Assembly: GCA_009380075.1 (NCBI GenBank)
Contig: WHSO01000016.1
Location: 1 to 56,138, forward strand
Length of the DNA stretch: 56,138 bases
Direction: 5' to 3'
Origin: Alphaproteobacteria bacterium
GTDB lineage: Bacteria > Pseudomonadota > Alphaproteobacteria > SMXQ01
Below are positions 1-56,138 of the stretch, piece after piece. Positions within the stretch are counted from its first letter, which is position 1, and every line of letters starts with the position of its first letter. Made by a program: the position numbers and the translations under genes. Under the pieces are notes generated by a model. That model saw nothing but the letters and a program-made list of their open reading frames with translations, had not been told where the DNA came from and made no database searches.

Positions 1-125
1 ACGTCGCCAAGGACTGCGACATCAACGGCACCGACGGCACCATGACGATCCCGGGTATCGGCGACTTCCAGTGCCTCTACAACTACCAGTGCGACAAGCT
101 GAGCCGGGAAGAAGAAAAGAAGTAG
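1..125 (+). CDS. C-terminal end of an unidentified protein (5' truncated by window)
   Basis: An open frame with codons starting at position 3 runs from the window edge to a TAG at 123-125. The 40 visible residues contain three cysteines and a short charged tail ending SREEEKK. The fragment is too small to assign a family. It points toward the 3' end of mazG, with about 39 bases between the stops. It could be the end of a secreted protein, since the cysteine-rich tail resembles the two-Cys C-terminal region of the Bug-like proteins at 4.3-6.7 kb, but that is only a resemblance. Confidence 0.5.
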   Translation, partial: VAKDCDINGTDGTMTIPGIGDFQCLYNYQCDKLSREEEKK

Positions 126-164
126 AGCCCGCCGCCGCGTCGCGCTGAAGGGCGCCCGGCGCCG

Positions 165-1019
165 CTAGGGCGTTTCCTTTTCGCCGTCCTTGGCGGCGTT
201 CCACAGGGCGTCCATTTCGGCCAGGTCCGAATCCGCCGGGGTCTTGCCGCGGGCACGAAGCTCGGCCTCGATATGGTGGAAGCGGCGGACGAACTTGTCG
301 TTGGTGCCCCTCAAGGCCGCCTCGGGATCGATATCGAGCTTCCGCGCGAGGTTGGCAACTGCGAACAGGAGATCACCGATCTCGTCCCCGAGGCGCTCCC
401 GGGGAGCGTCCTGCGCGATCTCATGGACGGTTTCGGCCAGTTCTTCCTCGATTTTGGCGATCACCTCGGCCACCGTGGGCCAGTCGAATCCGATGCGGGC
501 GGCACGCTTTGTCAGCTTTTCGGCGCGGATCAACGCGGGCAGGGCGCGGGCAACGCCGTCGAGGACGCTGGGAGGCGGACCTCCGGTCTTGCCCTTGGCG
601 ACGCGTTCCACCGCTTTCTGGGCTTCCCAGTTGCGGGTCTGCGCCGCGGCGTCGGCGACATCGACATTGCCGAAGACATGGGGATGGCGGCGGATCATCT
701 TGTCCACCTCGTGGGCGGCGATGGCATCGAAGTCGAAACCACCGTCCTCGCACGACATCTGGGCGTAATAGACCACCTGGAACAGCAGGTCGCCGAGCTC
801 GTCCTTGAGCGCCTCGCGGTCGCCGGAGCGGATCGCCTCGGCCACCTCGTAGGCTTCCTCGATGGTGTAGGGCGCGATGGTCTCGAACGACTGCTCGAGG
901 TCCCACGGGCAACCGCCGTCGGGGTCACGCAGGCGCGCCATGACCGCTATCAGCCTCTGGATGGGCGGGAGGTTTTGGTCGGGAGGATTGGTCGTCAAGG
1001 GCGTCGCCTGTCCACGCAT
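165..1019 (-). CDS. mazG: MazG nucleoside triphosphate pyrophosphohydrolase
   Basis: This cytoplasmic house-cleaning enzyme hydrolyses (d)NTPs to the monophosphate and pyrophosphate and limits misincorporation and ppGpp stress. The 284-residue protein shows the two-domain layout of full-length MazG. The first all-alpha domain carries the acidic metal-binding motif around YTIEEAYEVAEAI and ELGDLLFQVVYYAQ. The second carries IEEELAE and DEIGDLLFAVANLAR. The ATG at 1019 is preferred over an in-frame TTG one codon upstream. It lies 64 bases downstream of the MBL hydrolase stop on the same strand, so it is probably the last gene of the tatD-MBL run. Length and both motif sets match the family. Confidence 0.96.
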   Translation of the reverse strand: MRGQATPLTTNPPDQNLPPIQRLIAVMARLRDPDGGCPWDLEQSFETIAPYTIEEAYEVAEAIRSGDREALKDELGDLLFQVVYYAQMSCEDGGFDFDAIAAHEVDKMIRRHPHVFGNVDVADAAAQTRNWEAQKAVERVAKGKTGGPPPSVLDGVARALPALIRAEKLTKRAARIGFDWPTVAEVIAKIEEELAETVHEIAQDAPRERLGDEIGDLLFAVANLARKLDIDPEAALRGTNDKFVRRFHHIEAELRARGKTPADSDLAEMDALWNAAKDGEKETP

Positions 1020-1083
1020 CAAAATCGCATAATGTATATTATGGAAAATATAGGATCGATCCTTAACGCATTGGTTTAGCGGG

Positions 1084-1941
1084 TCAAAATGTCATCGCAA
1101 GCACGGCCAGCACGGCGCCCATTGTACCGACCCGGCCGCCTTTTGAACCGGGCGTTTTGGATGGAACGTCGATCACCATGCCGTCGTAAGCGGGCTCCAC
1201 GCCCTTCGGGCACTTGGCCGCGAGCTGCGCGTAATCGAGCCGGTGCGACAGGTGCGTCAGTACCGCGCGGTCCGGCCCCACCCTGTCGATCCATTCCAGC
1301 ACCTTGGCGAGATGGGCATGGGTCGGGTGCTCCGGTTCCTGCAGACAGCCGACGATCCAGACCTTGACGCCTTCGAGTGCGGCGAAGGCCGCGTCGTCGA
1401 GGTTCACCAGGTCGGTCGAATACGCGGCGTCACCGAAGCGGAAGCCGGTAGTGACCGAAAACCCGTGATCCTGGCCGAACGGCAGCACCGGAATCCCGTG
1501 GCAATCGAAGGCTTCGCCCCAGCGCAACTCGCAGGCGCTCAGACAGGGCTTGTAAAAGGCTACGCTGTCACCGAAAGTTCCAGGCGGATCAAAGATATAG
1601 TCAAATTTTTTGACAAGATGATCTAGGACGTCGCGCGTTCCCCATGCCTCGATCACCTGGCGTTGCATGCGGTTGAGCTGGCGGATCTCGTCGATGCCGT
1701 GGGTGTGGTCGGCGTGGACATGGGTATAGAGGATAGCGTCGAGGTGCTGCACCCCGGCGTCGATCAACTGGGTGCGGCAGTCCGGGCCGGTGTCCACCAA
1801 CAGCCGCCGCGCGCCCTGGTCGACCAGGATGGAGGCGCGCCGGCGCCGGTTGCGCGGGTTGTCCGGGTCGCAATCGCCCCAACTTCCGCCGATCAGGGGC
1901 ACGCCGGCGGCCCCGCCGCAGCCGAGGATGGTGAGGCGCAT
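1084..1941 (-). CDS. MBL-fold metallo-hydrolase, PhnP-like
   Basis: A 285-residue metallo-beta-lactamase-fold hydrolase of the small-molecule phosphodiesterase (PhnP-like) branch that alphaproteobacteria keep next to tatD. The fold signature begins MRLTILGCGGAAGVP, the metal site is HVHADHTHG near residue 80, and later ligands are visible in PFGQDHGFS and VLTHLSHRLD. Its start codon overlaps the tatD stop by one base (TGATG), so it is probably translated by coupling. The last 20 or so residues (GSKGGRVGTMGAVLAVLAM) form an unusual hydrophobic tail beyond the fold. The stretch near 1580-1625 uses AT-ending codons unlike the rest of the gene. The real substrate cannot be told from sequence. Confidence 0.93.
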   Translation of the reverse strand: MRLTILGCGGAAGVPLIGGSWGDCDPDNPRNRRRRASILVDQGARRLLVDTGPDCRTQLIDAGVQHLDAILYTHVHADHTHGIDEIRQLNRMQRQVIEAWGTRDVLDHLVKKFDYIFDPPGTFGDSVAFYKPCLSACELRWGEAFDCHGIPVLPFGQDHGFSVTTGFRFGDAAYSTDLVNLDDAAFAALEGVKVWIVGCLQEPEHPTHAHLAKVLEWIDRVGPDRAVLTHLSHRLDYAQLAAKCPKGVEPAYDGMVIDVPSKTPGSKGGRVGTMGAVLAVLAMTF

Positions 1942-2771
1942 CAGGCGGCATCCCCTGGGACGGCGCCTGCCGCCCCGGCGGCAGGCAGTTCATCCCGCCG
2001 CGCCTTGGCGAAGAGGCGGAAGAAATTCTCGGTGGTGCGCGCCGCCAGGTTTTCCGCGTTCAGACCCCGCAACTGCGCAAGGAAGGCTGCGGTATGTGCC
2101 GTGTACGCCGGCTCGCAGCGCCTTCCGCGCACCGGCACCGGGGCGAGATAGGGCGCGTCGGTCTCCACCAGCAGACGGTCTTCGGGCACCATCTCCGCGA
2201 CCTCGCGCACCTGGGCGGCGTTCTTGAAGGTCACGATGCCGGAGAACGAGATGTACATGCCGTGGCGCAGGGCCGTTTCGGCCACTTCCGGGGCGGCGGA
2301 AAAGCAATGGATCAGGCCCGGGAATGCGCCCGTGGCCTGCTCCTCGTCGAGGATACGGATGGTATCGGCATCGGCGCCCCGGCTGTGGACGATAAGCGGC
2401 AATCCGGTTTCGCGGGCCGCGGCGGTATGGGCGCGGAAAACCCGTTCCTGGGCCGCGCGTGGCGAATGCTCGTAATGGAAATCGAGGCCCGTCTCGCCGA
2501 TGCCGATGACCTTGGGGTGCACGGTCTCGAGAATGATACGGCCGGGGTCCATGCCGTCGGCGTCCTCGGCCTCGTGCGGGTGCACGCCGACCGAGCACCA
2601 GATGCCGGGATGGACCTCGGCCAGCGCCCGGATCGCCGGGAAATCCGCCATCCGCGTGCATATCGACAGCATGCCGGCAATGCCGGCGGCGCGGGCGCGT
2701 GCGATCACCGCCTCGCGCTCCTCGGCGAAGTCGGGAAAATCGAGATGGCAATGGCTGTCGATCAGCGTCAT
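1941..2771 (-). CDS. tatD: TatD family 3'-5' DNase / metal-dependent hydrolase
   Basis: A cytoplasmic TIM-barrel metal-dependent nuclease family linked to DNA repair and quality control. The protein begins MTLIDSHCHLDFPDF, giving the N-terminal HxH metal pair. GIGETGLDFHYEHSP and the later VHSRGAD, LIHCFSA and LVETDAPYLAP blocks supply the remaining ligands, in the usual order and length (276 residues). The ATG at 2771 puts the signature at the N terminus. The frame stays open upstream, but that part is low-complexity and non-homologous. Its stop overlaps the start of the MBL hydrolase by one base. In relatives tatD directly follows metG; here metG is separated by about 4 kb of accessory genes. 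Confidence 0.96.
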   Translation of the reverse strand: MTLIDSHCHLDFPDFAEEREAVIARARAAGIAGMLSICTRMADFPAIRALAEVHPGIWCSVGVHPHEAEDADGMDPGRIILETVHPKVIGIGETGLDFHYEHSPRAAQERVFRAHTAAARETGLPLIVHSRGADADTIRILDEEQATGAFPGLIHCFSAAPEVAETALRHGMYISFSGIVTFKNAAQVREVAEMVPEDRLLVETDAPYLAPVPVRGRRCEPAYTAHTAAFLAQLRGLNAENLAARTTENFFRLFAKARRDELPAAGAAGAVPGDAA

Positions 2772-2962
2772 CGGCGGACGAAGTTTATCAATTCGGTCCC
2801 ACGATGCACGGAGAATTGCCGCGGGTCCGAGAGGTAGCACCCCCGGCCTCGGCGGTCCCGGACCGTCCCCCTTCTGGGTAATGCAAGCACATCTCCCCTG
2901 CTCCGCCCGCCCGCGCCATGCTAGCTTTCCGGGCAAAGATATTCTCGGGAACGGGGCGAACC

Positions 2963-3769
2963 ATGAAGATGAATCCGAAGACCCTGCGCCTTGCGTTCAC
3001 GGTGTGCTTCGTTGCCGCCGTCGCGATCGGGTCGCCGGACCTGTGGACCCGGCCGGCGGCGGCGGATGATCCGGCGCTCCGCGCCGCTATCGCCGCGCCC
3101 GAACGCACGCCCCGCTACGCGGTCCGCGACGTCTGGCGCCATCCCTATGAGGTCCTGACCTTCTTCGGCCTGCGTCAGGACATGACCGTGGTCGAGATCT
3201 GGCCCGGGCGGCGCGGCTGGTGGACCGAGATCCTAGTGCCGTATCTCAAGGGCCGTGGTACCTACGTCCCTATAGCCAACAGCAATCCCAAGAAAAAGAT
3301 ACGTTCGGAACAGGTGGGCGCAGCCAGGATGGTCGTCGCCGATTTCAGGACCGACGCCGACCTGACGCCGCCGGGTACGGCGGACATGGTGCTGACCTTT
3401 CGCAATCTCCACAACTGGATGAAGCGCGGGGTCGCCGACAACGCGTTCCGCGCCTTCTACAGGGCGCTCAAGCCGGGTGGCATCCTCGGCATGGTCGACC
3501 ACCGGGCGAAGCCGGACAAGCCGCAGGACCCGCTCGCCAAGGACGGCTATGTGCGCGAGGACTACGCCATTGCGCTGGCGGAAAAGGCCGGGTTCAAGTT
3601 CGTCGGCACGTCGGAGGTCAACGCCAATCCGAAGGACACCCGCGACCATCCCGCGGGGGTCTGGACCCTGGCGCCGAGCTTCCGCCTCAAGGACAAGGAT
3701 CGGGCGAAATACGAGGCGATCGGCGAAAGCGACCGCTTCACCCTCAAGTTCATGAAGCCGGCAAAGTAG
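2963..3769 (+). CDS. Secreted class I SAM-dependent methyltransferase-like protein (COG4798 type)
   Basis: A 268-residue protein with an N-terminal signal peptide (hydrophobic core LAFTVCFVAAVAIG, Ala-rich cleavage zone before ADDPALRAA). A Rossmann methyltransferase-like domain follows: VVEIWPGRRGWWTEILVPYL in the SAM-binding position, an acidic strand near VVADFRTD, then FRNLHNWM and ALKPGGILGMVDHR. This matches the predicted exported methyltransferases of COG4798. The periplasm lacks obvious SAM, so the true activity is unclear. The ATG at 2963 is preferred because it starts a clean signal peptide; an in-frame ATG at 2918 would add 15 residues. It is convergent with the DUF2784 gene, with 12 bases between stops, and belongs to the insert separating metG from tatD. 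Confidence 0.82.
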   Translation: MKMNPKTLRLAFTVCFVAAVAIGSPDLWTRPAAADDPALRAAIAAPERTPRYAVRDVWRHPYEVLTFFGLRQDMTVVEIWPGRRGWWTEILVPYLKGRGTYVPIANSNPKKKIRSEQVGAARMVVADFRTDADLTPPGTADMVLTFRNLHNWMKRGVADNAFRAFYRALKPGGILGMVDHRAKPDKPQDPLAKDGYVREDYAIALAEKAGFKFVGTSEVNANPKDTRDHPAGVWTLAPSFRLKDKDRAKYEAIGESDRFTLKFMKPAK

Positions 3770-3781
3770 GTTCCCGGCCCG

Positions 3782-4156
3782 TTATCGCCGTCGCCGCCAG
3801 AGACGCCAATAGATGACGGCATTGAGGGCGAGAACGCCGAGGCCAAGCGCGATGAACCCCGCGCGCGGAAACCCGCCGGGAAACAGGAGCTCGGGGTAGA
3901 TGAGCGGGAGGAGATAATGCTCGATGAAGCTCTCGGTATAGCCCTCCTCCCTGCCGAGGGCGCGTAGCCGGTTCTCGAGACCGGTCAGCGGGCAGGCCAT
4001 GCCCGCGAGTTCGATACCTCCGCCCCACAGGACCGTGGGGACGTGCAGCCACGCGATCCGCGGCCAGCGCAGCACCAGGAGCCCGCCGAGAACCACGAAG
4101 ACGATGAAGGCGAAGTGGAGGACGACGACCGCGTCGGCGAGAGGCCCATAGATCAT
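3782..4156 (-). CDS. DUF2784 family membrane protein
   Basis: A 124-residue integral membrane protein with four hydrophobic segments (ADAVVVLHFAFIVFVVLGGL, the WLHVPTVLWGGGIELAGM region, LLPLIYPELLFPGG and FIALGLGVLALNAVIYW) and a basic WRRRR end. Conserved features of DUF2784 are visible: the early LHF(A/I)F motif, a CPLT(G)LEN turn after the second helix and a Y(T)ESFIEHYL segment. The family has no established function. It sits tail to tail with the exported methyltransferase-like gene and on the same strand as the two Bug-like genes, from which a terminator separates it. Confidence 0.85.
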   Translation of the reverse strand: MIYGPLADAVVVLHFAFIVFVVLGGLLVLRWPRIAWLHVPTVLWGGGIELAGMACPLTGLENRLRALGREEGYTESFIEHYLLPLIYPELLFPGGFPRAGFIALGLGVLALNAVIYWRLWRRRR

Positions 4157-4206
4157 GGTGCCATGGTCGCACGGCTCCGGGGTTCAGACAAAGGCGCCGC
4201 CACGGG

Positions 4207-4247
4207 CCAAAAGAAAACGGCGCCCTCCGATTGAGAGGGCACCGTTT
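4207..4247 (-). terminator. Rho-independent terminator of the 4268-5386 gene
   Basis: On the minus strand a 13-bp stem (4235-4247 with 4215-4227, one wobble pair) with a 7-base loop is followed by the T-rich run TTTTCTTTT. It begins about 20 bases past the stop of the Bug-like gene, so it should end that transcript before DUF2784. Confidence 0.85.
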
Positions 4248-4267
4248 CCCTGGCGCGGGTCTTCGCG

Positions 4268-5386
4268 TCAGCCGGATTTCTTCTTTTTCTTCTTCGCCGG
4301 GGCGCACAGCTTGGCATCCTTGACCAGCGCCTTGCAGTCGAAGACGGCGCCCTTGGTCACGGCCGCCTGTACGAGTTTCTTGACGTCCGCCGGTGCGTTG
4401 ACCATCTCCTCGACGATCTTCTGGATTTCCTCGCCGGAAACCGGATTGATCTCGAGTTTTGCCTTGGCCGCTTCGTCGAGGAAGGCCTTGGACTTCACCG
4501 TTTCGTCGAAGGCCTTGCGCAAGGCCTTGACGCGGTCGGCGGGAACGCCGGGCGGGGTGAACAGGGGCCGGCCGATGGCGGGCAGCGAGCTCATCATCCT
4601 GAGGACCTGCGTTTCGGCCTCGTTCCGGCCAAGTTCCCACAGCATCGGGACGTCGGGCAGATCCTTCTCGCGCTTGAGCCCCATCTGCACCGGTACGATG
4701 ACCTTCTTCCCAGCCAGGTATTGGGGCGTGATGCCTTTGAGCGAGGCCCAGGAGTTGGATCCGCGGCCGGAGATCTCGCCACGCTCCATCGCGAGGTTCA
4801 TCTCGCTGCCGCCCTTGAAGCCGACGATGATCTTGAACTTGGTGCCGAGGATGTTGTTCATCGCGCGCGGGTAGAGGCCGGAGGTCGAGGCCGCGCCCGA
4901 GGCGCCGAGCACGATCTCCTTCTGCTGCATGTCCTTGAGCGACTTGACGCCGGTGGTGTGCCACAGCTCGAGCACGTTGTTGATCTCGATCGGATTGCCG
5001 ATCCAGAGGAACTTGCTGGTGTCGAACTTGACCTGCTGCGGCGTCGATATCTGGCTGAACGGCATGCCCTGGGAGATGGTGGCGATGACCGCTCCGTCGC
5101 GCGGCGCCTGCATGGACATGTACTGCCCGGCCCGCATGTGGCCGGCACCGGGCATGTTCTGGTTCACGAAGGACGGCTTGCCGGGAATGAACCGGCCGAG
5201 GTGGCGGGCCATGAAACGCGCATAGACATCGTAGCCGGCGCCGGGGCTGGTCGAGATGATCATGCGCATGGACTTGCCTTTGTAAAAATCCTCCACCGCG
5301 TCGGCGACGGCAGGCGTCGGCGCGAGGGCACACAGGGCGAGCGCGGCGGCGGCAAGGGCCGTGCCCTTGGGTATGGTGCGAATCAT
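4268..5386 (-). CDS. Bug/TctC-like periplasmic solute-binding protein with lysine tail (copy 1)
   Basis: A 372-residue exported protein of the tripartite tricarboxylate transporter binding-protein superfamily. It has a signal peptide (ALAAAALALCALAPTPAVADA), then DFYKGKSMRMIISTSPGAGY as the first strand and ligand-loop region, NMPGAGHMRA, a LAMERGE helix and PPGVPADRVKALR near the C terminus. A two-cysteine segment (VFDCKALVKDAKLC) precedes the terminal AKKKKKKSG. The start at 5386 is set by the signal peptide and a GGGAG ribosome site. No TctA or TctB membrane component is nearby, so it is an orphan binding protein or works with a remote partner. Closely similar to the upstream gene 5571-6704. 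The ligand is unknown; carboxylates or aromatic acids are usual for the family. Confidence 0.85.
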   Translation of the reverse strand: MIRTIPKGTALAAAALALCALAPTPAVADAVEDFYKGKSMRMIISTSPGAGYDVYARFMARHLGRFIPGKPSFVNQNMPGAGHMRAGQYMSMQAPRDGAVIATISQGMPFSQISTPQQVKFDTSKFLWIGNPIEINNVLELWHTTGVKSLKDMQQKEIVLGASGAASTSGLYPRAMNNILGTKFKIIVGFKGGSEMNLAMERGEISGRGSNSWASLKGITPQYLAGKKVIVPVQMGLKREKDLPDVPMLWELGRNEAETQVLRMMSSLPAIGRPLFTPPGVPADRVKALRKAFDETVKSKAFLDEAAKAKLEINPVSGEEIQKIVEEMVNAPADVKKLVQAAVTKGAVFDCKALVKDAKLCAPAKKKKKKSG

Positions 5387-5521
5387 GTGGAATCTCCCAT
5401 CGGAAGGATTGAGGCGGGAAGCCAGGTTTGAGCACCGCACGAAGAATCCGGCGCCTTCTTTCTCGTTACTGGAATTTTGCGCCCTGCCCCCGCCCCCGTC
5501 AATTGGCGCGGCAGCGGGACA

Positions 5522-5553
5522 CAAAAAAACGGCGCCCGCCGGGGCGCCGTTTT
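5522..5553 (-). terminator. Rho-independent terminator of the 5571-6704 gene
   Basis: A perfect 12-bp inverted repeat (5526-5537 with 5542-5553, four-base loop) of the form AAAACGGCGCCC / GGGCGCCGTTTT. On the minus strand it ends in an extended T run. It lies 17 bases past the stop of the second Bug-like gene and about 140 bases before the start of the next, so the two paralogues look like separate transcripts. Confidence 0.92.
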
Positions 5554-5570
5554 GCCTGGGGAATAATGCC

Positions 5571-6704
5571 TCAGGTGTTCTTTTCCTTGTCGTCCGACTT
5601 CTTCTTTTTCTTGGCCGACCGACAGAGCTTGTCGTCCTTGACAAGCTTCTTGCAATCGAACACTGCCCCTTTGGTCACTGCGGCCCGGGCCAGCTTCTGG
5701 ATGTCCTTGGGCGAGGACAGGATTTCATTCACGAGCGCCTGGATATCAACACCCCGTGTCGGGTTGATGTCGAGCTTGCGCTTCTTCGCCTCTTCGATGA
5801 AGGCCTTGGAACTGACCGCCGCATCGAAGGCCGCGCGCAGGGCGGCGACCCGGTCCGCCGGCACGCCCGGCGTGGTCAGGATCGGGCGGCCGATGACGGA
5901 CGACGAGCTCAGCAACCTGAGAACCTTCTTTTCCGCTTCGTTGCGGCCGAGCTCCCAGATCAGCGGCACGTCCTTGAGCTCGGGATCGCGCTTGAGCCCC
6001 ATCTGGATCGGAAGGGAGAGCTTGTTCTCCTTCAGGTACTGCGGCGTCAGGCCCTTGATCGACGCCCAGGCGTTGGAGCCGCGGCCGTCGAGCTCACCCC
6101 GCTCCATGGCGAGGTTCATCTGCGACCCGCCCTTGAAGCCGACGATGATCTTGAGCTTGGTGCCGAGGATATTGTTGAGGGCGCGGGGATAGAGCCCGGA
6201 CGTCGAGCGTACGCCAGTGGCGCCGACGACGATCTCCTTCTTCAGGAGATCCTTCCACGACTTGACGCCCGTCGTGTGCCACAGCATGAGGACGTTGTTG
6301 CCCTCGTTGACGTTGCCGACCCAGATGAAGCTCGCGGTGTCGAACTTGAACCGTTCGGGCCAGACCAGCTGCGCGAAGGGCATGGCGTTGCTGATGGTGC
6401 CGATGACCGAACCGTCGCGCGGCGCGGCGAGAGCCATGTATTGGCCCGCCCGCGCGTGACCCGCGCCCGGCATGTTCTGGGGCACGATCGATGGGTGGCC
6501 GGGAATGAACTTCACCATGTGATTCGCGGCGAAGCGGGAATAGATGTCGTAGCCGCCGCCGGGGCTGGTCGAGATGATGAGCCGCATCTGCTTGCCCTTG
6601 TAGAAATCGGCGACCGATTCGGCGGCAGACGCGGGACTACTTGCGGCGAGAAGCGCGACACCCGTGGCGGCAAAAAGGGTGCGGCTGGGGAATGTTGAAA
6701 ACAT
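5571..6704 (-). CDS. Bug/TctC-like periplasmic solute-binding protein with lysine tail (copy 2)
   Basis: A 377-residue paralogue of the 4268-5386 protein, matching it nearly end to end. It has a signal peptide (LFAATGVALLAASSPASAAE), DFYKGKQMRLIISTSPGGGY, NMPGAGHARAGQYMAL, GFKGGSQMNLAMERGEL and TTPGVPADRVAALR. The two-cysteine segment VFDCKKLVKDDKLC is kept, and the end is again lysine-rich (AKKKKKSDDKEKNT). The Shine-Dalgarno sequence AGGGAGA precedes the ATG. The leader (6705-6790) is unusually AT-rich and holds the likely promoter. Each paralogue has its own terminator. No transporter membrane subunits are present in the window. Confidence 0.85.
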   Translation of the reverse strand: MFSTFPSRTLFAATGVALLAASSPASAAESVADFYKGKQMRLIISTSPGGGYDIYSRFAANHMVKFIPGHPSIVPQNMPGAGHARAGQYMALAAPRDGSVIGTISNAMPFAQLVWPERFKFDTASFIWVGNVNEGNNVLMLWHTTGVKSWKDLLKKEIVVGATGVRSTSGLYPRALNNILGTKLKIIVGFKGGSQMNLAMERGELDGRGSNAWASIKGLTPQYLKENKLSLPIQMGLKRDPELKDVPLIWELGRNEAEKKVLRLLSSSSVIGRPILTTPGVPADRVAALRAAFDAAVSSKAFIEEAKKRKLDINPTRGVDIQALVNEILSSPKDIQKLARAAVTKGAVFDCKKLVKDDKLCRSAKKKKKSDDKEKNT

Positions 6705-6892
6705 CCTTACGTCTCCCTGTCAGAAGTATTGGAATTTCGGCCTAAATCAAGGCCTTAAATATATGGTCCCAGACCGTTACCGGTGAGTCAACCCGCCTGC
6801 CGGTATCGTGCCGGCCGCGTTCGGCAAAAGTCCTAAGGTTGCAGCGGTTTAACGACGACTGTCGGGGCGAAAATATTCTGTCCCGCGAGAGC

Positions 6893-8449
6893 TCAGACGG
6901 CGGGTTCGGCCTCGAGGCGCGGAAACACGCCCCGCGGCGCGGGTAAGGACGTGCCCGGCACGAGTGCGCCCTTCTCGCCGAGATTTGCAAAGGCGCGCGA
7001 ATCCGTCGCGACCGCAAGCTGGTCGAGGATTTTTGCCGCCGCGTCGGGCGTGAACGGCTGCAGTACGATGGCGACGTTGCGGATGGTTTCGGCCAGCACG
7101 TAGAGCACTGTCGCCATACGCGCGGGATCGGTCTTGCCGAGGGCCCAAGGCGCATTGGCGTCGATGTAGGAATCCGCTTCCCCGACGACGGCCAGGATCA
7201 CCTGCAGCGCCTTGTGGAATTCCTGCCGGCTCATGTGGTCGCACAGGCCCGGCAACAGTCCCGCCGCGCCTTCGATCAGCGCGCGGTCGTCGTCGATCAT
7301 CGCGCCCGGGTCGGGCACCGCCGCACCGCAGTTCTTCTGGATCAGGGTGAGCGTACGCTGGGCCAGGTTGCCGATGCCATTGGCGAGGTCCCCGTTGACG
7401 CGCTGGACCATGGCCGCGCGGCTGAAATCGCCGTCGTTGCCGAACGGCACTTCGCGCAGCAGAAAGTAGCGCATCTGGTCGCGGCCGTATTTTTCCACGA
7501 GCTCATACGGGTCGATGGCGTTGCCGAGGGATTTCGAAATCTTCTGGCCCTCGATCGTCCACCAGCCGTGGGCGAAAATGCGCTTGGGCGGCGCCAGCCC
7601 CGCCCCCATCAGGAAGGCCGGCCAATAGACCGCGTGGAAGCGCAGGATATCCTTGCCAACCAGATGGAGGTTCGCTGGCCAAAACTTTGAAAATGTTTTG
7701 TTTTCTCGATCCGGATATCCCACCGCCGTGAGATAGTTTGTCAGTGCGTCGATCCACACGTACATGACGTGTGCCGGGTCGCCGGGCACCGGCACGCCCC
7801 AGGTGAAGGTGGTACGCGAGATCGAGAGATCCTGGAGTCCGCCCCTGACGAAGCTGACGACTTCATTGCGGCGGCTGTCCGGCGCGATGAAGTCGGGGTT
7901 GGCGTCGTAGAACGCGAGCAGCCGGTCGCCCCAGGCCGAAAGCTGGAAGAAATAGCTCGGCTCCTCCACCCATTCGACCTCCGCGCCCGTGCCGGTGGGC
8001 GCCAGAAGCTTGCCGTTGGGCCCCTTGATCAGTTCCTTTTCGGCGAAGAAAGCCTCGTCGCGGACGGAATACCAGCCGGCGTATTTGCCTAGATAGATTT
8101 CGCCCCGTTCGGCCAGTTCGCGCCAAAGGTGCTGCACGGCGCGGGCATGGCGCTCTTCCGTGGTGCGGATGAAGTCGTCGTTGGTATAGCCCATGTCGCA
8201 GGCGAGCGCGCGGAAACGCTCCGAATTCCGGTCGGCCATGTCCTGCGGGGCGACGCCCGCCGCCTTCGCCGCCTGCTCGACTTTCTGGCCGTGCTCGTCG
8301 GTGCCGGTGAGGAAGAACACCTCGCGTCCGTCCAGGCGCATGAATCGCGCAAGCGTATCGCAGGCAAGCGTCGTGTACGCATGACCGATGTGCGGCACGT
8401 CGTTGACGTAATAGATCGGCGTGGTGATGTAGTACGGCTCGCCCGCCAT
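6893..8449 (-). CDS. metG: Methionyl-tRNA synthetase
   Basis: A class I aminoacyl-tRNA synthetase that charges tRNA-Met. The 518-residue protein begins MAGEPYYITTPIYYVNDVPH with the HIGH signature at residues 20-23. The catalytic loop appears as KISKSLGN (KMSKS equivalent), and the alpha-helical anticodon-binding domain follows. No C-terminal tRNA-binding (Arc1/EMAP) domain is fused, as in other short alphaproteobacterial MetG proteins. The start at 8449 is set by the family N terminus. It is 43 bases downstream of holB on the same strand and is probably co-transcribed with tmk-holB. A short AT-rich stretch with unusual codons lies at about 7680-7715, inside the connective domain. Confidence 0.98.
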   Translation of the reverse strand: MAGEPYYITTPIYYVNDVPHIGHAYTTLACDTLARFMRLDGREVFFLTGTDEHGQKVEQAAKAAGVAPQDMADRNSERFRALACDMGYTNDDFIRTTEERHARAVQHLWRELAERGEIYLGKYAGWYSVRDEAFFAEKELIKGPNGKLLAPTGTGAEVEWVEEPSYFFQLSAWGDRLLAFYDANPDFIAPDSRRNEVVSFVRGGLQDLSISRTTFTWGVPVPGDPAHVMYVWIDALTNYLTAVGYPDRENKTFSKFWPANLHLVGKDILRFHAVYWPAFLMGAGLAPPKRIFAHGWWTIEGQKISKSLGNAIDPYELVEKYGRDQMRYFLLREVPFGNDGDFSRAAMVQRVNGDLANGIGNLAQRTLTLIQKNCGAAVPDPGAMIDDDRALIEGAAGLLPGLCDHMSRQEFHKALQVILAVVGEADSYIDANAPWALGKTDPARMATVLYVLAETIRNVAIVLQPFTPDAAAKILDQLAVATDSRAFANLGEKGALVPGTSLPAPRGVFPRLEAEPAV

Positions 8450-8492
8450 GGGATTCCTTCGACGTCGGTCTCGTGTGGCCCTGCCCGGCGCT

Positions 8493-9647
8493 TCAGGCGG
8501 CGGTACGCCCGAGCGCGAAGAACGCGTCGAGAAGCACCTGTTTACGGTCGAGATTGAGGCGCGCCGCCCGGCCAAACAGAAGGGTGATCTTTTCCCATAC
8601 CTCCACCCATTGATCAAGGCTGGCACGGGCGGCCAGCCGAGCCGCCACTTCACCCTCCCCGGGCAGGATCTCGGCCGGCTCCTGCCTGCGGGCGCGCGCC
8701 GTCACCTGGCGTGCCAGCCAGGTCGTGAGCAGGTCGGCGAAGACGTCGTAGGCCTCGTACTCCCCGGCCGGGCTGCGGGTCCGGGCAATGGCGTCCAGCG
8801 CCCCATGCAGGCGTGCCACCTCGGGCCGCGGCAGGCCGGAGAGTTGGCGGATCATCTCTTCGTAGAGCGCGAGGCCGCCGGCATCGGCCAGTTGCAGTGC
8901 GCGGCCGATCGAGCCCTCGCCGATCAGGGCGAGCGGACGGACCTCGGCGTCGTCGATGTCCGGGCGGTAACGTCGGATCAGGCTTTCGACGGTAGCGTCG
9001 CCGAGGCGGCCCAGCACGAGCCGTCGGCAGCGGGAGCGGATCGTCGGCAGCAGGCGTCCCGGCGCATGGCTGACCAGCAGCAGCAGCCCTTGAGCCGGCG
9101 GTTCCTCCAGCGTCTTGAGGAGCGCGTTGGCGGTGTTGCGGTTCATATCCTCCGCCCCGTCGACGACGACGATGCGCCAGCCGCCTTCGAGCGCCGTGCG
9201 CGCGAAAAAGGCGCCGGCCTTGCGCGCGTCCTCGATCACGATGTCGCGCGAGCGGCGCCGGCTGCGGGGATCGTCGCTCCCTGCCCGCCGTCGCGCCTCG
9301 CCCATGAAACTGCGCTCGAGTGTGAACAGATCGGCGTGGCCGCCGGAGGCGACCCGCTGGAACACCGGTGACGCCGGGTCGACAGCGAGGCCCGCCGCCG
9401 GTTCGGGCCCGAACAGGCCGGGCCCCCTTTCCGCCGCGCCGCCCGACAGCAGGAAACGGGCGAAACGGAACGCCAGCGTTGCTTTGCCGACGCCACGCGG
9501 GCCGGAAATCAGCCAGGCGTGGTGCAGCCGGCCGCTTGCAGCCGATTCGGCAAGCTCGGCTTCGGCCTGGGGATGGCCCTCGAAATGCGGGTTGGTGCGC
9601 GGTTCGGGGACATCCATGACGGCATCGCGGCCGGCGGTTTCGGTCAT
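8493..9647 (-). CDS. holB: DNA polymerase III delta' subunit
   Basis: Clamp-loader subunit that helps open and place the sliding clamp. The 384-residue protein has the AAA+ layout: HHAWLISGPRGVGKATLAF (Walker A region), IVVVDGAEDMNRNTANALLK (Walker B and sensor region), LEEPPAQ, and the sensor-1 segment SHAPGRLLPTIRSRC followed by RRL. The zinc-finger module seen in some relatives is not obvious. Its ATG overlaps the tmk stop in an ATGA arrangement, so it is translated by coupling. The order tmk-holB-metG is the usual alphaproteobacterial one. Confidence 0.95.
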   Translation of the reverse strand: MTETAGRDAVMDVPEPRTNPHFEGHPQAEAELAESAASGRLHHAWLISGPRGVGKATLAFRFARFLLSGGAAERGPGLFGPEPAAGLAVDPASPVFQRVASGGHADLFTLERSFMGEARRRAGSDDPRSRRRSRDIVIEDARKAGAFFARTALEGGWRIVVVDGAEDMNRNTANALLKTLEEPPAQGLLLLVSHAPGRLLPTIRSRCRRLVLGRLGDATVESLIRRYRPDIDDAEVRPLALIGEGSIGRALQLADAGGLALYEEMIRQLSGLPRPEVARLHGALDAIARTRSPAGEYEAYDVFADLLTTWLARQVTARARRQEPAEILPGEGEVAARLAARASLDQWVEVWEKITLLFGRAARLNLDRKQVLLDAFFALGRTAA

Positions 9648-10297
9648 CGGCGTTCCGGCCTCAGCCGCTCCTCCACCGTTCGCGCGATCGTCGCGGCGAC
9701 GGAATCCACTTCGGCTGTCGCATCGATCACGACGCAGCGGTGGGGCTCGGCCTGCGCGATAGCGAGAAAACCCTGGCGCAGGCGCTCATGGAAATCGCGA
9801 CCCATCCGTTCGAAGCGGTCCTCGCCTCCGGCGCGCCCTCCGGCGCGCCCGAGTCCCGAATCGACGGGCACGTCCAGGATCAGGGTCAGGTCGGGGGTCA
9901 GGCCCTCGGTGACCAGCTCGTTCAGCACACGCAGCCTGGCGGCGTCGAGGCCATGGCCGAATCCCTGGTAGGCGAGCATCGAATCGGTGAAGCGGTCGCA
10001 GACGACCCAGTGCCCCGCGGCCAGCGCCGGGCGCACCGTGCAGGCAAGATGATCCGCACGCGCGGCCGAAAGCAAGAGCGTCTCCGCCAGCGGCGTCCAG
10101 CGTCCGGGGTCGCCTTCGACCAGAAGCGCGCGAATGGCTTCGGCGCCGGAAGCGCCGCCGGGCTCGCGGGTTTCCGTCACCTCGAGGCCGAGCCCGCGCA
10201 GAAACGCCCCCAGGCGCTTCGCCTGGGTGGATTTTCCGGCGCCTTCGCCGCCCTCGAGAGTGATGAGCCTGCCCTGACGGGCCGTGTCTGTCGTCAC
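9644..10297 (-). CDS. tmk: Thymidylate kinase
   Basis: Phosphorylates dTMP to dTDP in dTTP synthesis. The P-loop LEGGEGAGKSTQ is near the N terminus, followed by TREPGG, the DR(Y/F) motif as VVCDRFTDSMLAYQG and the LDVPVD segment before the lid. The length (217 residues) fits. The chosen start is GTG at 10297, giving VTTDTARQGRLITLEGGEG. The frame is open further upstream, but that sequence lies inside the carboxypeptidase gene and is not homologous. The gene starts 23 bases past the carboxypeptidase stop and overlaps holB by four bases. A near repeat GRAGGRAGG in the lid region is a small local peculiarity. Confidence 0.95.
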   Translation of the reverse strand: MTTDTARQGRLITLEGGEGAGKSTQAKRLGAFLRGLGLEVTETREPGGASGAEAIRALLVEGDPGRWTPLAETLLLSAARADHLACTVRPALAAGHWVVCDRFTDSMLAYQGFGHGLDAARLRVLNELVTEGLTPDLTLILDVPVDSGLGRAGGRAGGEDRFERMGRDFHERLRQGFLAIAQAEPHRCVVIDATAEVDSVAATIARTVEERLRPERR

Positions 10298-10319
10298 CGG
10301 TCGCCGCGTGTCCGATCCG

Positions 10320-11474
10320 CTACTTCGTGCTTCCCCACAGAAGATAGCCGATTGCGGCCTTGATGCGCCCCATGAATCCGAGCTGTTCCACCGACTTCCC
10401 CGCCTTGAGCGGGATCTCGATAGTCTTGGCGTCGGGTACGGCGATCCTGAGCATGCCGATTTCCTTGCCCGCCGCGATCGGGGCCGGGACGGGCTGGGTA
10501 AGGGCCACCGTGACCTTGGCATCGCGCCGCGCGCGCCGCGGCAGGGTGATGGTCAGGTCGTGGTCGAGGACGAGCGGCACCGTGGCGTCGGTACCGAGCC
10601 ACACGGTCGCCGTTTCCACAGTATCCCCCTTCTTGTAGAGGGCGTAGTTGGCGAATTCGCGGAAGCCCCAATCCGTCAACCGCGCCGATTCCTGCGCGCG
10701 CTCGCGCATGGAATTCATGCCGTTCAGCACGAGGATGAGCCGCCGGTCGCCACGCTTGGCCGATGCGGTAAGGCCGAAGCCCGCGGCCTCCGCGTGGCCG
10801 GTCTTGAGGCCGTCCGCCCCCATATTCATGTAGAGCAGCGGGTTGCGGTTGCCCTGGCGGATGCCGTGCCATGTGAAGTTCGTTTCCGCGTAGATCTTGT
10901 AGAGCTCGGGAAACTCCCGGATCGTCCGCAGCGCCACCGTGGCGAGGTCGCGCGCGCTCATCACGTGACCGTCCGCCGGCCAACCCGAGGCATTGATGAA
11001 GTGGCTGTCCTTGAGGCCGATGCGCTTGCCCTCGCGGTTGAGCAGCTCGGCGAACGCCGCCTCATCCCCCGAGATACCCTCTGCCAGGACCACCGTCGCG
11101 TCGTTGCCCGACTGGACGATGACGCCGCGCAGCAGGTCCTTCACGGGGATTCGCTTGCCGACTTCGACGAACATCTTCGAACCGCCCATGCGCCAGGCCT
11201 TTTCACTGACGAGGAATTCGTCGTCAAGCGACAGCCGGCCTTCCTTGATGCGGGAGAAGACCACATAGATGGTCATCATCTTGCTCATGGAAGACGGGGG
11301 CGCCGGCTCGGTCGCGTTCTTCTCCAGAAGGACCGTGCCGGTATCGGCATCGATCATGTAGGCCTGCTTCGCTACGGTCTCGACCTGGGCGGCGCGTGCG
11401 GATGTGGTGGCCAGTCCTGCGGCAAGCGCACCAGCCAGGAGTACGGCCATAGCCGTGTGGCGGATCGGGATCAT
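10320..11474 (-). CDS. D-alanyl-D-alanine carboxypeptidase (PBP5/6 family, S11 serine peptidase)
   Basis: A periplasmic, membrane-anchored penicillin-binding protein that trims the terminal D-Ala of peptidoglycan stem peptides. Of 384 residues, the first 29 form a signal peptide ending near ARAAQ. The active site is complete: SxxK at 62-65 (SMSK), SGN at 122-124 and KTG at 224-226. A C-terminal beta domain and a basic amphipathic end (FMGRIKAAIGYLLWG) fit the family's membrane anchor. The start at 11474 places the signal peptide at the N terminus. It follows rlpA by 70 bases and precedes tmk by 23, so a cell-wall gene group merges with the replication and translation group. dacA or dacC cannot be told apart by eye. 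Confidence 0.95.
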   Translation of the reverse strand: MIPIRHTAMAVLLAGALAAGLATTSARAAQVETVAKQAYMIDADTGTVLLEKNATEPAPPSSMSKMMTIYVVFSRIKEGRLSLDDEFLVSEKAWRMGGSKMFVEVGKRIPVKDLLRGVIVQSGNDATVVLAEGISGDEAAFAELLNREGKRIGLKDSHFINASGWPADGHVMSARDLATVALRTIREFPELYKIYAETNFTWHGIRQGNRNPLLYMNMGADGLKTGHAEAAGFGLTASAKRGDRRLILVLNGMNSMRERAQESARLTDWGFREFANYALYKKGDTVETATVWLGTDATVPLVLDHDLTITLPRRARRDAKVTVALTQPVPAPIAAGKEIGMLRIAVPDAKTIEIPLKAGKSVEQLGFMGRIKAAIGYLLWGSTK

Positions 11475-11544
11475 GGCGATTCGGAACACTCCTGTCTGGG
11501 CCGTCCGCGTCCGGACGACGTATGGGGATTTCTGCGGTGTGGCG

Positions 11545-12519
11545 CTAGCGATCGACGATGATCCGGGCATCGGAATATCCGGCACGGATGACGCGCTCCA
11601 GCATGGCGTCGGCGGTGGGAAGATGCTCGATCGGCCCGAGACGGACGCGGAACAGGACCTGGTTTCCCAACTGTATCTGGCTGACTTCGGAACGGCCCAG
11701 CACGTTCAACCGTGCCCGGAGGCGGTTGGCGTTCTCGAACTCGGAGAAGGCACCGGCCTGCACGTATATGCTGGTTCTTTCGACGGGGACCCGCGTAACC
11801 GCCGGCTGTTCCAGCGCCACTGTCGCGGTGTCACGAGGCGCCGGAGCCGGAGCGGCGCGCCGTTGCGGCGCCTTCGCGCCGGATGCGCCGTCGAGCGGGG
11901 CGCGGGTGATGGTCGCGCTGGGGGCCGGCGTGATCTGCGGCTTGACGCTGTCGCCGCCACTCGACGCGCGGGCGAGCTGGACCTCCCCCGCTCCCATCTG
12001 GGCCGCGATCTGGCGGCTTTCCGGGGCCATGATTTCGACCCGCACCTTGGCCGTGCCCTGGCGATGGAAGCCGAGCAACTGTGCCCCCTGGCGCGACAGG
12101 TCGATGATTCGCCCGTGGGCGAAGGGGCCGCGGTCGTTGACCCGCACCTGGATCGAACGCCCGTTTTCGAGATTGGTCACGCGCACCATGCTTGGCAACG
12201 GCAGGGTGCGGTGTGCGGCGGAGACGATGTTCTGGTCGAAGGCTTCGCCATTGGCAGTACGCCGGCCGTGGAAATTGGGGCCGTACCAGGAGGCAATGCC
12301 CGATTCCGAATATTCATAATCGACTTTAGGATAATACCATACCCTATTAATTTGATAAGGAGTTCCAACCTTGTATTTCCCCTGAGCATCAGCGTCCTCA
12401 TGGGGCGACAGGCGCTTGGCCGTGTTCATCAGAAACTGGGTTTCGGAACAGGCGAACAGGACGACCAGGGCACAGGCCGCCACGACGATCATCGGCAGTC
12501 GCTGGTGGAGGCGCATCAT
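11545..12519 (-). CDS. rlpA: Septal-ring lytic transglycosylase RlpA with SPOR domain (lipoprotein)
   Basis: A division-site outer-membrane lipoprotein that cleaves denuded glycan strands. The 324-residue protein starts MMRLHQRLPMIVV, with a lipobox ending in LFAC. The double-psi barrel domain shows GIASWYGPNFHGRRTANGE, AAHRTLPLPS and VRVNDRGPFAHGRIIDLS. An Ala/Pro-rich linker leads to a C-terminal SPOR domain (SIYVQAGAFSEFENANRLRA onward) that binds septal peptidoglycan. Two adjacent ATGs (12519, 12516) are possible starts. Codons at about 12305-12380, just before the catalytic domain, are strikingly AT-rich. Located between mltB and the carboxypeptidase. Confidence 0.95.
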   Translation of the reverse strand: MMRLHQRLPMIVVAACALVVLFACSETQFLMNTAKRLSPHEDADAQGKYKVGTPYQINRVWYYPKVDYEYSESGIASWYGPNFHGRRTANGEAFDQNIVSAAHRTLPLPSMVRVTNLENGRSIQVRVNDRGPFAHGRIIDLSRQGAQLLGFHRQGTAKVRVEIMAPESRQIAAQMGAGEVQLARASSGGDSVKPQITPAPSATITRAPLDGASGAKAPQRRAAPAPAPRDTATVALEQPAVTRVPVERTSIYVQAGAFSEFENANRLRARLNVLGRSEVSQIQLGNQVLFRVRLGPIEHLPTADAMLERVIRAGYSDARIIVDR

Positions 12520-12638
12520 CTTGTGGTCCAACAGCCCTCTCCTCCAAAGATGTAGCCGGAGTTTAGAGGCACCGTCTGCCTTCGGCAAGGCGGGCGGCTC
12601 CTCGCGGCGGGGTGTGGCGTTCGGGCCGGCATCGCCGC

Positions 12639-13763
12639 CTACCTCAGCCGGTCGGCCAGCATGCCGACCGCGGTGGCGAAGAGGACGGAGCAATTCCACC
12701 TCATGGTCGCCCGGAAGTTGCCGTAGACGAGGAGTGCCGGGCCCTCGGGACCCTCCGGCAGCGCCAGCGAGGCCTGGAGCGCCCGCTTCGGCAGCGGGCC
12801 ACCGTCCGCCGCCCGCACGCCCAGCCTCGACCATTCGACGAGGGGCTTCTCCACGCTCAGTTTGCGCAAGTCGCGGCAGCCGCGCGGCGGTGTCTTCGGC
12901 ATCAGTTCGGGCAACCGCGCGGCGAAGCCGTCGGGCAGTTGCACCTCCCGCCCCCAGGTCTGGTCGTCGCGCCAGCCCGACTGTTTCAGGTAATTGGCCG
13001 AGGACGCGAAGACATCGGCGGTGGTTCCCCAGATGTCGCGCCGCCCGTCGCCGTCGTGGTCCACCGCGTAGGACAGGAAGCTCGACGGCATGAACTGGTT
13101 CTGCCCCATGGCGCCGGCCCAGGAGCCCTTCATCCCCGCGGCGCTGACATGGCCGGCATCGATGATCTTCATGGCGTTGAACAGCTCCCGGCGGAAGTAG
13201 TCGGCACGACGCCCGTCGAAGGCGAGCGTTGCCAGCGCCTGTACCACCGCGAACCCGCCGGTGGCACGTCCGAAGCTGGTCTCGAGCCCCCACAGGGCGA
13301 CGACGAAGCGCGGCTGGACGCCATATTTGGCGCCGATCTGTTTCAGGATGTCGCCATGCTGGCGCAGCCGCTCGCGCCCGGTGTTCACGCGCCAGTTCGA
13401 TACCCGCGCGTCGATATAAGCGCGGAAGGTCTGGGTGAACTCCGGCTGGCGGCGGTCGAGTTGAATGACGCGCTCGATCGGCGTCAGCCCGGCCAGCGCC
13501 GAATCGAGGGTCGCCGCGCTGATGCCGAGCCCGAGGCCCTCCTCCCGGACGCCGCGGAGCCAGTCCTGGAAGAGCTTGCGCTTTTCGGCGCCCGCGTCCT
13601 TCGGCGCCGGTTGTGCGGCGGGCGGCGGAGTCGTCACGGACGGTGCGGTGCCGTCCTGAGCCGCCGCCCCTGCGCTCGCCGTCATCATCAACGCAAGGGC
13701 GATGAGCAACGCCGTCATCCGCCATGACGAGCGGGATCGGGACAATTTGGAAGGCAGCATCAT
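12639..13763 (-). CDS. Lytic murein transglycosylase B family protein (GH103)
   Basis: A periplasmic muramidase that makes 1,6-anhydro-muropeptides. The 374-residue protein has a signal peptide (LLIALALMMTASAGAAAQD). The MltB-type catalytic domain carries the glutamate in VALWGLETSFGRATG, followed by AFDGRRADYFRRELFNAM and MKGSWAGAMGQNQFMPSSF. It lacks a lipobox, so it resembles the soluble MltB-like group with a long C-terminal part. Start 13763 (MMLPSK) is used; 13718 (MTALL) would still give a signal peptide. It is 119 bases upstream of rlpA on the same strand, consistent with a cell-wall remodelling group. Confidence 0.93.
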   Translation of the reverse strand: MMLPSKLSRSRSSWRMTALLIALALMMTASAGAAAQDGTAPSVTTPPPAAQPAPKDAGAEKRKLFQDWLRGVREEGLGLGISAATLDSALAGLTPIERVIQLDRRQPEFTQTFRAYIDARVSNWRVNTGRERLRQHGDILKQIGAKYGVQPRFVVALWGLETSFGRATGGFAVVQALATLAFDGRRADYFRRELFNAMKIIDAGHVSAAGMKGSWAGAMGQNQFMPSSFLSYAVDHDGDGRRDIWGTTADVFASSANYLKQSGWRDDQTWGREVQLPDGFAARLPELMPKTPPRGCRDLRKLSVEKPLVEWSRLGVRAADGGPLPKRALQASLALPEGPEGPALLVYGNFRATMRWNCSVLFATAVGMLADRLR

Positions 13764-13888
13764 TCAGGATCTCCCGCGGACCACCGCCGCCTCTGGCGCG
13801 GCACACGCAAGGTATAGCGGCTCCGCCGCCGTTGTGCCACAAGCGGCCCGCGCCGCGCAATCCTGTTCGAACGACTGTTGCACCTTGG

Positions 13889-14497
13889 TCACTGCACGGA
13901 TCCGCCAGATTTCGCGTCGGTTTCGCGTGCCAGCCGTGCGACGACCCGTTCGATCAGGTCGCGTGCAACCGAATTATCGATCTCCGCCGTGGGGACCGCG
14001 TCCTTCACCGCCCGCCCGCGCCATATGACGTTGCCCACGCCGTTTTCGAGTTCAGCAAACACTTCGTGCCGCGCGGGCTGCGGCGGTGGCGGCTTGCCGT
14101 CGAGGGGGATCTGGATGGCAAGGCCGAGGTCGGTCTCGCTCGACGAACCACCGCGCCCGACGATTCCCACTTTCGGGCCGGCGCGCGATTGGAGGGTGCG
14201 CGGGCGTTCGAAGCGCAGGAACAGCACGTTGGGCGCGGTGGCCTCGGGGCGGATGCCGTGGCGGGTCAGTGCCTCGTTGGCGAGCGCCGCGATCCGCAGC
14301 GCCGCTTTCTCGTCCTCCTGACGAACGCGGACCGCGACCGCCCGCAGTCCCGTGGTCGGACGTGCGGCTGCAGGCGCCGGCTCCTTGCCCGTGTCGCTGC
14401 CGCGGAAGGGCCAGAACGACAGGCCTGCTCCGGAACAGGCGGGCGCCAAGGCGAGGAGCGCCAAGGCCAGCGCAACGGTGACCGTCCTTGGGAACAT
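13889..14497 (-). CDS. Hypothetical lipoprotein
   Basis: A 202-residue protein with a lipoprotein signal: hydrophobic VALALALLALAPAC, with Cys in the lipobox position. The mature part has an Ala/Pro linker, then a compact alpha/beta region (LRAVAVRVRQEDEKAALRI and VLFLRFERPRTLQSR) and a C-terminal helix rich in Arg and Ala. No family is recognised. The start at 14497 is set by the lipobox; in-frame ATGs at 14542 and 14572 would put 15-25 extra residues before the signal. It is the first gene of the minus-strand envelope group (then mltB, rlpA, carboxypeptidase), so an envelope role is likely by context only. Confidence 0.7.
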   Translation of the reverse strand: MFPRTVTVALALALLALAPACSGAGLSFWPFRGSDTGKEPAPAAARPTTGLRAVAVRVRQEDEKAALRIAALANEALTRHGIRPEATAPNVLFLRFERPRTLQSRAGPKVGIVGRGGSSSETDLGLAIQIPLDGKPPPPQPARHEVFAELENGVGNVIWRGRAVKDAVPTAEIDNSVARDLIERVVARLARETDAKSGGSVQ

Positions 14498-14855
14498 GGA
14501 CGTCCGCGACGGGGCGCGATCAACGGATCGGTGAGCGATCATGACAAAAGAATCGCGTCCAATTATGGCCATGCCAAGGCCGCCCGTGTTGAGATCGGGC
14601 GGCTATGCCAAACACCTAATGTTTGTGGCCGATCTTTTGAGATGCGGGCGTTTCCATCGGAAGAGCGTCACCAAGACGTAAAACGGCGTAGTGGCGGGAG
14701 CTTGCCGCGTGCTGGGAGATTAACCTTTGGCTGCTGCCCATCCCCTTTGGAAGTCAGCCAATCAACCGACCAGCCAATTTACCGCAATCTTAACAATGAC
14801 TTAACTTTCTACCTATTTCATAGGGATAATCTAGGCGGATACATGAGCATCCCTG
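14498..14855. promoter_or_regulatory. Divergent intergenic region between lipoprotein and MHYT kinase genes
   Basis: About 358 bases without a gene. It holds an 8-bp perfect hairpin (14579-14586 with 14596-14603) and an adjacent CAAACA / TGTTTG dyad near 14609-14626. From about 14755 to 14835 there is a drop in GC with runs such as TTAACTTTC and TAGGGATAATC, where the promoter of the + strand kinase gene is expected. No confident -35/-10 pair can be assigned by eye. Confidence 0.4.
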
Positions 14856-16424
14856 ATGATCGATGTTTTATACGCATGCATCACCGAGCAGCACGATTGG
14901 CGTTTGGTCGTGCTTGCGGCGATTATCTGTTCACTCGCGTCCTGCACAGTTTTCGTCGTCCTCTCGCGGGCCACGGTGGCGAACTCGGGAATCTGGTCCA
15001 ATGCCCGATGGTTTGCCGCGGCGGCCTTCGTTGCCGGCAGCGGAATCTGGGCGACCCATTTCGTCGCCATGCTGGCGTTCCGCCCGGGTGTTCCCGTGGC
15101 CTACGATATCGGCCTGACCGTCCTTTCCGTAGTGATCGCGATCGCGGTTTCCGGTCTTGGTCTTTTTGTCGGCGCGTCGGCGGGCATGCCCCTCCTTGGC
15201 GGCGGGATCGTCGGGGCCGCCATTGGGGCGATGCATTACACCGGCATGATGGCTTTGCGCGTTCCCGCTACTCTGACCTGGGATCCGTTCTATGTCGTGG
15301 CTTCCGTCGTCTTCGGTATTGTTTTGGCGGCGGTGGCGGTGCCCGTCGGCCTGCGCTCGGCCTCTCCCAAATCGCATCTGGCCGGTGGCGGCCTCCTGAC
15401 GCTGGCGATCGCCGGACTCCATTTCCTCGGGATGTCCGCGTTGCGGGTCGTCCCGGACCCGCTGGTTGGAATGCCCGGCGAGGTCATGGCGCCGGACCTC
15501 CTGGCCGTGGTCGTGGCGGCGGTGGTCCTGCTGATCATCACCGTCGGGCTGGCGGGGTCCAACCTCGATGTGCGGCTCGCCCAGCGCGCGGAGGATGAAG
15601 CGCAGCGGCTACGCAGGTACGTGGTCGAACTTGAGGATACCAAGCGTGCTCTGGAGGCACGGACCGCGGAAGTCACCGCAGCGCTGGAAAAGGTCGAGGC
15701 CAGCAGTCAGGCGAAGTCCCGGTTCCTGTCGGCAATGAGCCATGAATTGCGCACGCCTCTCAACGCCATCATCGGATTTGCAGAAGTGCAGGCGAAGGAA
15801 TTGCACGGCCCGGCCGGCGATCCGCGTTATGTGGAATACGCCAATCACATCTGTGAAAGCGGCCACAATCTCCTGAAAGTGATCAATGACATTCTGGATT
15901 ACGCGAACCTGCTCTCGGACGGCATCGGGCTTGGCCGGGAGAAGGTCAACCCGGCAAAGCTGGTTACGGACTCGGTCCGTTCCATGCGCGCCGAGGCCGA
16001 ACGAATCGGGATTCGCCTGGTCGTGAATGCCGCTCCGGACGTGCCGGTGATGAGCCTTGATCCCTCCCGCATGCGCCAAGTGCTGCGCAGCCTCCTGTCC
16101 AACGCGGTCAAGTTCACGCCCTCGGGCGGTCAGATCACGGTGACCACCCGTCCCGTCCCTGACGGCTGCGTGATCATTGTCGAGGATACGGGCATTGGAA
16201 TCGCAACCGAAGACATGCCGAAGGCGCTCGCCATATTCGGCCAGGTCGACAGCGATCTGAACCGGAAATACGAAGGCTGCGGACTGGGACTGCCTCTGGC
16301 GAAACTGCTGGTCGAACGTCACGGCGGCACCTTTGCCATCGAAAGCGTGGTCGGGCAAGGCACCAGGATCACCATCACCCTGCCCGTCGCCGCTGCCGTG
16401 GAGCAGCCGTCGATCGCCGCGTGA
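14856..16424 (+). CDS. MHYT-domain sensor histidine kinase
   Basis: A 522-residue membrane sensor kinase. The N-terminal half has about seven hydrophobic segments with the three repeats that define the MHYT domain: ATHFVAM (66-72), AMHYTGMMAL (125-134) and LHFLGMSAL (188-196). This domain is proposed to bind a metal and sense diatomic gases or redox state. A coiled-coil linker (240-285) leads to the HisKA domain with phospho-acceptor His296 in SHELRTPLNAIIGF. The HATPase domain has LLSNAVKFTP, EDTGIGIA and GCGLGLPLAKLL. No response regulator lies beside it, so it is an orphan kinase. The gene directly precedes the stress-type promoter of the ATP-grasp cluster, but no regulatory link is shown. 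Confidence 0.95.
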   Translation: MIDVLYACITEQHDWRLVVLAAIICSLASCTVFVVLSRATVANSGIWSNARWFAAAAFVAGSGIWATHFVAMLAFRPGVPVAYDIGLTVLSVVIAIAVSGLGLFVGASAGMPLLGGGIVGAAIGAMHYTGMMALRVPATLTWDPFYVVASVVFGIVLAAVAVPVGLRSASPKSHLAGGGLLTLAIAGLHFLGMSALRVVPDPLVGMPGEVMAPDLLAVVVAAVVLLIITVGLAGSNLDVRLAQRAEDEAQRLRRYVVELEDTKRALEARTAEVTAALEKVEASSQAKSRFLSAMSHELRTPLNAIIGFAEVQAKELHGPAGDPRYVEYANHICESGHNLLKVINDILDYANLLSDGIGLGREKVNPAKLVTDSVRSMRAEAERIGIRLVVNAAPDVPVMSLDPSRMRQVLRSLLSNAVKFTPSGGQITVTTRPVPDGCVIIVEDTGIGIATEDMPKALAIFGQVDSDLNRKYEGCGLGLPLAKLLVERHGGTFAIESVVGQGTRITITLPVAAAVEQPSIAA

Positions 16425-16486
16425 GGGATCGCGTCTCTACCAACCATGCCCTTATGTTCTTGGCGGACTCGGCGAGGGTCGAGCGT

Positions 16487-16524
16487 GTTCCCGGTCGCGG
16501 GAACTTAACGTGTACTCCTGCGTT
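16487..16524 (+). promoter_or_regulatory. Predicted EcfG-type (general stress) promoter overlapped by a palindrome
   Basis: GGAAC at 16500-16504, a 16-base spacer and CGTT at 16521-16524 match the alphaproteobacterial EcfG sigma consensus GGAAC-N16/17-CGTT. A 7-bp inverted repeat (GTTCCCG 16487-16493, CGGGAAC 16498-16504, loop GTCG) covers the -35 element. The next start codon is at 16716, leaving a leader of about 185 bases. The match is exact, but it is a single site judged by eye. Confidence 0.6.
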
Positions 16525-16715
16525 GTTGGACTTTAAGGGCTGCTTCAATTGTGGGAAGAGTCTAAGGAGGGCGGGCTGATTGACGACTCTGAGCCTGCAA
16601 GTGTTCCTGCAAGTGTTGTGGGGCACGCTGGGGGACGGTAAGTTTTCGCGTCAGGTACTCGGTTAGGAAATTCATCGGCGTGCCGGCGAAGCGAGGCCCA
16701 CCCGGGGAGGAGCGA

Positions 16716-17546
16716 ATGCCGCTTCACATCGCCCTGGCCATCGCGCCGGGCGCGCCGCAAAATCCTTCGGCCCTGGCGGTACGGCTCTGCGATATCTGGC
16801 GGGATCGAGGCCATCGGGTCTCCGTGACTTCAGCCCGGTTCGTGGAAGCGGATTGTGCCCTGCTTCACATCGACACGACGGTGGTCAAGCCGGACCTGGT
16901 CCCCGAGGCTCCTCCCGCGACGCTGTTCCTCAACAAGCGGGTGGTCGATATCTCCAAGCGCCGGGTCAGCCGCAACCTGGTCTCGCCCAGCGACGATTAT
17001 GCCGGCCCGGTCATCGTCAAGACCGATGGCAATTACTACGGGCTGACCCTGACGCCGGAGACCCTCAGCCATAAACTGACAAAAATCCTGCGCAAAGGTG
17101 CTGGACCGAAGACCTGGCGCTACCTGCACATGCTTCCGAAGACTTCCTATCCCATACTCAACACCAAGTCCGAGGTACCTGACTGGGTCTGGCGGCGCGA
17201 CGACCTCGTCGTCGAGCGCTTCATGGCCGAAAGGAAAGGTGACCTTTACGTTCTTCGGATGTGGATTTTCTTCGGAGGGCGGGAATACGGCGTCAAGCTT
17301 TACGGCGATCAGGCGGTCGTAAAACGCGACAACACCGTCCGCTTCGAGTATCTGACCGACGTGCCCCAGGAACTGCGCCGCGAACGGAAGCGGCTGGGCT
17401 TCGACTTCGGAAAATTCGATTATGTCATCGAGAACGGCAAGGCACAGCTTCTGGACGCAAATTCCACGCCAACGATCACCGGTGATTCACCGAGTCTGCT
17501 GAATCTGGCCGACGCGCTGTCGGACATGTTTGCGGGGCGATGCTGA
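16716..17546 (+). CDS. ATP-grasp-like protein A1 (tandem copy 1)
   Basis: A 276-residue cytoplasmic protein with ATP-grasp features. The nucleotide-binding lysine lies in GPVIVKTDGNYYGL, VVERFMAE sits in the hinge position, and the metal-binding acidic/Asn motif is in DFGKFDYVIENG followed by AQLLDANSTPT. The N-terminal part (CDIWRDRGHRVSVTSARF) looks like the usual pre-ATP-grasp Rossmann lobe. The family ligates a carboxylate to an amine or thiol using ATP; the substrate here is unknown. GGGGAGGAG precedes the ATG. It is about 80% identical to 17870-18709. Its TGA overlaps the ATG of a truncated partner gene. A predicted stress-type promoter lies upstream. It is shorter than most RimK-type ligases. 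Confidence 0.8.
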   Translation: MPLHIALAIAPGAPQNPSALAVRLCDIWRDRGHRVSVTSARFVEADCALLHIDTTVVKPDLVPEAPPATLFLNKRVVDISKRRVSRNLVSPSDDYAGPVIVKTDGNYYGLTLTPETLSHKLTKILRKGAGPKTWRYLHMLPKTSYPILNTKSEVPDWVWRRDDLVVERFMAERKGDLYVLRMWIFFGGREYGVKLYGDQAVVKRDNTVRFEYLTDVPQELRRERKRLGFDFGKFDYVIENGKAQLLDANSTPTITGDSPSLLNLADALSDMFAGRC

Positions 17547-17728
17547 TGCCGGTCCTGACACTCGAGGATTTTGCGGCTCTGCATCCGCCCGATACTGCCT
17601 TCGTCCCCTGCAGCAGCCTCAAGGAGCCGGCCTCGGCGAAGGTCGTGCGTGTTTCCGGTCGTGGAAACTTAACGTGTACCTCTTGCGTTCTTCGACTTCG
17701 GAGGTCGTCAATTTTAGGGAGAGGTTAA
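17546..17728 (+). pseudogene. Truncated 5' remnant of ATP-grasp gene B
   Basis: The first 27 codons after the ATG at 17546 encode the same residues as the start of the intact gene at 18709 (MPVLTLEDFAALHPPDTAFV, then PCSSLKE). At about 17627 the sequence switches to the upstream region of repeat unit 2. The frame continues through unrelated codons to a stop at 17726-17728, so a peptide of about 60 residues could still be made. Five of the 27 codons differ from the intact copy and all five changes are synonymous. As in the intact pair, the start overlaps the upstream stop as TGATG. Confidence 0.9.
17651..17689 (+). promoter_or_regulatory. Diverged second copy of the stress-type promoter
   Basis: Counterpart of 16487-16524. 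The dyad is kept as GTTTCCG (17651-17657) and TGGAAAC (17662-17668): a C-G pair has become T-A on both arms and the inner pair is now a G-T wobble. The -35 reads GAAAC rather than GGAAC, followed by a 17-base spacer and CGTT at 17686-17689. It may be weaker than copy 1. Confidence 0.45.
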
Positions 17729-17869
17729 GGCAAGCGTGCTATTTAACGGCCCCGAACCTGCAACCCTTGTGGGGAAGGCCTCGAAACGGTAATTTTTCGC
17801 GTCGGTTAGTCGGTTAGGAAAATCATCGGGGTGTCGGCGTAGTGATGCACCCCCCGGGGGGAACAGCGG

Positions 17870-18709
17870 ATGCCGCTTCACATCGCCCTGGCCGTTGCGC
17901 CGGGCGCGCCACCCAGTCCGTCGGCGTTGGCCATGCGGCTGTGCGACATCTGGAGGGACCGGGGACATCGGATCTCCGTGACCTCGGCCCGGTTCGTGGA
18001 AGCGGACTGCGCTCTCCTTCATATCGACACGACGGTCATCAAGCCGGAGCTGGTTCCCGAGGCCCCTCCTGCAACGCTGTTCCTCAACAGGAAGGTGGTC
18101 GATATCTCCAAGCGCCGGATCAGCCGCAACCTGGTGTTGTCGGCGGACGACTATTCCGGCCCTGTCATCGTCAAGACCAACGGCAACTATTTCGGGCTGA
18201 ACCTGACCCCGGAAAGCCATCGTCACAAGCTGATGAAGGTCCTGCGAAAGGGCGCTGGACCGAAGACCTGGCGCTACCTTCACATGCTTCCGAAGACCGC
18301 CTATCCCATTCTGGACAGCAAGGCCGACGTGCCGGACTGGGTGTGGCGGCGCGACGACCTCGTCGTCGAACGCTTCATGGCGGAAAAGGAGGACGATCTC
18401 TATATTCTGCGGCTCTGGATGTTCCTGGGAAAGCGGGAATACGGCGTGAAGCTTTACGGGCTGCGGCCGGTCGTGAAGAGCGACGACCTCGTCCGCTACG
18501 AGTATCTGACCGAGGTGCCCGAGGAACTGCGCCGGGAGCGGGAACGGCTGGGCTTCGATTTCGGCAAGTTCGACTATGTCCTCGAGAACGGCAAGGCGCA
18601 GCTCCTCGACGCGAATTCCACCCCCACGGTTCACAGCGATTCAAAGCCGTCGCCGAACCTGTTAAATCTGGCCGACGCGCTGTCGGATATGTTTGCGGGG
18701 CGATGCTGA
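17870..18709 (+). CDS. ATP-grasp-like protein A2 (tandem copy 2)
   Basis: A 279-residue paralogue of the 16716-17546 protein with the same motifs: GPVIVKTNGNYFGL for the nucleotide lysine, VVERFMAEK, REYGVKLYG, and DFGKFDYVLENG with AQLLDANSTPT. It differs mainly in the 115-125, 190-215 and 255-262 regions, the last with a three-residue insertion (KPS). It is translationally coupled to the complete ATP-grasp gene B through TGATG, so A2 and B probably act together as a two-enzyme or two-subunit system. Substrate unknown. The upstream region is the diverged second copy of the repeat unit. Confidence 0.8.
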   Translation: MPLHIALAVAPGAPPSPSALAMRLCDIWRDRGHRISVTSARFVEADCALLHIDTTVIKPELVPEAPPATLFLNRKVVDISKRRISRNLVLSADDYSGPVIVKTNGNYFGLNLTPESHRHKLMKVLRKGAGPKTWRYLHMLPKTAYPILDSKADVPDWVWRRDDLVVERFMAEKEDDLYILRLWMFLGKREYGVKLYGLRPVVKSDDLVRYEYLTEVPEELRRERERLGFDFGKFDYVLENGKAQLLDANSTPTVHSDSKPSPNLLNLADALSDMFAGRC

Positions 18710-19896
18710 TGCCGGTCCTGACACTTGAGGATTTTGCGGCCCTGCATCCGCCCGATACCGCCTTCGTCCCTTGCAGCAGCCTCAAGGAAGCCGGGCTGGT
18801 GGTCGAAGAGGAATGGCGGATGGAATCCATTACCGGGACCATGCTGACCTGTCTCGGGCGAATGCCGGCACTTTTGCACCGAAATGCGGCGACGGATGCC
18901 GCGCTGGAGTTCGTCCGGCTGGCCGGCATCGAGCCGCCCTCGAGGCTGGAAACATACGCTTCGGACGACGAGGCGACCAAGCTTGCAAGCCGCCTTGCCG
19001 CCAGGGGGCTCCGGTTTGCGACCATTTACCCGCAGATCGAATCCATTCGCGCGCTTGGGGCGTGTCTTATTACCCCTGAGCTTTATGGCTGGCTCAACGA
19101 CAAGACCAATCTCGAGTTCCTTTGTCCGGCTCCATACCTCCCGAAGCGGGAGATACACAGCCGGGCAGCCGCGGCGCGGCTGACCGCGAGCGGCCTGGAT
19201 TTCCCGTTCTACGTGAAGGGCGCCGTCGCCGGCGCCAACGGCAGCGGCAACGATGTCCGTCTTTGCACCGGGGAAGGGGAATTTCGCGCGGCGCTCGATT
19301 GGTTCAGGGACGCCACGGGTTACCAGGCGTTGATCATCGAGCAGGCAATCCCGTTCACGGCCACCTGGTGTCTGAATTTCGCCATCCTCGACGGAAGCAT
19401 TCGCTGGATCGGCGGCGCCGAACAGCTTTTCGACAGCCCGGGGAAGCAGAGCGGCAACTGCATCGACCCTCAGACGCCGCCCCCGGCCCGCGCGATCGAT
19501 ATGGGGCTTGAAATCTGCGAGGCCGCACAGGCGAAAGGCTACCGGGGAATCGCCGGATTCGACATGTGCGTCGATGCGGAGGGCGGCATCTACTTCTTCG
19601 ATCTGAACTTTCGCCAGGCCGCCTGCACCTGCCTGATCCTTCTCCATCGTGCGCTGGAAGACCCGACCCGGGTCAGCATGACCTGCAATATCACCGTTCC
19701 GGGGCATCTTCCCGACGCGCTCGCGCGCCTGGAAGACCTGGCCCGCGCGCAGAGCTTCATCCCTGTTCGTCTTTATGACGGCAGTGCGTGTACTCTGGGG
19801 GAAGCTCCCAGCGTGGTCACGGGCTTCGTCCGCGGGCACGATCGCGATGCGGCCCAGGCCCTCGTGAAGGATGTGGAGAGCCGGTTGAAAGGCTAG
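18709..19896 (+). CDS. ATP-grasp domain protein B
   Basis: A 395-residue predicted ligase. The N-terminal 120 residues form a pre-ATP-grasp lobe, and LNDKTNLEFLCP marks the entry to the ATP-grasp fold. FPFYVKGAVAGANGSGN supplies the nucleotide lysine and glycine-rich loop, ALIIEQAIPF the hinge, and GIAGFDMCVDAEGGIYFFDL with NFR the metal-binding Asp/Asn segment. Cysteines are frequent in the last third (WCLNF, NCIDP, AACTCLI). The start at 18709 overlaps the A2 stop by one base; an ATG six bases earlier is also in frame. A PglK-like ABC exporter follows 148 bases downstream on the same strand, suggesting the product is a lipid-linked or exported molecule. The substrate is not predictable from sequence. 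Confidence 0.82.
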   Translation: MPVLTLEDFAALHPPDTAFVPCSSLKEAGLVVEEEWRMESITGTMLTCLGRMPALLHRNAATDAALEFVRLAGIEPPSRLETYASDDEATKLASRLAARGLRFATIYPQIESIRALGACLITPELYGWLNDKTNLEFLCPAPYLPKREIHSRAAAARLTASGLDFPFYVKGAVAGANGSGNDVRLCTGEGEFRAALDWFRDATGYQALIIEQAIPFTATWCLNFAILDGSIRWIGGAEQLFDSPGKQSGNCIDPQTPPPARAIDMGLEICEAAQAKGYRGIAGFDMCVDAEGGIYFFDLNFRQAACTCLILLHRALEDPTRVSMTCNITVPGHLPDALARLEDLARAQSFIPVRLYDGSACTLGEAPSVVTGFVRGHDRDAAQALVKDVESRLKG

Positions 19897-20044
19897 GTGG
19901 CGGTTCTTCGTAACGGCGGCATGGCGCGGACTACCCGCACGGTCCGCGTAAGGGCCCAGCCCCTAGCCTATTTTCACCAGTGACGTATTCTAGAAACGAA
20001 CCGGAAGCGCCCCTTACCTTCCCCGGCCGCGAAGAGAAGCACCA

Positions 20045-21820
20045 ATGTCCCCACCGCCACCTCAATACACGACGAACAGGTTCATGAAGTCGTGGAGGCT
20101 TCTGTCCGCGGGCTTCCGGTTGCGCAGCGTGGCGATCTTCTGCCTGACCCTGGTCGGGACGGGGCTGGAGACGCTGGGCATCGGTCTCGTGGTGCCCGCC
20201 ATTGCCCTGATGACCTATGAAAGGATTACCGACAAGTATCCCGATCTCGCTCCCTTGCTGGACGCTCTGGGGAATCCGTCGCAGCCGCGCCTTATCATCT
20301 ACGGCGTGATCGTGCTGCTGGCCATATATGTGATCAAGGCGCTGTATCTCGGGTTTCTGTCCTGGAAGCAGGCGCAGTACATATACGACCTGAAGGCCGA
20401 TATCTCCCAGCGCCTGTTCGAGAGGTACCTGCGCGAGAATTACGAGTTCCACCTCCAGCACAACTCCGGGCACCTCATCCGGAACCTGACGACCGAAGCG
20501 ACGGAACTGGCGAGCCGTTTTCTCTACCCGGCCATGACGATCCTGACGGAGCTGACGGTCCTGATCGCCATCGCGGGCCTGTTGTTATACATACAGCCCG
20601 TCGGCGCGGCGGCGCTGTTCCTCACCACGGGCACAGCGATCTACGGCTTTCAGTATGTGACCCGCCGAAGGCTGCTCGAATGGGGCCGGCAACGGCAAAG
20701 GCACGAGGGCTTTCGCATACAACGGGCGCAGGAGGGCCTGGGAGGCGTCAAGGACATCAAGTTGCTCGGCCGGGAGGAGGATTTCATCGAACAATACAGG
20801 GAGCACAACACGAACGCCTCCCTCGTCGACCGCAAGCGACTCGCGCTGTCGCAACTGCCGCGCTTGTGGCTCGAAACCATTAGTGTCGCGGGGCTCACGG
20901 TGCTGGTCATCGTGATCCTGCTGCGCGACAACTCGACGGCAAACCTCGTTCCGACGATCGGTCTGTTCGCCGCCGCAACCTTCCGGGTCCTGCCTTCCGC
21001 CAACCGGTTGCTGACCGCGCTCCAGTCCGTGCGCTACGCGGCCGCGGTGATCGACCTCATCCACAAGGAGCTGAACGCCGGGTTCGGCGGACGCCCGGCG
21101 GACAAGGGCGAACCGATCCGTTTCGACCGGGAGATGGAATTGCGCGACGTTTCCTACCTCTATCCGAATGCTGCCGGGCCGTCGCTAAGGGCCATTACGC
21201 TCCGCATAGAAAAAGGCGAGAGCATCGGCGTGGTCGGCACCAGTGGTGCCGGTAAGAGCACCCTGGTCGACGTCCTGCTCGGCCTGCTGACGCCGACGTC
21301 GGGCCAGATCCTGGTCGACGGGAAGGACGTGCAGAACGGACTGAGGAACTGGCAGGATCTTTTCGGCTACGTGCCGCAATCTATCTTCCTGACCGACGAC
21401 ACCCTGCGCCGGAATGTCGCCTTCGGCCTGCGTGACGGGGATATCGACGACGAGGCCGTCCGCCGCGCGCTGGATGCCGCGCAGCTTACCGATCTTGTCG
21501 CGTCCCTGCCCGCGGGGATGAGTACACTGGTGGGCGAACGCGGTATTCGCCTTTCGGGTGGGCAGCGCCAGCGCATCGGCATTGCCCGTGCCCTGTACCA
21601 CAATCCCCCGGTGCTGGTGTTCGACGAGGCGACCAGCGCGCTCGACATGGAGACCGAAACGGGAATCATGGAGTCCATTTCGGCGCTGAAGGGCTCGCGC
21701 ACCATGATCATCGTCGCCCACCGCCTGTCCACGGTCGAGAATTGCGACCGTATCTACAGGCTGGAGGAAGGCCGGATCGCCGACGACCCTCCCCTCCCGA
21801 TTCCCGCCCGGAGGGTCTAG
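20045..21820 (+). CDS. ABC transporter, fused permease-ATPase (PglK/MsbA-like flippase)
   Basis: A 591-residue half-transporter. About six membrane helices occupy residues 25-320, including LTLVGTGLETLGIGLVVPAI and LTVLIAIAGLLLYI. The nucleotide-binding domain has GTSGAGKSTL (Walker A), YVPQSIFLTDDT (Q loop), LSGGQRQRIGIARAL (signature), VLVFDEATSALD (Walker B) and VAHRLST (switch His). The sequence around HNSGHLIRNLTTEATELASR and GVKDIKLLGRE resembles PglK-type flippases of lipid-linked oligosaccharides rather than drug exporters. It follows the ATP-grasp A2-B pair, so export or flipping of their product is the simplest reading. An alternative start is the ATG at 20084. Confidence 0.88.
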   Translation: MSPPPPQYTTNRFMKSWRLLSAGFRLRSVAIFCLTLVGTGLETLGIGLVVPAIALMTYERITDKYPDLAPLLDALGNPSQPRLIIYGVIVLLAIYVIKALYLGFLSWKQAQYIYDLKADISQRLFERYLRENYEFHLQHNSGHLIRNLTTEATELASRFLYPAMTILTELTVLIAIAGLLLYIQPVGAAALFLTTGTAIYGFQYVTRRRLLEWGRQRQRHEGFRIQRAQEGLGGVKDIKLLGREEDFIEQYREHNTNASLVDRKRLALSQLPRLWLETISVAGLTVLVIVILLRDNSTANLVPTIGLFAAATFRVLPSANRLLTALQSVRYAAAVIDLIHKELNAGFGGRPADKGEPIRFDREMELRDVSYLYPNAAGPSLRAITLRIEKGESIGVVGTSGAGKSTLVDVLLGLLTPTSGQILVDGKDVQNGLRNWQDLFGYVPQSIFLTDDTLRRNVAFGLRDGDIDDEAVRRALDAAQLTDLVASLPAGMSTLVGERGIRLSGGQRQRIGIARALYHNPPVLVFDEATSALDMETETGIMESISALKGSRTMIIVAHRLSTVENCDRIYRLEEGRIADDPPLPIPARRV

Positions 21821-21884
21821 CCTCCGGCAATAATTGGCCGGCGCAATTTCGCGAGGTATACAGGGACGGCGGGTTCGTTGCGCC

Positions 21885-21974
21885 GGATGGGTGGCCGAGT
21901 GGTTGAAGGCGGCGGTCTTGAAAACCGTTAGGCGCGCAAGCGCCTCGGGGGTTCGAATCCCTCCCCATCCGCCA
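21885..21974 (+). tRNA. tRNA-Ser (anticodon UGA)
   Basis: The cloverleaf can be drawn by eye. The acceptor stem GGATGGG (21885-21891) pairs with CCCATCC (21964-21970), the discriminator is G and CCA is encoded. The D arm is GGCCGAGTGG. The anticodon loop CTTGAAA has TGA at 21919-21921. A long variable arm typical of serine (GGCGCGCAAGCGCC) and the T arm GGTTCGAATCC are present. No integrase or duplicated 3' end is seen nearby. Confidence 0.97.
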
Positions 21975-22126
21975 CGTCCCCGGTGCGTCCTTTCCGACCG
22001 CCCTCGACTTGTCAGCAGGCTATCCCGCCGCTGCGACATGGCTCCTTGCCGGGTGACGTGCCTGCGGCCTAAGCTTGGACCCAGGCCGGGACGACAACGG
22101 CCATTTCAACACGGGGAGATTGAGCC

Positions 22127-23173
22127 ATGAAACTGCATCTCCGCAGGACGCACATCACCATTCCGTTGATGCTCGGCCTGTTTGGCGCGGGAACACCTGC
22201 GCACGCCGACGAATTCTACAAGGGCAAGACGGTCAAGCTCATCGTCGGCAGCGGCGAAGGCGGCGGCGTCGATATCCTGGGCCGCTCGGTCGCCCGCCAC
22301 CTCGGCAAGCACATTCCGGGCAGTCCCACCTTCATCGTCAGCAATATCCCCCAGCCCAGCGCGATCGGCGGCGCGAATTTCGTCTACAACGTCGCCAAGC
22401 CCGACGGGCTGACGATCGGCGCGGCGTCGGCGGGGCTGTTCAGCCGCACCATCACCTCGCCCCAGGTGAAGTTCAAGCTCGACCGCTTCACCTGGCTCGG
22501 CAACCTGTACGGGGCGACGGTCCTATTCTGGATGCGCACGGATTTTCCCTGCCAGACCTTCGAGGCGCTCAAGACCTGTCCACAGCGCCTCAAGTTCGGC
22601 GGCACGTCGCGCGGCTCCACCGGTTACGGGCTGGCCCCGGCGCTGATCAAGGAAGCGCTCGGGCTCAAGATGGACATGATCATCGGCTACAAGAACACCG
22701 ATATCGTGCTGGCACTCGAACGCGGGGAGATTCACGCCTCCGGCGGCGACCTCATCGGCTTCTTCGGCGGACGGCCGTTCGAGCTGATGAAGGAAGGCAA
22801 GGTCAGGATCCTGGCCCAGGTCGGCAGCGCCAAGGCGCCCGAGCTCGCCCCGTACAATGTCCCGCTGACCACCGACATCACGCCGGCGTCCCACAAACCG
22901 CTGTTCGAGCTGATCAACCCCTGGATCGACATGGCCCGCCCTTATTTCGCGCCGCCCGGCGTTCCCGCCGAGCGGGCGAAGGTACTCCAGGATGCGATCG
23001 CGTCGCTGGCCAAGGATGCGGCCTTCCGGGCCGAGGTCAAGAAGGCCGCGCAGATCGATATCACCCTGGTGCCCGGCGACCGGATGCTGAAATCGATCAA
23101 GGCCATGCTTGACCTGCCCCAGGACGTGAAAGACAAGATCATCGGCATGGTGCGCAAGAAAAAGAAGAAATAG
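22127..23173 (+). CDS. Bug/TctC-like periplasmic solute-binding protein with lysine tail (copy 3)
   Basis: A 348-residue exported binding protein, more distant from the other three copies. It has a signal peptide (ITIPLMLGLFGAGTPAHAD), then EFYKGKTVKLIVGSGEGGGV in the ligand-loop position, GYKNTDIVLALERGEI and APPGVPAERAKVLQDAI. Two cysteines (FPCQTFEALKTC) near residue 145 may form a disulfide. The C terminus is RKKKKK. GGGGAG lies 9 bases before the ATG. It sits alone between tRNA-Ser and a decayed CBS-domain gene, with no TctA/TctB partner. The ligand is unknown. Confidence 0.82.
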   Translation: MKLHLRRTHITIPLMLGLFGAGTPAHADEFYKGKTVKLIVGSGEGGGVDILGRSVARHLGKHIPGSPTFIVSNIPQPSAIGGANFVYNVAKPDGLTIGAASAGLFSRTITSPQVKFKLDRFTWLGNLYGATVLFWMRTDFPCQTFEALKTCPQRLKFGGTSRGSTGYGLAPALIKEALGLKMDMIIGYKNTDIVLALERGEIHASGGDLIGFFGGRPFELMKEGKVRILAQVGSAKAPELAPYNVPLTTDITPASHKPLFELINPWIDMARPYFAPPGVPAERAKVLQDAIASLAKDAAFRAEVKKAAQIDITLVPGDRMLKSIKAMLDLPQDVKDKIIGMVRKKKKK

Positions 23174-23175
23174 GC

Positions 23176-23448
23176 GTGGCGGTCCCTGCCCGTCAGGATA
23201 CCGCTGGGGGCGTCTCCCGCACTCCGTGCCGCCACGGACGTGCGCTCCGCCAGCCGCCACCGGTTCCCGAGCCGGGCCAGCACCCCGCCCCGTCGCCGCG
23301 TTTGCCGTGTCAGGCGCTCGAGCTTATGCAGAAGACCGGGAACGGCCGGCTGATCGTGGCCGATGGCCCACGCTTGCTGGGCGTTCTCTCGTTGAAGGAT
23401 TTGTTGCATCGCCTCGCCGTCCGCAGCGAGTTCGAGCACACCAGATGA
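23176..23448 (+). pseudogene. Decayed CBS-domain gene fragment
   Basis: From about 23308 the frame encodes QALELMQKTGNGRLIVADGP, then LLGVLSLKDLLHRL and EFEHTR. This is the second half of a CBS motif, of the kind found at the C terminus of CBS-containing site-2 proteases and similar proteins. The upstream part of the frame is Pro/Arg-rich with no recognisable fold, and no start with a ribosome site is evident. It is probably the last piece of a gene lost by deletion. A very small real CBS protein is possible but unlikely. It lies in the 324-base gap between the Bug-like gene and the ATP-grasp gene. Confidence 0.55.
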
Positions 23449-23497
23449 ACCTAAGGTTCCGGTATTGCGTACCCGAAGGCTGAAGCACAACGCCTGA

Positions 23498-24643
23498 TCA
23501 CTTTCGGGTGGCCCATATCCGGCCACGCGCTTGTCCCTGCCCCGCGGCCTCACCGCTCATTCGGCCAATAACCCCGTGACGGCGATAGAACGCACGGATC
23601 CGGTCGTCGGCGAGCAGCGGCCGATGAACCTGCAGGATCTGGACGTCGGTATATTTGTTGCCCTCGAGAATCCGGAATCCGTCCTCCGTGACCACAACGT
23701 CCCATCCGATATAAGGCAGAAACGGCAGTGAGCGCGCGACGTCGAGGATGGCGTCCGTGACTTCCTGCCAATGGGGGATCATCGTTCCCTCGATCCTCGC
23801 GCCGCTCTCGGGATGGCACACGTGCCATGCCAGGTGGCTTTCATCGGCCGAATAGGATGCCGCCTGCCCCAACCGGCCGGACGTGAGGTCTATGGCGGTC
23901 GTCATGCCGCCACGGCTCCAATTATCCGTGGGCCGCGAGCGTTCGCAGCCGATCCGCAGGATGGTGGCGGCAATGAAGACGCCGTCGTCGTCGCGCATGG
24001 TGACGATCCGGACCGTGTTCGTCGTCGCCGGATACAGCGCCGCGATTGTGGGATGCTGCTGGACGTATTCGCTGACCAGATAGCCTTCGCAGTCCGCTTC
24101 GAGCCGGCGCAGCTCCGTTTCGTCGGCCGCCCTTCCATTGACGCGGATGATTCCGCCATCGTCCGCGTGCCACACCGTGACGCCCCGTCCGCCACCGCCG
24201 CTGACGGGCTTGAGCACGAGATCGCGTTCGCGGTGCAGAAGCTCCGGAAGGCGTAGGCCCGTTGCGCCGCTGCCCTCACCGTTAGCAGCGACGATTCGCC
24301 CCTTGGCCAGGGTCCCGAAAATGTTAGGCAGATAGACGGCGTGGTCTCGCAGAATCTGCGCGAACAGAAGCTTGTCATCGAGGAGCACCCCGTAAGGGTC
24401 GTCGATCATGCACGTCTTCACGACGCGCGCATAGTCGGACAGGTAAAGACGCAGATCGTTATCGCCGAAGCGGTAGATGACCGCCGCCTCGCTCAGGAAG
24501 CCGCGCCGCCACAAGCCTGGGCGCGACGGCCAGGGTATCGCAGCAGGGGATTGGAGTTCCTTCTCCACGAGGGACCACGCGTGTTCGATCAGATGGGCAT
24601 GCCACGCCGCGTGGTGGACGCATTTTCCGAGAAATTGCCTCAT
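23498..24643 (-). CDS. Sugar-transfer-associated ATP-grasp protein
   Basis: A 381-residue protein of the ATP-grasp group found in polysaccharide loci (ATPgrasp_ST type). After an N-terminal helical region, the nucleotide-binding block is RDLVLKPVSGGGGRGVTVW. It is followed by EGYLVSEYVQQHP (hinge), TNTVRIVTMRDDDGVFIAAT and the catalytic end GWDVVVTEDGFRILEGN. The start ATG at 24643 overlaps the stop of the upstream QueC-like gene as ATGA, so the two are translationally coupled. The frame stays open upstream but into the QueC-like gene. The family is thought to ligate amino acids or similar groups to sugars or sugar-linked carboxylates; the exact reaction is not established. A Wzx-like flippase gene is divergent nearby. 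Confidence 0.88.
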   Translation of the reverse strand: MRQFLGKCVHHAAWHAHLIEHAWSLVEKELQSPAAIPWPSRPGLWRRGFLSEAAVIYRFGDNDLRLYLSDYARVVKTCMIDDPYGVLLDDKLLFAQILRDHAVYLPNIFGTLAKGRIVAANGEGSGATGLRLPELLHRERDLVLKPVSGGGGRGVTVWHADDGGIIRVNGRAADETELRRLEADCEGYLVSEYVQQHPTIAALYPATTNTVRIVTMRDDDGVFIAATILRIGCERSRPTDNWSRGGMTTAIDLTSGRLGQAASYSADESHLAWHVCHPESGARIEGTMIPHWQEVTDAILDVARSLPFLPYIGWDVVVTEDGFRILEGNKYTDVQILQVHRPLLADDRIRAFYRRHGVIGRMSGEAAGQGQARGRIWATRK

Positions 24644-25872
24644 CGGCCCGTATTCGGCACGGTGGCCGACGGCGAGGCCGCCAGCCGCCCGCGGTTCCTG
24701 AGCCGGAGCAGCATGCGTCCCGGCGCCGTTGCCCGTACCACGCGTTTGGCCTGCGCCGTGACCTGATGCAGGGATAGGCGTTCCTTCAGGATGATCTCGG
24801 TCGCTTTCAGAACCTCTTTGTCGCCCGCAATTTGCGCCTCTTTCTGCAGGGTAACGTAATGATGGCGGACCTGCGTCGGCACGATCAGCGAATGGATTTC
24901 CCGCACGGGCAGGTGATGCGGGAAGGTCTTGGCACGCGAGAGCGCACCGCACACGTGCAGGGCCATCATCGTGCGCAGGCACTTTTCGCAATGCCCGCAA
25001 TTGATCTCCGACGTGTCGTGATAGCAGACCCGCAAGGTTTCGAGCGCGAGGTCGGAATCGGCAATCAGGCGCACCTTTTCAACCCGGTTGGCCTCGCATC
25101 CATCGTGGGTGATATCGAGATAGCCATCTGACCACAGATGATCGAGCAGCGGTGACGATCCCCACGGCTTCATCTGCGCGTAGGTGTGGGTGGCGGGGAT
25201 GATCAGTTCCCCCACCGTTTGCCGCAAGGCGAGCGCGACCGAGGCCAGAGCGGCCCCGTGCAGGCACTGGCCCCAGAAGTCGCCTTGGAACCGCCTGCCC
25301 CACCTGGCGCGCCGCTTGTCGGCGATCTCGCGTAGATTCGTTTCACAGGTGATGAGTTGCTTTCCGAGTCCCTCCGCGGCCCGAGCGCCATACCTTATTG
25401 CCGCAGACCAGAGAACATCATTGTCGAGGCCGATATCGAAGCCGCGCACGAGCAGCAGGTGGCTCACGCGCGCCTCATGGTTCAGGAGGGAGTACCAGGA
25501 ATCGACCCCGCCAGAAAAACAGCAGGCAACGCCTGTCCCGCTTTGCTGTGCCCCGACGTGATCGAGCTGCGACGCCATGATGGCGACCGGGCTGAGCTCG
25601 TCGTGCCAGCTGCGTAAAATCTGTTGCGCCTTGGTGACATTGGTGACCAGGTCCGCCGAAAGGCCGCCCGGCACGCTCAATGGCTCGCCCTCGAACATGC
25701 AGGGAACCACGAGCCCGGCGGTCACCGCCTCGGCGAGCCCATCGAGCGGCTGCGACAGTCCCCGGAAGCGATACCATAGGACGAGCGAATCCTCCTGTCC
25801 CGATGGACGGATACGAACCCGCGCCGTAGCAGTCCCGTCCCGCCATGAATCGGAGATATCCAGGACATCCAT
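24640..25872 (-). CDS. QueC-like PP-loop ATPase/synthase
   Basis: A 410-residue protein with a PP-loop ATP pyrophosphatase motif, SGGVDS, at residues 120-125 and a four-cysteine site, Cys283-x8-Cys292-x2-Cys295-x2-Cys298 (NCGHCEKCLRT). This is the arrangement of the zinc site in QueC (7-cyano-7-deazaguanine synthase). The first 110 residues are an extra N-terminal domain absent from ordinary QueC, and the C terminus has a 100-residue extension. No other queuosine genes are nearby. It is coupled to a sugar-transfer ATP-grasp gene, so it may activate a carboxylate on a saccharide or small molecule by adenylation. AGGGT precedes the ATG and lies in the first of three 18-bp direct repeats. Confidence 0.82.
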   Translation of the reverse strand: MDVLDISDSWRDGTATARVRIRPSGQEDSLVLWYRFRGLSQPLDGLAEAVTAGLVVPCMFEGEPLSVPGGLSADLVTNVTKAQQILRSWHDELSPVAIMASQLDHVGAQQSGTGVACCFSGGVDSWYSLLNHEARVSHLLLVRGFDIGLDNDVLWSAAIRYGARAAEGLGKQLITCETNLREIADKRRARWGRRFQGDFWGQCLHGAALASVALALRQTVGELIIPATHTYAQMKPWGSSPLLDHLWSDGYLDITHDGCEANRVEKVRLIADSDLALETLRVCYHDTSEINCGHCEKCLRTMMALHVCGALSRAKTFPHHLPVREIHSLIVPTQVRHHYVTLQKEAQIAGDKEVLKATEIILKERLSLHQVTAQAKRVVRATAPGRMLLRLRNRGRLAASPSATVPNTGR

Positions 25873-25878
25873 TACCCT

Positions 25879-25952
25879 GCCACCCTGTTAGGCAAAGACC
25901 AGCCACCCTGTTGGGCAAATATTACCTTAGTTTTGCCGCCCTGTACGGGCTA
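25879..25952. repeat. Three imperfect 18-bp direct repeats upstream of the QueC-like gene
   Basis: Copies at 25879-25896 (GCCACCCTGTTAGGCAAA), 25902-25919 (one change) and 25935-25952 (about five changes) start 23 and 33 bases apart. That difference of one helical turn puts the sites on a similar DNA face. The first copy begins 7 bases before the minus-strand ATG and contains its ribosome site. They lie in the divergent region shared with the flippase gene and look like an operator array. Confidence 0.6.
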
Positions 25953-26089
25953 GTGCCTAACGGAAGGGCATCGACAAGGCCAGTGACCAGGCTGTGACGG
26001 GCGACCCGCTCACACGTTGATCACTGGTAGCACCGCCGATACCCGTGACATGTTTGCGAGGTTTCCCGAAGCGGCCACACCCTATCTTC

Positions 26090-27613
26090 ATGTCCGAAAT
26101 ACACGGAAGCGCCGGAGGTCCGGACAAGCACCTGCGAACAGATCATCTGTACCGAGATCTGCAGGGGCGTGCCATACGTGGCGGCGTCGTCACCGTGGCC
26201 TCACAGGCGGTCAAGGTCGTGGCCCAGTTCGCAGCCATCGTCGTCCTGGCACGGCTTCTGGCGCCCCTGGATTTCGGGCTGTTCGCGATGATCGCGGCCT
26301 TTCTCGTCGTGCTCGAGACGGTGAAGGACCTGGGTCTTTCCGCCGCGACGATCCAGCGGCCCGACGTCACGGCCCGACAGGTCAGCACGCTGTTCTGGAT
26401 CAATGTCGCCCTGGCCGTCTTGGTTACGGTCGTGTTCGCCGCCCTCGCCCCCGTGCTCGCCTGGTTTTACGGCGAGCCGGTTCTCGGAGAGATCACCCCG
26501 GTTGTCGCGCTGGGACTGCTGTTCACGGGCCTCGCCTCGCAGCACCTCGCGTTGCTGCGCCGCCAGATGCGCTTCCTGGCCGTGGCGGTGATCATGAACG
26601 GCGCCGACATCGTGGCGCTATTGGCCGCGGTCGTTGCCGCGCTGGCGGGTTGCGGGCTTTGGTCGCTGGTCATCCAGCGCATCGTGTGGGCCTTCGTCAT
26701 CGCGGGCGGGGCGTGGTATGCCTGCGACTGGCGTCCGGGCCGTCCGGGCCCGTTCCGCGAAATCAGGGAGATGCTGGCGTTCGGCGGCAATGCGACGGTG
26801 GCCATGATCATCGGGCGATTCTCGGCGGCCTGCGACAAGGTGCTGCTCGGCTGGTACTGGGGCCCGGTCTCGGTCGGCCTGTTCGATCGGGCCCAGAGGC
26901 TGCTGATCATGCCGATCCAGAATCTCAACGGACCGCTCGCGCCGGTCGCTCTGGCCTCCCTGAGCCGGATGACCGGCGAGCCACAACGCTATCGCGATGC
27001 CTATGTCGCCGCCGCCGAGCGCCTGGCCATGCTGGTCGCCCCAGTGGCCGCGCTGATGGTCGCCGCGGCCGGCCCCGTCATTGCGCTCGTCCTGGGGGAT
27101 CAATGGAGCGAAGCCGCGCCGGTCCTGAGTTGGCTGGGCGTTACCGCCATCTACATGCCGCTGACCTACACGTTGTCCTGGCTCTACCTGAGCCAGGACC
27201 GGACCGGGGAAATGCTGCGCGCGAGCCTCGTCAACAGTGCCCTTACGTTGCCCGCCCTTTTCGCAGGCCTACCCTGGGGTGCGACCGGGGTGGCGATGTC
27301 GTACGCCGTCAGCGGCGTGCTGCTCCGCGTTCCCGTGTTACTTTGGCTAGCGAGCCGCCGGGGGCCCGTCGGGTTGCGGCAGTTCGTTCGCGTCCTCGCC
27401 CTTCCGACCTTGGCTGCGGGCATCGCGACGGGCCTGATATTTGCGCTTCGGGAATCGCCCTATGCCGCGGGCCTGTCGGATATCGCGCTGGCCCTGGTAT
27501 TCGCCGTTATCGCCGGGACGACATGCCTCGCCGTTTATGCGGCGGTGCCCCACGGGCGCACTATTCTCAGGCACACGGCAAGGCTTCCAGCCATGATGAT
27601 GAAGGGCGCGTGA
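26090..27613 (+). CDS. Wzx-like polysaccharide flippase (MOP superfamily)
   Basis: A 507-residue multi-spanning membrane protein. An N-terminal amphipathic segment (LQGRAIRGGVVTVASQAVKV) precedes about 12-14 hydrophobic helices. LARLLAPLDFGLFAM is the hallmark of O-antigen/teichuronic-type flippases, and FSAACDKVLLGWYWGPVSVG followed by LFDRAQRL is conserved in the second half. Such proteins move undecaprenyl-linked oligosaccharides across the inner membrane. The ATG at 26090 is preferred over an upstream in-frame GTG (26045). Divergent from the QueC-like / ATP-grasp pair; the shared region holds the direct repeats. No glycosyltransferase or polymerase gene is in the window, so the sugar is assembled elsewhere. 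Confidence 0.9.
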   Translation: MSEIHGSAGGPDKHLRTDHLYRDLQGRAIRGGVVTVASQAVKVVAQFAAIVVLARLLAPLDFGLFAMIAAFLVVLETVKDLGLSAATIQRPDVTARQVSTLFWINVALAVLVTVVFAALAPVLAWFYGEPVLGEITPVVALGLLFTGLASQHLALLRRQMRFLAVAVIMNGADIVALLAAVVAALAGCGLWSLVIQRIVWAFVIAGGAWYACDWRPGRPGPFREIREMLAFGGNATVAMIIGRFSAACDKVLLGWYWGPVSVGLFDRAQRLLIMPIQNLNGPLAPVALASLSRMTGEPQRYRDAYVAAAERLAMLVAPVAALMVAAAGPVIALVLGDQWSEAAPVLSWLGVTAIYMPLTYTLSWLYLSQDRTGEMLRASLVNSALTLPALFAGLPWGATGVAMSYAVSGVLLRVPVLLWLASRRGPVGLRQFVRVLALPTLAAGIATGLIFALRESPYAAGLSDIALALVFAVIAGTTCLAVYAAVPHGRTILRHTARLPAMMMKGA

Positions 27614-27632
27614 CGGCCCCTCCCCACAGGAT

Positions 27633-28595
27633 TCACAAATCGATGACGAGCTTCTTCGTCTTGCTGCCCGAGACGCAGATCATCATCAGCTTGTTGGAGG
27701 CACGCTCCCTGTCGCTGAGCACGCAGTCGCGGTGCTCGGGCTCGCCCTCGATCACCTCGACCACGCAGGAGCCGCACTCCCCCGCCCCGCAGGAGAACGG
27801 CGCGGCGATGCCGGCGTCGAGCAGCACGTCGAGGATCGACTGCCCGGGGGCGATCTCGAACGACTGGCCGCTCGACTTCAGTTCCACCGTGAAGGCCTCG
27901 TTCGTTGCCGGCGGGAGCTCGGGCGCCGAGAAATATTCCAGGTGCACCGTGTCGGGGTCGCGCCCCGCCGCCGCGGCCTTGTAGATCTCGAGCATGGGCA
28001 GCGGCCCGCAGCCGTACAGGTGAGCGTCTGCCGGAGCCTCCGCCACGACGCGCGCGACGTCGAGCATGTGGTCGTCCTCGAGGTCGAAGTTGAAATGCAC
28101 GCGGCCGGGCGTCGCCGCTTCCAGCGCCTCGATCTCGCTGCGGAAGGCGCAACCGGCGCGGTCGCGGGCGCCGTAATGCAGGGTCCAGTTCCGGCCGAGG
28201 GCTTCCAGCCGCTGGATCATGCAATAAAGCGGCGTGATGCCGATGCCGCCGGCGATGAGGACGACGGAATTCGCGTCCTCCACGAGCGCGAAATTGTTAC
28301 GCGGCGCGCTGATGGTCAGATTTTGCCCCACCAACTGCGTCTCGAACAGGTAGCGCGACCCGCCCCGGCTGTTACGGTCGAGGGAAACGGCGATGACGTA
28401 GCGATGCCGTTCTGCCGGCGAGTTGACCAGCGAATAGTTGCGGATCAACCCGTTGGGCAGGTGCAAGTCGATATGCGATCCGGCCGTGAACGCCGGCAGT
28501 TCGGTGCCGTCCGGCGGCCGCAGATCGAAGGAAAGAACGCCGTTCGCCTCGAACCTGGTGGCGTGGACCAGGACTTCAATGACCGCACTGTTCAT
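27633..28595 (-). CDS. Phthalate-dioxygenase-reductase-type (PDR/VanB) ferredoxin-flavin oxidoreductase
   Basis: A 320-residue electron-transfer protein. An FMN/FAD-binding barrel (RNYSLVNSPAERHRYVIAV) comes first, then an NAD(P)-binding domain (VVLIAGGIGITPLYCMIQRL, HLYGCGPLPML) and a C-terminal plant-type 2Fe-2S domain with SCGAGECGSC and a later Cys (HRDC). This order is that of reductases feeding Rieske oxygenases such as vanillate demethylase. The ATG at 28595 begins the conserved domain. No oxygenase component is in the window, so its partner is remote or lost. It is convergent with the flippase gene (19 bases between ends) and divergent from a Bug-like protein and a VOC enzyme, which suggests a catabolic locus for an aromatic or acid substrate. 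Confidence 0.93.
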   Translation of the reverse strand: MNSAVIEVLVHATRFEANGVLSFDLRPPDGTELPAFTAGSHIDLHLPNGLIRNYSLVNSPAERHRYVIAVSLDRNSRGGSRYLFETQLVGQNLTISAPRNNFALVEDANSVVLIAGGIGITPLYCMIQRLEALGRNWTLHYGARDRAGCAFRSEIEALEAATPGRVHFNFDLEDDHMLDVARVVAEAPADAHLYGCGPLPMLEIYKAAAAGRDPDTVHLEYFSAPELPPATNEAFTVELKSSGQSFEIAPGQSILDVLLDAGIAAPFSCGAGECGSCVVEVIEGEPEHRDCVLSDRERASNKLMMICVSGSKTKKLVIDL

Positions 28596-28872
28596 AACTC
28601 GGAACTGTTCCTCTGTAGCGTCGTCCCCTGGGCTCACCGGCCGTCAGCCTGTGCCGGGGCAATGACCCTTGCGATTTTGGCCGCACAATGGCGGCAAGGC
28701 GGGGATAATGCAACCTCGGCGAAGGTTAACGGCGCTATGTACTGAACCACATGGCGGCCACCCCGGGCCTCGGCCACCGTCGCGGATTCCGGGACCGCGG
28801 CACGGCTGGCTTGAGCCGTCGACCCCCCGCGCGGTATCCTGAGCGCAACGCAATCCGACAGGGAGACCGATA

Positions 28873-29982
28873 ATGACCTCGACCCTCATGCGCGCGTCCG
28901 TCGCCGCCGGCCTGGCCGGAGTGGCACTGGCCGTTTCCGCCCTGCCCGCCGTGGCCGACGCCGTGTCCGATTTCTACAAGGGCAAACAGATCAGCCTGAT
29001 CATCTCCACCGGCGTCGGCGGCGGCATGGACCAGAATGCCCGCGTCGTGGCGCGGCACTGGATCAACCATATACCAGGCAATCCCGCGATGATTCCCCGT
29101 AACATGCCGGGCGCCGGGCACCTGCGCGCCACCAACTACCTCTACGGGCAGGCCCCCAAGGACGGAACCGCCATCGGCACCATGATCCCGTCCTTCGTGC
29201 TGCACCAGCGCCTCGGCGGCAAGGGCGTCAATTACGATGCGGCGAAGTTCCAGTGGATCGGCTCGTCCAACGCCAGCAACTCGACGGTCTACGTCTGGCA
29301 CACCCACGGGGTGAAGACGCTCCAGGACGCTATGAAGAAGGAAATCATCATGGGCGGGACCGGCGCCGGTTCCTACACCGTTCTCTACCCGATCATCCTC
29401 AACAACCTGCTCGGCACGAAGTTCAAGGTGATCATGGGCTACCGTAGCGCCACCCAGGTCAACCTGGCGATGGAGCGCGGCGAGGTCCAGGGCCGCGCGG
29501 GCAACAACTTCAACAGCCTGATGGCGCGCGACGCCCAGTGGGTCAAGGACAACAAGCTCAGCATCCTCGTCCAGATCGGGCAGAAGAAGGACCCGGATTT
29601 CCAGAGCGTGCCGCTGCTGACCGATTTCGCCAAGGACAAGGCTAGCCGCGAGGTGCTGCAGCTGTTCTCGGACGAGGTGGAACTGGGGCGTCCGTTCCTG
29701 ACCACCCCGGGGGTGCCGGCCGATCGCGTCGCGGCGCTGCGCGCTTCCTTCGACGCCACGATGAAGGATCCGAAGCTTCTGGAGGATGCGAAGAAATCCG
29801 GCCTCGACATCGCGCCGAAGTCCGGCGCCGAGCTTCAGAAGCTGGTCGAAGGCATCATCAACACGTCCGATGACATCGTCGCCCGCACCAAGGCGGCGCT
29901 CGAAGCCAAGGGGGCTATCGCCGGGGAGGTCAAGAGCAAGGGCGGCAAGAAGAAAAAGAAAAAGAAGAGCGAGGGCAACTGA
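28873..29982 (+). CDS. Bug/TctC-like periplasmic solute-binding protein with lysine tail (copy 4)
   Basis: A 369-residue exported binding protein. The signal peptide ends near LPAVADA, followed by DFYKGKQISLIISTGVGGG, NMPGAGHLRATNYL, GYRSATQVNLAMERGEV and TTPGVPADRVAALRASFD. The C terminus is GGKKKKKKKSEGN. The leader GACAGGGAGACC closely resembles that of the 5571-6704 gene (GACAGGGAGACG). It lacks the two-cysteine tail of copies 1 and 2. It is divergent from the PDR-type reductase across a 277-base gap and 53 bases upstream of a VOC gene, with which it may be co-transcribed. The ligand may be the substrate of that pathway; this is inference from context. Confidence 0.85.
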   Translation: MTSTLMRASVAAGLAGVALAVSALPAVADAVSDFYKGKQISLIISTGVGGGMDQNARVVARHWINHIPGNPAMIPRNMPGAGHLRATNYLYGQAPKDGTAIGTMIPSFVLHQRLGGKGVNYDAAKFQWIGSSNASNSTVYVWHTHGVKTLQDAMKKEIIMGGTGAGSYTVLYPIILNNLLGTKFKVIMGYRSATQVNLAMERGEVQGRAGNNFNSLMARDAQWVKDNKLSILVQIGQKKDPDFQSVPLLTDFAKDKASREVLQLFSDEVELGRPFLTTPGVPADRVAALRASFDATMKDPKLLEDAKKSGLDIAPKSGAELQKLVEGIINTSDDIVARTKAALEAKGAIAGEVKSKGGKKKKKKKSEGN

Positions 29983-30035
29983 CCCGCGCCGGGCACGGTG
30001 GAGACCGAAGCTCGATCATCAACCGGAGGAACGAC

Positions 30036-30842
30036 ATGTTCGCCCAGATCAACCACATGGCCATGGCCAGCGCCAACTACCCCTTCGTCGGCCGCTTCTA
30101 CGAGGCGGTGTTCGGCCTGAAGTGCTCAACCCACCGGCCCTTCCACGGGGTGGTCTATTCCGACGGCTATGCCGGCCTCAACATCAACCCGAGGCGTGAC
30201 GGCGTCAGCGGCGGCATCGATCACTTCGGATTCGTCGTCGACGACGTCGTGCCGGTGCTCGAGCGGATGAAGAAGAAATGGCCCAATTCCAATATCGTCA
30301 AGCGGCCCTCCACCCGCCCCTTCGCCGCCTATTCGGGGCACGATCCCGACGGCAACATTTTCGATCTCGCTCCGAAGAAGGACGACCGGCGCTCCAACAT
30401 GTATGCTGAGACGGCGGCGCAGGGCTGGGCCCAGGACCGCTACCTCAACAAGTTCGCCATCCGCACGATGAATGCCGACAGGATGGCGGAATTCTACATC
30501 GACGTGTTCGAGCTGAAGCCGACCAACAAGCCGTCCCAGCTTCCCGCACATCACCTGTCCGACGGGAGGGTGACGCTGACGCTCATGCCGTGGTCGATGG
30601 ACCTGTTCGAAGGCATGGCGATCAAGCGGCCCGGCCCCGACCACATCGGCTTCAAGGTCGAGAGCATCGAGGCGGTGACGGCGGACGTGCAGAAGGCCCA
30701 GGACTGGAACCAGTACCTTGCGCCGTTCCGCCTCGGCGGTAGTCCCGAGGCCGAAATGCGCAAGGCGCTGTTCGCGCGTGCGGCCACCGGTTCCTGCCAG
30801 ATGGCCGATCCCGACGGAAACTGGATCGACCTGGAGGAATAG
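30036..30842 (+). CDS. Two-domain VOC (glyoxalase/extradiol dioxygenase fold) protein
   Basis: A 268-residue protein with two vicinal-oxygen-chelate modules: FAQINHMAMASANYPFVGRF with GGIDHFGFVVDD, and FAIRTMNADRMAEFYIDVF with GPDHIGFKVESIEAV. Each module ends in the DPDGN-type strand (DPDGNIFDLAP, DPDGNWIDLEE). Metal ligands (His in NHM and DHFGF, a C-terminal Glu/Asp) are plausible, but the activity could be dioxygenase, lyase or isomerase. A strong ribosome site (GGAGG) precedes the ATG. It follows the Bug-like gene and ends at a bidirectional terminator. A second two-domain VOC protein is at 48868-49668. Confidence 0.88.
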   Translation: MFAQINHMAMASANYPFVGRFYEAVFGLKCSTHRPFHGVVYSDGYAGLNINPRRDGVSGGIDHFGFVVDDVVPVLERMKKKWPNSNIVKRPSTRPFAAYSGHDPDGNIFDLAPKKDDRRSNMYAETAAQGWAQDRYLNKFAIRTMNADRMAEFYIDVFELKPTNKPSQLPAHHLSDGRVTLTLMPWSMDLFEGMAIKRPGPDHIGFKVESIEAVTADVQKAQDWNQYLAPFRLGGSPEAEMRKALFARAATGSCQMADPDGNWIDLEE

Positions 30843-30860
30843 CCGTCACAGGGCGTCACA

Positions 30861-30894
30861 AAAGAGCCGGGATGAAACCGCATCCCGGCTCTTT
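30861..30894. terminator. Bidirectional rho-independent terminator
   Basis: A perfect 14-bp inverted repeat, 30861-30874 with 30881-30894 and loop AAACCG, flanked by A and T runs. It sits between the convergent VOC gene and the gene at 30900, starting 19 bases past the VOC stop and only a few bases past the other, so it can serve both strands. Confidence 0.95.
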
Positions 30895-30899
30895 CCGTT

Positions 30900-32984
30900 T
30901 CAGCGTGTCCGTGGTTCCGGTTCGGGCTTGGACCTGGATTCGGACGACCCGCCGAACATCCCACCGATCAGGTCGAAGATGTCGATGTCCGAATCGTCCG
31001 TGGACTCCGCGTTGGGGTCCGTGGCCTTCGTGTTCCTCTGGGGAGCGGACTTTTCCGTGGTCGCCGTTTCCTGTTTCCGCCGCTCGGCATCGGCGGGGTC
31101 TTCGGCGTCACGGGTGGTCGCAGGCGGTGGTGCCTGGGGTGATGCCGCGGGTGTTTCGGCGGGCGCCGCTGCCGGGCCAAGGCCGGAGAACGGCATCAGC
31201 GTGCCGGCCGCATCGGTCTTGAACAGGACGATGTCCCGGCCCCAGTTGCTGGTGACTCCGGCCACCACGAAACCCCCGTCGCCCGACGCAAGCGCGCTCG
31301 TCGCGAGGTTGAAGGGACCATCGCCGTGGGATTCCCGCCAGACGATCCCGCCGGCATCGTCGACGGCGGTCATGGTGATGCGTATCCCGGCGTCGCCGTC
31401 CCGCCCGGCGACGCCGAGGATCAGGTACCCACCCGGCCGTGCGGTGATGGCGGTGGCGGCGGCAAACGGCGCGCCCGTGCGGCAGGCATGGGTGCGCACC
31501 CGGGCGAGGTCGGCCAGGGGATCGCCCTGCGGGCCGTCCCTCGCCCCGTCCTTGCCGGCGTAGGCCGCCGTGAGACGTTTTTCGAGGTCGGACGCCGCGC
31601 ACAACCGCACCTGCGCCTCCGACGCGGCAGGCGCCTCGATCTTGCGGCGCCAGAGCAGCGCGCCGTCTCCGGAAAACTTCAGGTACGATAGCGCGGCACC
31701 GTCCCGGCCCACGGCGATGATACCGCCGTCCGCCGGTGCGAGGGCGGTGATGGCCATGCCCCCGCCGCGTTCCGGGACGACCCGCCGGGACCATACCTCC
31801 TGGCCGTGCGGGGTGATGCGGATGACGTAGCCTTCGGAGCTTGCGGCATCGCCGTCCATGCGCCGCACCTCGCCCGTGACCACGACGTCGCCGCCGTCAA
31901 GCACCAGCGCATCCTTGACGTCATACCCGCGCGGGGCACCGTCGCGCGCGAGGATCGCCTTGCCTTCCGCCTTGCCCGTGGGCGACAGCCGCACGGCGAC
32001 CGGCAGGCGCGCGCTGGCTTCGCCCGAACCTTCGTTCTTGCCGATCTCCTCGGTGCCGAGGGCGAGGATATCGCCATCCTTGAGCAAGCGCGCGATTCCG
32101 CCGTCCCCCGCCATGGGCGCGAGGGCGATGATCCAGGGGTCGCCGTCGCCGTCGCCCACCATATTACCGAGCGGATCGGTGATCGCAGCGATCTGGAAGC
32201 CCTTCTGGGCGCCGCCGAGCAGGTAGCCGCGCCGCGGCACCGGCACGATGCTGCGCAGGCTACCGGGGTCCTTCGCGGTGCCGAGCGGGCGGTGCCACAC
32301 GCGGCGGCCCATGCGGTCGAAGGCGGTGATCCAAGGCAGCGTCGCATCCAGCGGGTTGTCGCCCTGCGTCCGGCGCACGTGGAGCGATCCCACCAGCACG
32401 ATGCCGCCGTCGGCGGTACGCGTGATGGCCGTCGCGGAATCGTCCTCCGGTCCGCCGAACACGACGGCATGCCGTTTCCACTGGTCTATCCGTTTCTGTT
32501 CGCCGGCCCAGGCGGCGCGGGCTGATTCGTAGTCGTTCCGGAGCCGTTCGGTGGCCGCGGCGTCGCGCGTCCGGTCATCCATTTCGGACTTGATGCGTAC
32601 GTAGAGCCTGACCGCTTCGTCATAGTTTTCGCCCTTGCGGCCGGCGGCCTTGAGATAGGACGCGAGCGCGCGCCGGGCTATGTCCGGCGCGCCGAGGCCG
32701 TGGAGTGCCTTGGCCTCCAGGAACAGCGTTTCGACCGGCAGCGTCTGCCCGGTCCGGCGCATCCGGTCGGCGATGGCGAGGACATCCTTGTGCCGCTCCC
32801 GTCGCGCCGCCTCGACGATCTCGAACCGCAGCACGTCGAACTGCACCTCGGGGGGCAGCACATCTTGCGCGGAGGCCGAGCCGAAAGCGGCCAGGAGGAG
32901 GGCAAACGCGATCGCGACCGCCGCCACGGGCGCACGTGCCGGCGGCGGAAAACGCCGCCGCCGATCATGAACGCCTGTGGCCAT
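30900..32984 (-). CDS. Secreted beta-propeller-like repeat protein of unknown function
   Basis: A 694-residue exported protein. The signal peptide is AAVAIAFALLLAAFGSASAQ. Residues 40-165 are helical and TPR-like (ALHGLGAPDIARRALASYLK). From about 175 to 590 a strand-turn motif recurs: ADGGIVLVGSL, KDGDILALGTEE, DGGDVVVTGEV, ADGGIIAVGRDG, PGGYLILGVAG and GDGGFVVAGVTS. This matches the blades of secreted propellers of the delta-60/SBBP kind. A low-complexity Ala/Pro then Asp/Ser-rich C terminus follows, with DIDIFDLIGGMFGG near the end. No enzyme motif is seen. It starts 8 bases after the Sel1 lipoprotein stop and is probably co-transcribed with it. Confidence 0.75.
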   Translation of the reverse strand: MATGVHDRRRRFPPPARAPVAAVAIAFALLLAAFGSASAQDVLPPEVQFDVLRFEIVEAARRERHKDVLAIADRMRRTGQTLPVETLFLEAKALHGLGAPDIARRALASYLKAAGRKGENYDEAVRLYVRIKSEMDDRTRDAAATERLRNDYESARAAWAGEQKRIDQWKRHAVVFGGPEDDSATAITRTADGGIVLVGSLHVRRTQGDNPLDATLPWITAFDRMGRRVWHRPLGTAKDPGSLRSIVPVPRRGYLLGGAQKGFQIAAITDPLGNMVGDGDGDPWIIALAPMAGDGGIARLLKDGDILALGTEEIGKNEGSGEASARLPVAVRLSPTGKAEGKAILARDGAPRGYDVKDALVLDGGDVVVTGEVRRMDGDAASSEGYVIRITPHGQEVWSRRVVPERGGGMAITALAPADGGIIAVGRDGAALSYLKFSGDGALLWRRKIEAPAASEAQVRLCAASDLEKRLTAAYAGKDGARDGPQGDPLADLARVRTHACRTGAPFAAATAITARPGGYLILGVAGRDGDAGIRITMTAVDDAGGIVWRESHGDGPFNLATSALASGDGGFVVAGVTSNWGRDIVLFKTDAAGTLMPFSGLGPAAAPAETPAASPQAPPPATTRDAEDPADAERRKQETATTEKSAPQRNTKATDPNAESTDDSDIDIFDLIGGMFGGSSESRSKPEPEPRTR

Positions 32985-32992
32985 GGATCAGG

Positions 32993-33553
32993 TCAGTGCG
33001 CTTCGGCGATGCCGTAGACGGCCTGCCATTCGCACGGTGCCTCGCGCCATTTGGAGCGCATCTTCTCGACCGCGATGTGATCGGCGGCGCCCATGCGCTT
33101 GCCGAGCGCGATGCGGTGCTGTGCGGCTTCCTGATGTCCCGCTGCCATGGCAAGATCAAGCCACATCGCGGCAAGCCGCAGCTTCGGCGGCGGGCCGCCG
33201 TCCATGCCGATCCGGCGCATCAGGCGCTCGCCGAAACCCTCGTCGCCGACGCCGGCGGCGTAAATCTGGCCCAAGCGGTATTGCGCTCTCGGTTCGCCCT
33301 GGTGCGCGGCGCGGCACAGCCAGCGCGACGCGAGCGCGATATCCCGGCGCCCCCGCTCGTCGCCGTCGCCGCAGCACAGTTCGTAGCCGATCAGGAATTG
33401 GGCTTCCGCATCGCCGGCCTCGGCCTTCGTCAACAGCTCGCGGCGCTGATCGGCCTTCGAGACGTAACCGTCCTTGCTGCTCGACCCGCAGGCCGCGAGA
33501 GTCGTGACCAGGGCCAGGGCGGCGGCGACACATAACAGGCGATTGAAGTTCAA
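32993..33553 (-). CDS. Sel1-repeat lipoprotein
   Basis: A 186-residue lipoprotein: signal VAAALALVTTLAAC with the Cys at the lipobox, then GSSSKDG. Sel1-like repeats are visible as AEAQFLIGYELCCGDGDE with ASRWLCRAAHQGEP, RAQYRLGQIYAAG, and MWLDLAMAAGHQEAA. Such alpha-solenoids mediate protein-protein contacts in envelope or signalling complexes. It lies directly upstream of the secreted propeller-like protein (8-base gap), so the two may form one envelope complex. Cys are more frequent than usual for the family (five in the mature part). Confidence 0.85.
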   Translation of the reverse strand: MNFNRLLCVAAALALVTTLAACGSSSKDGYVSKADQRRELLTKAEAGDAEAQFLIGYELCCGDGDERGRRDIALASRWLCRAAHQGEPRAQYRLGQIYAAGVGDEGFGERLMRRIGMDGGPPPKLRLAAMWLDLAMAAGHQEAAQHRIALGKRMGAADHIAVEKMRSKWREAPCEWQAVYGIAEAH

Positions 33554-33670
33554 GGTCCCCTCCTTGATCCGTGATTCGATGCCAGTCTGCCTATGAATGC
33601 TGGCCGTATGGGTATCACGGCCGAACCCGGCCGGGCAATGGGGCAGCGGAGGGGCCCCGGACAGGGAGAA

Positions 33671-34936
33671 TCAGCCCGCCTTCTTCGCTGGCGCGCCGCG
33701 GTTGACGATCTCGTCCGCCGACTGGGCGATGCCGTCGGTGACGATGGTATTGCGGACGATGGAGTCGCGAAAATCCGCTTCATCGATGTCGGCGCCGCTG
33801 ACGTCGGCACCGGTCAGGTTGGCGCCATGAAGATTGGCTTGCCTGAGGCTTGTACCCGAGAGGTCGGCAAAAGACAGGTTTGCACCTTCGAGACTGGCCG
33901 ACCACATCCGGCCGTTATCGCCCGGAGTCCCGCGCCAGATGGTGGCGGGACCCAGATTGGCGCGGCGCAGCGAGGCACGGCAGAGATTCGCCCCGCGCAG
34001 GCTCGCGCCGGTCATGTCCGCCTTGTAGAGGTTGGCGTGACTGAGGTTGGCGTCGGACAGGTCCGCCAGCAGGAAACGGCAGTAGGCCAGCACGGCGCCG
34101 GACAAGTTGGCGCGGGACAGGTTGGTGCCGTTGAAATCGAGCCGCTGCAAATTGGCGTTGCGCAGGTCACGGCCGCGGAAATCGGCGCGCCGGCCTTCCT
34201 TGCCGTTGGATTTGATCCACAATTCGTGTTCGCGGAGGGCGGCCTTGACGTTCTCAGCGACATCGTCCGGTCGCCGGAGCCCGATGGCATCCTCGAGCCT
34301 GGCGTCGGTCAGCAGCGCGCCTTCAAGGTTCGCGCCTTCAAGGTTCGCGCCGGCGAAATTGGCGCCCGAGAGGTTCGTTCCCGAAAGATTGGCGCCGCTC
34401 AGGTCGGCGTCGCTGAAATCGGCGCCCGTGAGGTTCGCCTGCGACAGGTCCGCGCCGGCCAGGACGGCCATGATGAACCGGCTTTCCGTGGCGGAGCAGG
34501 CGTTGAGGCGCGCCTCGCCCAGATTGGCCCGCGTCAGGTTGGCGCGATCGAGGGAGGCCTGCGTCAGGTCGGTAGGTCTGTAACCCTTTTCCTGGAGAAA
34601 GCGTCCGGCGCGAAGGTCGGCCCCGGTCAGGTCCGCTTCGCCCAGTTTTGCGCCATGAAGGCAGGCACCTTTGAGGTCCGAATGGGACAGGTCAGCCCTC
34701 GCCAGGTCGGCGAGGCTGAAATCGGCACGGAACAGGTCGGCCCGGCTGAGGTTGGCGCCCGCCAGCCGCGCCCGGCTGAAATTGCCGTCCACGGCGAGTG
34801 CGCTTCTCAGGTCGACGCCCTCCAGATCCAGCCCGGAAAGATCGCCGCCGGAAAAATCCGCGCGGGCACCCTCGGAACTGCCGTCGAGGAACACCTTGTG
34901 GAGATTTAGCGTCAGGGAAAGACCGACGACCGCCAT
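33671..34936 (-). CDS. Pentapeptide-repeat protein
   Basis: A protein of about 421 residues made almost wholly of A(D/N)LxX repeats forming right-handed quadrilateral beta-helices. Two similar halves can be seen. Each begins with a non-repeat segment containing H.(V/W)(F/I) and S.(G)..G.RADF (near residues 15-30 and 225-245), then runs of ANLSRADLFRADFSLADLAR type. The second half ends in DEADFRDSIVRNTIVTDGIA and a short basic tail. The start at 34936 follows a natural hydrophobic opening (MAVVGLSLTL); the frame is open to 35038. No transmembrane helix or gyrase-protecting feature can be assigned. Function unknown. Confidence 0.88.
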   Translation of the reverse strand: MAVVGLSLTLNLHKVFLDGSSEGARADFSGGDLSGLDLEGVDLRSALAVDGNFSRARLAGANLSRADLFRADFSLADLARADLSHSDLKGACLHGAKLGEADLTGADLRAGRFLQEKGYRPTDLTQASLDRANLTRANLGEARLNACSATESRFIMAVLAGADLSQANLTGADFSDADLSGANLSGTNLSGANFAGANLEGANLEGALLTDARLEDAIGLRRPDDVAENVKAALREHELWIKSNGKEGRRADFRGRDLRNANLQRLDFNGTNLSRANLSGAVLAYCRFLLADLSDANLSHANLYKADMTGASLRGANLCRASLRRANLGPATIWRGTPGDNGRMWSASLEGANLSFADLSGTSLRQANLHGANLTGADVSGADIDEADFRDSIVRNTIVTDGIAQSADEIVNRGAPAKKAG

Positions 34937-35158
34937 GAAACCCCTTACTCCAAGCGCCCCGAAAACGTGCGGTTCAGGCTTTGCAACCTCCGCCAAGCGC
35001 ACCGTGAACGTTTCTGGACCAAGGGTTCCTGAGTACATCTTTTTTACATTTTAATAAAGCGCCGCCTGACGCCGCAGCCCGGATCGACCGAAGGTTCAGG
35101 GTGTGTTCCCGCCCTGCGGACTGACGGCCAATAGTCGTTCGTGGTAGGATTCACGGCG

Positions 35159-35836
35159 ATGCCCGAAGGAAACCGCCTTACCGATCTCGTCGTCGATGTC
35201 TTTGCTGACCCGATTTGCCCGTGGTGCTTCATCGGCAAGCGGCGGATGGAACGCGCCCTCGGCCGTGCCGGTGGCACCGGGATCGAGGTGCGCTGGCGCG
35301 CCTTTCAGCTCAACCCCCAGATGCCGCAGGGCGGCATGGACCGCCGCCTGTATCTGGAGACGAAGTTCGGCGGTAGCGATCGTGCCCGCCACGTCTACGA
35401 CGCGATCCGCCGCGCCGGCGAGGCCGAGGGGATCGCTTTCGCCTTCGCCCGCATCCAGCGCACGCCGAACACTGTGATGGCGCATCGCCTGCTGCGTTTC
35501 GCCGCGCGTGCGGGCCGCGCCGATGCCGTGATGGACGGCCTGTTCGCCGCCTATTTCCTGGAGGGACGGGACATCGGGGAACGGGCGGAGCTGGCCGCCG
35601 TCGCCGCGGCTGCCGGCTGCGATGCGGATGCCGTCGCCGCGTATCTTGAAGGTGACGAGGACCGGGACGCCGTTCTGGCCGAGGATGCCGCGGCGAGGGC
35701 CACCGGCATCGGCGGCGTGCCCCATTTCATCGTCGCCCGGCGCTACCAGCTTCCCGGCGCCCAGAGCCCCGAAGTCATTGCCCGGACCATCGAACTCGCC
35801 CGCGCCGCCATGGCGCGCCCGGGCACGAGCAGCTGA
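35159..35836 (+). CDS. DsbA family (FrnE-like) thioredoxin-fold oxidoreductase
   Basis: A 225-residue cytoplasmic protein: VVDVFADPICPWCFIGKRRM gives the CPWC active site. VRWRAFQLNPQMP, RTPNTVMAHRLLRFA and the cis-proline region GIGGVPHFIV follow in the order seen in FrnE / 2-hydroxychromene-2-carboxylate isomerase-like proteins. No signal peptide is present, so it differs from periplasmic DsbA. The ATG at 35159 has TAGGA 10 bases before it; a GTG at 35141 is in frame. Its stop lies 4 bases before the 3' end of mfd on the opposite strand. Confidence 0.9.
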   Translation: MPEGNRLTDLVVDVFADPICPWCFIGKRRMERALGRAGGTGIEVRWRAFQLNPQMPQGGMDRRLYLETKFGGSDRARHVYDAIRRAGEAEGIAFAFARIQRTPNTVMAHRLLRFAARAGRADAVMDGLFAAYFLEGRDIGERAELAAVAAAAGCDADAVAAYLEGDEDRDAVLAEDAAARATGIGGVPHFIVARRYQLPGAQSPEVIARTIELARAAMARPGTSS

Positions 35837-35839
35837 GGA

Positions 35840-38800
35840 TCACGCCACCGTCGCACCGGCGCCGGCGATCGCCGCCAGCGCCGCGATTTCCGTGCCCAGT
35901 CCCCTGATGCGGTCTTCCGGTGTCGGCCAGTGGCGCGCGATCACCAGGGTCTGGTCGGGACGCACCTTCATGGTTCCCGGAGACCGTGCAATGAGGTCGA
36001 TCAGCCCTTCGGGGTTGGCGAAGCGGTCCTGGTGGAAGGCGACGGTGCAGCCCTTGGGCCCCGCCTCCACCCGCGCTACCCCGGCGGCGCGGCAATCGTG
36101 CTTGAGGGCGACGACGCGGATGAGGTTCTCGACCTCCACCGGCATCGGGCCGAAACGGTCGATCAGCTCGGCGGCGAAGGCGTCCACGTCCTCCCGTCCG
36201 ACGAGAGCAGCAATGCGCCGGTAGAGCCCGAGCCGGACACCGAGGTCGGTGACGTAGGTCTCGGGGATGAGTACCGGCACGTCCACGGTGATCTGTGGAG
36301 TCCATTCGCCGTCGGCCGCCGCCCGGCCCTCCCCCGAGTCCTTCAGTTCGGCGACCGCCTCCTCCAGCATGTGCTGGTAGAGCTCGACCCCCACCTCGCG
36401 GACGTGTCCGGACTGTTCCTCTCCCAGCAGGTTTCCCGCGCCGCGGATGTCGAGGTCGTGGCTGGCGAGCGCGAAGCCGGCGCCAAGCGAATCGAGGGTC
36501 TGCATCACCGCGAGCCGCTTGCCTGCCGCCGCCGTGACCTGGCGGCGCGGCGGCAGGGTCAGGTAGGCGTAGGCCCGCATCTTCGAGCGCCCCACCCGCC
36601 CGCGGAGCTGGTAGAGCTGGGCCAGGCCGAACATGTCGGCACGGTGCACGATGATGGTGTTGACGTTGGGCATGTCGAGCCCGGATTCGATGATGTTGGT
36701 GGAGATCAGGATATCGTAGTTGCGCTCGAAGAATCCGGACATGGCCTTTTCCATCCGGGCCGGCGAGACCTGGCCGTGCACCGCGATGCGCCGCGCCTCC
36801 GGCGCGATCTCGGCAAGCTGGGCCTCGACCGCGCCGATATCGGAAATACGCGGACAGACGTAGAAACATTGTCCGCCCCGGTGCAATTCACGGCGGATCG
36901 CCTCGCGCACCACCAAGGGATCGAACGGCAGGATGAAGGTGCGCACGGCGAGGCGGTCCACCGGCGGCGTCGCGATGATGCTGAGGTCCTTGACCCCCGT
37001 CAGGGCGAGCTGGAGCGTGCGCGGGATCGGCGTCGCCGTCAGGGTGAGGACATGGACGTCGGTCCGCATCTTCTTCAGGCGTTCCTTGTGGACGACGCCG
37101 AAATGCTGTTCCTCGTCGACGATGAGGAGGCCGAGGCGCGCGAAGCGGATCGACCGGGCGAGCAGTGAATGGGTGCCGATGACGATGTCCACCTGCCCGT
37201 CGGCGAGCGCTTGTTTCGTCGCCTCGGCATCGGCGGTGGCAACGAGGCGCGACAACTGGGCGACACGCACAGGAAGACCCTCGAACCGCGACCGGAAGGT
37301 CTCGTAATGCTGGCGCGCGAGCAGCGTGGTCGGCACGACCACGGCCACCTGGTGGCCCGTGAGCGCGGCCGTGAAGGCGGCACGCAGCGCCACTTCGGTC
37401 TTGCCGAAGCCGACGTCGCCGCAGATCAGCCGGTCCATGGGCCGGTCGCGGCCGAGATCGGTAAGCGTGTCGTCGATGGCGCCCTGCTGGTCATCGGTTT
37501 CCGTATAGGGGAAGCGGGCGGCGAATTCCTCGAGGCCACCCGCCGGTGCCGTCATCGGCGCGGCATGGGCCAGCGCGCGGGCGGCCGCGACCTGCAGTAA
37601 TTCCCCCGCGATTTCACGCAGGCGTCGCTTGAGGCGGGCCTTCCTGGCCTGCCACGCCGCCCCGCCCAGGCGGTCGAGGGAAATATTGCCCTGGTCCTCG
37701 CCGTAGCGGGTCAGGACATCCATGTTCTCCACCGGCACGAACAGCTTGTCGCCGCCGTCATAGATCAGGCGCAGGCAGTCGTGGGGCACCTTGCGGGTAC
37801 CGGCGACGACGACCTCGAGGGTCACGAGGCCGTCATAACGGCCGATGCCGTGCTCTGTATGGACGACGAGGGAGCCTTCGCTCAATTGCGCGAGTTCCGC
37901 GATGAAGGCTTCCGACGCGCGGCTGCGGCGCGGGCGGCGGGCGAGCTTCTGGCCGAGGATATCGGGCTCGGCAATGACGACGAGGCCGGGCGCGGCAAAG
38001 CCCTGGTCGAGGTCAAGCACGACAAGCGCGATGACGTCGTTGGGCAAGGCGAGTGTTTCGTCCCAGCGGGAAGGCATCGCCGTCTTGCCGAAGCCGTGCT
38101 CCCGCAGCAATCGGGCGAGGCGCGCGACGCTGCCGGGCGAAGCGCAGGCCACGGCCACGCGCGCGCCTTCCGCCACCCTGGCCGCGGCGTATTCCCGGGC
38201 GATATCGAAGGCATTGCCGCCGATGCCGCGCGCTTCGGCGGCGAAATTGCGCATCTGGCGGACGCCGGCGTTACGCGCGCCGTCGCCGCCGCGTTCGTCG
38301 AAGGCGGAAAACCGCAGCACCCTGCGTCCGGCGAGCGCGTCCGTGAGCGCGCCAGCCGTCAGATAGAGGCGATCCGGCGGGAGAGGGTTGTAGATTTCCG
38401 TCCCCTCGTCCGATCCCGCCACCCGAAGGTCGCGCCGGGCGGCGTAGTAGTCGTCGATCTGTTCGAGCCGCGACTCGATCGCCTCGCGCGTGCCGTCGCC
38501 GAAGCTCATCGCAGCCTCAGGCACGTAATCGGCAAGGGTCGACAGGCGGTCATGGAACAGCGGCAGCCAGTGTTCCATGCCGGGTTGCCGACGGCCCGCC
38601 GAAATCGCGGCGTAAAGCTCGTCGCCGTCGCGTGCCGCACCGAAGAGGGTTCGATAGCCACTGCGAAACCGGGTGACGGCGTCCTCGGTCAGCAGAACCT
38701 CGCTGACCGGGGTCAGGGTCACCTCGGCGACCTCGCCTTCCGATATCTGGGTCAGCGGGTCGAAGCTGCGGATGCGTTCGACCTCCTCTCCGAACAGGTC

Positions 38801-39343
38801 GATGCGCACCGGTGTCTCGAGGCCGGGCGGGAAAATGTCGATGAGACCGCCGCGCAGCGCGTATTCGCCGGGTTCCATCACGGTTTCCGACCGTTCGAAG
38901 CCGTTCGCGGCGATGAAGGCGTGGAACGCATCGGGGTCCAGGGATTGCCCGGTGGCGATCCGCAGCCCGGCGTCCCGGTACGTCTGCGGCGGCGGCAGCC
39001 GCTGGACGAGGGCATTCACGGTAGTGAGCACGGCGATAGGCGCCGAACCCCGTTTCCGCATGGCGAGACGGTACAGCGCCGTGATGCGCCGGGCGGCAAT
39101 CGCATTGTTGGGGCCGACGCGGTCGTAGGGCAGGCAATCCCAGGCGGGAAGCGTGATTCGCTCGACCGCCGGGGCGAGGAGCGCCAGGGTTTCCTCGACC
39201 CGCGCGAGGGCGCGGTCGTCGACGGCGACGTGGAGAATGGATCCGGGTTGTCCATCGGCAAGCGCCTGGGCGAGCCAGAACCCGTCGTAGGCGCCGGGTG
39301 CGCCCGCGATCAAGGTCTCTCCAATAAATTCTATTTTATTCAA
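35840..39343 (-). CDS. mfd: Transcription-repair coupling factor
   Basis: The translocase removes RNA polymerase stalled at lesions and recruits UvrA. The 1,167-residue protein has the N-terminal UvrB-homology region (PAWDCLPYDRVGP, GEYALRGGLIDIFPPG) and the RNAP-interaction/Tudor-like domain (VVHTEHGIGRYDGL). Helicase motifs follow: ICGDVGFGKTEVALRAAF, PTTLLARQHYETF, VDEEQHFGVVHKE, TATPIPRTLQLAL and VGRSKMRAYAYL. The start is taken as TTG at 39343. It overlaps the sdhE stop as TTGA, mimicking an ATGA coupling, and gives a normal-length N terminus. No ATG is available upstream except far inside unrelated sequence. The first codons are strikingly AT-rich. Confidence 0.95.
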   Translation of the reverse strand: MNKIEFIGETLIAGAPGAYDGFWLAQALADGQPGSILHVAVDDRALARVEETLALLAPAVERITLPAWDCLPYDRVGPNNAIAARRITALYRLAMRKRGSAPIAVLTTVNALVQRLPPPQTYRDAGLRIATGQSLDPDAFHAFIAANGFERSETVMEPGEYALRGGLIDIFPPGLETPVRIDLFGEEVERIRSFDPLTQISEGEVAEVTLTPVSEVLLTEDAVTRFRSGYRTLFGAARDGDELYAAISAGRRQPGMEHWLPLFHDRLSTLADYVPEAAMSFGDGTREAIESRLEQIDDYYAARRDLRVAGSDEGTEIYNPLPPDRLYLTAGALTDALAGRRVLRFSAFDERGGDGARNAGVRQMRNFAAEARGIGGNAFDIAREYAAARVAEGARVAVACASPGSVARLARLLREHGFGKTAMPSRWDETLALPNDVIALVVLDLDQGFAAPGLVVIAEPDILGQKLARRPRRSRASEAFIAELAQLSEGSLVVHTEHGIGRYDGLVTLEVVVAGTRKVPHDCLRLIYDGGDKLFVPVENMDVLTRYGEDQGNISLDRLGGAAWQARKARLKRRLREIAGELLQVAAARALAHAAPMTAPAGGLEEFAARFPYTETDDQQGAIDDTLTDLGRDRPMDRLICGDVGFGKTEVALRAAFTAALTGHQVAVVVPTTLLARQHYETFRSRFEGLPVRVAQLSRLVATADAEATKQALADGQVDIVIGTHSLLARSIRFARLGLLIVDEEQHFGVVHKERLKKMRTDVHVLTLTATPIPRTLQLALTGVKDLSIIATPPVDRLAVRTFILPFDPLVVREAIRRELHRGGQCFYVCPRISDIGAVEAQLAEIAPEARRIAVHGQVSPARMEKAMSGFFERNYDILISTNIIESGLDMPNVNTIIVHRADMFGLAQLYQLRGRVGRSKMRAYAYLTLPPRRQVTAAAGKRLAVMQTLDSLGAGFALASHDLDIRGAGNLLGEEQSGHVREVGVELYQHMLEEAVAELKDSGEGRAAADGEWTPQITVDVPVLIPETYVTDLGVRLGLYRRIAALVGREDVDAFAAELIDRFGPMPVEVENLIRVVALKHDCRAAGVARVEAGPKGCTVAFHQDRFANPEGLIDLIARSPGTMKVRPDQTLVIARHWPTPEDRIRGLGTEIAALAAIAGAGATVA

Positions 39344-39612
39344 TCTATTAACAGCTTGTTCTTGAAGTCGATCATTAGGGTAATGACCGGTCCCCGGTAC
39401 TCCGGCGGCGGGGCCGCGCGGCCGGAGATCCAGTCCATGAGGTCGGCGTCGGTGACGGAGATCAGCGCCTCGAAGCGGTCGAGGTCGCCGGCGCCGAACG
39501 CCGCGAGATGCGCGCGCGCAAAACCGCCGATCACAAGGTCGGATTCCTGGGTGCCGCGGTGGCTCGCCTGATAGAGCAGGCGCTTGCGGCGGGTGTCGAG
39601 GTTGTCGGCCAT
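39340..39612 (-). CDS. sdhE: Succinate dehydrogenase assembly factor 2 (SdhE)
   Basis: A 90-residue protein that promotes covalent FAD attachment to SdhA and related flavoproteins. The family signature is visible as RRKRLLYQASHRGTQESDL (the R-G-x-E motif), followed by GDLDRFEALISVTDADLMDW, the conserved acidic patch. Length and position directly upstream of mfd are typical of alphaproteobacteria. The stop overlaps the mfd TTG start. It is divergent from recG, with about 220 bases between starts. Confidence 0.95.
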   Translation of the reverse strand: MADNLDTRRKRLLYQASHRGTQESDLVIGGFARAHLAAFGAGDLDRFEALISVTDADLMDWISGRAAPPPEYRGPVITLMIDFKNKLLID

Positions 39613-39831
39613 GCCGCCCCCTTGGACATCCGGTTCGTTGCGGACGCACGTCGCCCCCGCCCCGTCCGTCCGAGGTCCCGTTGCGGGGCCGCCCGGGCAT
39701 GACAGGGGCCGGCGAGCTGCGTAGGATATAAGCCTTCGTACCCGTCCTGTCAGCCATTCTTGGGCGGGAAAGCCGTCTTTCGTGACGTCAGCCGCGCCCA
39801 CCGCGCCGTGGTCGGAATCCGCCGGACATCC

Positions 39832-41961
39832 ATGCGCCCGCATATCCTCAACCCCCTGTTCCGCCCGGTAACGACCCTGCCGGGGATCGGGCCGCGTATC
39901 GCCCGGCTGGTCGAGCGTCTGGCCGGGGCCAAGGTGGTGGATCTCCTTTGGCACTTGCCGAGCGGGCTGATCGACCGGCGTTTCTCCCCCACGATCAAGG
40001 ACGCACCGGCCGGCGCGGTGGCGACCATCGCCGTCCACGTCGACAAGCACGTCAAGCCACCGGCGCGGCGCGCGCCCTACCGGGTCAAGGTCTCTGACGG
40101 CACCGGCCGGATGGACCTCGTGTTCTTCAACGCCCATGACGACTGGCTGGCCAAGGCGCTGCCGGTGGGCGAGGACCGCGTGGTTTCGGGACGGGTCGAG
40201 CTGTTCCGCGGCGTCCTTCAGATGACCCATCCGGACCACATCGCCACACCGGCGGAACGCGACAAGCTTGCGGCCATCGAACCGGTGTGGCCCCTGACTC
40301 AGGGGCTTTCGCCCAAGACCCTGGCGCGGGCCATCGCCGCATCTGTCGCCGACGCGCCGAACCTGCCGGAGTGGCTGGACCCGCAGCTCGTCCGCCGGGA
40401 AGGATGGCCGCCATGGCGCACGGCGGTGGCAAAGGCGCAGGCACCGGCAGCCACGGCCGACCTCCTGCCCGAAAGCGTGGCACGCACGCGGCTCGCCTAT
40501 GACGAATTGCTCGCCAGCCAGCTCGCCATGGCGCTGGTCCGCGCCCATATGCGCCGCCAGGGCGGGCGGACGACCCGCGGCGATGGGCGGCTGCGCGCCC
40601 GGGCGCTGGGGGCCCTGCCCTTCGAACTCACTACATCCCAGCGCGAGGCCGGTGCCGAGATCATCGGCGACATGGAATCGCCCATGCGGATGCTACGCCT
40701 GCTGCAGGGCGACGTGGGTTCGGGCAAGACCGTCGTCGCGGCACTCGCCGTGCTGGCGGCGGCGGAAGCCGGCCGCCAGTCGGCGCTGATGGCACCGACG
40801 GAAATCCTGGCGCGCCAGCATTTCGCCACCCTCGCGCCGTTGTTCGAGGCGGCGGACCTGCGCCTTGCCCTGCTGACGGGGCGCGACAAGGGCGCGCCGC
40901 GGCGCGCTACGCTCGAGGCGCTGGCGCGGGGCGATATCGCCGCGGTGGTCGGGACACACGCGATCATCCAGGACGATGTCGGCTTCCATGATCTTGCCCT
41001 AGCGGTGGTGGACGAGCAGCACCGCTTCGGTGTCGCCCAGCGCCTCGCGCTCGCGGCAAAGGGAACGGCGGTCGATATCCTGGTCATGACGGCGACGCCG
41101 ATCCCGCGCACCCTGACGCTGATGGCCTATGGCGATCTCGACGTCTCGCGCCTGATGGAAAAGCCCGCAGGACGTAAGCCGGTGGACACCCGTGCGGTGC
41201 CGCTCTCGCGGCTTGGCGATGTCATCGCGGCGGTGGGCCGCGCCATCGGGCGTCAGGGGGCGGCGGGCCAGCGCCGGGCCGCCGCCTCGCCCTCGGATTC
41301 GGACGGGCGCGTCTTCTGGGTCTGTCCGCTGGTGGCGGAGTCCGAGGCGCTCGATGTCGCCGCCGCCGAGGAGCGGTTCCATGCCCTCGACAGGCTGTTT
41401 CCCGGCTGCGTCGGGCTGGTGCATGGAAGAATGCGGGCGGCCGACAAGGACGCGGCCGTCGCCGCTTTCGCAGACGGGCGGACGCGCATCCTCGTGGCCA
41501 CGACCGTGATCGAGGTCGGCATCGACGTGCCCGCGGCCTCGATCATGGTGGTCGAGCATGCCGAGCGATTCGGCCTCGCCCAACTGCATCAACTGCGCGG
41601 ACGAATCGGCCGCGGCGATCGTCCCGCGACCTGCCTGCTGCTCTACGCCGAATCCCTGACCCAGACGGCCCGCGCACGACTCCGGATCCTGCGCCAAACC
41701 GACGACGGATTCCGCATCGCCGAGGAAGACCTCCGTCTGCGCGGCGCCGGTGAGATCCTGGGGACGCGGCAGTCGGGCCTGCCCGACTTCCGCCTCGTCG
41801 ACCTTGAGGCGCACGGTGCCCTGATGCAGATGGCGCGGGACGACGCGGCGCTCATCCTCGACCGCGATCCCGGCCTGGCGTCCGAACGCGGCGCCGCGCT
41901 GCGGATGCTGCTCTACCTGTTCGAGAGGGACGCGGCGGTCGCCTACGCACGCTCGGGCTAG
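39832..41961 (+). CDS. recG: ATP-dependent DNA helicase RecG
   Basis: A branch-migration helicase acting on stalled forks and Holliday junctions. The 709-residue protein has the wedge domain (VTTLPGIGPRIARLVERLAG; VSDGTGRMDLVFFN). Its helicase motifs are LQGDVGSGKTVVAALAVLAA (I), APTEILARQHF (Ia), VVDEQHRFGVAQR (II), MTATPIPRTLTLM (III), TTVIEVGIDVP and QLRGRIGRG (VI), and the C-terminal RecG-specific LRGAGEILGTRQSGLPDF. The start at 39832 gives the normal N terminus. Its order next to sdhE-mfd is conserved in the class. Confidence 0.97.
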   Translation: MRPHILNPLFRPVTTLPGIGPRIARLVERLAGAKVVDLLWHLPSGLIDRRFSPTIKDAPAGAVATIAVHVDKHVKPPARRAPYRVKVSDGTGRMDLVFFNAHDDWLAKALPVGEDRVVSGRVELFRGVLQMTHPDHIATPAERDKLAAIEPVWPLTQGLSPKTLARAIAASVADAPNLPEWLDPQLVRREGWPPWRTAVAKAQAPAATADLLPESVARTRLAYDELLASQLAMALVRAHMRRQGGRTTRGDGRLRARALGALPFELTTSQREAGAEIIGDMESPMRMLRLLQGDVGSGKTVVAALAVLAAAEAGRQSALMAPTEILARQHFATLAPLFEAADLRLALLTGRDKGAPRRATLEALARGDIAAVVGTHAIIQDDVGFHDLALAVVDEQHRFGVAQRLALAAKGTAVDILVMTATPIPRTLTLMAYGDLDVSRLMEKPAGRKPVDTRAVPLSRLGDVIAAVGRAIGRQGAAGQRRAAASPSDSDGRVFWVCPLVAESEALDVAAAEERFHALDRLFPGCVGLVHGRMRAADKDAAVAAFADGRTRILVATTVIEVGIDVPAASIMVVEHAERFGLAQLHQLRGRIGRGDRPATCLLLYAESLTQTARARLRILRQTDDGFRIAEEDLRLRGAGEILGTRQSGLPDFRLVDLEAHGALMQMARDDAALILDRDPGLASERGAALRMLLYLFERDAAVAYARSG

Positions 41962-42001
41962 AGCACGTGTCCCGCAGGTTGAACCAATTTACGTGCACGT
42001 C

Positions 42002-42057
42002 ATCGCCCGCTTATGCGGGCGATCTGTCAAGACGATGCCCCTGACCAGCCGGGGCAT
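42002..42057. repeat. Pair of GC-rich palindromes (REP-like) between convergent genes
   Basis: Two perfect hairpins lie between recG and the DUF502 gene: ATCGCCCGC/GCGGGCGAT (42002-42010 with 42015-42023) and ATGCCCC/GGGGCAT (42035-42041 with 42051-42057). Neither is followed by a T run, so they are more like extragenic palindromic repeats than standard terminators, though they could slow readthrough in both directions. Confidence 0.6.
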
Positions 42058-42082
42058 GACGATTCTATGTTGTGGCAACACT

Positions 42083-42856
42083 TTAGCGCCGCGGCAGCGC
42101 GTTCTGTTTCTCGCGCAGGATATCGAGGTCCTGGTGGGTCTTTGCGGAAACCTTGGGAACCATCTGCTCCGTCTTGGGGCGCGGGTCCGGCGGCGTCACG
42201 ATGCCCCCCGACATCACCATCTTGATGCCCTCCTCCACCGTCATGTTGAGCACGATGACGTCTTCCTGCGGAACGAACAGGAGGAATCCAGAAGTCGGGT
42301 TCGGCGTCGTCGGAAGGAAGATGTTGAGGACCTTTTCCTGGGTCAGGTTCTGCACCTCGCCGACCGTGGGGCCGGTCAGGAAACCCAGCGCCCACAGGCC
42401 GCGCCGGGGGTATTCGATCATCACAACCTCGCGGAAGGCTTCGGACTGGTTGTTGAAGACCGTCTCGAACACCTGCTTGAGGGTCGTGTAGATGCCGCGG
42501 ATGACGGGCATGCGGTGAAGGACGCGTTCGTACATATGGATGAACGTCCGACCGAGGAGGTTCGCCGTAAGGGCGCCGATCAGGATCAGCCCGGCGATAA
42601 CGATAAGGAGCCCGAGTCCCGGAATGGAGAACGGCAGGTAGGTTTCCGGGTGGTAGTACGCTGGAATCAGGACCATCACCTTCTCGTCCATCCAGTGGAT
42701 GAAGCTCCAGGCAAGGTAAACAGTAAGGCCGATCGGCGCGGTGACGAGAACGCCGGCAATCAGGTAGTTGCGCAGGCGCGCGACGATGCGATGACGAACG
42801 GAAAGGTCGGGTTCGTCCGCGGGGACTTCCGGTGTGCCGGGAGGCGTGTGGGTCAT
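42083..42856 (-). CDS. DUF502 family membrane protein
   Basis: A 257-residue inner-membrane protein. Two N-terminal transmembrane helices (YLIAGVLVTAPIGLTVYLAW and GLGLLIVIAGLILIGALTAN) are joined by a short loop. The conserved core includes RTFIHMYERVLHRMPVIRGI with YTTLKQV, IEYPRRGLWALGFLTG, NIFLPTTPNPTSGFLLFVP and EEGIKMVMSGGIV. This matches DUF502, whose function is not established. The start at 42856 is chosen for the shorter N terminus; 42865 is also possible. It is convergent with recG. Confidence 0.9.
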   Translation of the reverse strand: MTHTPPGTPEVPADEPDLSVRHRIVARLRNYLIAGVLVTAPIGLTVYLAWSFIHWMDEKVMVLIPAYYHPETYLPFSIPGLGLLIVIAGLILIGALTANLLGRTFIHMYERVLHRMPVIRGIYTTLKQVFETVFNNQSEAFREVVMIEYPRRGLWALGFLTGPTVGEVQNLTQEKVLNIFLPTTPNPTSGFLLFVPQEDVIVLNMTVEEGIKMVMSGGIVTPPDPRPKTEQMVPKVSAKTHQDLDILREKQNALPRR

Positions 42857-43303
42857 GGCGCGCATCTTATCCTGCGCCTTGGCCCGCCGCCAGTGGGCGA
42901 TGTGCTCACCGGAAGCGAATGATCCCGGCGAAAGTCCGTATTTGTCTCAAACGTGCGGGATGAATGATGCGGGATTCGCTGGCGTCGTCCCGGTACACCG
43001 AGCCAGGAAATGATGTCGATCCGATGATGGTTGAGGTGGGATGTCTTCATCCGTTCCGGATCGCGAATGACAACGCGGCGCCTCCGCTTTGAGGAAAACG
43101 CGAGCTCGATGGCGGGTCGCCGGCCGGGAGCGTCACACCGGAAGGCCGCCTTCGCAGGCGGATGAATTATCGGAAGTCTCTGATATTGAAGCAGGATCAA
43201 TGACAATGATGTGCCACGTACCGGTGCCGGTCCCAGCTTGCTTCCTGTCCCGCGGAGAAGGTGATAACATTTTTGTCCGCCTCACCGCACATGGAGGGGA
43301 CCC
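42857..43303. other. Intergenic region upstream of the CBS-pair gene
   Basis: About 447 bases with no supported gene. It has a CCGCCT / AGGCGG hairpin with loop TCGC near 43147-43162, and a lower-GC stretch from 43170 to 43275 that probably carries the promoter of the downstream CBS gene (GATAACATTTTTG near 43263). A clear ribosome site (GGAGGGGA) precedes the ATG at 43304. I see no tRNA, repeat array or convincing small gene. Confidence 0.4.
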
Positions 43304-43735
43304 ATGAACGTTGCCACCGTTCTTCAGCACAAGGGCGGCAATGTCGTTACCGCCCGTCCCGACAGTTCCATTGCCGAAATTTGCAATCTGCTTCGCAGTG
43401 CCCGCATCGGTGCCGTCATTATCAGTCCCGATCGCGTCCGGGTCGAAGGCATCGTGTCGGAACGCGATATCGTGCGGGCGCTCGCCGAGCACGGCGCCGC
43501 GGCGCTGTCGAAGACCGCGGCCGACCTGATGACCCGCGGCGTCATCACCTGCGCGCCCGACGAAGACGTTGCCGGACTGATGACCGTGATGACCACGGGT
43601 CGTTTCCGTCACGTGCCTGTCTGCGACGAAGGCGTCCTTGTCGGGATCGTCTCGATCGGGGACGTCGTCCGCGTGCGCGTCGAGGAAATCGAGCACGAAG
43701 CCGAGGCGCTCCGGACCTACGTCACCCAGGGGTGA
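43304..43735 (+). CDS. CBS-pair (Bateman module) protein
   Basis: A 143-residue stand-alone CBS pair. The first motif runs VVTARPDSSIAEICNLL to VEGIVSERDIVRALAEHG. The second runs MTRGVITCAPDEDVAGLMTV to HVPVCDEGVLVGIVSIGDVV. Bateman modules bind adenosine nucleotides and act as energy or redox sensors, here without a fused effector. Size and sequence resemble the widespread small proteins sometimes annotated as inosine-monophosphate-dehydrogenase-like CBS proteins. GGAGGGGA lies just before the ATG. It is followed after 116 bases by the UPF0104-type gene. Confidence 0.93.
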   Translation: MNVATVLQHKGGNVVTARPDSSIAEICNLLRSARIGAVIISPDRVRVEGIVSERDIVRALAEHGAAALSKTAADLMTRGVITCAPDEDVAGLMTVMTTGRFRHVPVCDEGVLVGIVSIGDVVRVRVEEIEHEAEALRTYVTQG

Positions 43736-43851
43736 TCGCGCCAGACCGGGGACGGCAAGGGCGTCAGCCTTGATCCGCCGCGCGGGCCGCCTTATCTTGG
43801 CCGCGCCGGTTCCGGCCGGATCGACACTTTATCCGTGAACGACGAGCGCTC

Positions 43852-44829
43852 TTGACCGAACCCGCGTCCAAGCCCCTCACCCCGCGCGCCGTGGCCGGTG
43901 CGGTACTGCAGTTTTCGGTTTCCGTCGTTCTGATCGTCTGGGCGATTGGCCAGCTCGACCTGTCCAGCCTTGCCTCCCGGCTGGCGAACCTCGGATGGGT
44001 GCCGGCGTCCCTCGCCTTCCTGTCCGTGCTGGTGCAGGCGGCGGCGGCAGCCTGGCGCTGGCAGCGGATCAACGGGCGGCTGGGCATCGTCCAGGGCTAT
44101 TTCTGGCACTGGCGCATCGTCATGGTCAGCGCCTTTTTCGCGCAGCTTCTGCCCTCCACCCTCGGCGGCGATGCCTATCGCATCTGGACCGTCGCACGCG
44201 GCTCGGCACGTGGTTTCTCCGCGGCGCTCGTGTCGGTGATCTGCGACCGTGCCATCGGCCTCGCCTGCATCCTTGCCCTGATCGCCCTGACCTTGCCGTT
44301 GACCGCGTGGACGATCGGCGCCGGCGAGGCATTCTGGAGCCTGCTCACCCTTGTCCTCGGCGGGCTTGCGGTGTTCGGATCGCTGGTCGCTTACGGCCAG
44401 GTGCCGTTCGGGTTGTCGTGGCTGCGGATCGCCGATGCGATGATGGCGCCGGCGGTGGCGCTCAAGCGCATCCTCGCTGCGCCGCGCGAATTCGCGGTGC
44501 AACTGGTGACGGGTGTGCTGATCCACGCCGTCTCGATCGTCGCCATGCTGCTGATCGCGCTTGCCGTCGCCGTGCCCCTGAACCCGGTGGAGGCGATCAC
44601 CCTGGTGCCGCCGGTGATCCTGTTTTCCATGCTGCCGATCTCGGTTGCGGGATGGGGTTTGCGCGAAGGCGCCATGGTCGCCGCCTTCGCCATGATCGGC
44701 CGTCCCGCGGCCGATGCGGTGCTGCTGTCCGTCACCTTCGGGCTTTTCTATTTCGGCGCGGGACTGATCGGCGGGGCGATCTGGGGACTTCTTCGCGTGC
44801 CGGCCCGATGGACGGGCGATGCCGTTTAG
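43852..44829 (+). CDS. LPG-synthase-TM/UPF0104 family membrane protein
   Basis: A 325-residue integral membrane protein with about eight hydrophobic helices, related to the flippase half of lysylphosphatidylglycerol synthase (UPF0104). Conserved features include WRWQRINGR after the second helix, AFFAQLLPSTLGGDAYRIW, SVICDRAIGLACI and the late SMLPISVAGWGLREGAMVA. The family is linked to lipid or sugar-lipid translocation. The start is taken as TTG at 43852 (MTEPASKP) because no ATG or GTG lies in frame at the right place. It is convergent with the Flp pilin gene. Confidence 0.88.
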   Translation: MTEPASKPLTPRAVAGAVLQFSVSVVLIVWAIGQLDLSSLASRLANLGWVPASLAFLSVLVQAAAAAWRWQRINGRLGIVQGYFWHWRIVMVSAFFAQLLPSTLGGDAYRIWTVARGSARGFSAALVSVICDRAIGLACILALIALTLPLTAWTIGAGEAFWSLLTLVLGGLAVFGSLVAYGQVPFGLSWLRIADAMMAPAVALKRILAAPREFAVQLVTGVLIHAVSIVAMLLIALAVAVPLNPVEAITLVPPVILFSMLPISVAGWGLREGAMVAAFAMIGRPAADAVLLSVTFGLFYFGAGLIGGAIWGLLRVPARWTGDAV

Positions 44830-44852
44830 TTGCACCCTTCGCAAGCGTGCAA
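44830..44852. other. Hairpin at the 3' end of the UPF0104-type gene
   Basis: TTGCAC (44830-44835) pairs with GTGCAA (44847-44852), with an inner CTT/AAG pair and one mismatch. It directly overlaps and follows the stop codon. No T run follows, so it is at best a weak or factor-dependent terminator. Confidence 0.4.
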
Positions 44853-44959
44853 ACGCGGCGGGACTTCCCTTCAAGGAGTTGGGCTCGGCGTGAGGCCGCC
44901 GGATCAGACCAAGGAGAAAATCGCAAAGCCCAGCGGCCTGGCGGCCCCGGCTCCGGGTT

Positions 44960-45346
44960 CTAGCCCTTTCCACCTTTCTTGGCCGCTTCCTTCGCGGCCT
45001 TGGCGGCGGCTTTCGCTGCCTCCTTCTCGGCCTCGGCCGCTTCCTTAGCCGCCGCTTTTTCGGCGGCTGCGGCGGCTTTCGCCGTTTCCTTCTCGACCTT
45101 GGCGGCAACCTTTTCCACCGCGGGATCTTCTTTCGTCACGGCTTCGTCCTCTCCATCGTCGCCGAAGGCGGCCAGGGTGTAACGGAACGTATTGTCGAGC
45201 CGTTGTCCCACGGAGATGACCGTGGTGACCGTTGCGGTCGATATGATGGCGGCCATCAGCGCGTATTCGAGGGAGGTCACCCCTCTCGAACAGCGCCACA
45301 GGCGAATCAGGGCATTACGGACACGCGGGCTTACCATTTTCGGCAA
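44960..45346 (-). CDS. Flp/Fap type IVb pilin with long Ala/Lys/Glu-rich C-terminal tail
   Basis: A 128-residue prepilin. The leader MPKMVSPRVRNALIRLWRCS and the class IVb motif RGVTSLEYALMAAIIS (prepilin peptidase site after Gly, with the Glu-Tyr pair) are followed by a hydrophobic helix and FRYTLAAFGDD. Typical Flp pilins stop here at 50-70 residues. This one continues for about 60 residues of almost pure Ala, Lys and Glu (AAKVEKETAKAAAAAEKAAA and similar), predicted to form a long single helix, ending KKGGKG. It is probably the major or a minor subunit of Tad pili. The assembly ATPase and platform genes (CpaF, TadB/C) are not in the window. Confidence 0.88.
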   Translation of the reverse strand: MPKMVSPRVRNALIRLWRCSRGVTSLEYALMAAIISTATVTTVISVGQRLDNTFRYTLAAFGDDGEDEAVTKEDPAVEKVAAKVEKETAKAAAAAEKAAAKEAAEAEKEAAKAAAKAAKEAAKKGGKG

Positions 45347-45548
45347 CCTTCTGAATCAGGGTGTATTTCGAATCGGAAACGGAAACACGCGGTACCACGC
45401 TGCCCGCGCCGGGTGGGTGGCACGTGCCGGAATACACAAGAAATCTCAATTTTGAGTTAAAGGCCGTCGTTCAGAACACCCGGCGCATTACCGTGGCATT
45501 GAGGACAGGCATGTTCCGGGACGATGAACGGCCGAGGCCGGCCGCGCG

Positions 45549-46166
45549 TCAGCAGGGGGAGACGCCGCTCTGGTGGTTGAGGTCTTCGCCGATCATCGTC
45601 GCCGTAAAGCTCGGCATGGCGAGACTCGCCGCTCCTGTACCACCTACCAGCGAGACCAGCAGATGGACGACCAGAAAGTCGTACGTCATGTTCTGCAGGC
45701 GAACCGTTACCGCCGGCACGGGGCCGCAGCGCCCGACGAATCCAAGGCCTATGGGAGCGTATTCCACAACGACATTGCTCGCCGTGATGCGCGGAAACAT
45801 CTGCCGCATGCGGTTGACGATACGCGTGTGGGAGGCCTGCGAAAATGAAAAGGCGTTGTTACAGCTCGCCGTCGCGCCGTTACAGACGACGGGGCTGTTG
45901 GCGAAATTCGGCATCGGCTCGTCGCCGAATTCGTTGCCGTTGGTTTTCCCGTTGATGGTGTTGAGGCCGGAAGCGACGGGGTCCGATACCACGGCTTTCC
46001 GGACACCGAACTGGGTCGCCTTTTCCGCGCTGTTCCATTGAAACAGCGCAAAGGCATATTCGATGATGCCGATGGTGATGAGCAGCAGGGGAACGCAGAC
46101 GAGTGCAAACTCCACGGCCGCAGCCCCTTCGGATCTCTTCCACAACCGCCTGATGAAACGCATCAT
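45549..46166 (-). CDS. TadE-like minor pseudopilin
   Basis: A 205-residue protein with the TadE signature near the N terminus: RRLWKRSEGAAAVEFALVCV with a following LLLITIGIIEYAF helix. The C-terminal part is periplasmic with Cys residues (VVCNGATASCNN, GRCGPVP, SPC) that may form disulfides. TadE-type proteins are pseudopilins needed for Tad pilus assembly. It follows the next TadE-like gene after 6 bases and precedes the Flp pilin gene by about 200 bases, which include AT-rich sequence likely to contain the pilin promoter. Confidence 0.85.
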   Translation of the reverse strand: MMRFIRRLWKRSEGAAAVEFALVCVPLLLITIGIIEYAFALFQWNSAEKATQFGVRKAVVSDPVASGLNTINGKTNGNEFGDEPMPNFANSPVVCNGATASCNNAFSFSQASHTRIVNRMRQMFPRITASNVVVEYAPIGLGFVGRCGPVPAVTVRLQNMTYDFLVVHLLVSLVGGTGAASLAMPSFTATMIGEDLNHQSGVSPC

Positions 46167-46172
46167 GCCGGG

Positions 46173-46679
46173 CTACTCCCCTATATTCCGGATCTGGTGG
46201 CGCGCCGAATACTCGACCGTGCCGCCATTGAACAGCGACAGAAGGGGAAATTCGCCGGCTGGGGCTGCGACCGACGCCCTGACCGTGATGATATTGATGG
46301 TGGCCGGGCCGCGGAAGGTCCCCGCCGTGTTGTCGAAGGGCGTCACCAGACCGGTCTGTGAATCCAGATTGGTAGTGACGCTGTTCGACCAGTACCCGTA
46401 GTGCAATGGTGTCGACCCGTCGAAGTCTCCCCTCAACATCAGGTTCTTCGCAGCCGTCCGTTGCGCCGCCGTCAACGGGACATCGACGCGGGAGAGATAC
46501 CGTGCCGCGTCCTGGGCCCCCTTCTGCAGGGAATGATGATGCCAGATACTGCGGCCGATGTCGGCAATGCCCGCCAGCAGCACCACCATGAACGGGAGAA
46601 GAAGACCGAATTCAACGGCCGCCGTGCCGCGCGAATCCTCGGCAAGGAAGCGTCGGCAGAACGGCAACAGGCGCAGCAT
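46173..46679 (-). CDS. TadE/TadF-like minor pseudopilin
   Basis: A pseudopilin-like protein of about 168 residues. The motif EDSRGTAAVEFGLLLPFMVV lies 12 residues after the ATG at 46679, the usual spacing, followed by LLAGIADIGRSIW. A small periplasmic domain follows. GAGG precedes that ATG by 11 bases. In-frame ATGs at 46718 and 46733 are alternative starts and would overlap the upstream TadG-like gene by 26 or 41 bases. It lies between the TadG-like gene and the other TadE-like gene in a minus-strand operon. Confidence 0.8.
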   Translation of the reverse strand: MLRLLPFCRRFLAEDSRGTAAVEFGLLLPFMVVLLAGIADIGRSIWHHHSLQKGAQDAARYLSRVDVPLTAAQRTAAKNLMLRGDFDGSTPLHYGYWSNSVTTNLDSQTGLVTPFDNTAGTFRGPATINIITVRASVAAPAGEFPLLSLFNGGTVEYSARHQIRNIGE

Positions 46680-46692
46680 GCGGCGCGAGGCC

Positions 46693-48243
46693 TCAGCGAT
46701 AGAGTTGAACAATGTCATGCAATACCGATCCATCGACTTCCACTTCCAGAACGCTGATCACTTCGGCATACAGCGTCTGGTCGCTGCCGCCCTCGGCGGC
46801 ATGGGTCAGGAACATCTTGGCGTAGACCAACACCGGCACATCCTCGGAGTTGCCGTTCAGCGGGCCATGCTCCTCACAATTTATGACCGCCACGTACAGC
46901 ATGCGCCGATTCGGGTCGGGCGCCTCCGATCCGCCATAGTTGATGGGACGGCCGTTTTCCCCCGTTGCACTGCTCGCCGCGGTCTCGTCGTCGCTATCGA
47001 CGTCGCCGTCGCCGTCGGTATCCCCCGTGGGGATGGCGGTGGCGACTTCCCAGTCGTACATTTCCTTGCGCGTGACGATGCCGTCACCGTTCGGATCGAG
47101 GTCGCCGTTGAAGTAATGCATGCTGAAGGAATCGCCCGGGTGGTTGGTTGCCCAGTAATCGGTCCAGAATGACGTCTGCGCGGTCACGTTGGCGGCCGCG
47201 GGTGGCGCAAACCGAGGATGAAAAGAGGGGCCGTAGGACGCGCAGTTGCTGGCGGCATAACAGTCATGTTTCGGCATCGCGCGGCCCTTCAGCGGGCTGC
47301 CCGAATAATTCACGTAGCTGCTTCCCGATTGGTATTTGCCCTTGATGACGTTGGGCGCCGGTCGGTAGTCGGAATTGTTCTTCGCGTTTCCGCCGAATCC
47401 CGGCGTTTCGTACATGTCGAAGCGGGTATTTATCGCGGTCGATACCGGATTGGTGGCCGATCCCGTACGCATGTCCACCCTCGTGGAATAGCACCCGGTG
47501 GGATTGGAACTCGCCAACGCCTGTACCAGGTTGGAGGTGCCCTGGCTGCCTTCGGACGGGTCGAGCAGGCCGAAATTGCCGGCCGTCCAGGAACCGGTAC
47601 CGCCGCCTTGCTTCAGTTCGACCAGTTGTCCCGGAACCGGATTGAAAGGTGCACCCGTATTCCCGTTCGCTTCCGCAGGGTTGCAGATCATCAGCGGAGG
47701 GAAGTTGCAGACCACGCACTCGAGGCCGGCTACCGCCGTGGCGGAGGCCTGGCCCTTGGAGAGACTGCCGTCGGGGTCGCCCGTGAGCATCGCCACCACG
47801 GGCGCGAGGAGGTAATTGACCTCGCGCACGGACGGGGTCACCTGGATGTAACGTGCCAGGAGGGGATCGGCGGTCACGCTCGAGCTCGGAATCGGCGCGT
47901 CGTCGTCGGTCGGAAGGGAGGCAAGGAACCGGATATGCGTGTCCTCGATGACGACGTCCTGTCCGCCGGAGGCGAAAGTCTGCAGATTCTTGATGAGAGC
48001 CGTCTTCGCCGCCGTCTGCGCCCGGGTGATGGACGTGGCGGTACGGTCGAGCTCGGCCGCCCCGGCGAGCGCCGCAGCATCGGCCGCGTTCTGCAGTTCG
48101 GTCTGGAGCGTATATGCGCGACCCGCATCGACCACCAGGGCGCCGAAGCCGATCATGATCACCGAAACGAAAGACACATAGATGGCAACGGCCCCATCCC
48201 GTGCCTGCCAGAGCCGGCTGGGCAACTTATGTATGGGCGTCAT
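46693..48243 (-). CDS. TadG-like pilus-associated protein with acidic calcium-type motifs
   Basis: A protein of about 516 residues. The N-terminal TadG/Flp-associated segment is WQARDGAVAIYVSFVSVIM then IGFGALVVDAGRAY, with LQNAADAAALAGAAELD, as in secreted or membrane TadG proteins. The long extracytoplasmic part has paired Cys residues (CVVCNF, CYAASNC). Late in the sequence come DLDPNGDGIVTRKEMYDWE, an EF-hand-like loop, and GDTDGDGDVDSDDE, a thrombospondin/dockerin-like acidic loop. These suggest calcium binding. The start at 48243 is preferred over 48282. It is the first gene of the minus-strand Tad operon, with an AT-rich promoter region upstream. Confidence 0.82.
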   Translation of the reverse strand: MTPIHKLPSRLWQARDGAVAIYVSFVSVIMIGFGALVVDAGRAYTLQTELQNAADAAALAGAAELDRTATSITRAQTAAKTALIKNLQTFASGGQDVVIEDTHIRFLASLPTDDDAPIPSSSVTADPLLARYIQVTPSVREVNYLLAPVVAMLTGDPDGSLSKGQASATAVAGLECVVCNFPPLMICNPAEANGNTGAPFNPVPGQLVELKQGGGTGSWTAGNFGLLDPSEGSQGTSNLVQALASSNPTGCYSTRVDMRTGSATNPVSTAINTRFDMYETPGFGGNAKNNSDYRPAPNVIKGKYQSGSSYVNYSGSPLKGRAMPKHDCYAASNCASYGPSFHPRFAPPAAANVTAQTSFWTDYWATNHPGDSFSMHYFNGDLDPNGDGIVTRKEMYDWEVATAIPTGDTDGDGDVDSDDETAASSATGENGRPINYGGSEAPDPNRRMLYVAVINCEEHGPLNGNSEDVPVLVYAKMFLTHAAEGGSDQTLYAEVISVLEVEVDGSVLHDIVQLYR

Positions 48244-48674
48244 GACATGCCCAATGAGACAACCCCGCATCGGAACCACCACAATGATCTGTTGGAGACC
48301 TTGGACCAGTAGACCGGCCGCCTGAGCCGGTCAGAAGCCGCGTGTCATAATTCAGGAGAGCAGTATTCAATCTGAAAATTATTAATAATCCGCATACGAT
48401 ATAATGCATTTGGAATAAGTATTTGGGGTTTTTCCGGGGTATGGGCTATTTTAAAGTAATATCAATCTTCTTTTTGTAAATTTTTACTAAAATTCATTCC
48501 ATTGTCGACCAGGTACGTGTGCCCCCGCAGGCTTGTTGCTCCAACATCGTGGTGCAACAGGCGCCGAAAATCATGAAGGGATTTGGGCGGCACCATCGTC
48601 CTCACGGAAAGCCGTTGATGGCAGACAAAAAACGGCGTTGCGATATCAGGACGTGAGGGAAGACATGAGGGAAA
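48244..48674. promoter_or_regulatory. AT-rich promoter region of the Tad operon
   Basis: About 430 bases with no supported gene. A GACCGGC/GCCGGTC hairpin occurs at 48312-48318 with 48326-48332. From about 48355 to 48500 base composition falls sharply (stretches such as AAAATTATTAATAATC and TGTAAATTTTTAC), in strong contrast to the rest of the window. It is the likely promoter area for the minus-strand TadG-TadE-TadE-Flp genes and may bind nucleoid proteins. The remaining 170 bases next to tRNA-Lys show nothing I can identify. Confidence 0.5.
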
Positions 48675-48749
48675 TGGTGAGCCGGATGGGATTCGAACCC
48701 ATGACCCGCTGCTTAAAAGGCAGCTGCTCTACCTCTGAGCTACCGGCCC
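48675..48749 (-). tRNA. tRNA-Lys (anticodon UUU)
   Basis: On the minus strand the acceptor stem GGGCCGG pairs with CCGGCTC (one G-U), followed by A and an encoded CCA. The D arm is GCTCAGAGGTAGAGC, the anticodon arm GCTGC-CTTTTAA-GCAGC has TTT at 48715-48717, and the T arm is GGGTTCGAATCCC. It is complete and standard. Confidence 0.97.
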
Positions 48750-48867
48750 GCCGTGGCGCCCGTCGCGGTGGTGGGGAACGTTGCGGGCGCGGCCGGTTTA
48801 GCACGGCGGGCGGGTACAGGAAAGCCCGCCCTGCCCTCGTCCGCCTTAGCCGGGCGGCGACGGCACC

Positions 48868-49668
48868 TCAGGCGCCGCCGTTCATCCAGGTGCCGAGGTC
48901 GACCTCCCAGCCCTTCCGGTAGCTGAGGTCGAAGCGGTTGCCCTCCGGGTCCTGCACCCGGTACTCGGCGTAGGGCCGCGTTGCCGGACGCTCGGCCACG
49001 TCGCGCTCGGACGACAGCGCGGCGAGCTTCGCCTCCATGTCGGCGACGAGGAAGCCGAAGTGGTTGACGCCGAAGCGCATCTCGTGCCCTTCGAGGGTCT
49101 TGTTGTAGAAAGGATGGATAGCAAGGTTGATGCGGCTGTCACCCATGAAACGATTCTTGCGCTCCTGGTGGCGGCGTTCGAACGAGGTGTCGAGCTCGCG
49201 GAAATTGAACAGAGTTTCGTAGAACTGCATGATCCCGGTCGGGTCGAGCGCGTTGTAGGCGACGTGGGCCACCCGGGGAATGCGCAGGTCCTCGCCGCCG
49301 ACGCCGAAATCGCCGGTGGACAATGTCACCGCCCGCGCCTCGGGGTCGTAGATGCGGCATTCGCCGTAATGAATGCCGCCCGCTTCCTCGACGATCTCGC
49401 CGCGCGGGAACAGGTCGCGGTAGCGCGTCGTCACCCGTTCCATGTTGTCGACCTGGAGGCCGACGTGATGCAGGCCGATGGTGCGGTCGGGCTCGACCAG
49501 CTCGTCGCGCGCCTTGAAGAAGGTCAGGTTCATGTAGCCGTCGGTGATCGACACGTCGCCCTGGTTGGAGCGGCCCAGCTCCTGTAGCCCGAGATGACGG
49601 TGGTAGAATTCGGCGATGCCGTCGGGGTCGTTGCTGAGAAACGCGAGGTAGCGAAGGCGTCCCGCCAT
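48868..49668 (-). CDS. Two-domain VOC (extradiol-dioxygenase-like) protein
   Basis: A 266-residue protein with two vicinal-oxygen-chelate modules: RLRYLAFLSNDPDGIAEFYH and IGLHHVGLQVDNMER, then RVAHVAYNALDPTGIMQFYE with GVNHFGFLVADMEAKL, ending DPEGNRFDLSYRKGWEVD. His residues in LHHVG and VNHFG and a C-terminal acidic residue could be the metal site of a catechol 2,3-dioxygenase-like enzyme, but lyase or isomerase roles are possible. It is of the same general architecture as the 30036-30842 protein. Standing alone between tRNA-Lys and coaD, it gives no pathway context. Confidence 0.88.
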   Translation of the reverse strand: MAGRLRYLAFLSNDPDGIAEFYHRHLGLQELGRSNQGDVSITDGYMNLTFFKARDELVEPDRTIGLHHVGLQVDNMERVTTRYRDLFPRGEIVEEAGGIHYGECRIYDPEARAVTLSTGDFGVGGEDLRIPRVAHVAYNALDPTGIMQFYETLFNFRELDTSFERRHQERKNRFMGDSRINLAIHPFYNKTLEGHEMRFGVNHFGFLVADMEAKLAALSSERDVAERPATRPYAEYRVQDPEGNRFDLSYRKGWEVDLGTWMNGGA

Positions 49669-49741
49669 GGCCTGTTCCTCCGGAAAGCGATTATCGTTGC
49701 CGGCAGGATAGCGCGTCCGGCCGCGCCGGCGAAAGGCCTTC

Positions 49742-50260
49742 CTAGGACCGCAGCTGGCGCTCGAGCCGGCGTGCCACCGCGGGCGTGACGAACTGGCTGA
49801 TATCGCCGCCGAGGCGGCAGATTTCCTTGACGAAGCGCGACGAAATGAACTGGTGCCGGTCGGACGCCATGAGGAACACGGTCTCGATCTCCGGCTTGAG
49901 GCGGGAGTTCATGCCGACCATCTGGAACTCGTATTCGAAGTCCGACACCGCGCGGAGGCCGCGGAGGATCAGGGTCGCCCCCACTTCCTCGGCAAAAGAC
50001 ACCAGCAGGCCGCCGAACTGCGTCACCACGATCTCGGCGCCGTTGACGGCGAGATCCTTTACGTCCTCGCGCACCATGGCGACCCGGTCCTCGACCGAGA
50101 AGATCGGGCCCTTGCCATCGTTGGAGGCAACCGCGATGACCAGGCGGTCGACCACGCGCAGCGCCCGCTTGACGATGTCGAGATGGCCGAGCGTGATCGG
50201 ATCGAAAGTGCCGGGATAGACGCCAGTGCGCACGCGCCCGGAAGGCTTCGGATCAGGCAT
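49742..50260 (-). CDS. coaD: Phosphopantetheine adenylyltransferase
   Basis: Penultimate step of coenzyme A synthesis: ATP plus 4'-phosphopantetheine gives dephospho-CoA. The 172-residue protein shows [20 protein letters not shown] with the TxGH nucleotidyl-transfer motif, [16 protein letters not shown] and the ISSRFVKEI motif. The start overlaps the 3' end of gyrA by 8 bases, so it is coupled to gyrA. The gyrA-coaD order is common in alphaproteobacteria. Confidence 0.97.
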
Positions 50261-53033
50261 CGGCGCCGTTGCCTCCGCCGTTCAGCGCGAATCCGTCGTC
50301 CTCGTCGGCGCCGTTCTCGTCCTCGCCGACATCGACCAGGTGGGCAACGGAGACGATGTGTTCGTCGTCGGCGACGCGGAACAGGGTGACGCCGCGGGTC
50401 GACCGTCCGGCGATGCGGATATCCTTCACCGGCGTGCGGATCAGCTTGCCGCCGTCGGTGACCAGCACGATCTGGTCGTCGGCGGACACCGGGAAGGCGC
50501 CGACCACGCGGGCCTCGCCGTTGCCGAGCTTCATCAGTTCGATGCCTTTGCCGCCCCGCCGGGTGATGCGGTACTCGAACGCCGAGGAGCGCTTGCCGAA
50601 GCCGTTGTCGGCGATGGTCAGGACGAACTGCTCCTGCGCTGCCAGCTCGTCGTAGCGGGTATCGCTGAGGGTGAGCTCGGCGCCATTCTCCTCACCCGAG
50701 TCCTCGGGCGCCACGGCCTCCTCCTCTGCCTCGGTGCCGCGGCGGGCGGCACTGGCGGCACGGACATAGGCCGTGCGCTCGGCGCTTTCGATATCGACAT
50801 GATTGAGAAGCGACATCGAGATGACCTCGTCCCCCGGCGCCAGCGTGATGCCGCGGTTACCGGTCGAGTTGCGCCCGGAGAAGACGCGCACGTCGCTCGT
50901 CTGGAAGCGGATGCACTTGCCGAGCCGCGTCGCCAGCAGCACGTCGTTGCGCTCCGAGCACGTCCGCACGGAGATCAGGCGGTCGCCGTCCTCCAGCTTC
51001 ATGGCGATCTTGCCGTTGGCCATGATGTTGGTGAAGTCCGACAGCTTGTTGCGGCGCACGTTGCCCGACGCAGTGGCGAACATGACGAACAGCGCGCCCC
51101 ACTCGGCTTCGTCCTCGGGCAGTGGCATCAGCGTCGTGATGGTCTCGCCCGCTTCCAGCGGAAGCATGTTGACCAGCGCCTTGCCGCGGGCCTGGGGGGT
51201 GCCCAGCGGCAGGCGATAGACCTTTTCCTTGTAGACCATGCCGCGTGACGAGAAGAACAGCATCGGCGTGTGAGTGTTGGCGATGAACACCTGGGAGACG
51301 AAATCCTCCTCCCGGGTCGTCATCCCGGCACGGCCCTTGCCGCCGCGACGCTGGGCGCGGTAGGCCGACAGCGGCACCCGCTTGATATAGCCGTTGTGGC
51401 TGACGGTGACGACCATGGCCTCGCGCTGGATCAGGTCCTCGATGCCGACCTCGGCGTCGTATGCGACCAGTTCGGTGCGGCGCGGGGTGTTGAAGTCGTC
51501 CTTGATGCGGACCAGCTCGTCGCGAAGGATGCCGCGCAGCTTGTCCCGCGAGGTCAGGATCGTCAGGAATTCGGCGATCTGTTCGCAGACCTCCTTCAGC
51601 TCCTCGGCGATCTTGTTACGCTCGAGCCCGGTCAGGCGGTGCAGGCGCAATTCCAGGATCGCGCGGGCCTGGGCTTCGGACAGGGAGTAGTTGCCGTCCA
51701 CGACTTCGCGGCCCGGCTCGTCGATGAGCGCGATCAGCGGCGTCACGTCCCCGGCCGGCCAGGGCTTCGCCATCAGTTGTTCGCGCGCAACCTGGGGGTC
51801 GCGGGCGGCGCGGATCAGCGCGATCATGTCGTCGAGGTTGGCCACCGCGATGGCGAGCCCGACCAGGACATGGGCCCGTTCCCGCGCCTTGCCCAGTTCG
51901 AAGGCCGTACGCCGGGTGATGACTTCCTCGCGGAAGGCGATGAAGGGCTCCAGAATCTGCTTGAGATTCATCAGCTCCGGCCGGCCACCGTTGAGCGCCA
52001 GCATGTTGACGCCGAACGAGGTCTGCAGGGGCGTGTACCGGAACAACTGGTTGAGCACGACCTCGGGCATCGCCTCGCGCTTCAGTTCGATGACGACGCG
52101 CACGCCGTGGCGGTCCGATTCGTCGCGCAGTTCGGAGATGCCCTCGACCTTCTTGTCGCGCACCACTTCGGCGATCTGCTCCATCATGCGCGCCTTGTTC
52201 ACCTGGTAGGGGATCTCGGTGACGATGATCGCGGTGCGGTCGCGGGCCATCTCCTCGAATTCGGTCCGCCCGCGCATGACGATGGACCCGCGCCCTGTGC
52301 GGTAGGCCGACTGGATGCCGACGCTGCCGAATATGATTCCACCGGTGGGAAAGTCGGGCCCGGGGATGCACTCCATCAGTTGCTCGATGCTGGCCTCGGG
52401 ATTATCGATAAGCACGCAGCAGGCGTCGATGACCTCCCCCAGGTTATGGGTCGGGATGTTGGTCGCCATGCCGACGGCGATGCCGCCGGCGCCGTTGACC
52501 AGCAGGTTCGGGAACTGGGCCGGCAGGACCGTCGGCTCGCTGATGGTCGAATCGTAGTTGTCCTGGAAGTCGACGGTCTGCTTGTCGATGTCTTCCAGAA
52601 GCGCATGGGCCGCGCGCGACAGCCGCGCCTCGGTGTAGCGCATGGCCGCGGCGCGGTCGCCGTCCATCGATCCGAAATTGCCCTGGCCGTCGATCAGCAT
52701 GAGGCGCATGGAGAACGCCTGCGCCATGCGCACCATGGCGTCGTAGATCGCCGTATCGCCGTGGGGGTGGTATTTGCCCATGACGTCGCCGACCACGCGG
52801 GCCGACTTGCGGAACGGCCGGTTCCAGTCGTAGCCGTTCTCCTTCATGGCATAGAGGATGCGCCGGTGTACCGGCTTGAGGCCGTCGCGGACGTCGGGCA
52901 GCGCCCGGCTCACGATCACGCTCATGGCGTAATCGAGGTACGACGTCTTCATTTCGTCTTCGATGGTGATCGACGAAATGCCGGACGGCGGCGCGGGTGG
53001 CGGGGTGTCCTGGATCGGGGGAATTTCGCTCAA
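50253..53033 (-). CDS. gyrA: DNA gyrase subunit A
   Basis: The breakage-reunion subunit of gyrase. The 926-residue protein has the catalytic Tyr at residue 133 in MRYTEARLS. The quinolone-determining region reads [19 protein letters not shown], with Thr94 in the place of E. coli Ser83 and Asp98 for Asp87. The C-terminal beta-pinwheel has the GyrA box as [10 protein letters not shown] near residue 560. The C-terminal part includes an acidic insertion ([14 protein letters not shown]) and an acidic end ([12 protein letters not shown]). The start at 53033 (MSEIPPIQD) fits the family. Confidence 0.98.
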
Positions 53034-53249
53034 GAAACGGGCATCCGATAGCTGTCGGCGGGGCGCCGGGAGGCGCCCGGGTGATCGACGTTAACTTCGC
53101 AAAATATAGCCGATCGGGATGCCCGGAACAACAATATACAGTTGACTCGGGCGGTTTTTCGCCCCCATTAACGGCTTGATTTCCCATGCGGAATTGGACC
53201 CGAATCGAGCACTCCGATCGGCCCCGTCGATGCCTCGAAAACAGGTGAC

Positions 53250-53723
53250 ATGAACGTGGTGGACGAAGGCTACCAACTGCGAAAACCGGACACGGATTCG
53301 GCGTGGGATACGTTCCATCGCATCCGCCGTTCGGTGCTGTTCGAACGGCGGGGACGCGGCGATATCTATGATCCCACGCATCCCGACGACCGTGCCGCGG
53401 ATCATTACCCCCTGCTCCTCTGGCACGACGACGTGCCCGTTGGTGTCATCCGCCTGGACTATCTGGTTGACGATTCGGTCGTCACCCGTCTTGTTGCCGT
53501 CGACGGTCCGGTGCAGCGCCGGGGGCACGGGCGCGTCCTGCTTCTGCTCGCCGAAGCCTGGGCGCGCGAGCACGGTGCACGGCGCATGGTGGTCAACGCC
53601 GCGACCGATGCGGAAGGTTTCTACGCGAAGATGGGCTATCGACGCGGCGCCTGGCACGATCCCCATTTCGCCGAAGGCGGCGCCGTGCTGATGGACACGG
53701 TGCCGATGGTCAAGCCGCTGTAA
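53250..53723 (+). CDS. GNAT family N-acetyltransferase
   Basis: A 157-residue acetyl-CoA-dependent transferase. The core shows PVGVIRLDYL (strand 4), VTRLVAVDGPVQRRGHGRVL for the pyrophosphate-binding loop (QRRGHG), and MVVNAATDAEGFYAKMGYRR for the last strand-helix pair. The substrate is unknown. The N terminus (RKPDTDSAWDTFHRIRR) resembles the GNAT proteins that begin with a solvent-exposed helix. It lies between gyrA (divergent) and ssb (convergent, 18 bases between stops). Confidence 0.92.
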   Translation: MNVVDEGYQLRKPDTDSAWDTFHRIRRSVLFERRGRGDIYDPTHPDDRAADHYPLLLWHDDVPVGVIRLDYLVDDSVVTRLVAVDGPVQRRGHGRVLLLLAEAWAREHGARRMVVNAATDAEGFYAKMGYRRGAWHDPHFAEGGAVLMDTVPMVKPL

Positions 53724-53741
53724 AGAACGCTGCGGTGCGGC

Positions 53742-54212
53742 TCAGAATGGGATCTCGTCGTCGAGGTCCCCACGTCCGCCGCCGGCAGGCACGCTGCTCC
53801 GTGCCGGAGCGGCGGATTCACCGCCGCCGTAGTCGCCGGTCCCTGCCCCGCCGCCGTCACCGCGTCCGTCGAGCATGGTCAGTTCGCCGCGGAACTTGCC
53901 GAGGACGACCTCGGTCGTGTAGCGGTCCTGGCCGTCCTTGTCGGTCCATTTGCGGGTCTGGAGCTGGCCCTCGAGGTACACCTTGGAGCCCTTGCGCAGG
54001 TATTTCTCGGCAACGTCGGCGAGGCGCTCGTTGAAGATCACCACGCGGTGCCATTCGGTGCGTTCCTTGCGCTCGCCCGAGGCGCGGTCGCGCCACTGGT
54101 CGGACGTCGCCACCGAAAGCTGCACGATCTTGGCGCCGTCCTGGGTGGAGCGCACCTCGGGATCGCGGCCGAGGTTGCCGATGAGGATGACCTTGTTGAC
54201 GCTGCCCGCCAT
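53742..54212 (-). CDS. ssb: Single-stranded DNA-binding protein
   Basis: A 156-residue tetrameric SSB. The OB fold begins [20 protein letters not shown] and continues through [20 protein letters not shown] to [15 protein letters not shown] Gly-rich disordered linker (about 115-145) leads to the conserved acidic tip DLDDEIPF that recruits replication and repair proteins. It is divergent from uvrA, the standard alphaproteobacterial order. No convincing SOS box is seen between them. Confidence 0.98.
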
Positions 54213-54374
54213 TTTTCGCCCCTTGTTGGTGTGGATTTGTTGCCGTCGAGACTAGCCGAAGCGCATCCCCGGCACCACCCCCATCATGGCCGAAAACCCC
54301 CACGGGAAGCACGAATTGGTATAGACTACGCGGCTACCCCGTGATCCGGGACCAACCCTGCGCGTAATCGTTTC

Positions 54375-56138
54375 ATGGCCCGAAAAACCACCCGCTCCGC
54401 CGCGTCCGCCCCCGCCGTTTCCCGCCGGGCCGCCAAACCGAAACAAGGCCGCTCCGCCGCCGCGCCGCGCGTCCCCACTGCCGCGTCCGTTCGGCCGCCG
54501 GAAGGGCCGGTCATCGCCGTTCGCGGGGCGCGCGAGCACAACCTCAAGAGTGTCGATGTCGACATCCCCCGCGACCGGCTGGTGGTGATTACCGGGCTGT
54601 CCGGTTCGGGCAAGTCGTCGCTCGCCTTCGACACGATCTACGCCGAAGGCCAGCGCCGCTACGTCGAAAGCCTGTCGGCCTATGCGCGCCAGTTCCTCGA
54701 ACTGATGCAGAAGCCCGACTACGATACCATCGAGGGCCTGTCGCCGGCCATTTCGATCGAGCAGAAGACCACCTCGCGCAACCCGCGTTCGACCGTCGGC
54801 ACCGTGACCGAGGTCTACGACTACCTGCGCCTCCTGTTCGCCCGCGTCGGCACGCCCTATTCCCCCGCGACGGGACTCCCCATCGAGAGCCAGACCGTGA
54901 CCCAGATGGTCGACCGCGTCATGGCCATGCCGGGGGGGACGCGGCTCCTCCTGCTCGCGCCCATCGTGCGCGGGCGCAAGGGCGAGTACCGCAAGGAGCT
55001 GGCGGACCTGAGGAAGCGCGGGTTCCAGCGCGTCAAGGTCGACGGCAAGGTGTTCGAGATCGAGTCCGTCCCGGCGCTGGAGAAGAACATCAAGCACGAC
55101 ATCGAGGTCGTGGTCGACCGCATCGTGGTCTCGCCGAAGCTCGGCAACCGGCTGGCCGACAGCCTCGAGGTCGCACTCGGCCTCGCCGACGGGCTGGTCT
55201 TCGCCGACAACGCCGACACCGGCGAGCGCACGACCTTTTCCGCCCGCTTCGCCTGCCCCGTTTCCGGCTTCACCATCGACGAGATCGAACCGCGCCTGTT
55301 CTCCTTCAACAATCCGCACGGTGCCTGCCCGGCTTGCGACGGGCTCGGCGTGAAGCTCTACTTCGATCCCGAACTGGTGGCGCCCGACGGCCGGCTCAGC
55401 TTGCGTGAGGGGGCCATCGTGCCCTGGGCGCGCTCGACCTCGCAGTATTATGCCCAGACCATCGATTCGCTGGCCCGCCACTTCAAGTTCTCGACCACCC
55501 AGCCGTTCGACCAGCTGCCCCAACACGCGCGGCACGTCGTCCTGTACGGCTCGGGCGACGAGGTGGTGAAGCTCCGCTACGACGACGGATTCAAGAAATA
55601 CGACGTCACCAAGCCCTTCGAGGGCGTCATCCCCAACCTGGAACGGCGCTACCGGGAGGCGGATTCGGCCTGGCTGCGCGACGAGCTGTCGCGCTTCCAG
55701 TCGACCCAGCCATGCGAGGTCTGCGCCGGCTACCGCCTCAGGCCCGAGGCGCTGGCGGTCAAGATCGGTGGCCTGCACATCGCCCAGGTGGCGGAGATGT
55801 CGATCAAGCGTGCGGCCGGATGGTTCGCCGATATCGCCCGCGAGCTGACCCCCCAGAAGCGCGAGATCGCGGCGCGTATCCTCAAGGAAATCAACGAGCG
55901 CCTGGGCTTCCTCGTCGACGTCGGGCTCGAATACCTCACCCTCGCCCGCGGCTCGGCAACCCTGTCCGGCGGCGAGAGCCAGCGCATCCGGCTTGCTTCC
56001 CAGATCGGCTCGGGCCTCACCGGCGTGCTCTACGTGCTGGACGAGCCCTCCATCGGCCTGCACCAGCGCGACAACGCCCGCCTGCTGGAAACCCTGAAGC
56101 GCCTGCGCAACCTCGGCAATACGGTGCTGGTGGTGGAG
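54375..56138 (+). CDS. uvrA: Excinuclease ABC subunit A (3' end beyond window)
   Basis: Nucleotide-excision repair damage sensor. 588 codons are present. The first 50 residues are an Ala/Arg/Lys-rich extension. The first ABC half follows: Walker [21 protein letters not shown], the [14 protein letters not shown] block, the insertion with the zinc module CPVSGFTI...[22 protein letters not shown], the signature [20 protein letters not shown] and Walker [17 protein letters not shown]. In the first zinc pair the second Cys is Ser (CPVS), as known in alphaproteobacteria. The frame runs uninterrupted to the window edge. Confidence 0.98.

Follow-up and report, generated by a model that had tools for sequence, protein, structure and literature searches.

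The window analysed here is a stretch of 56,138 nucleotides from an alphaproteobacterial contig (WHSO01000016.1). At 16464–18797 it carries a tandem repeat built on two genes for ATP-grasp proteins, A and B, with A present twice (A1 and A2), followed by the gene of an ABC exporter. The features of the locus are listed below.

16464–16715, + strand: upstream region of unit 1; its leftmost 59 bases are 88% conserved in unit 2
16716–17546, + strand: A1, RimK-like ATP-grasp protein of an unnamed family, 276 aa
17546–17629, + strand: B stub, 27–28 codons of B; the frame goes on out of frame to 17728
17628–17869, + strand: upstream region of unit 2, homologous to 16464–16715
17870–18709, + strand: A2, RimK-like ATP-grasp protein, 279 aa (model pLDDT 93)
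18709–19896, + strand: B, predicted LdmS-like L-amino-acid ligase of the ATP-grasp type, 395 aa; alternative start at 18703
20045–21820, + strand: PglK/MsbA-type ABC exporter, which also adjoins A-B in the nearest relative (67% identical)

A repeat search revealed direct repeats with a spacing of 1151–1164 bases, delimiting unit 1 (16464 to about 17629) and unit 2 (17628 to about 18797). Each unit opens with some 250 bases of upstream DNA, continues with gene A and takes in the initial 27–28 codons of B; the identity between the units is 78% over the 250 upstream bases, 83% for A and 95% for the B stub, with a longest common exact run of 37 bases. In both units the TGA of A shares one base with the ATG of B (TGATG at 17544 and 18707). 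Full-length B is found in unit 2 only; the stub in unit 1 leaves the B frame after 27–28 codons and reaches a stop at 17728. The first-pass annotation had described a tandem duplication extending from the upstream DNA to about codon 27 of B, with the TGATG overlap in both units, a complete B only in the second, and A proteins about 80% identical (82% in our protein alignment), and all of this was borne out. The gain of a second A likewise holds, but the wording "A subunit" goes too far, as it presupposes an A–B complex. An assembly error is unlikely to account for this layout, because the copies are 17–18% apart and share no long identical run, which a collapsed or expanded repeat would not give. 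At the thresholds used, these two A genes and the single B are the only ones in the whole genome (3.54 Mb in 162 contigs, 97% complete). The units are homologous and head-to-tail, and relatives are single-copy, as in a tandem gene duplication.

The frames of A1 and A2 are both intact. Their dN of 0.10 against a dS of 0.59 (dN/dS about 0.17, NG86) indicates that both are under purifying selection, and they agree at every position that is invariant, or almost so, among 60 family members, confirming the earlier statement that both copies keep all motifs. In a tree of 86 proteins, A1 and A2 cluster with full support with the A protein of a Rhodospirillales MAG (locus L014, 70% identity). Within this cluster A1 and A2 are each other's nearest neighbours, among the few close relatives known, and the single-copy L014 protein falls outside them, so the duplication most likely occurred after the split from L014. 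Polarised amino-acid changes number 19 in A1 and 12 in A2, a difference that is not clear. This slight excess could be read as A1 and the stub being a decaying, functionless copy, which is very improbable given the open frame, the complete set of conserved residues and the low dN/dS of A1. The most divergent stretch comprises codons 181–210, where 11 of 30 are changed (Fisher p = 0.01 before correction for the choice of window), weak evidence that the two proteins may differ in substrate.

Along its entire length, B matches the NCBIfam model NF047900 (L-aspartate–L-methionine ligase LdmS; E = 6e-43). The model is matched by 21 of 21 B proteins, although the score of 147 bits for B of the window lies below the curated equivalog cut-off of 475 bits. 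A profile built from the 21 B proteins matched PDB entry 7r8p with E = 4e-76. The predicted structure of B (pLDDT 93.6) fits 7r8q at Z 44.2 over 382 residues and 2.5 Å; after 7r8p and 7r8q, the next best other protein (ATP-grasp ligases) scored Z 27. Residues K170, E211, D298, N300 and R302 are invariant across the 21 proteins, and the whole-chain fold together with these conserved ATP-grasp residues places B in the LdmS-like ATP-grasp superfamily. The NF047900 match, the 7r8p profile match and the fold together identify B, in terms of descent, as an LdmS-like L-amino-acid ligase whose activity is predicted from its family. Relative to the Staphylococcus enzyme (SAOUHSC_02373, PDB 7r8p/7r8q), B is alike in sequence and fold over the full length and keeps the Lys, Glu and Asp-x-Asn residues, but the two share only 23–24% identity. 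The LdmS relatives in two staphylococcal plasmid records that we inspected are not accompanied by A, whereas B in the window lies in an operon with it.

The first-pass annotation could name neither A nor B. With B now identified as an LdmS homologue, that statement stands for A, which gave no clear match to Pfam, NCBIfam or the sequences of solved structures. At E 0.01, none of 60 A proteins was matched by a RimK model of Pfam or NCBIfam, and the best PDB sequence match of the A profile was AMdnB at E 0.02. PADLOC, a search for defence systems, returned no match for A or B. An AlphaFold model of A2 (pLDDT 93.1) adopts the ATP-grasp fold, and its top structural matches are ATP-grasp enzymes. 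The structure comparison proposed earlier thus assigns A a RimK/LysX-like fold and B that of LdmS (Z 44), with Z scores for A of 15.7 for RimK, 14.9 for LysX/ArgX, 14 for inositol phosphate kinases and 13.4 for glutathione synthetase. In a weak profile alignment, the hinge Glu167 and Asp247-x-Asn249 of A align with Glu211 and Asp298-x-Asn300 of B. Compared with RimK, LysX and ArgX, A has the same fold (Z 14–16) and a comparable Asp-x-Asn near the C-terminus, but the identity is only 9–14%, and A, at about 280 aa, carries DISKRR and GPVxVKTxxN motifs of its own. At the sequence level, the A family is described by none of the libraries searched. Because the fold also resembles inositol phosphate kinases, A need not make peptides.

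The DNA upstream of A1 and A2 had been called a promoter in the earlier annotation. A scan for sigma-70 promoters found none there, and the region is better termed conserved upstream DNA. A candidate EcfG general-stress promoter (GGAAC-N16-CGTT at 16500) was discarded as chance, since the window holds 2 such motifs with 1.0 expected; a search of the same genome for NepR was negative, and as a control it does detect NepR in Caulobacter. An inverted repeat, GTTCCCG-GTCG-CGGGAAC, lies upstream of A1 at 16487–16504 and is possibly an operator or hairpin. Its counterpart in unit 2 (17651–17668) is partly kept: in one pair both bases have changed (C-G to T-A), in another just one. Since the genome holds no more than two copies of the upstream region, a mobile repeat was rejected as the cause of the duplication.

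The stub and B differ at four positions over 27 codons, all of them synonymous. The absence of nonsynonymous change compares with about 15 expected had the stub been neutral since the A1–A2 split (P about 3e-8), and about 6 under A-like constraint (P = 0.002). Differences between the units fall from 18% to 6% at a best break at 17502 (permutation p = 0.026), so that identity to unit 2 reaches about 94–95% in the terminal part of A1 and in the stub, against 82% in the remainder of A. The stub is too similar to B to be a neutral relic as old as the A1–A2 split, pointing to recent truncation or gene conversion. The locus had been presented as a clear record of operon history; the duplication stands, but the record is murkier than that wording suggests.

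The pattern would be explained by recent truncation of B1, by gene conversion from unit 2, or by replacement of the A1 body with related foreign DNA. Under the last, a recent tandem copy of A2-B would have had the body of its first A swapped for DNA of a relative about 18% diverged, making A1 and the stub partly xenologous. We regard such a history as rather unlikely: it accommodates the identity tract beginning at 17502 and the lack of nonsynonymous change in the stub, but an old duplication with gene conversion, or a recent cut in B1, would leave a very similar pattern, and among the few close sequences known A1 and A2 are mutually nearest. L014, the nearest relative, carries A and B once each ahead of the same ABC exporter, which makes an A-B-exporter unit in single copy the most likely ancestral state. 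The bases common to the duplication junction are few (GCCGG versus GGCGG), as would be expected for illegitimate recombination. On the history we favour, duplication probably began at a few bases shared by B codon 28 and a point upstream of the operon. Gene conversion would later have homogenised the 3' part of A1, with the stub, to A2-B; alternatively, B1 would have been truncated only recently.

A scan for A with one genome per species yielded 79 loci. B follows A directly on the same strand in 20 of these, further to the window, and the two genes are divergent in one. Judged by record names, the carriers of A-B belong to the Alpha-, Beta- and Gammaproteobacteria, Thermodesulfobacteriota, Myxococcota, Verrucomicrobiota and Actinomycetota. 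The earlier suggestion to look in relatives for single A-B operons was thereby answered with about 20 other species in several phyla, L014 being the nearest, and in a sample of 398 genomes both carriers of B also have A adjacent. A tandem A pair with B was seen only in the window among the A-B loci found; tandem A genes without B occur at L037, L062 and L064. Nine other searched genomes of the order lack A, indicating a patchy operon. Carriage by viruses or plasmids was rejected, as viral contigs and plasmids held no relatives of A at the thresholds used. No third gene is common to most A-B loci, and an ABC exporter follows A-B only in the window and in L014. Some pairs nevertheless have other ligases or a dipeptidase close by, which is suggestive of peptide synthesis: at L017 (4622–9811) the gene immediately before A encodes a Mur-type ligase similar to the C-terminal part of cyanophycin synthetase, at L024 an M19 membrane dipeptidase lies near the pair, and at L039 a TupA-like ATP-grasp. 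A second, distant A was also noted on the opposite strand after A-B at L017.

We give a probability of about 0.5 to the reading that A-B is a conserved two-ligase ATP-grasp operon, with A duplicated in tandem together with its upstream region, in which B makes a dipeptide, A extends it and the product is exported. By analogy with its family, B, like LdmS, would convert one amino acid to an acyl phosphate and couple it with another. A, resembling RimK and glutathione synthetase, would then link the dipeptide to a further amino acid, another group or a small acceptor, and the neighbouring ABC exporter would carry the product out of the cell, export being suggested by the exporter gene beside A-B in both the window and L014. 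A1 and A2 may add different substrates, or raise the dose of the same step, and the second A could broaden the product range.

Two distinct ATP-grasp ligases act in series in phosphonoalamide biosynthesis, where PnaC makes dipeptides that PnaB joins to phosphonoalanine (PMC11867202). The likeness to A-B is one of pathway logic, and A-B differs in having no identified adjacent phosphonate genes. More tentatively, and with odds somewhat against it, A and B may represent an undescribed class of two-step peptide biosynthesis, patchy in about five phyla, which combines an uncharacterised family of RimK-fold ligases with LdmS-like dipeptide ligases and in which a second, diverging A extends or changes the product.

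Two other functions were weighed against dipeptide synthesis and extension. In one, A and B would put amino acids on a cell-surface glycan or lipid, A acting on the sugar or carrier, with no free peptide formed. Glycosyltransferases near several pairs (L014, L021, L022, L024 and L033), a TupA-like ATP-grasp gene near the pair at L039, and, in the window, the PglK/MsbA-like exporter, a Wzx-type flippase and a sugar-transfer ATP-grasp protein (PF14397) are consistent with this, as is a B-like gene in a polysaccharide cluster on a Gemmobacter plasmid. However, glycan genes are common, none is kept as a neighbour across A-B loci, and the enzyme that B most resembles ligates free amino acids; we consider a glycan or lipid acceptor improbable, if worth bearing in mind. 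Far less credible is a graspetide pair of the microviridin type, with the short frame between the units as precursor peptide. Microviridin loci do carry two paralogous ATP-grasps (PMC8939145), MdnB and MdnC, and AMdnB is the best PDB sequence match of the A profile, but A is unmatched by any graspetide model at E 0.01 and B, being LdmS-like, comes from a different ATP-grasp family. Distant A-B loci have no conserved small frame in common, and with the stub frame being a piece of B, a precursor between the units was rejected; A-B was found without one.

The duplication itself is ordinary molecular evolution, and more interest attaches to the A family and to the conserved association of A with an LdmS-like ligase, which directly follows A in about a quarter of the A loci found, in several phyla. 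The pair forms a compact two-enzyme cassette that lends itself to expression and may yield unknown small peptides independently of a ribosome or NRPS.

Several further arrangements were observed. In the window, the PF14397 gene and an overlapping gene of unknown family occupy 23498–25872 on the − strand, adjoined by the Wzx-type flippase gene at 26045–27613. On the Gemmobacter aquarius plasmid (L105), the LdmS/B-like gene is followed by a GNAT acetyltransferase gene, with no recognisable A. An Alphaproteobacteria MAG-108 locus (L064 / L011) has four members of the A family in some 5 kb, distributed over both strands, and no B. A genes without B often adjoin a conserved gene of 265–290 aa, which suggests a second A-containing cassette; copies lie at L026:5050–5877, L032:6499–7371, L083:7658–8494 and L017:8951–9811, and further ones at L036, L044, L047, L048, L050 and L063. 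Three copies scanned gave no NCBIfam match, and that of L017 weakly matches the methyltransferase BioC.
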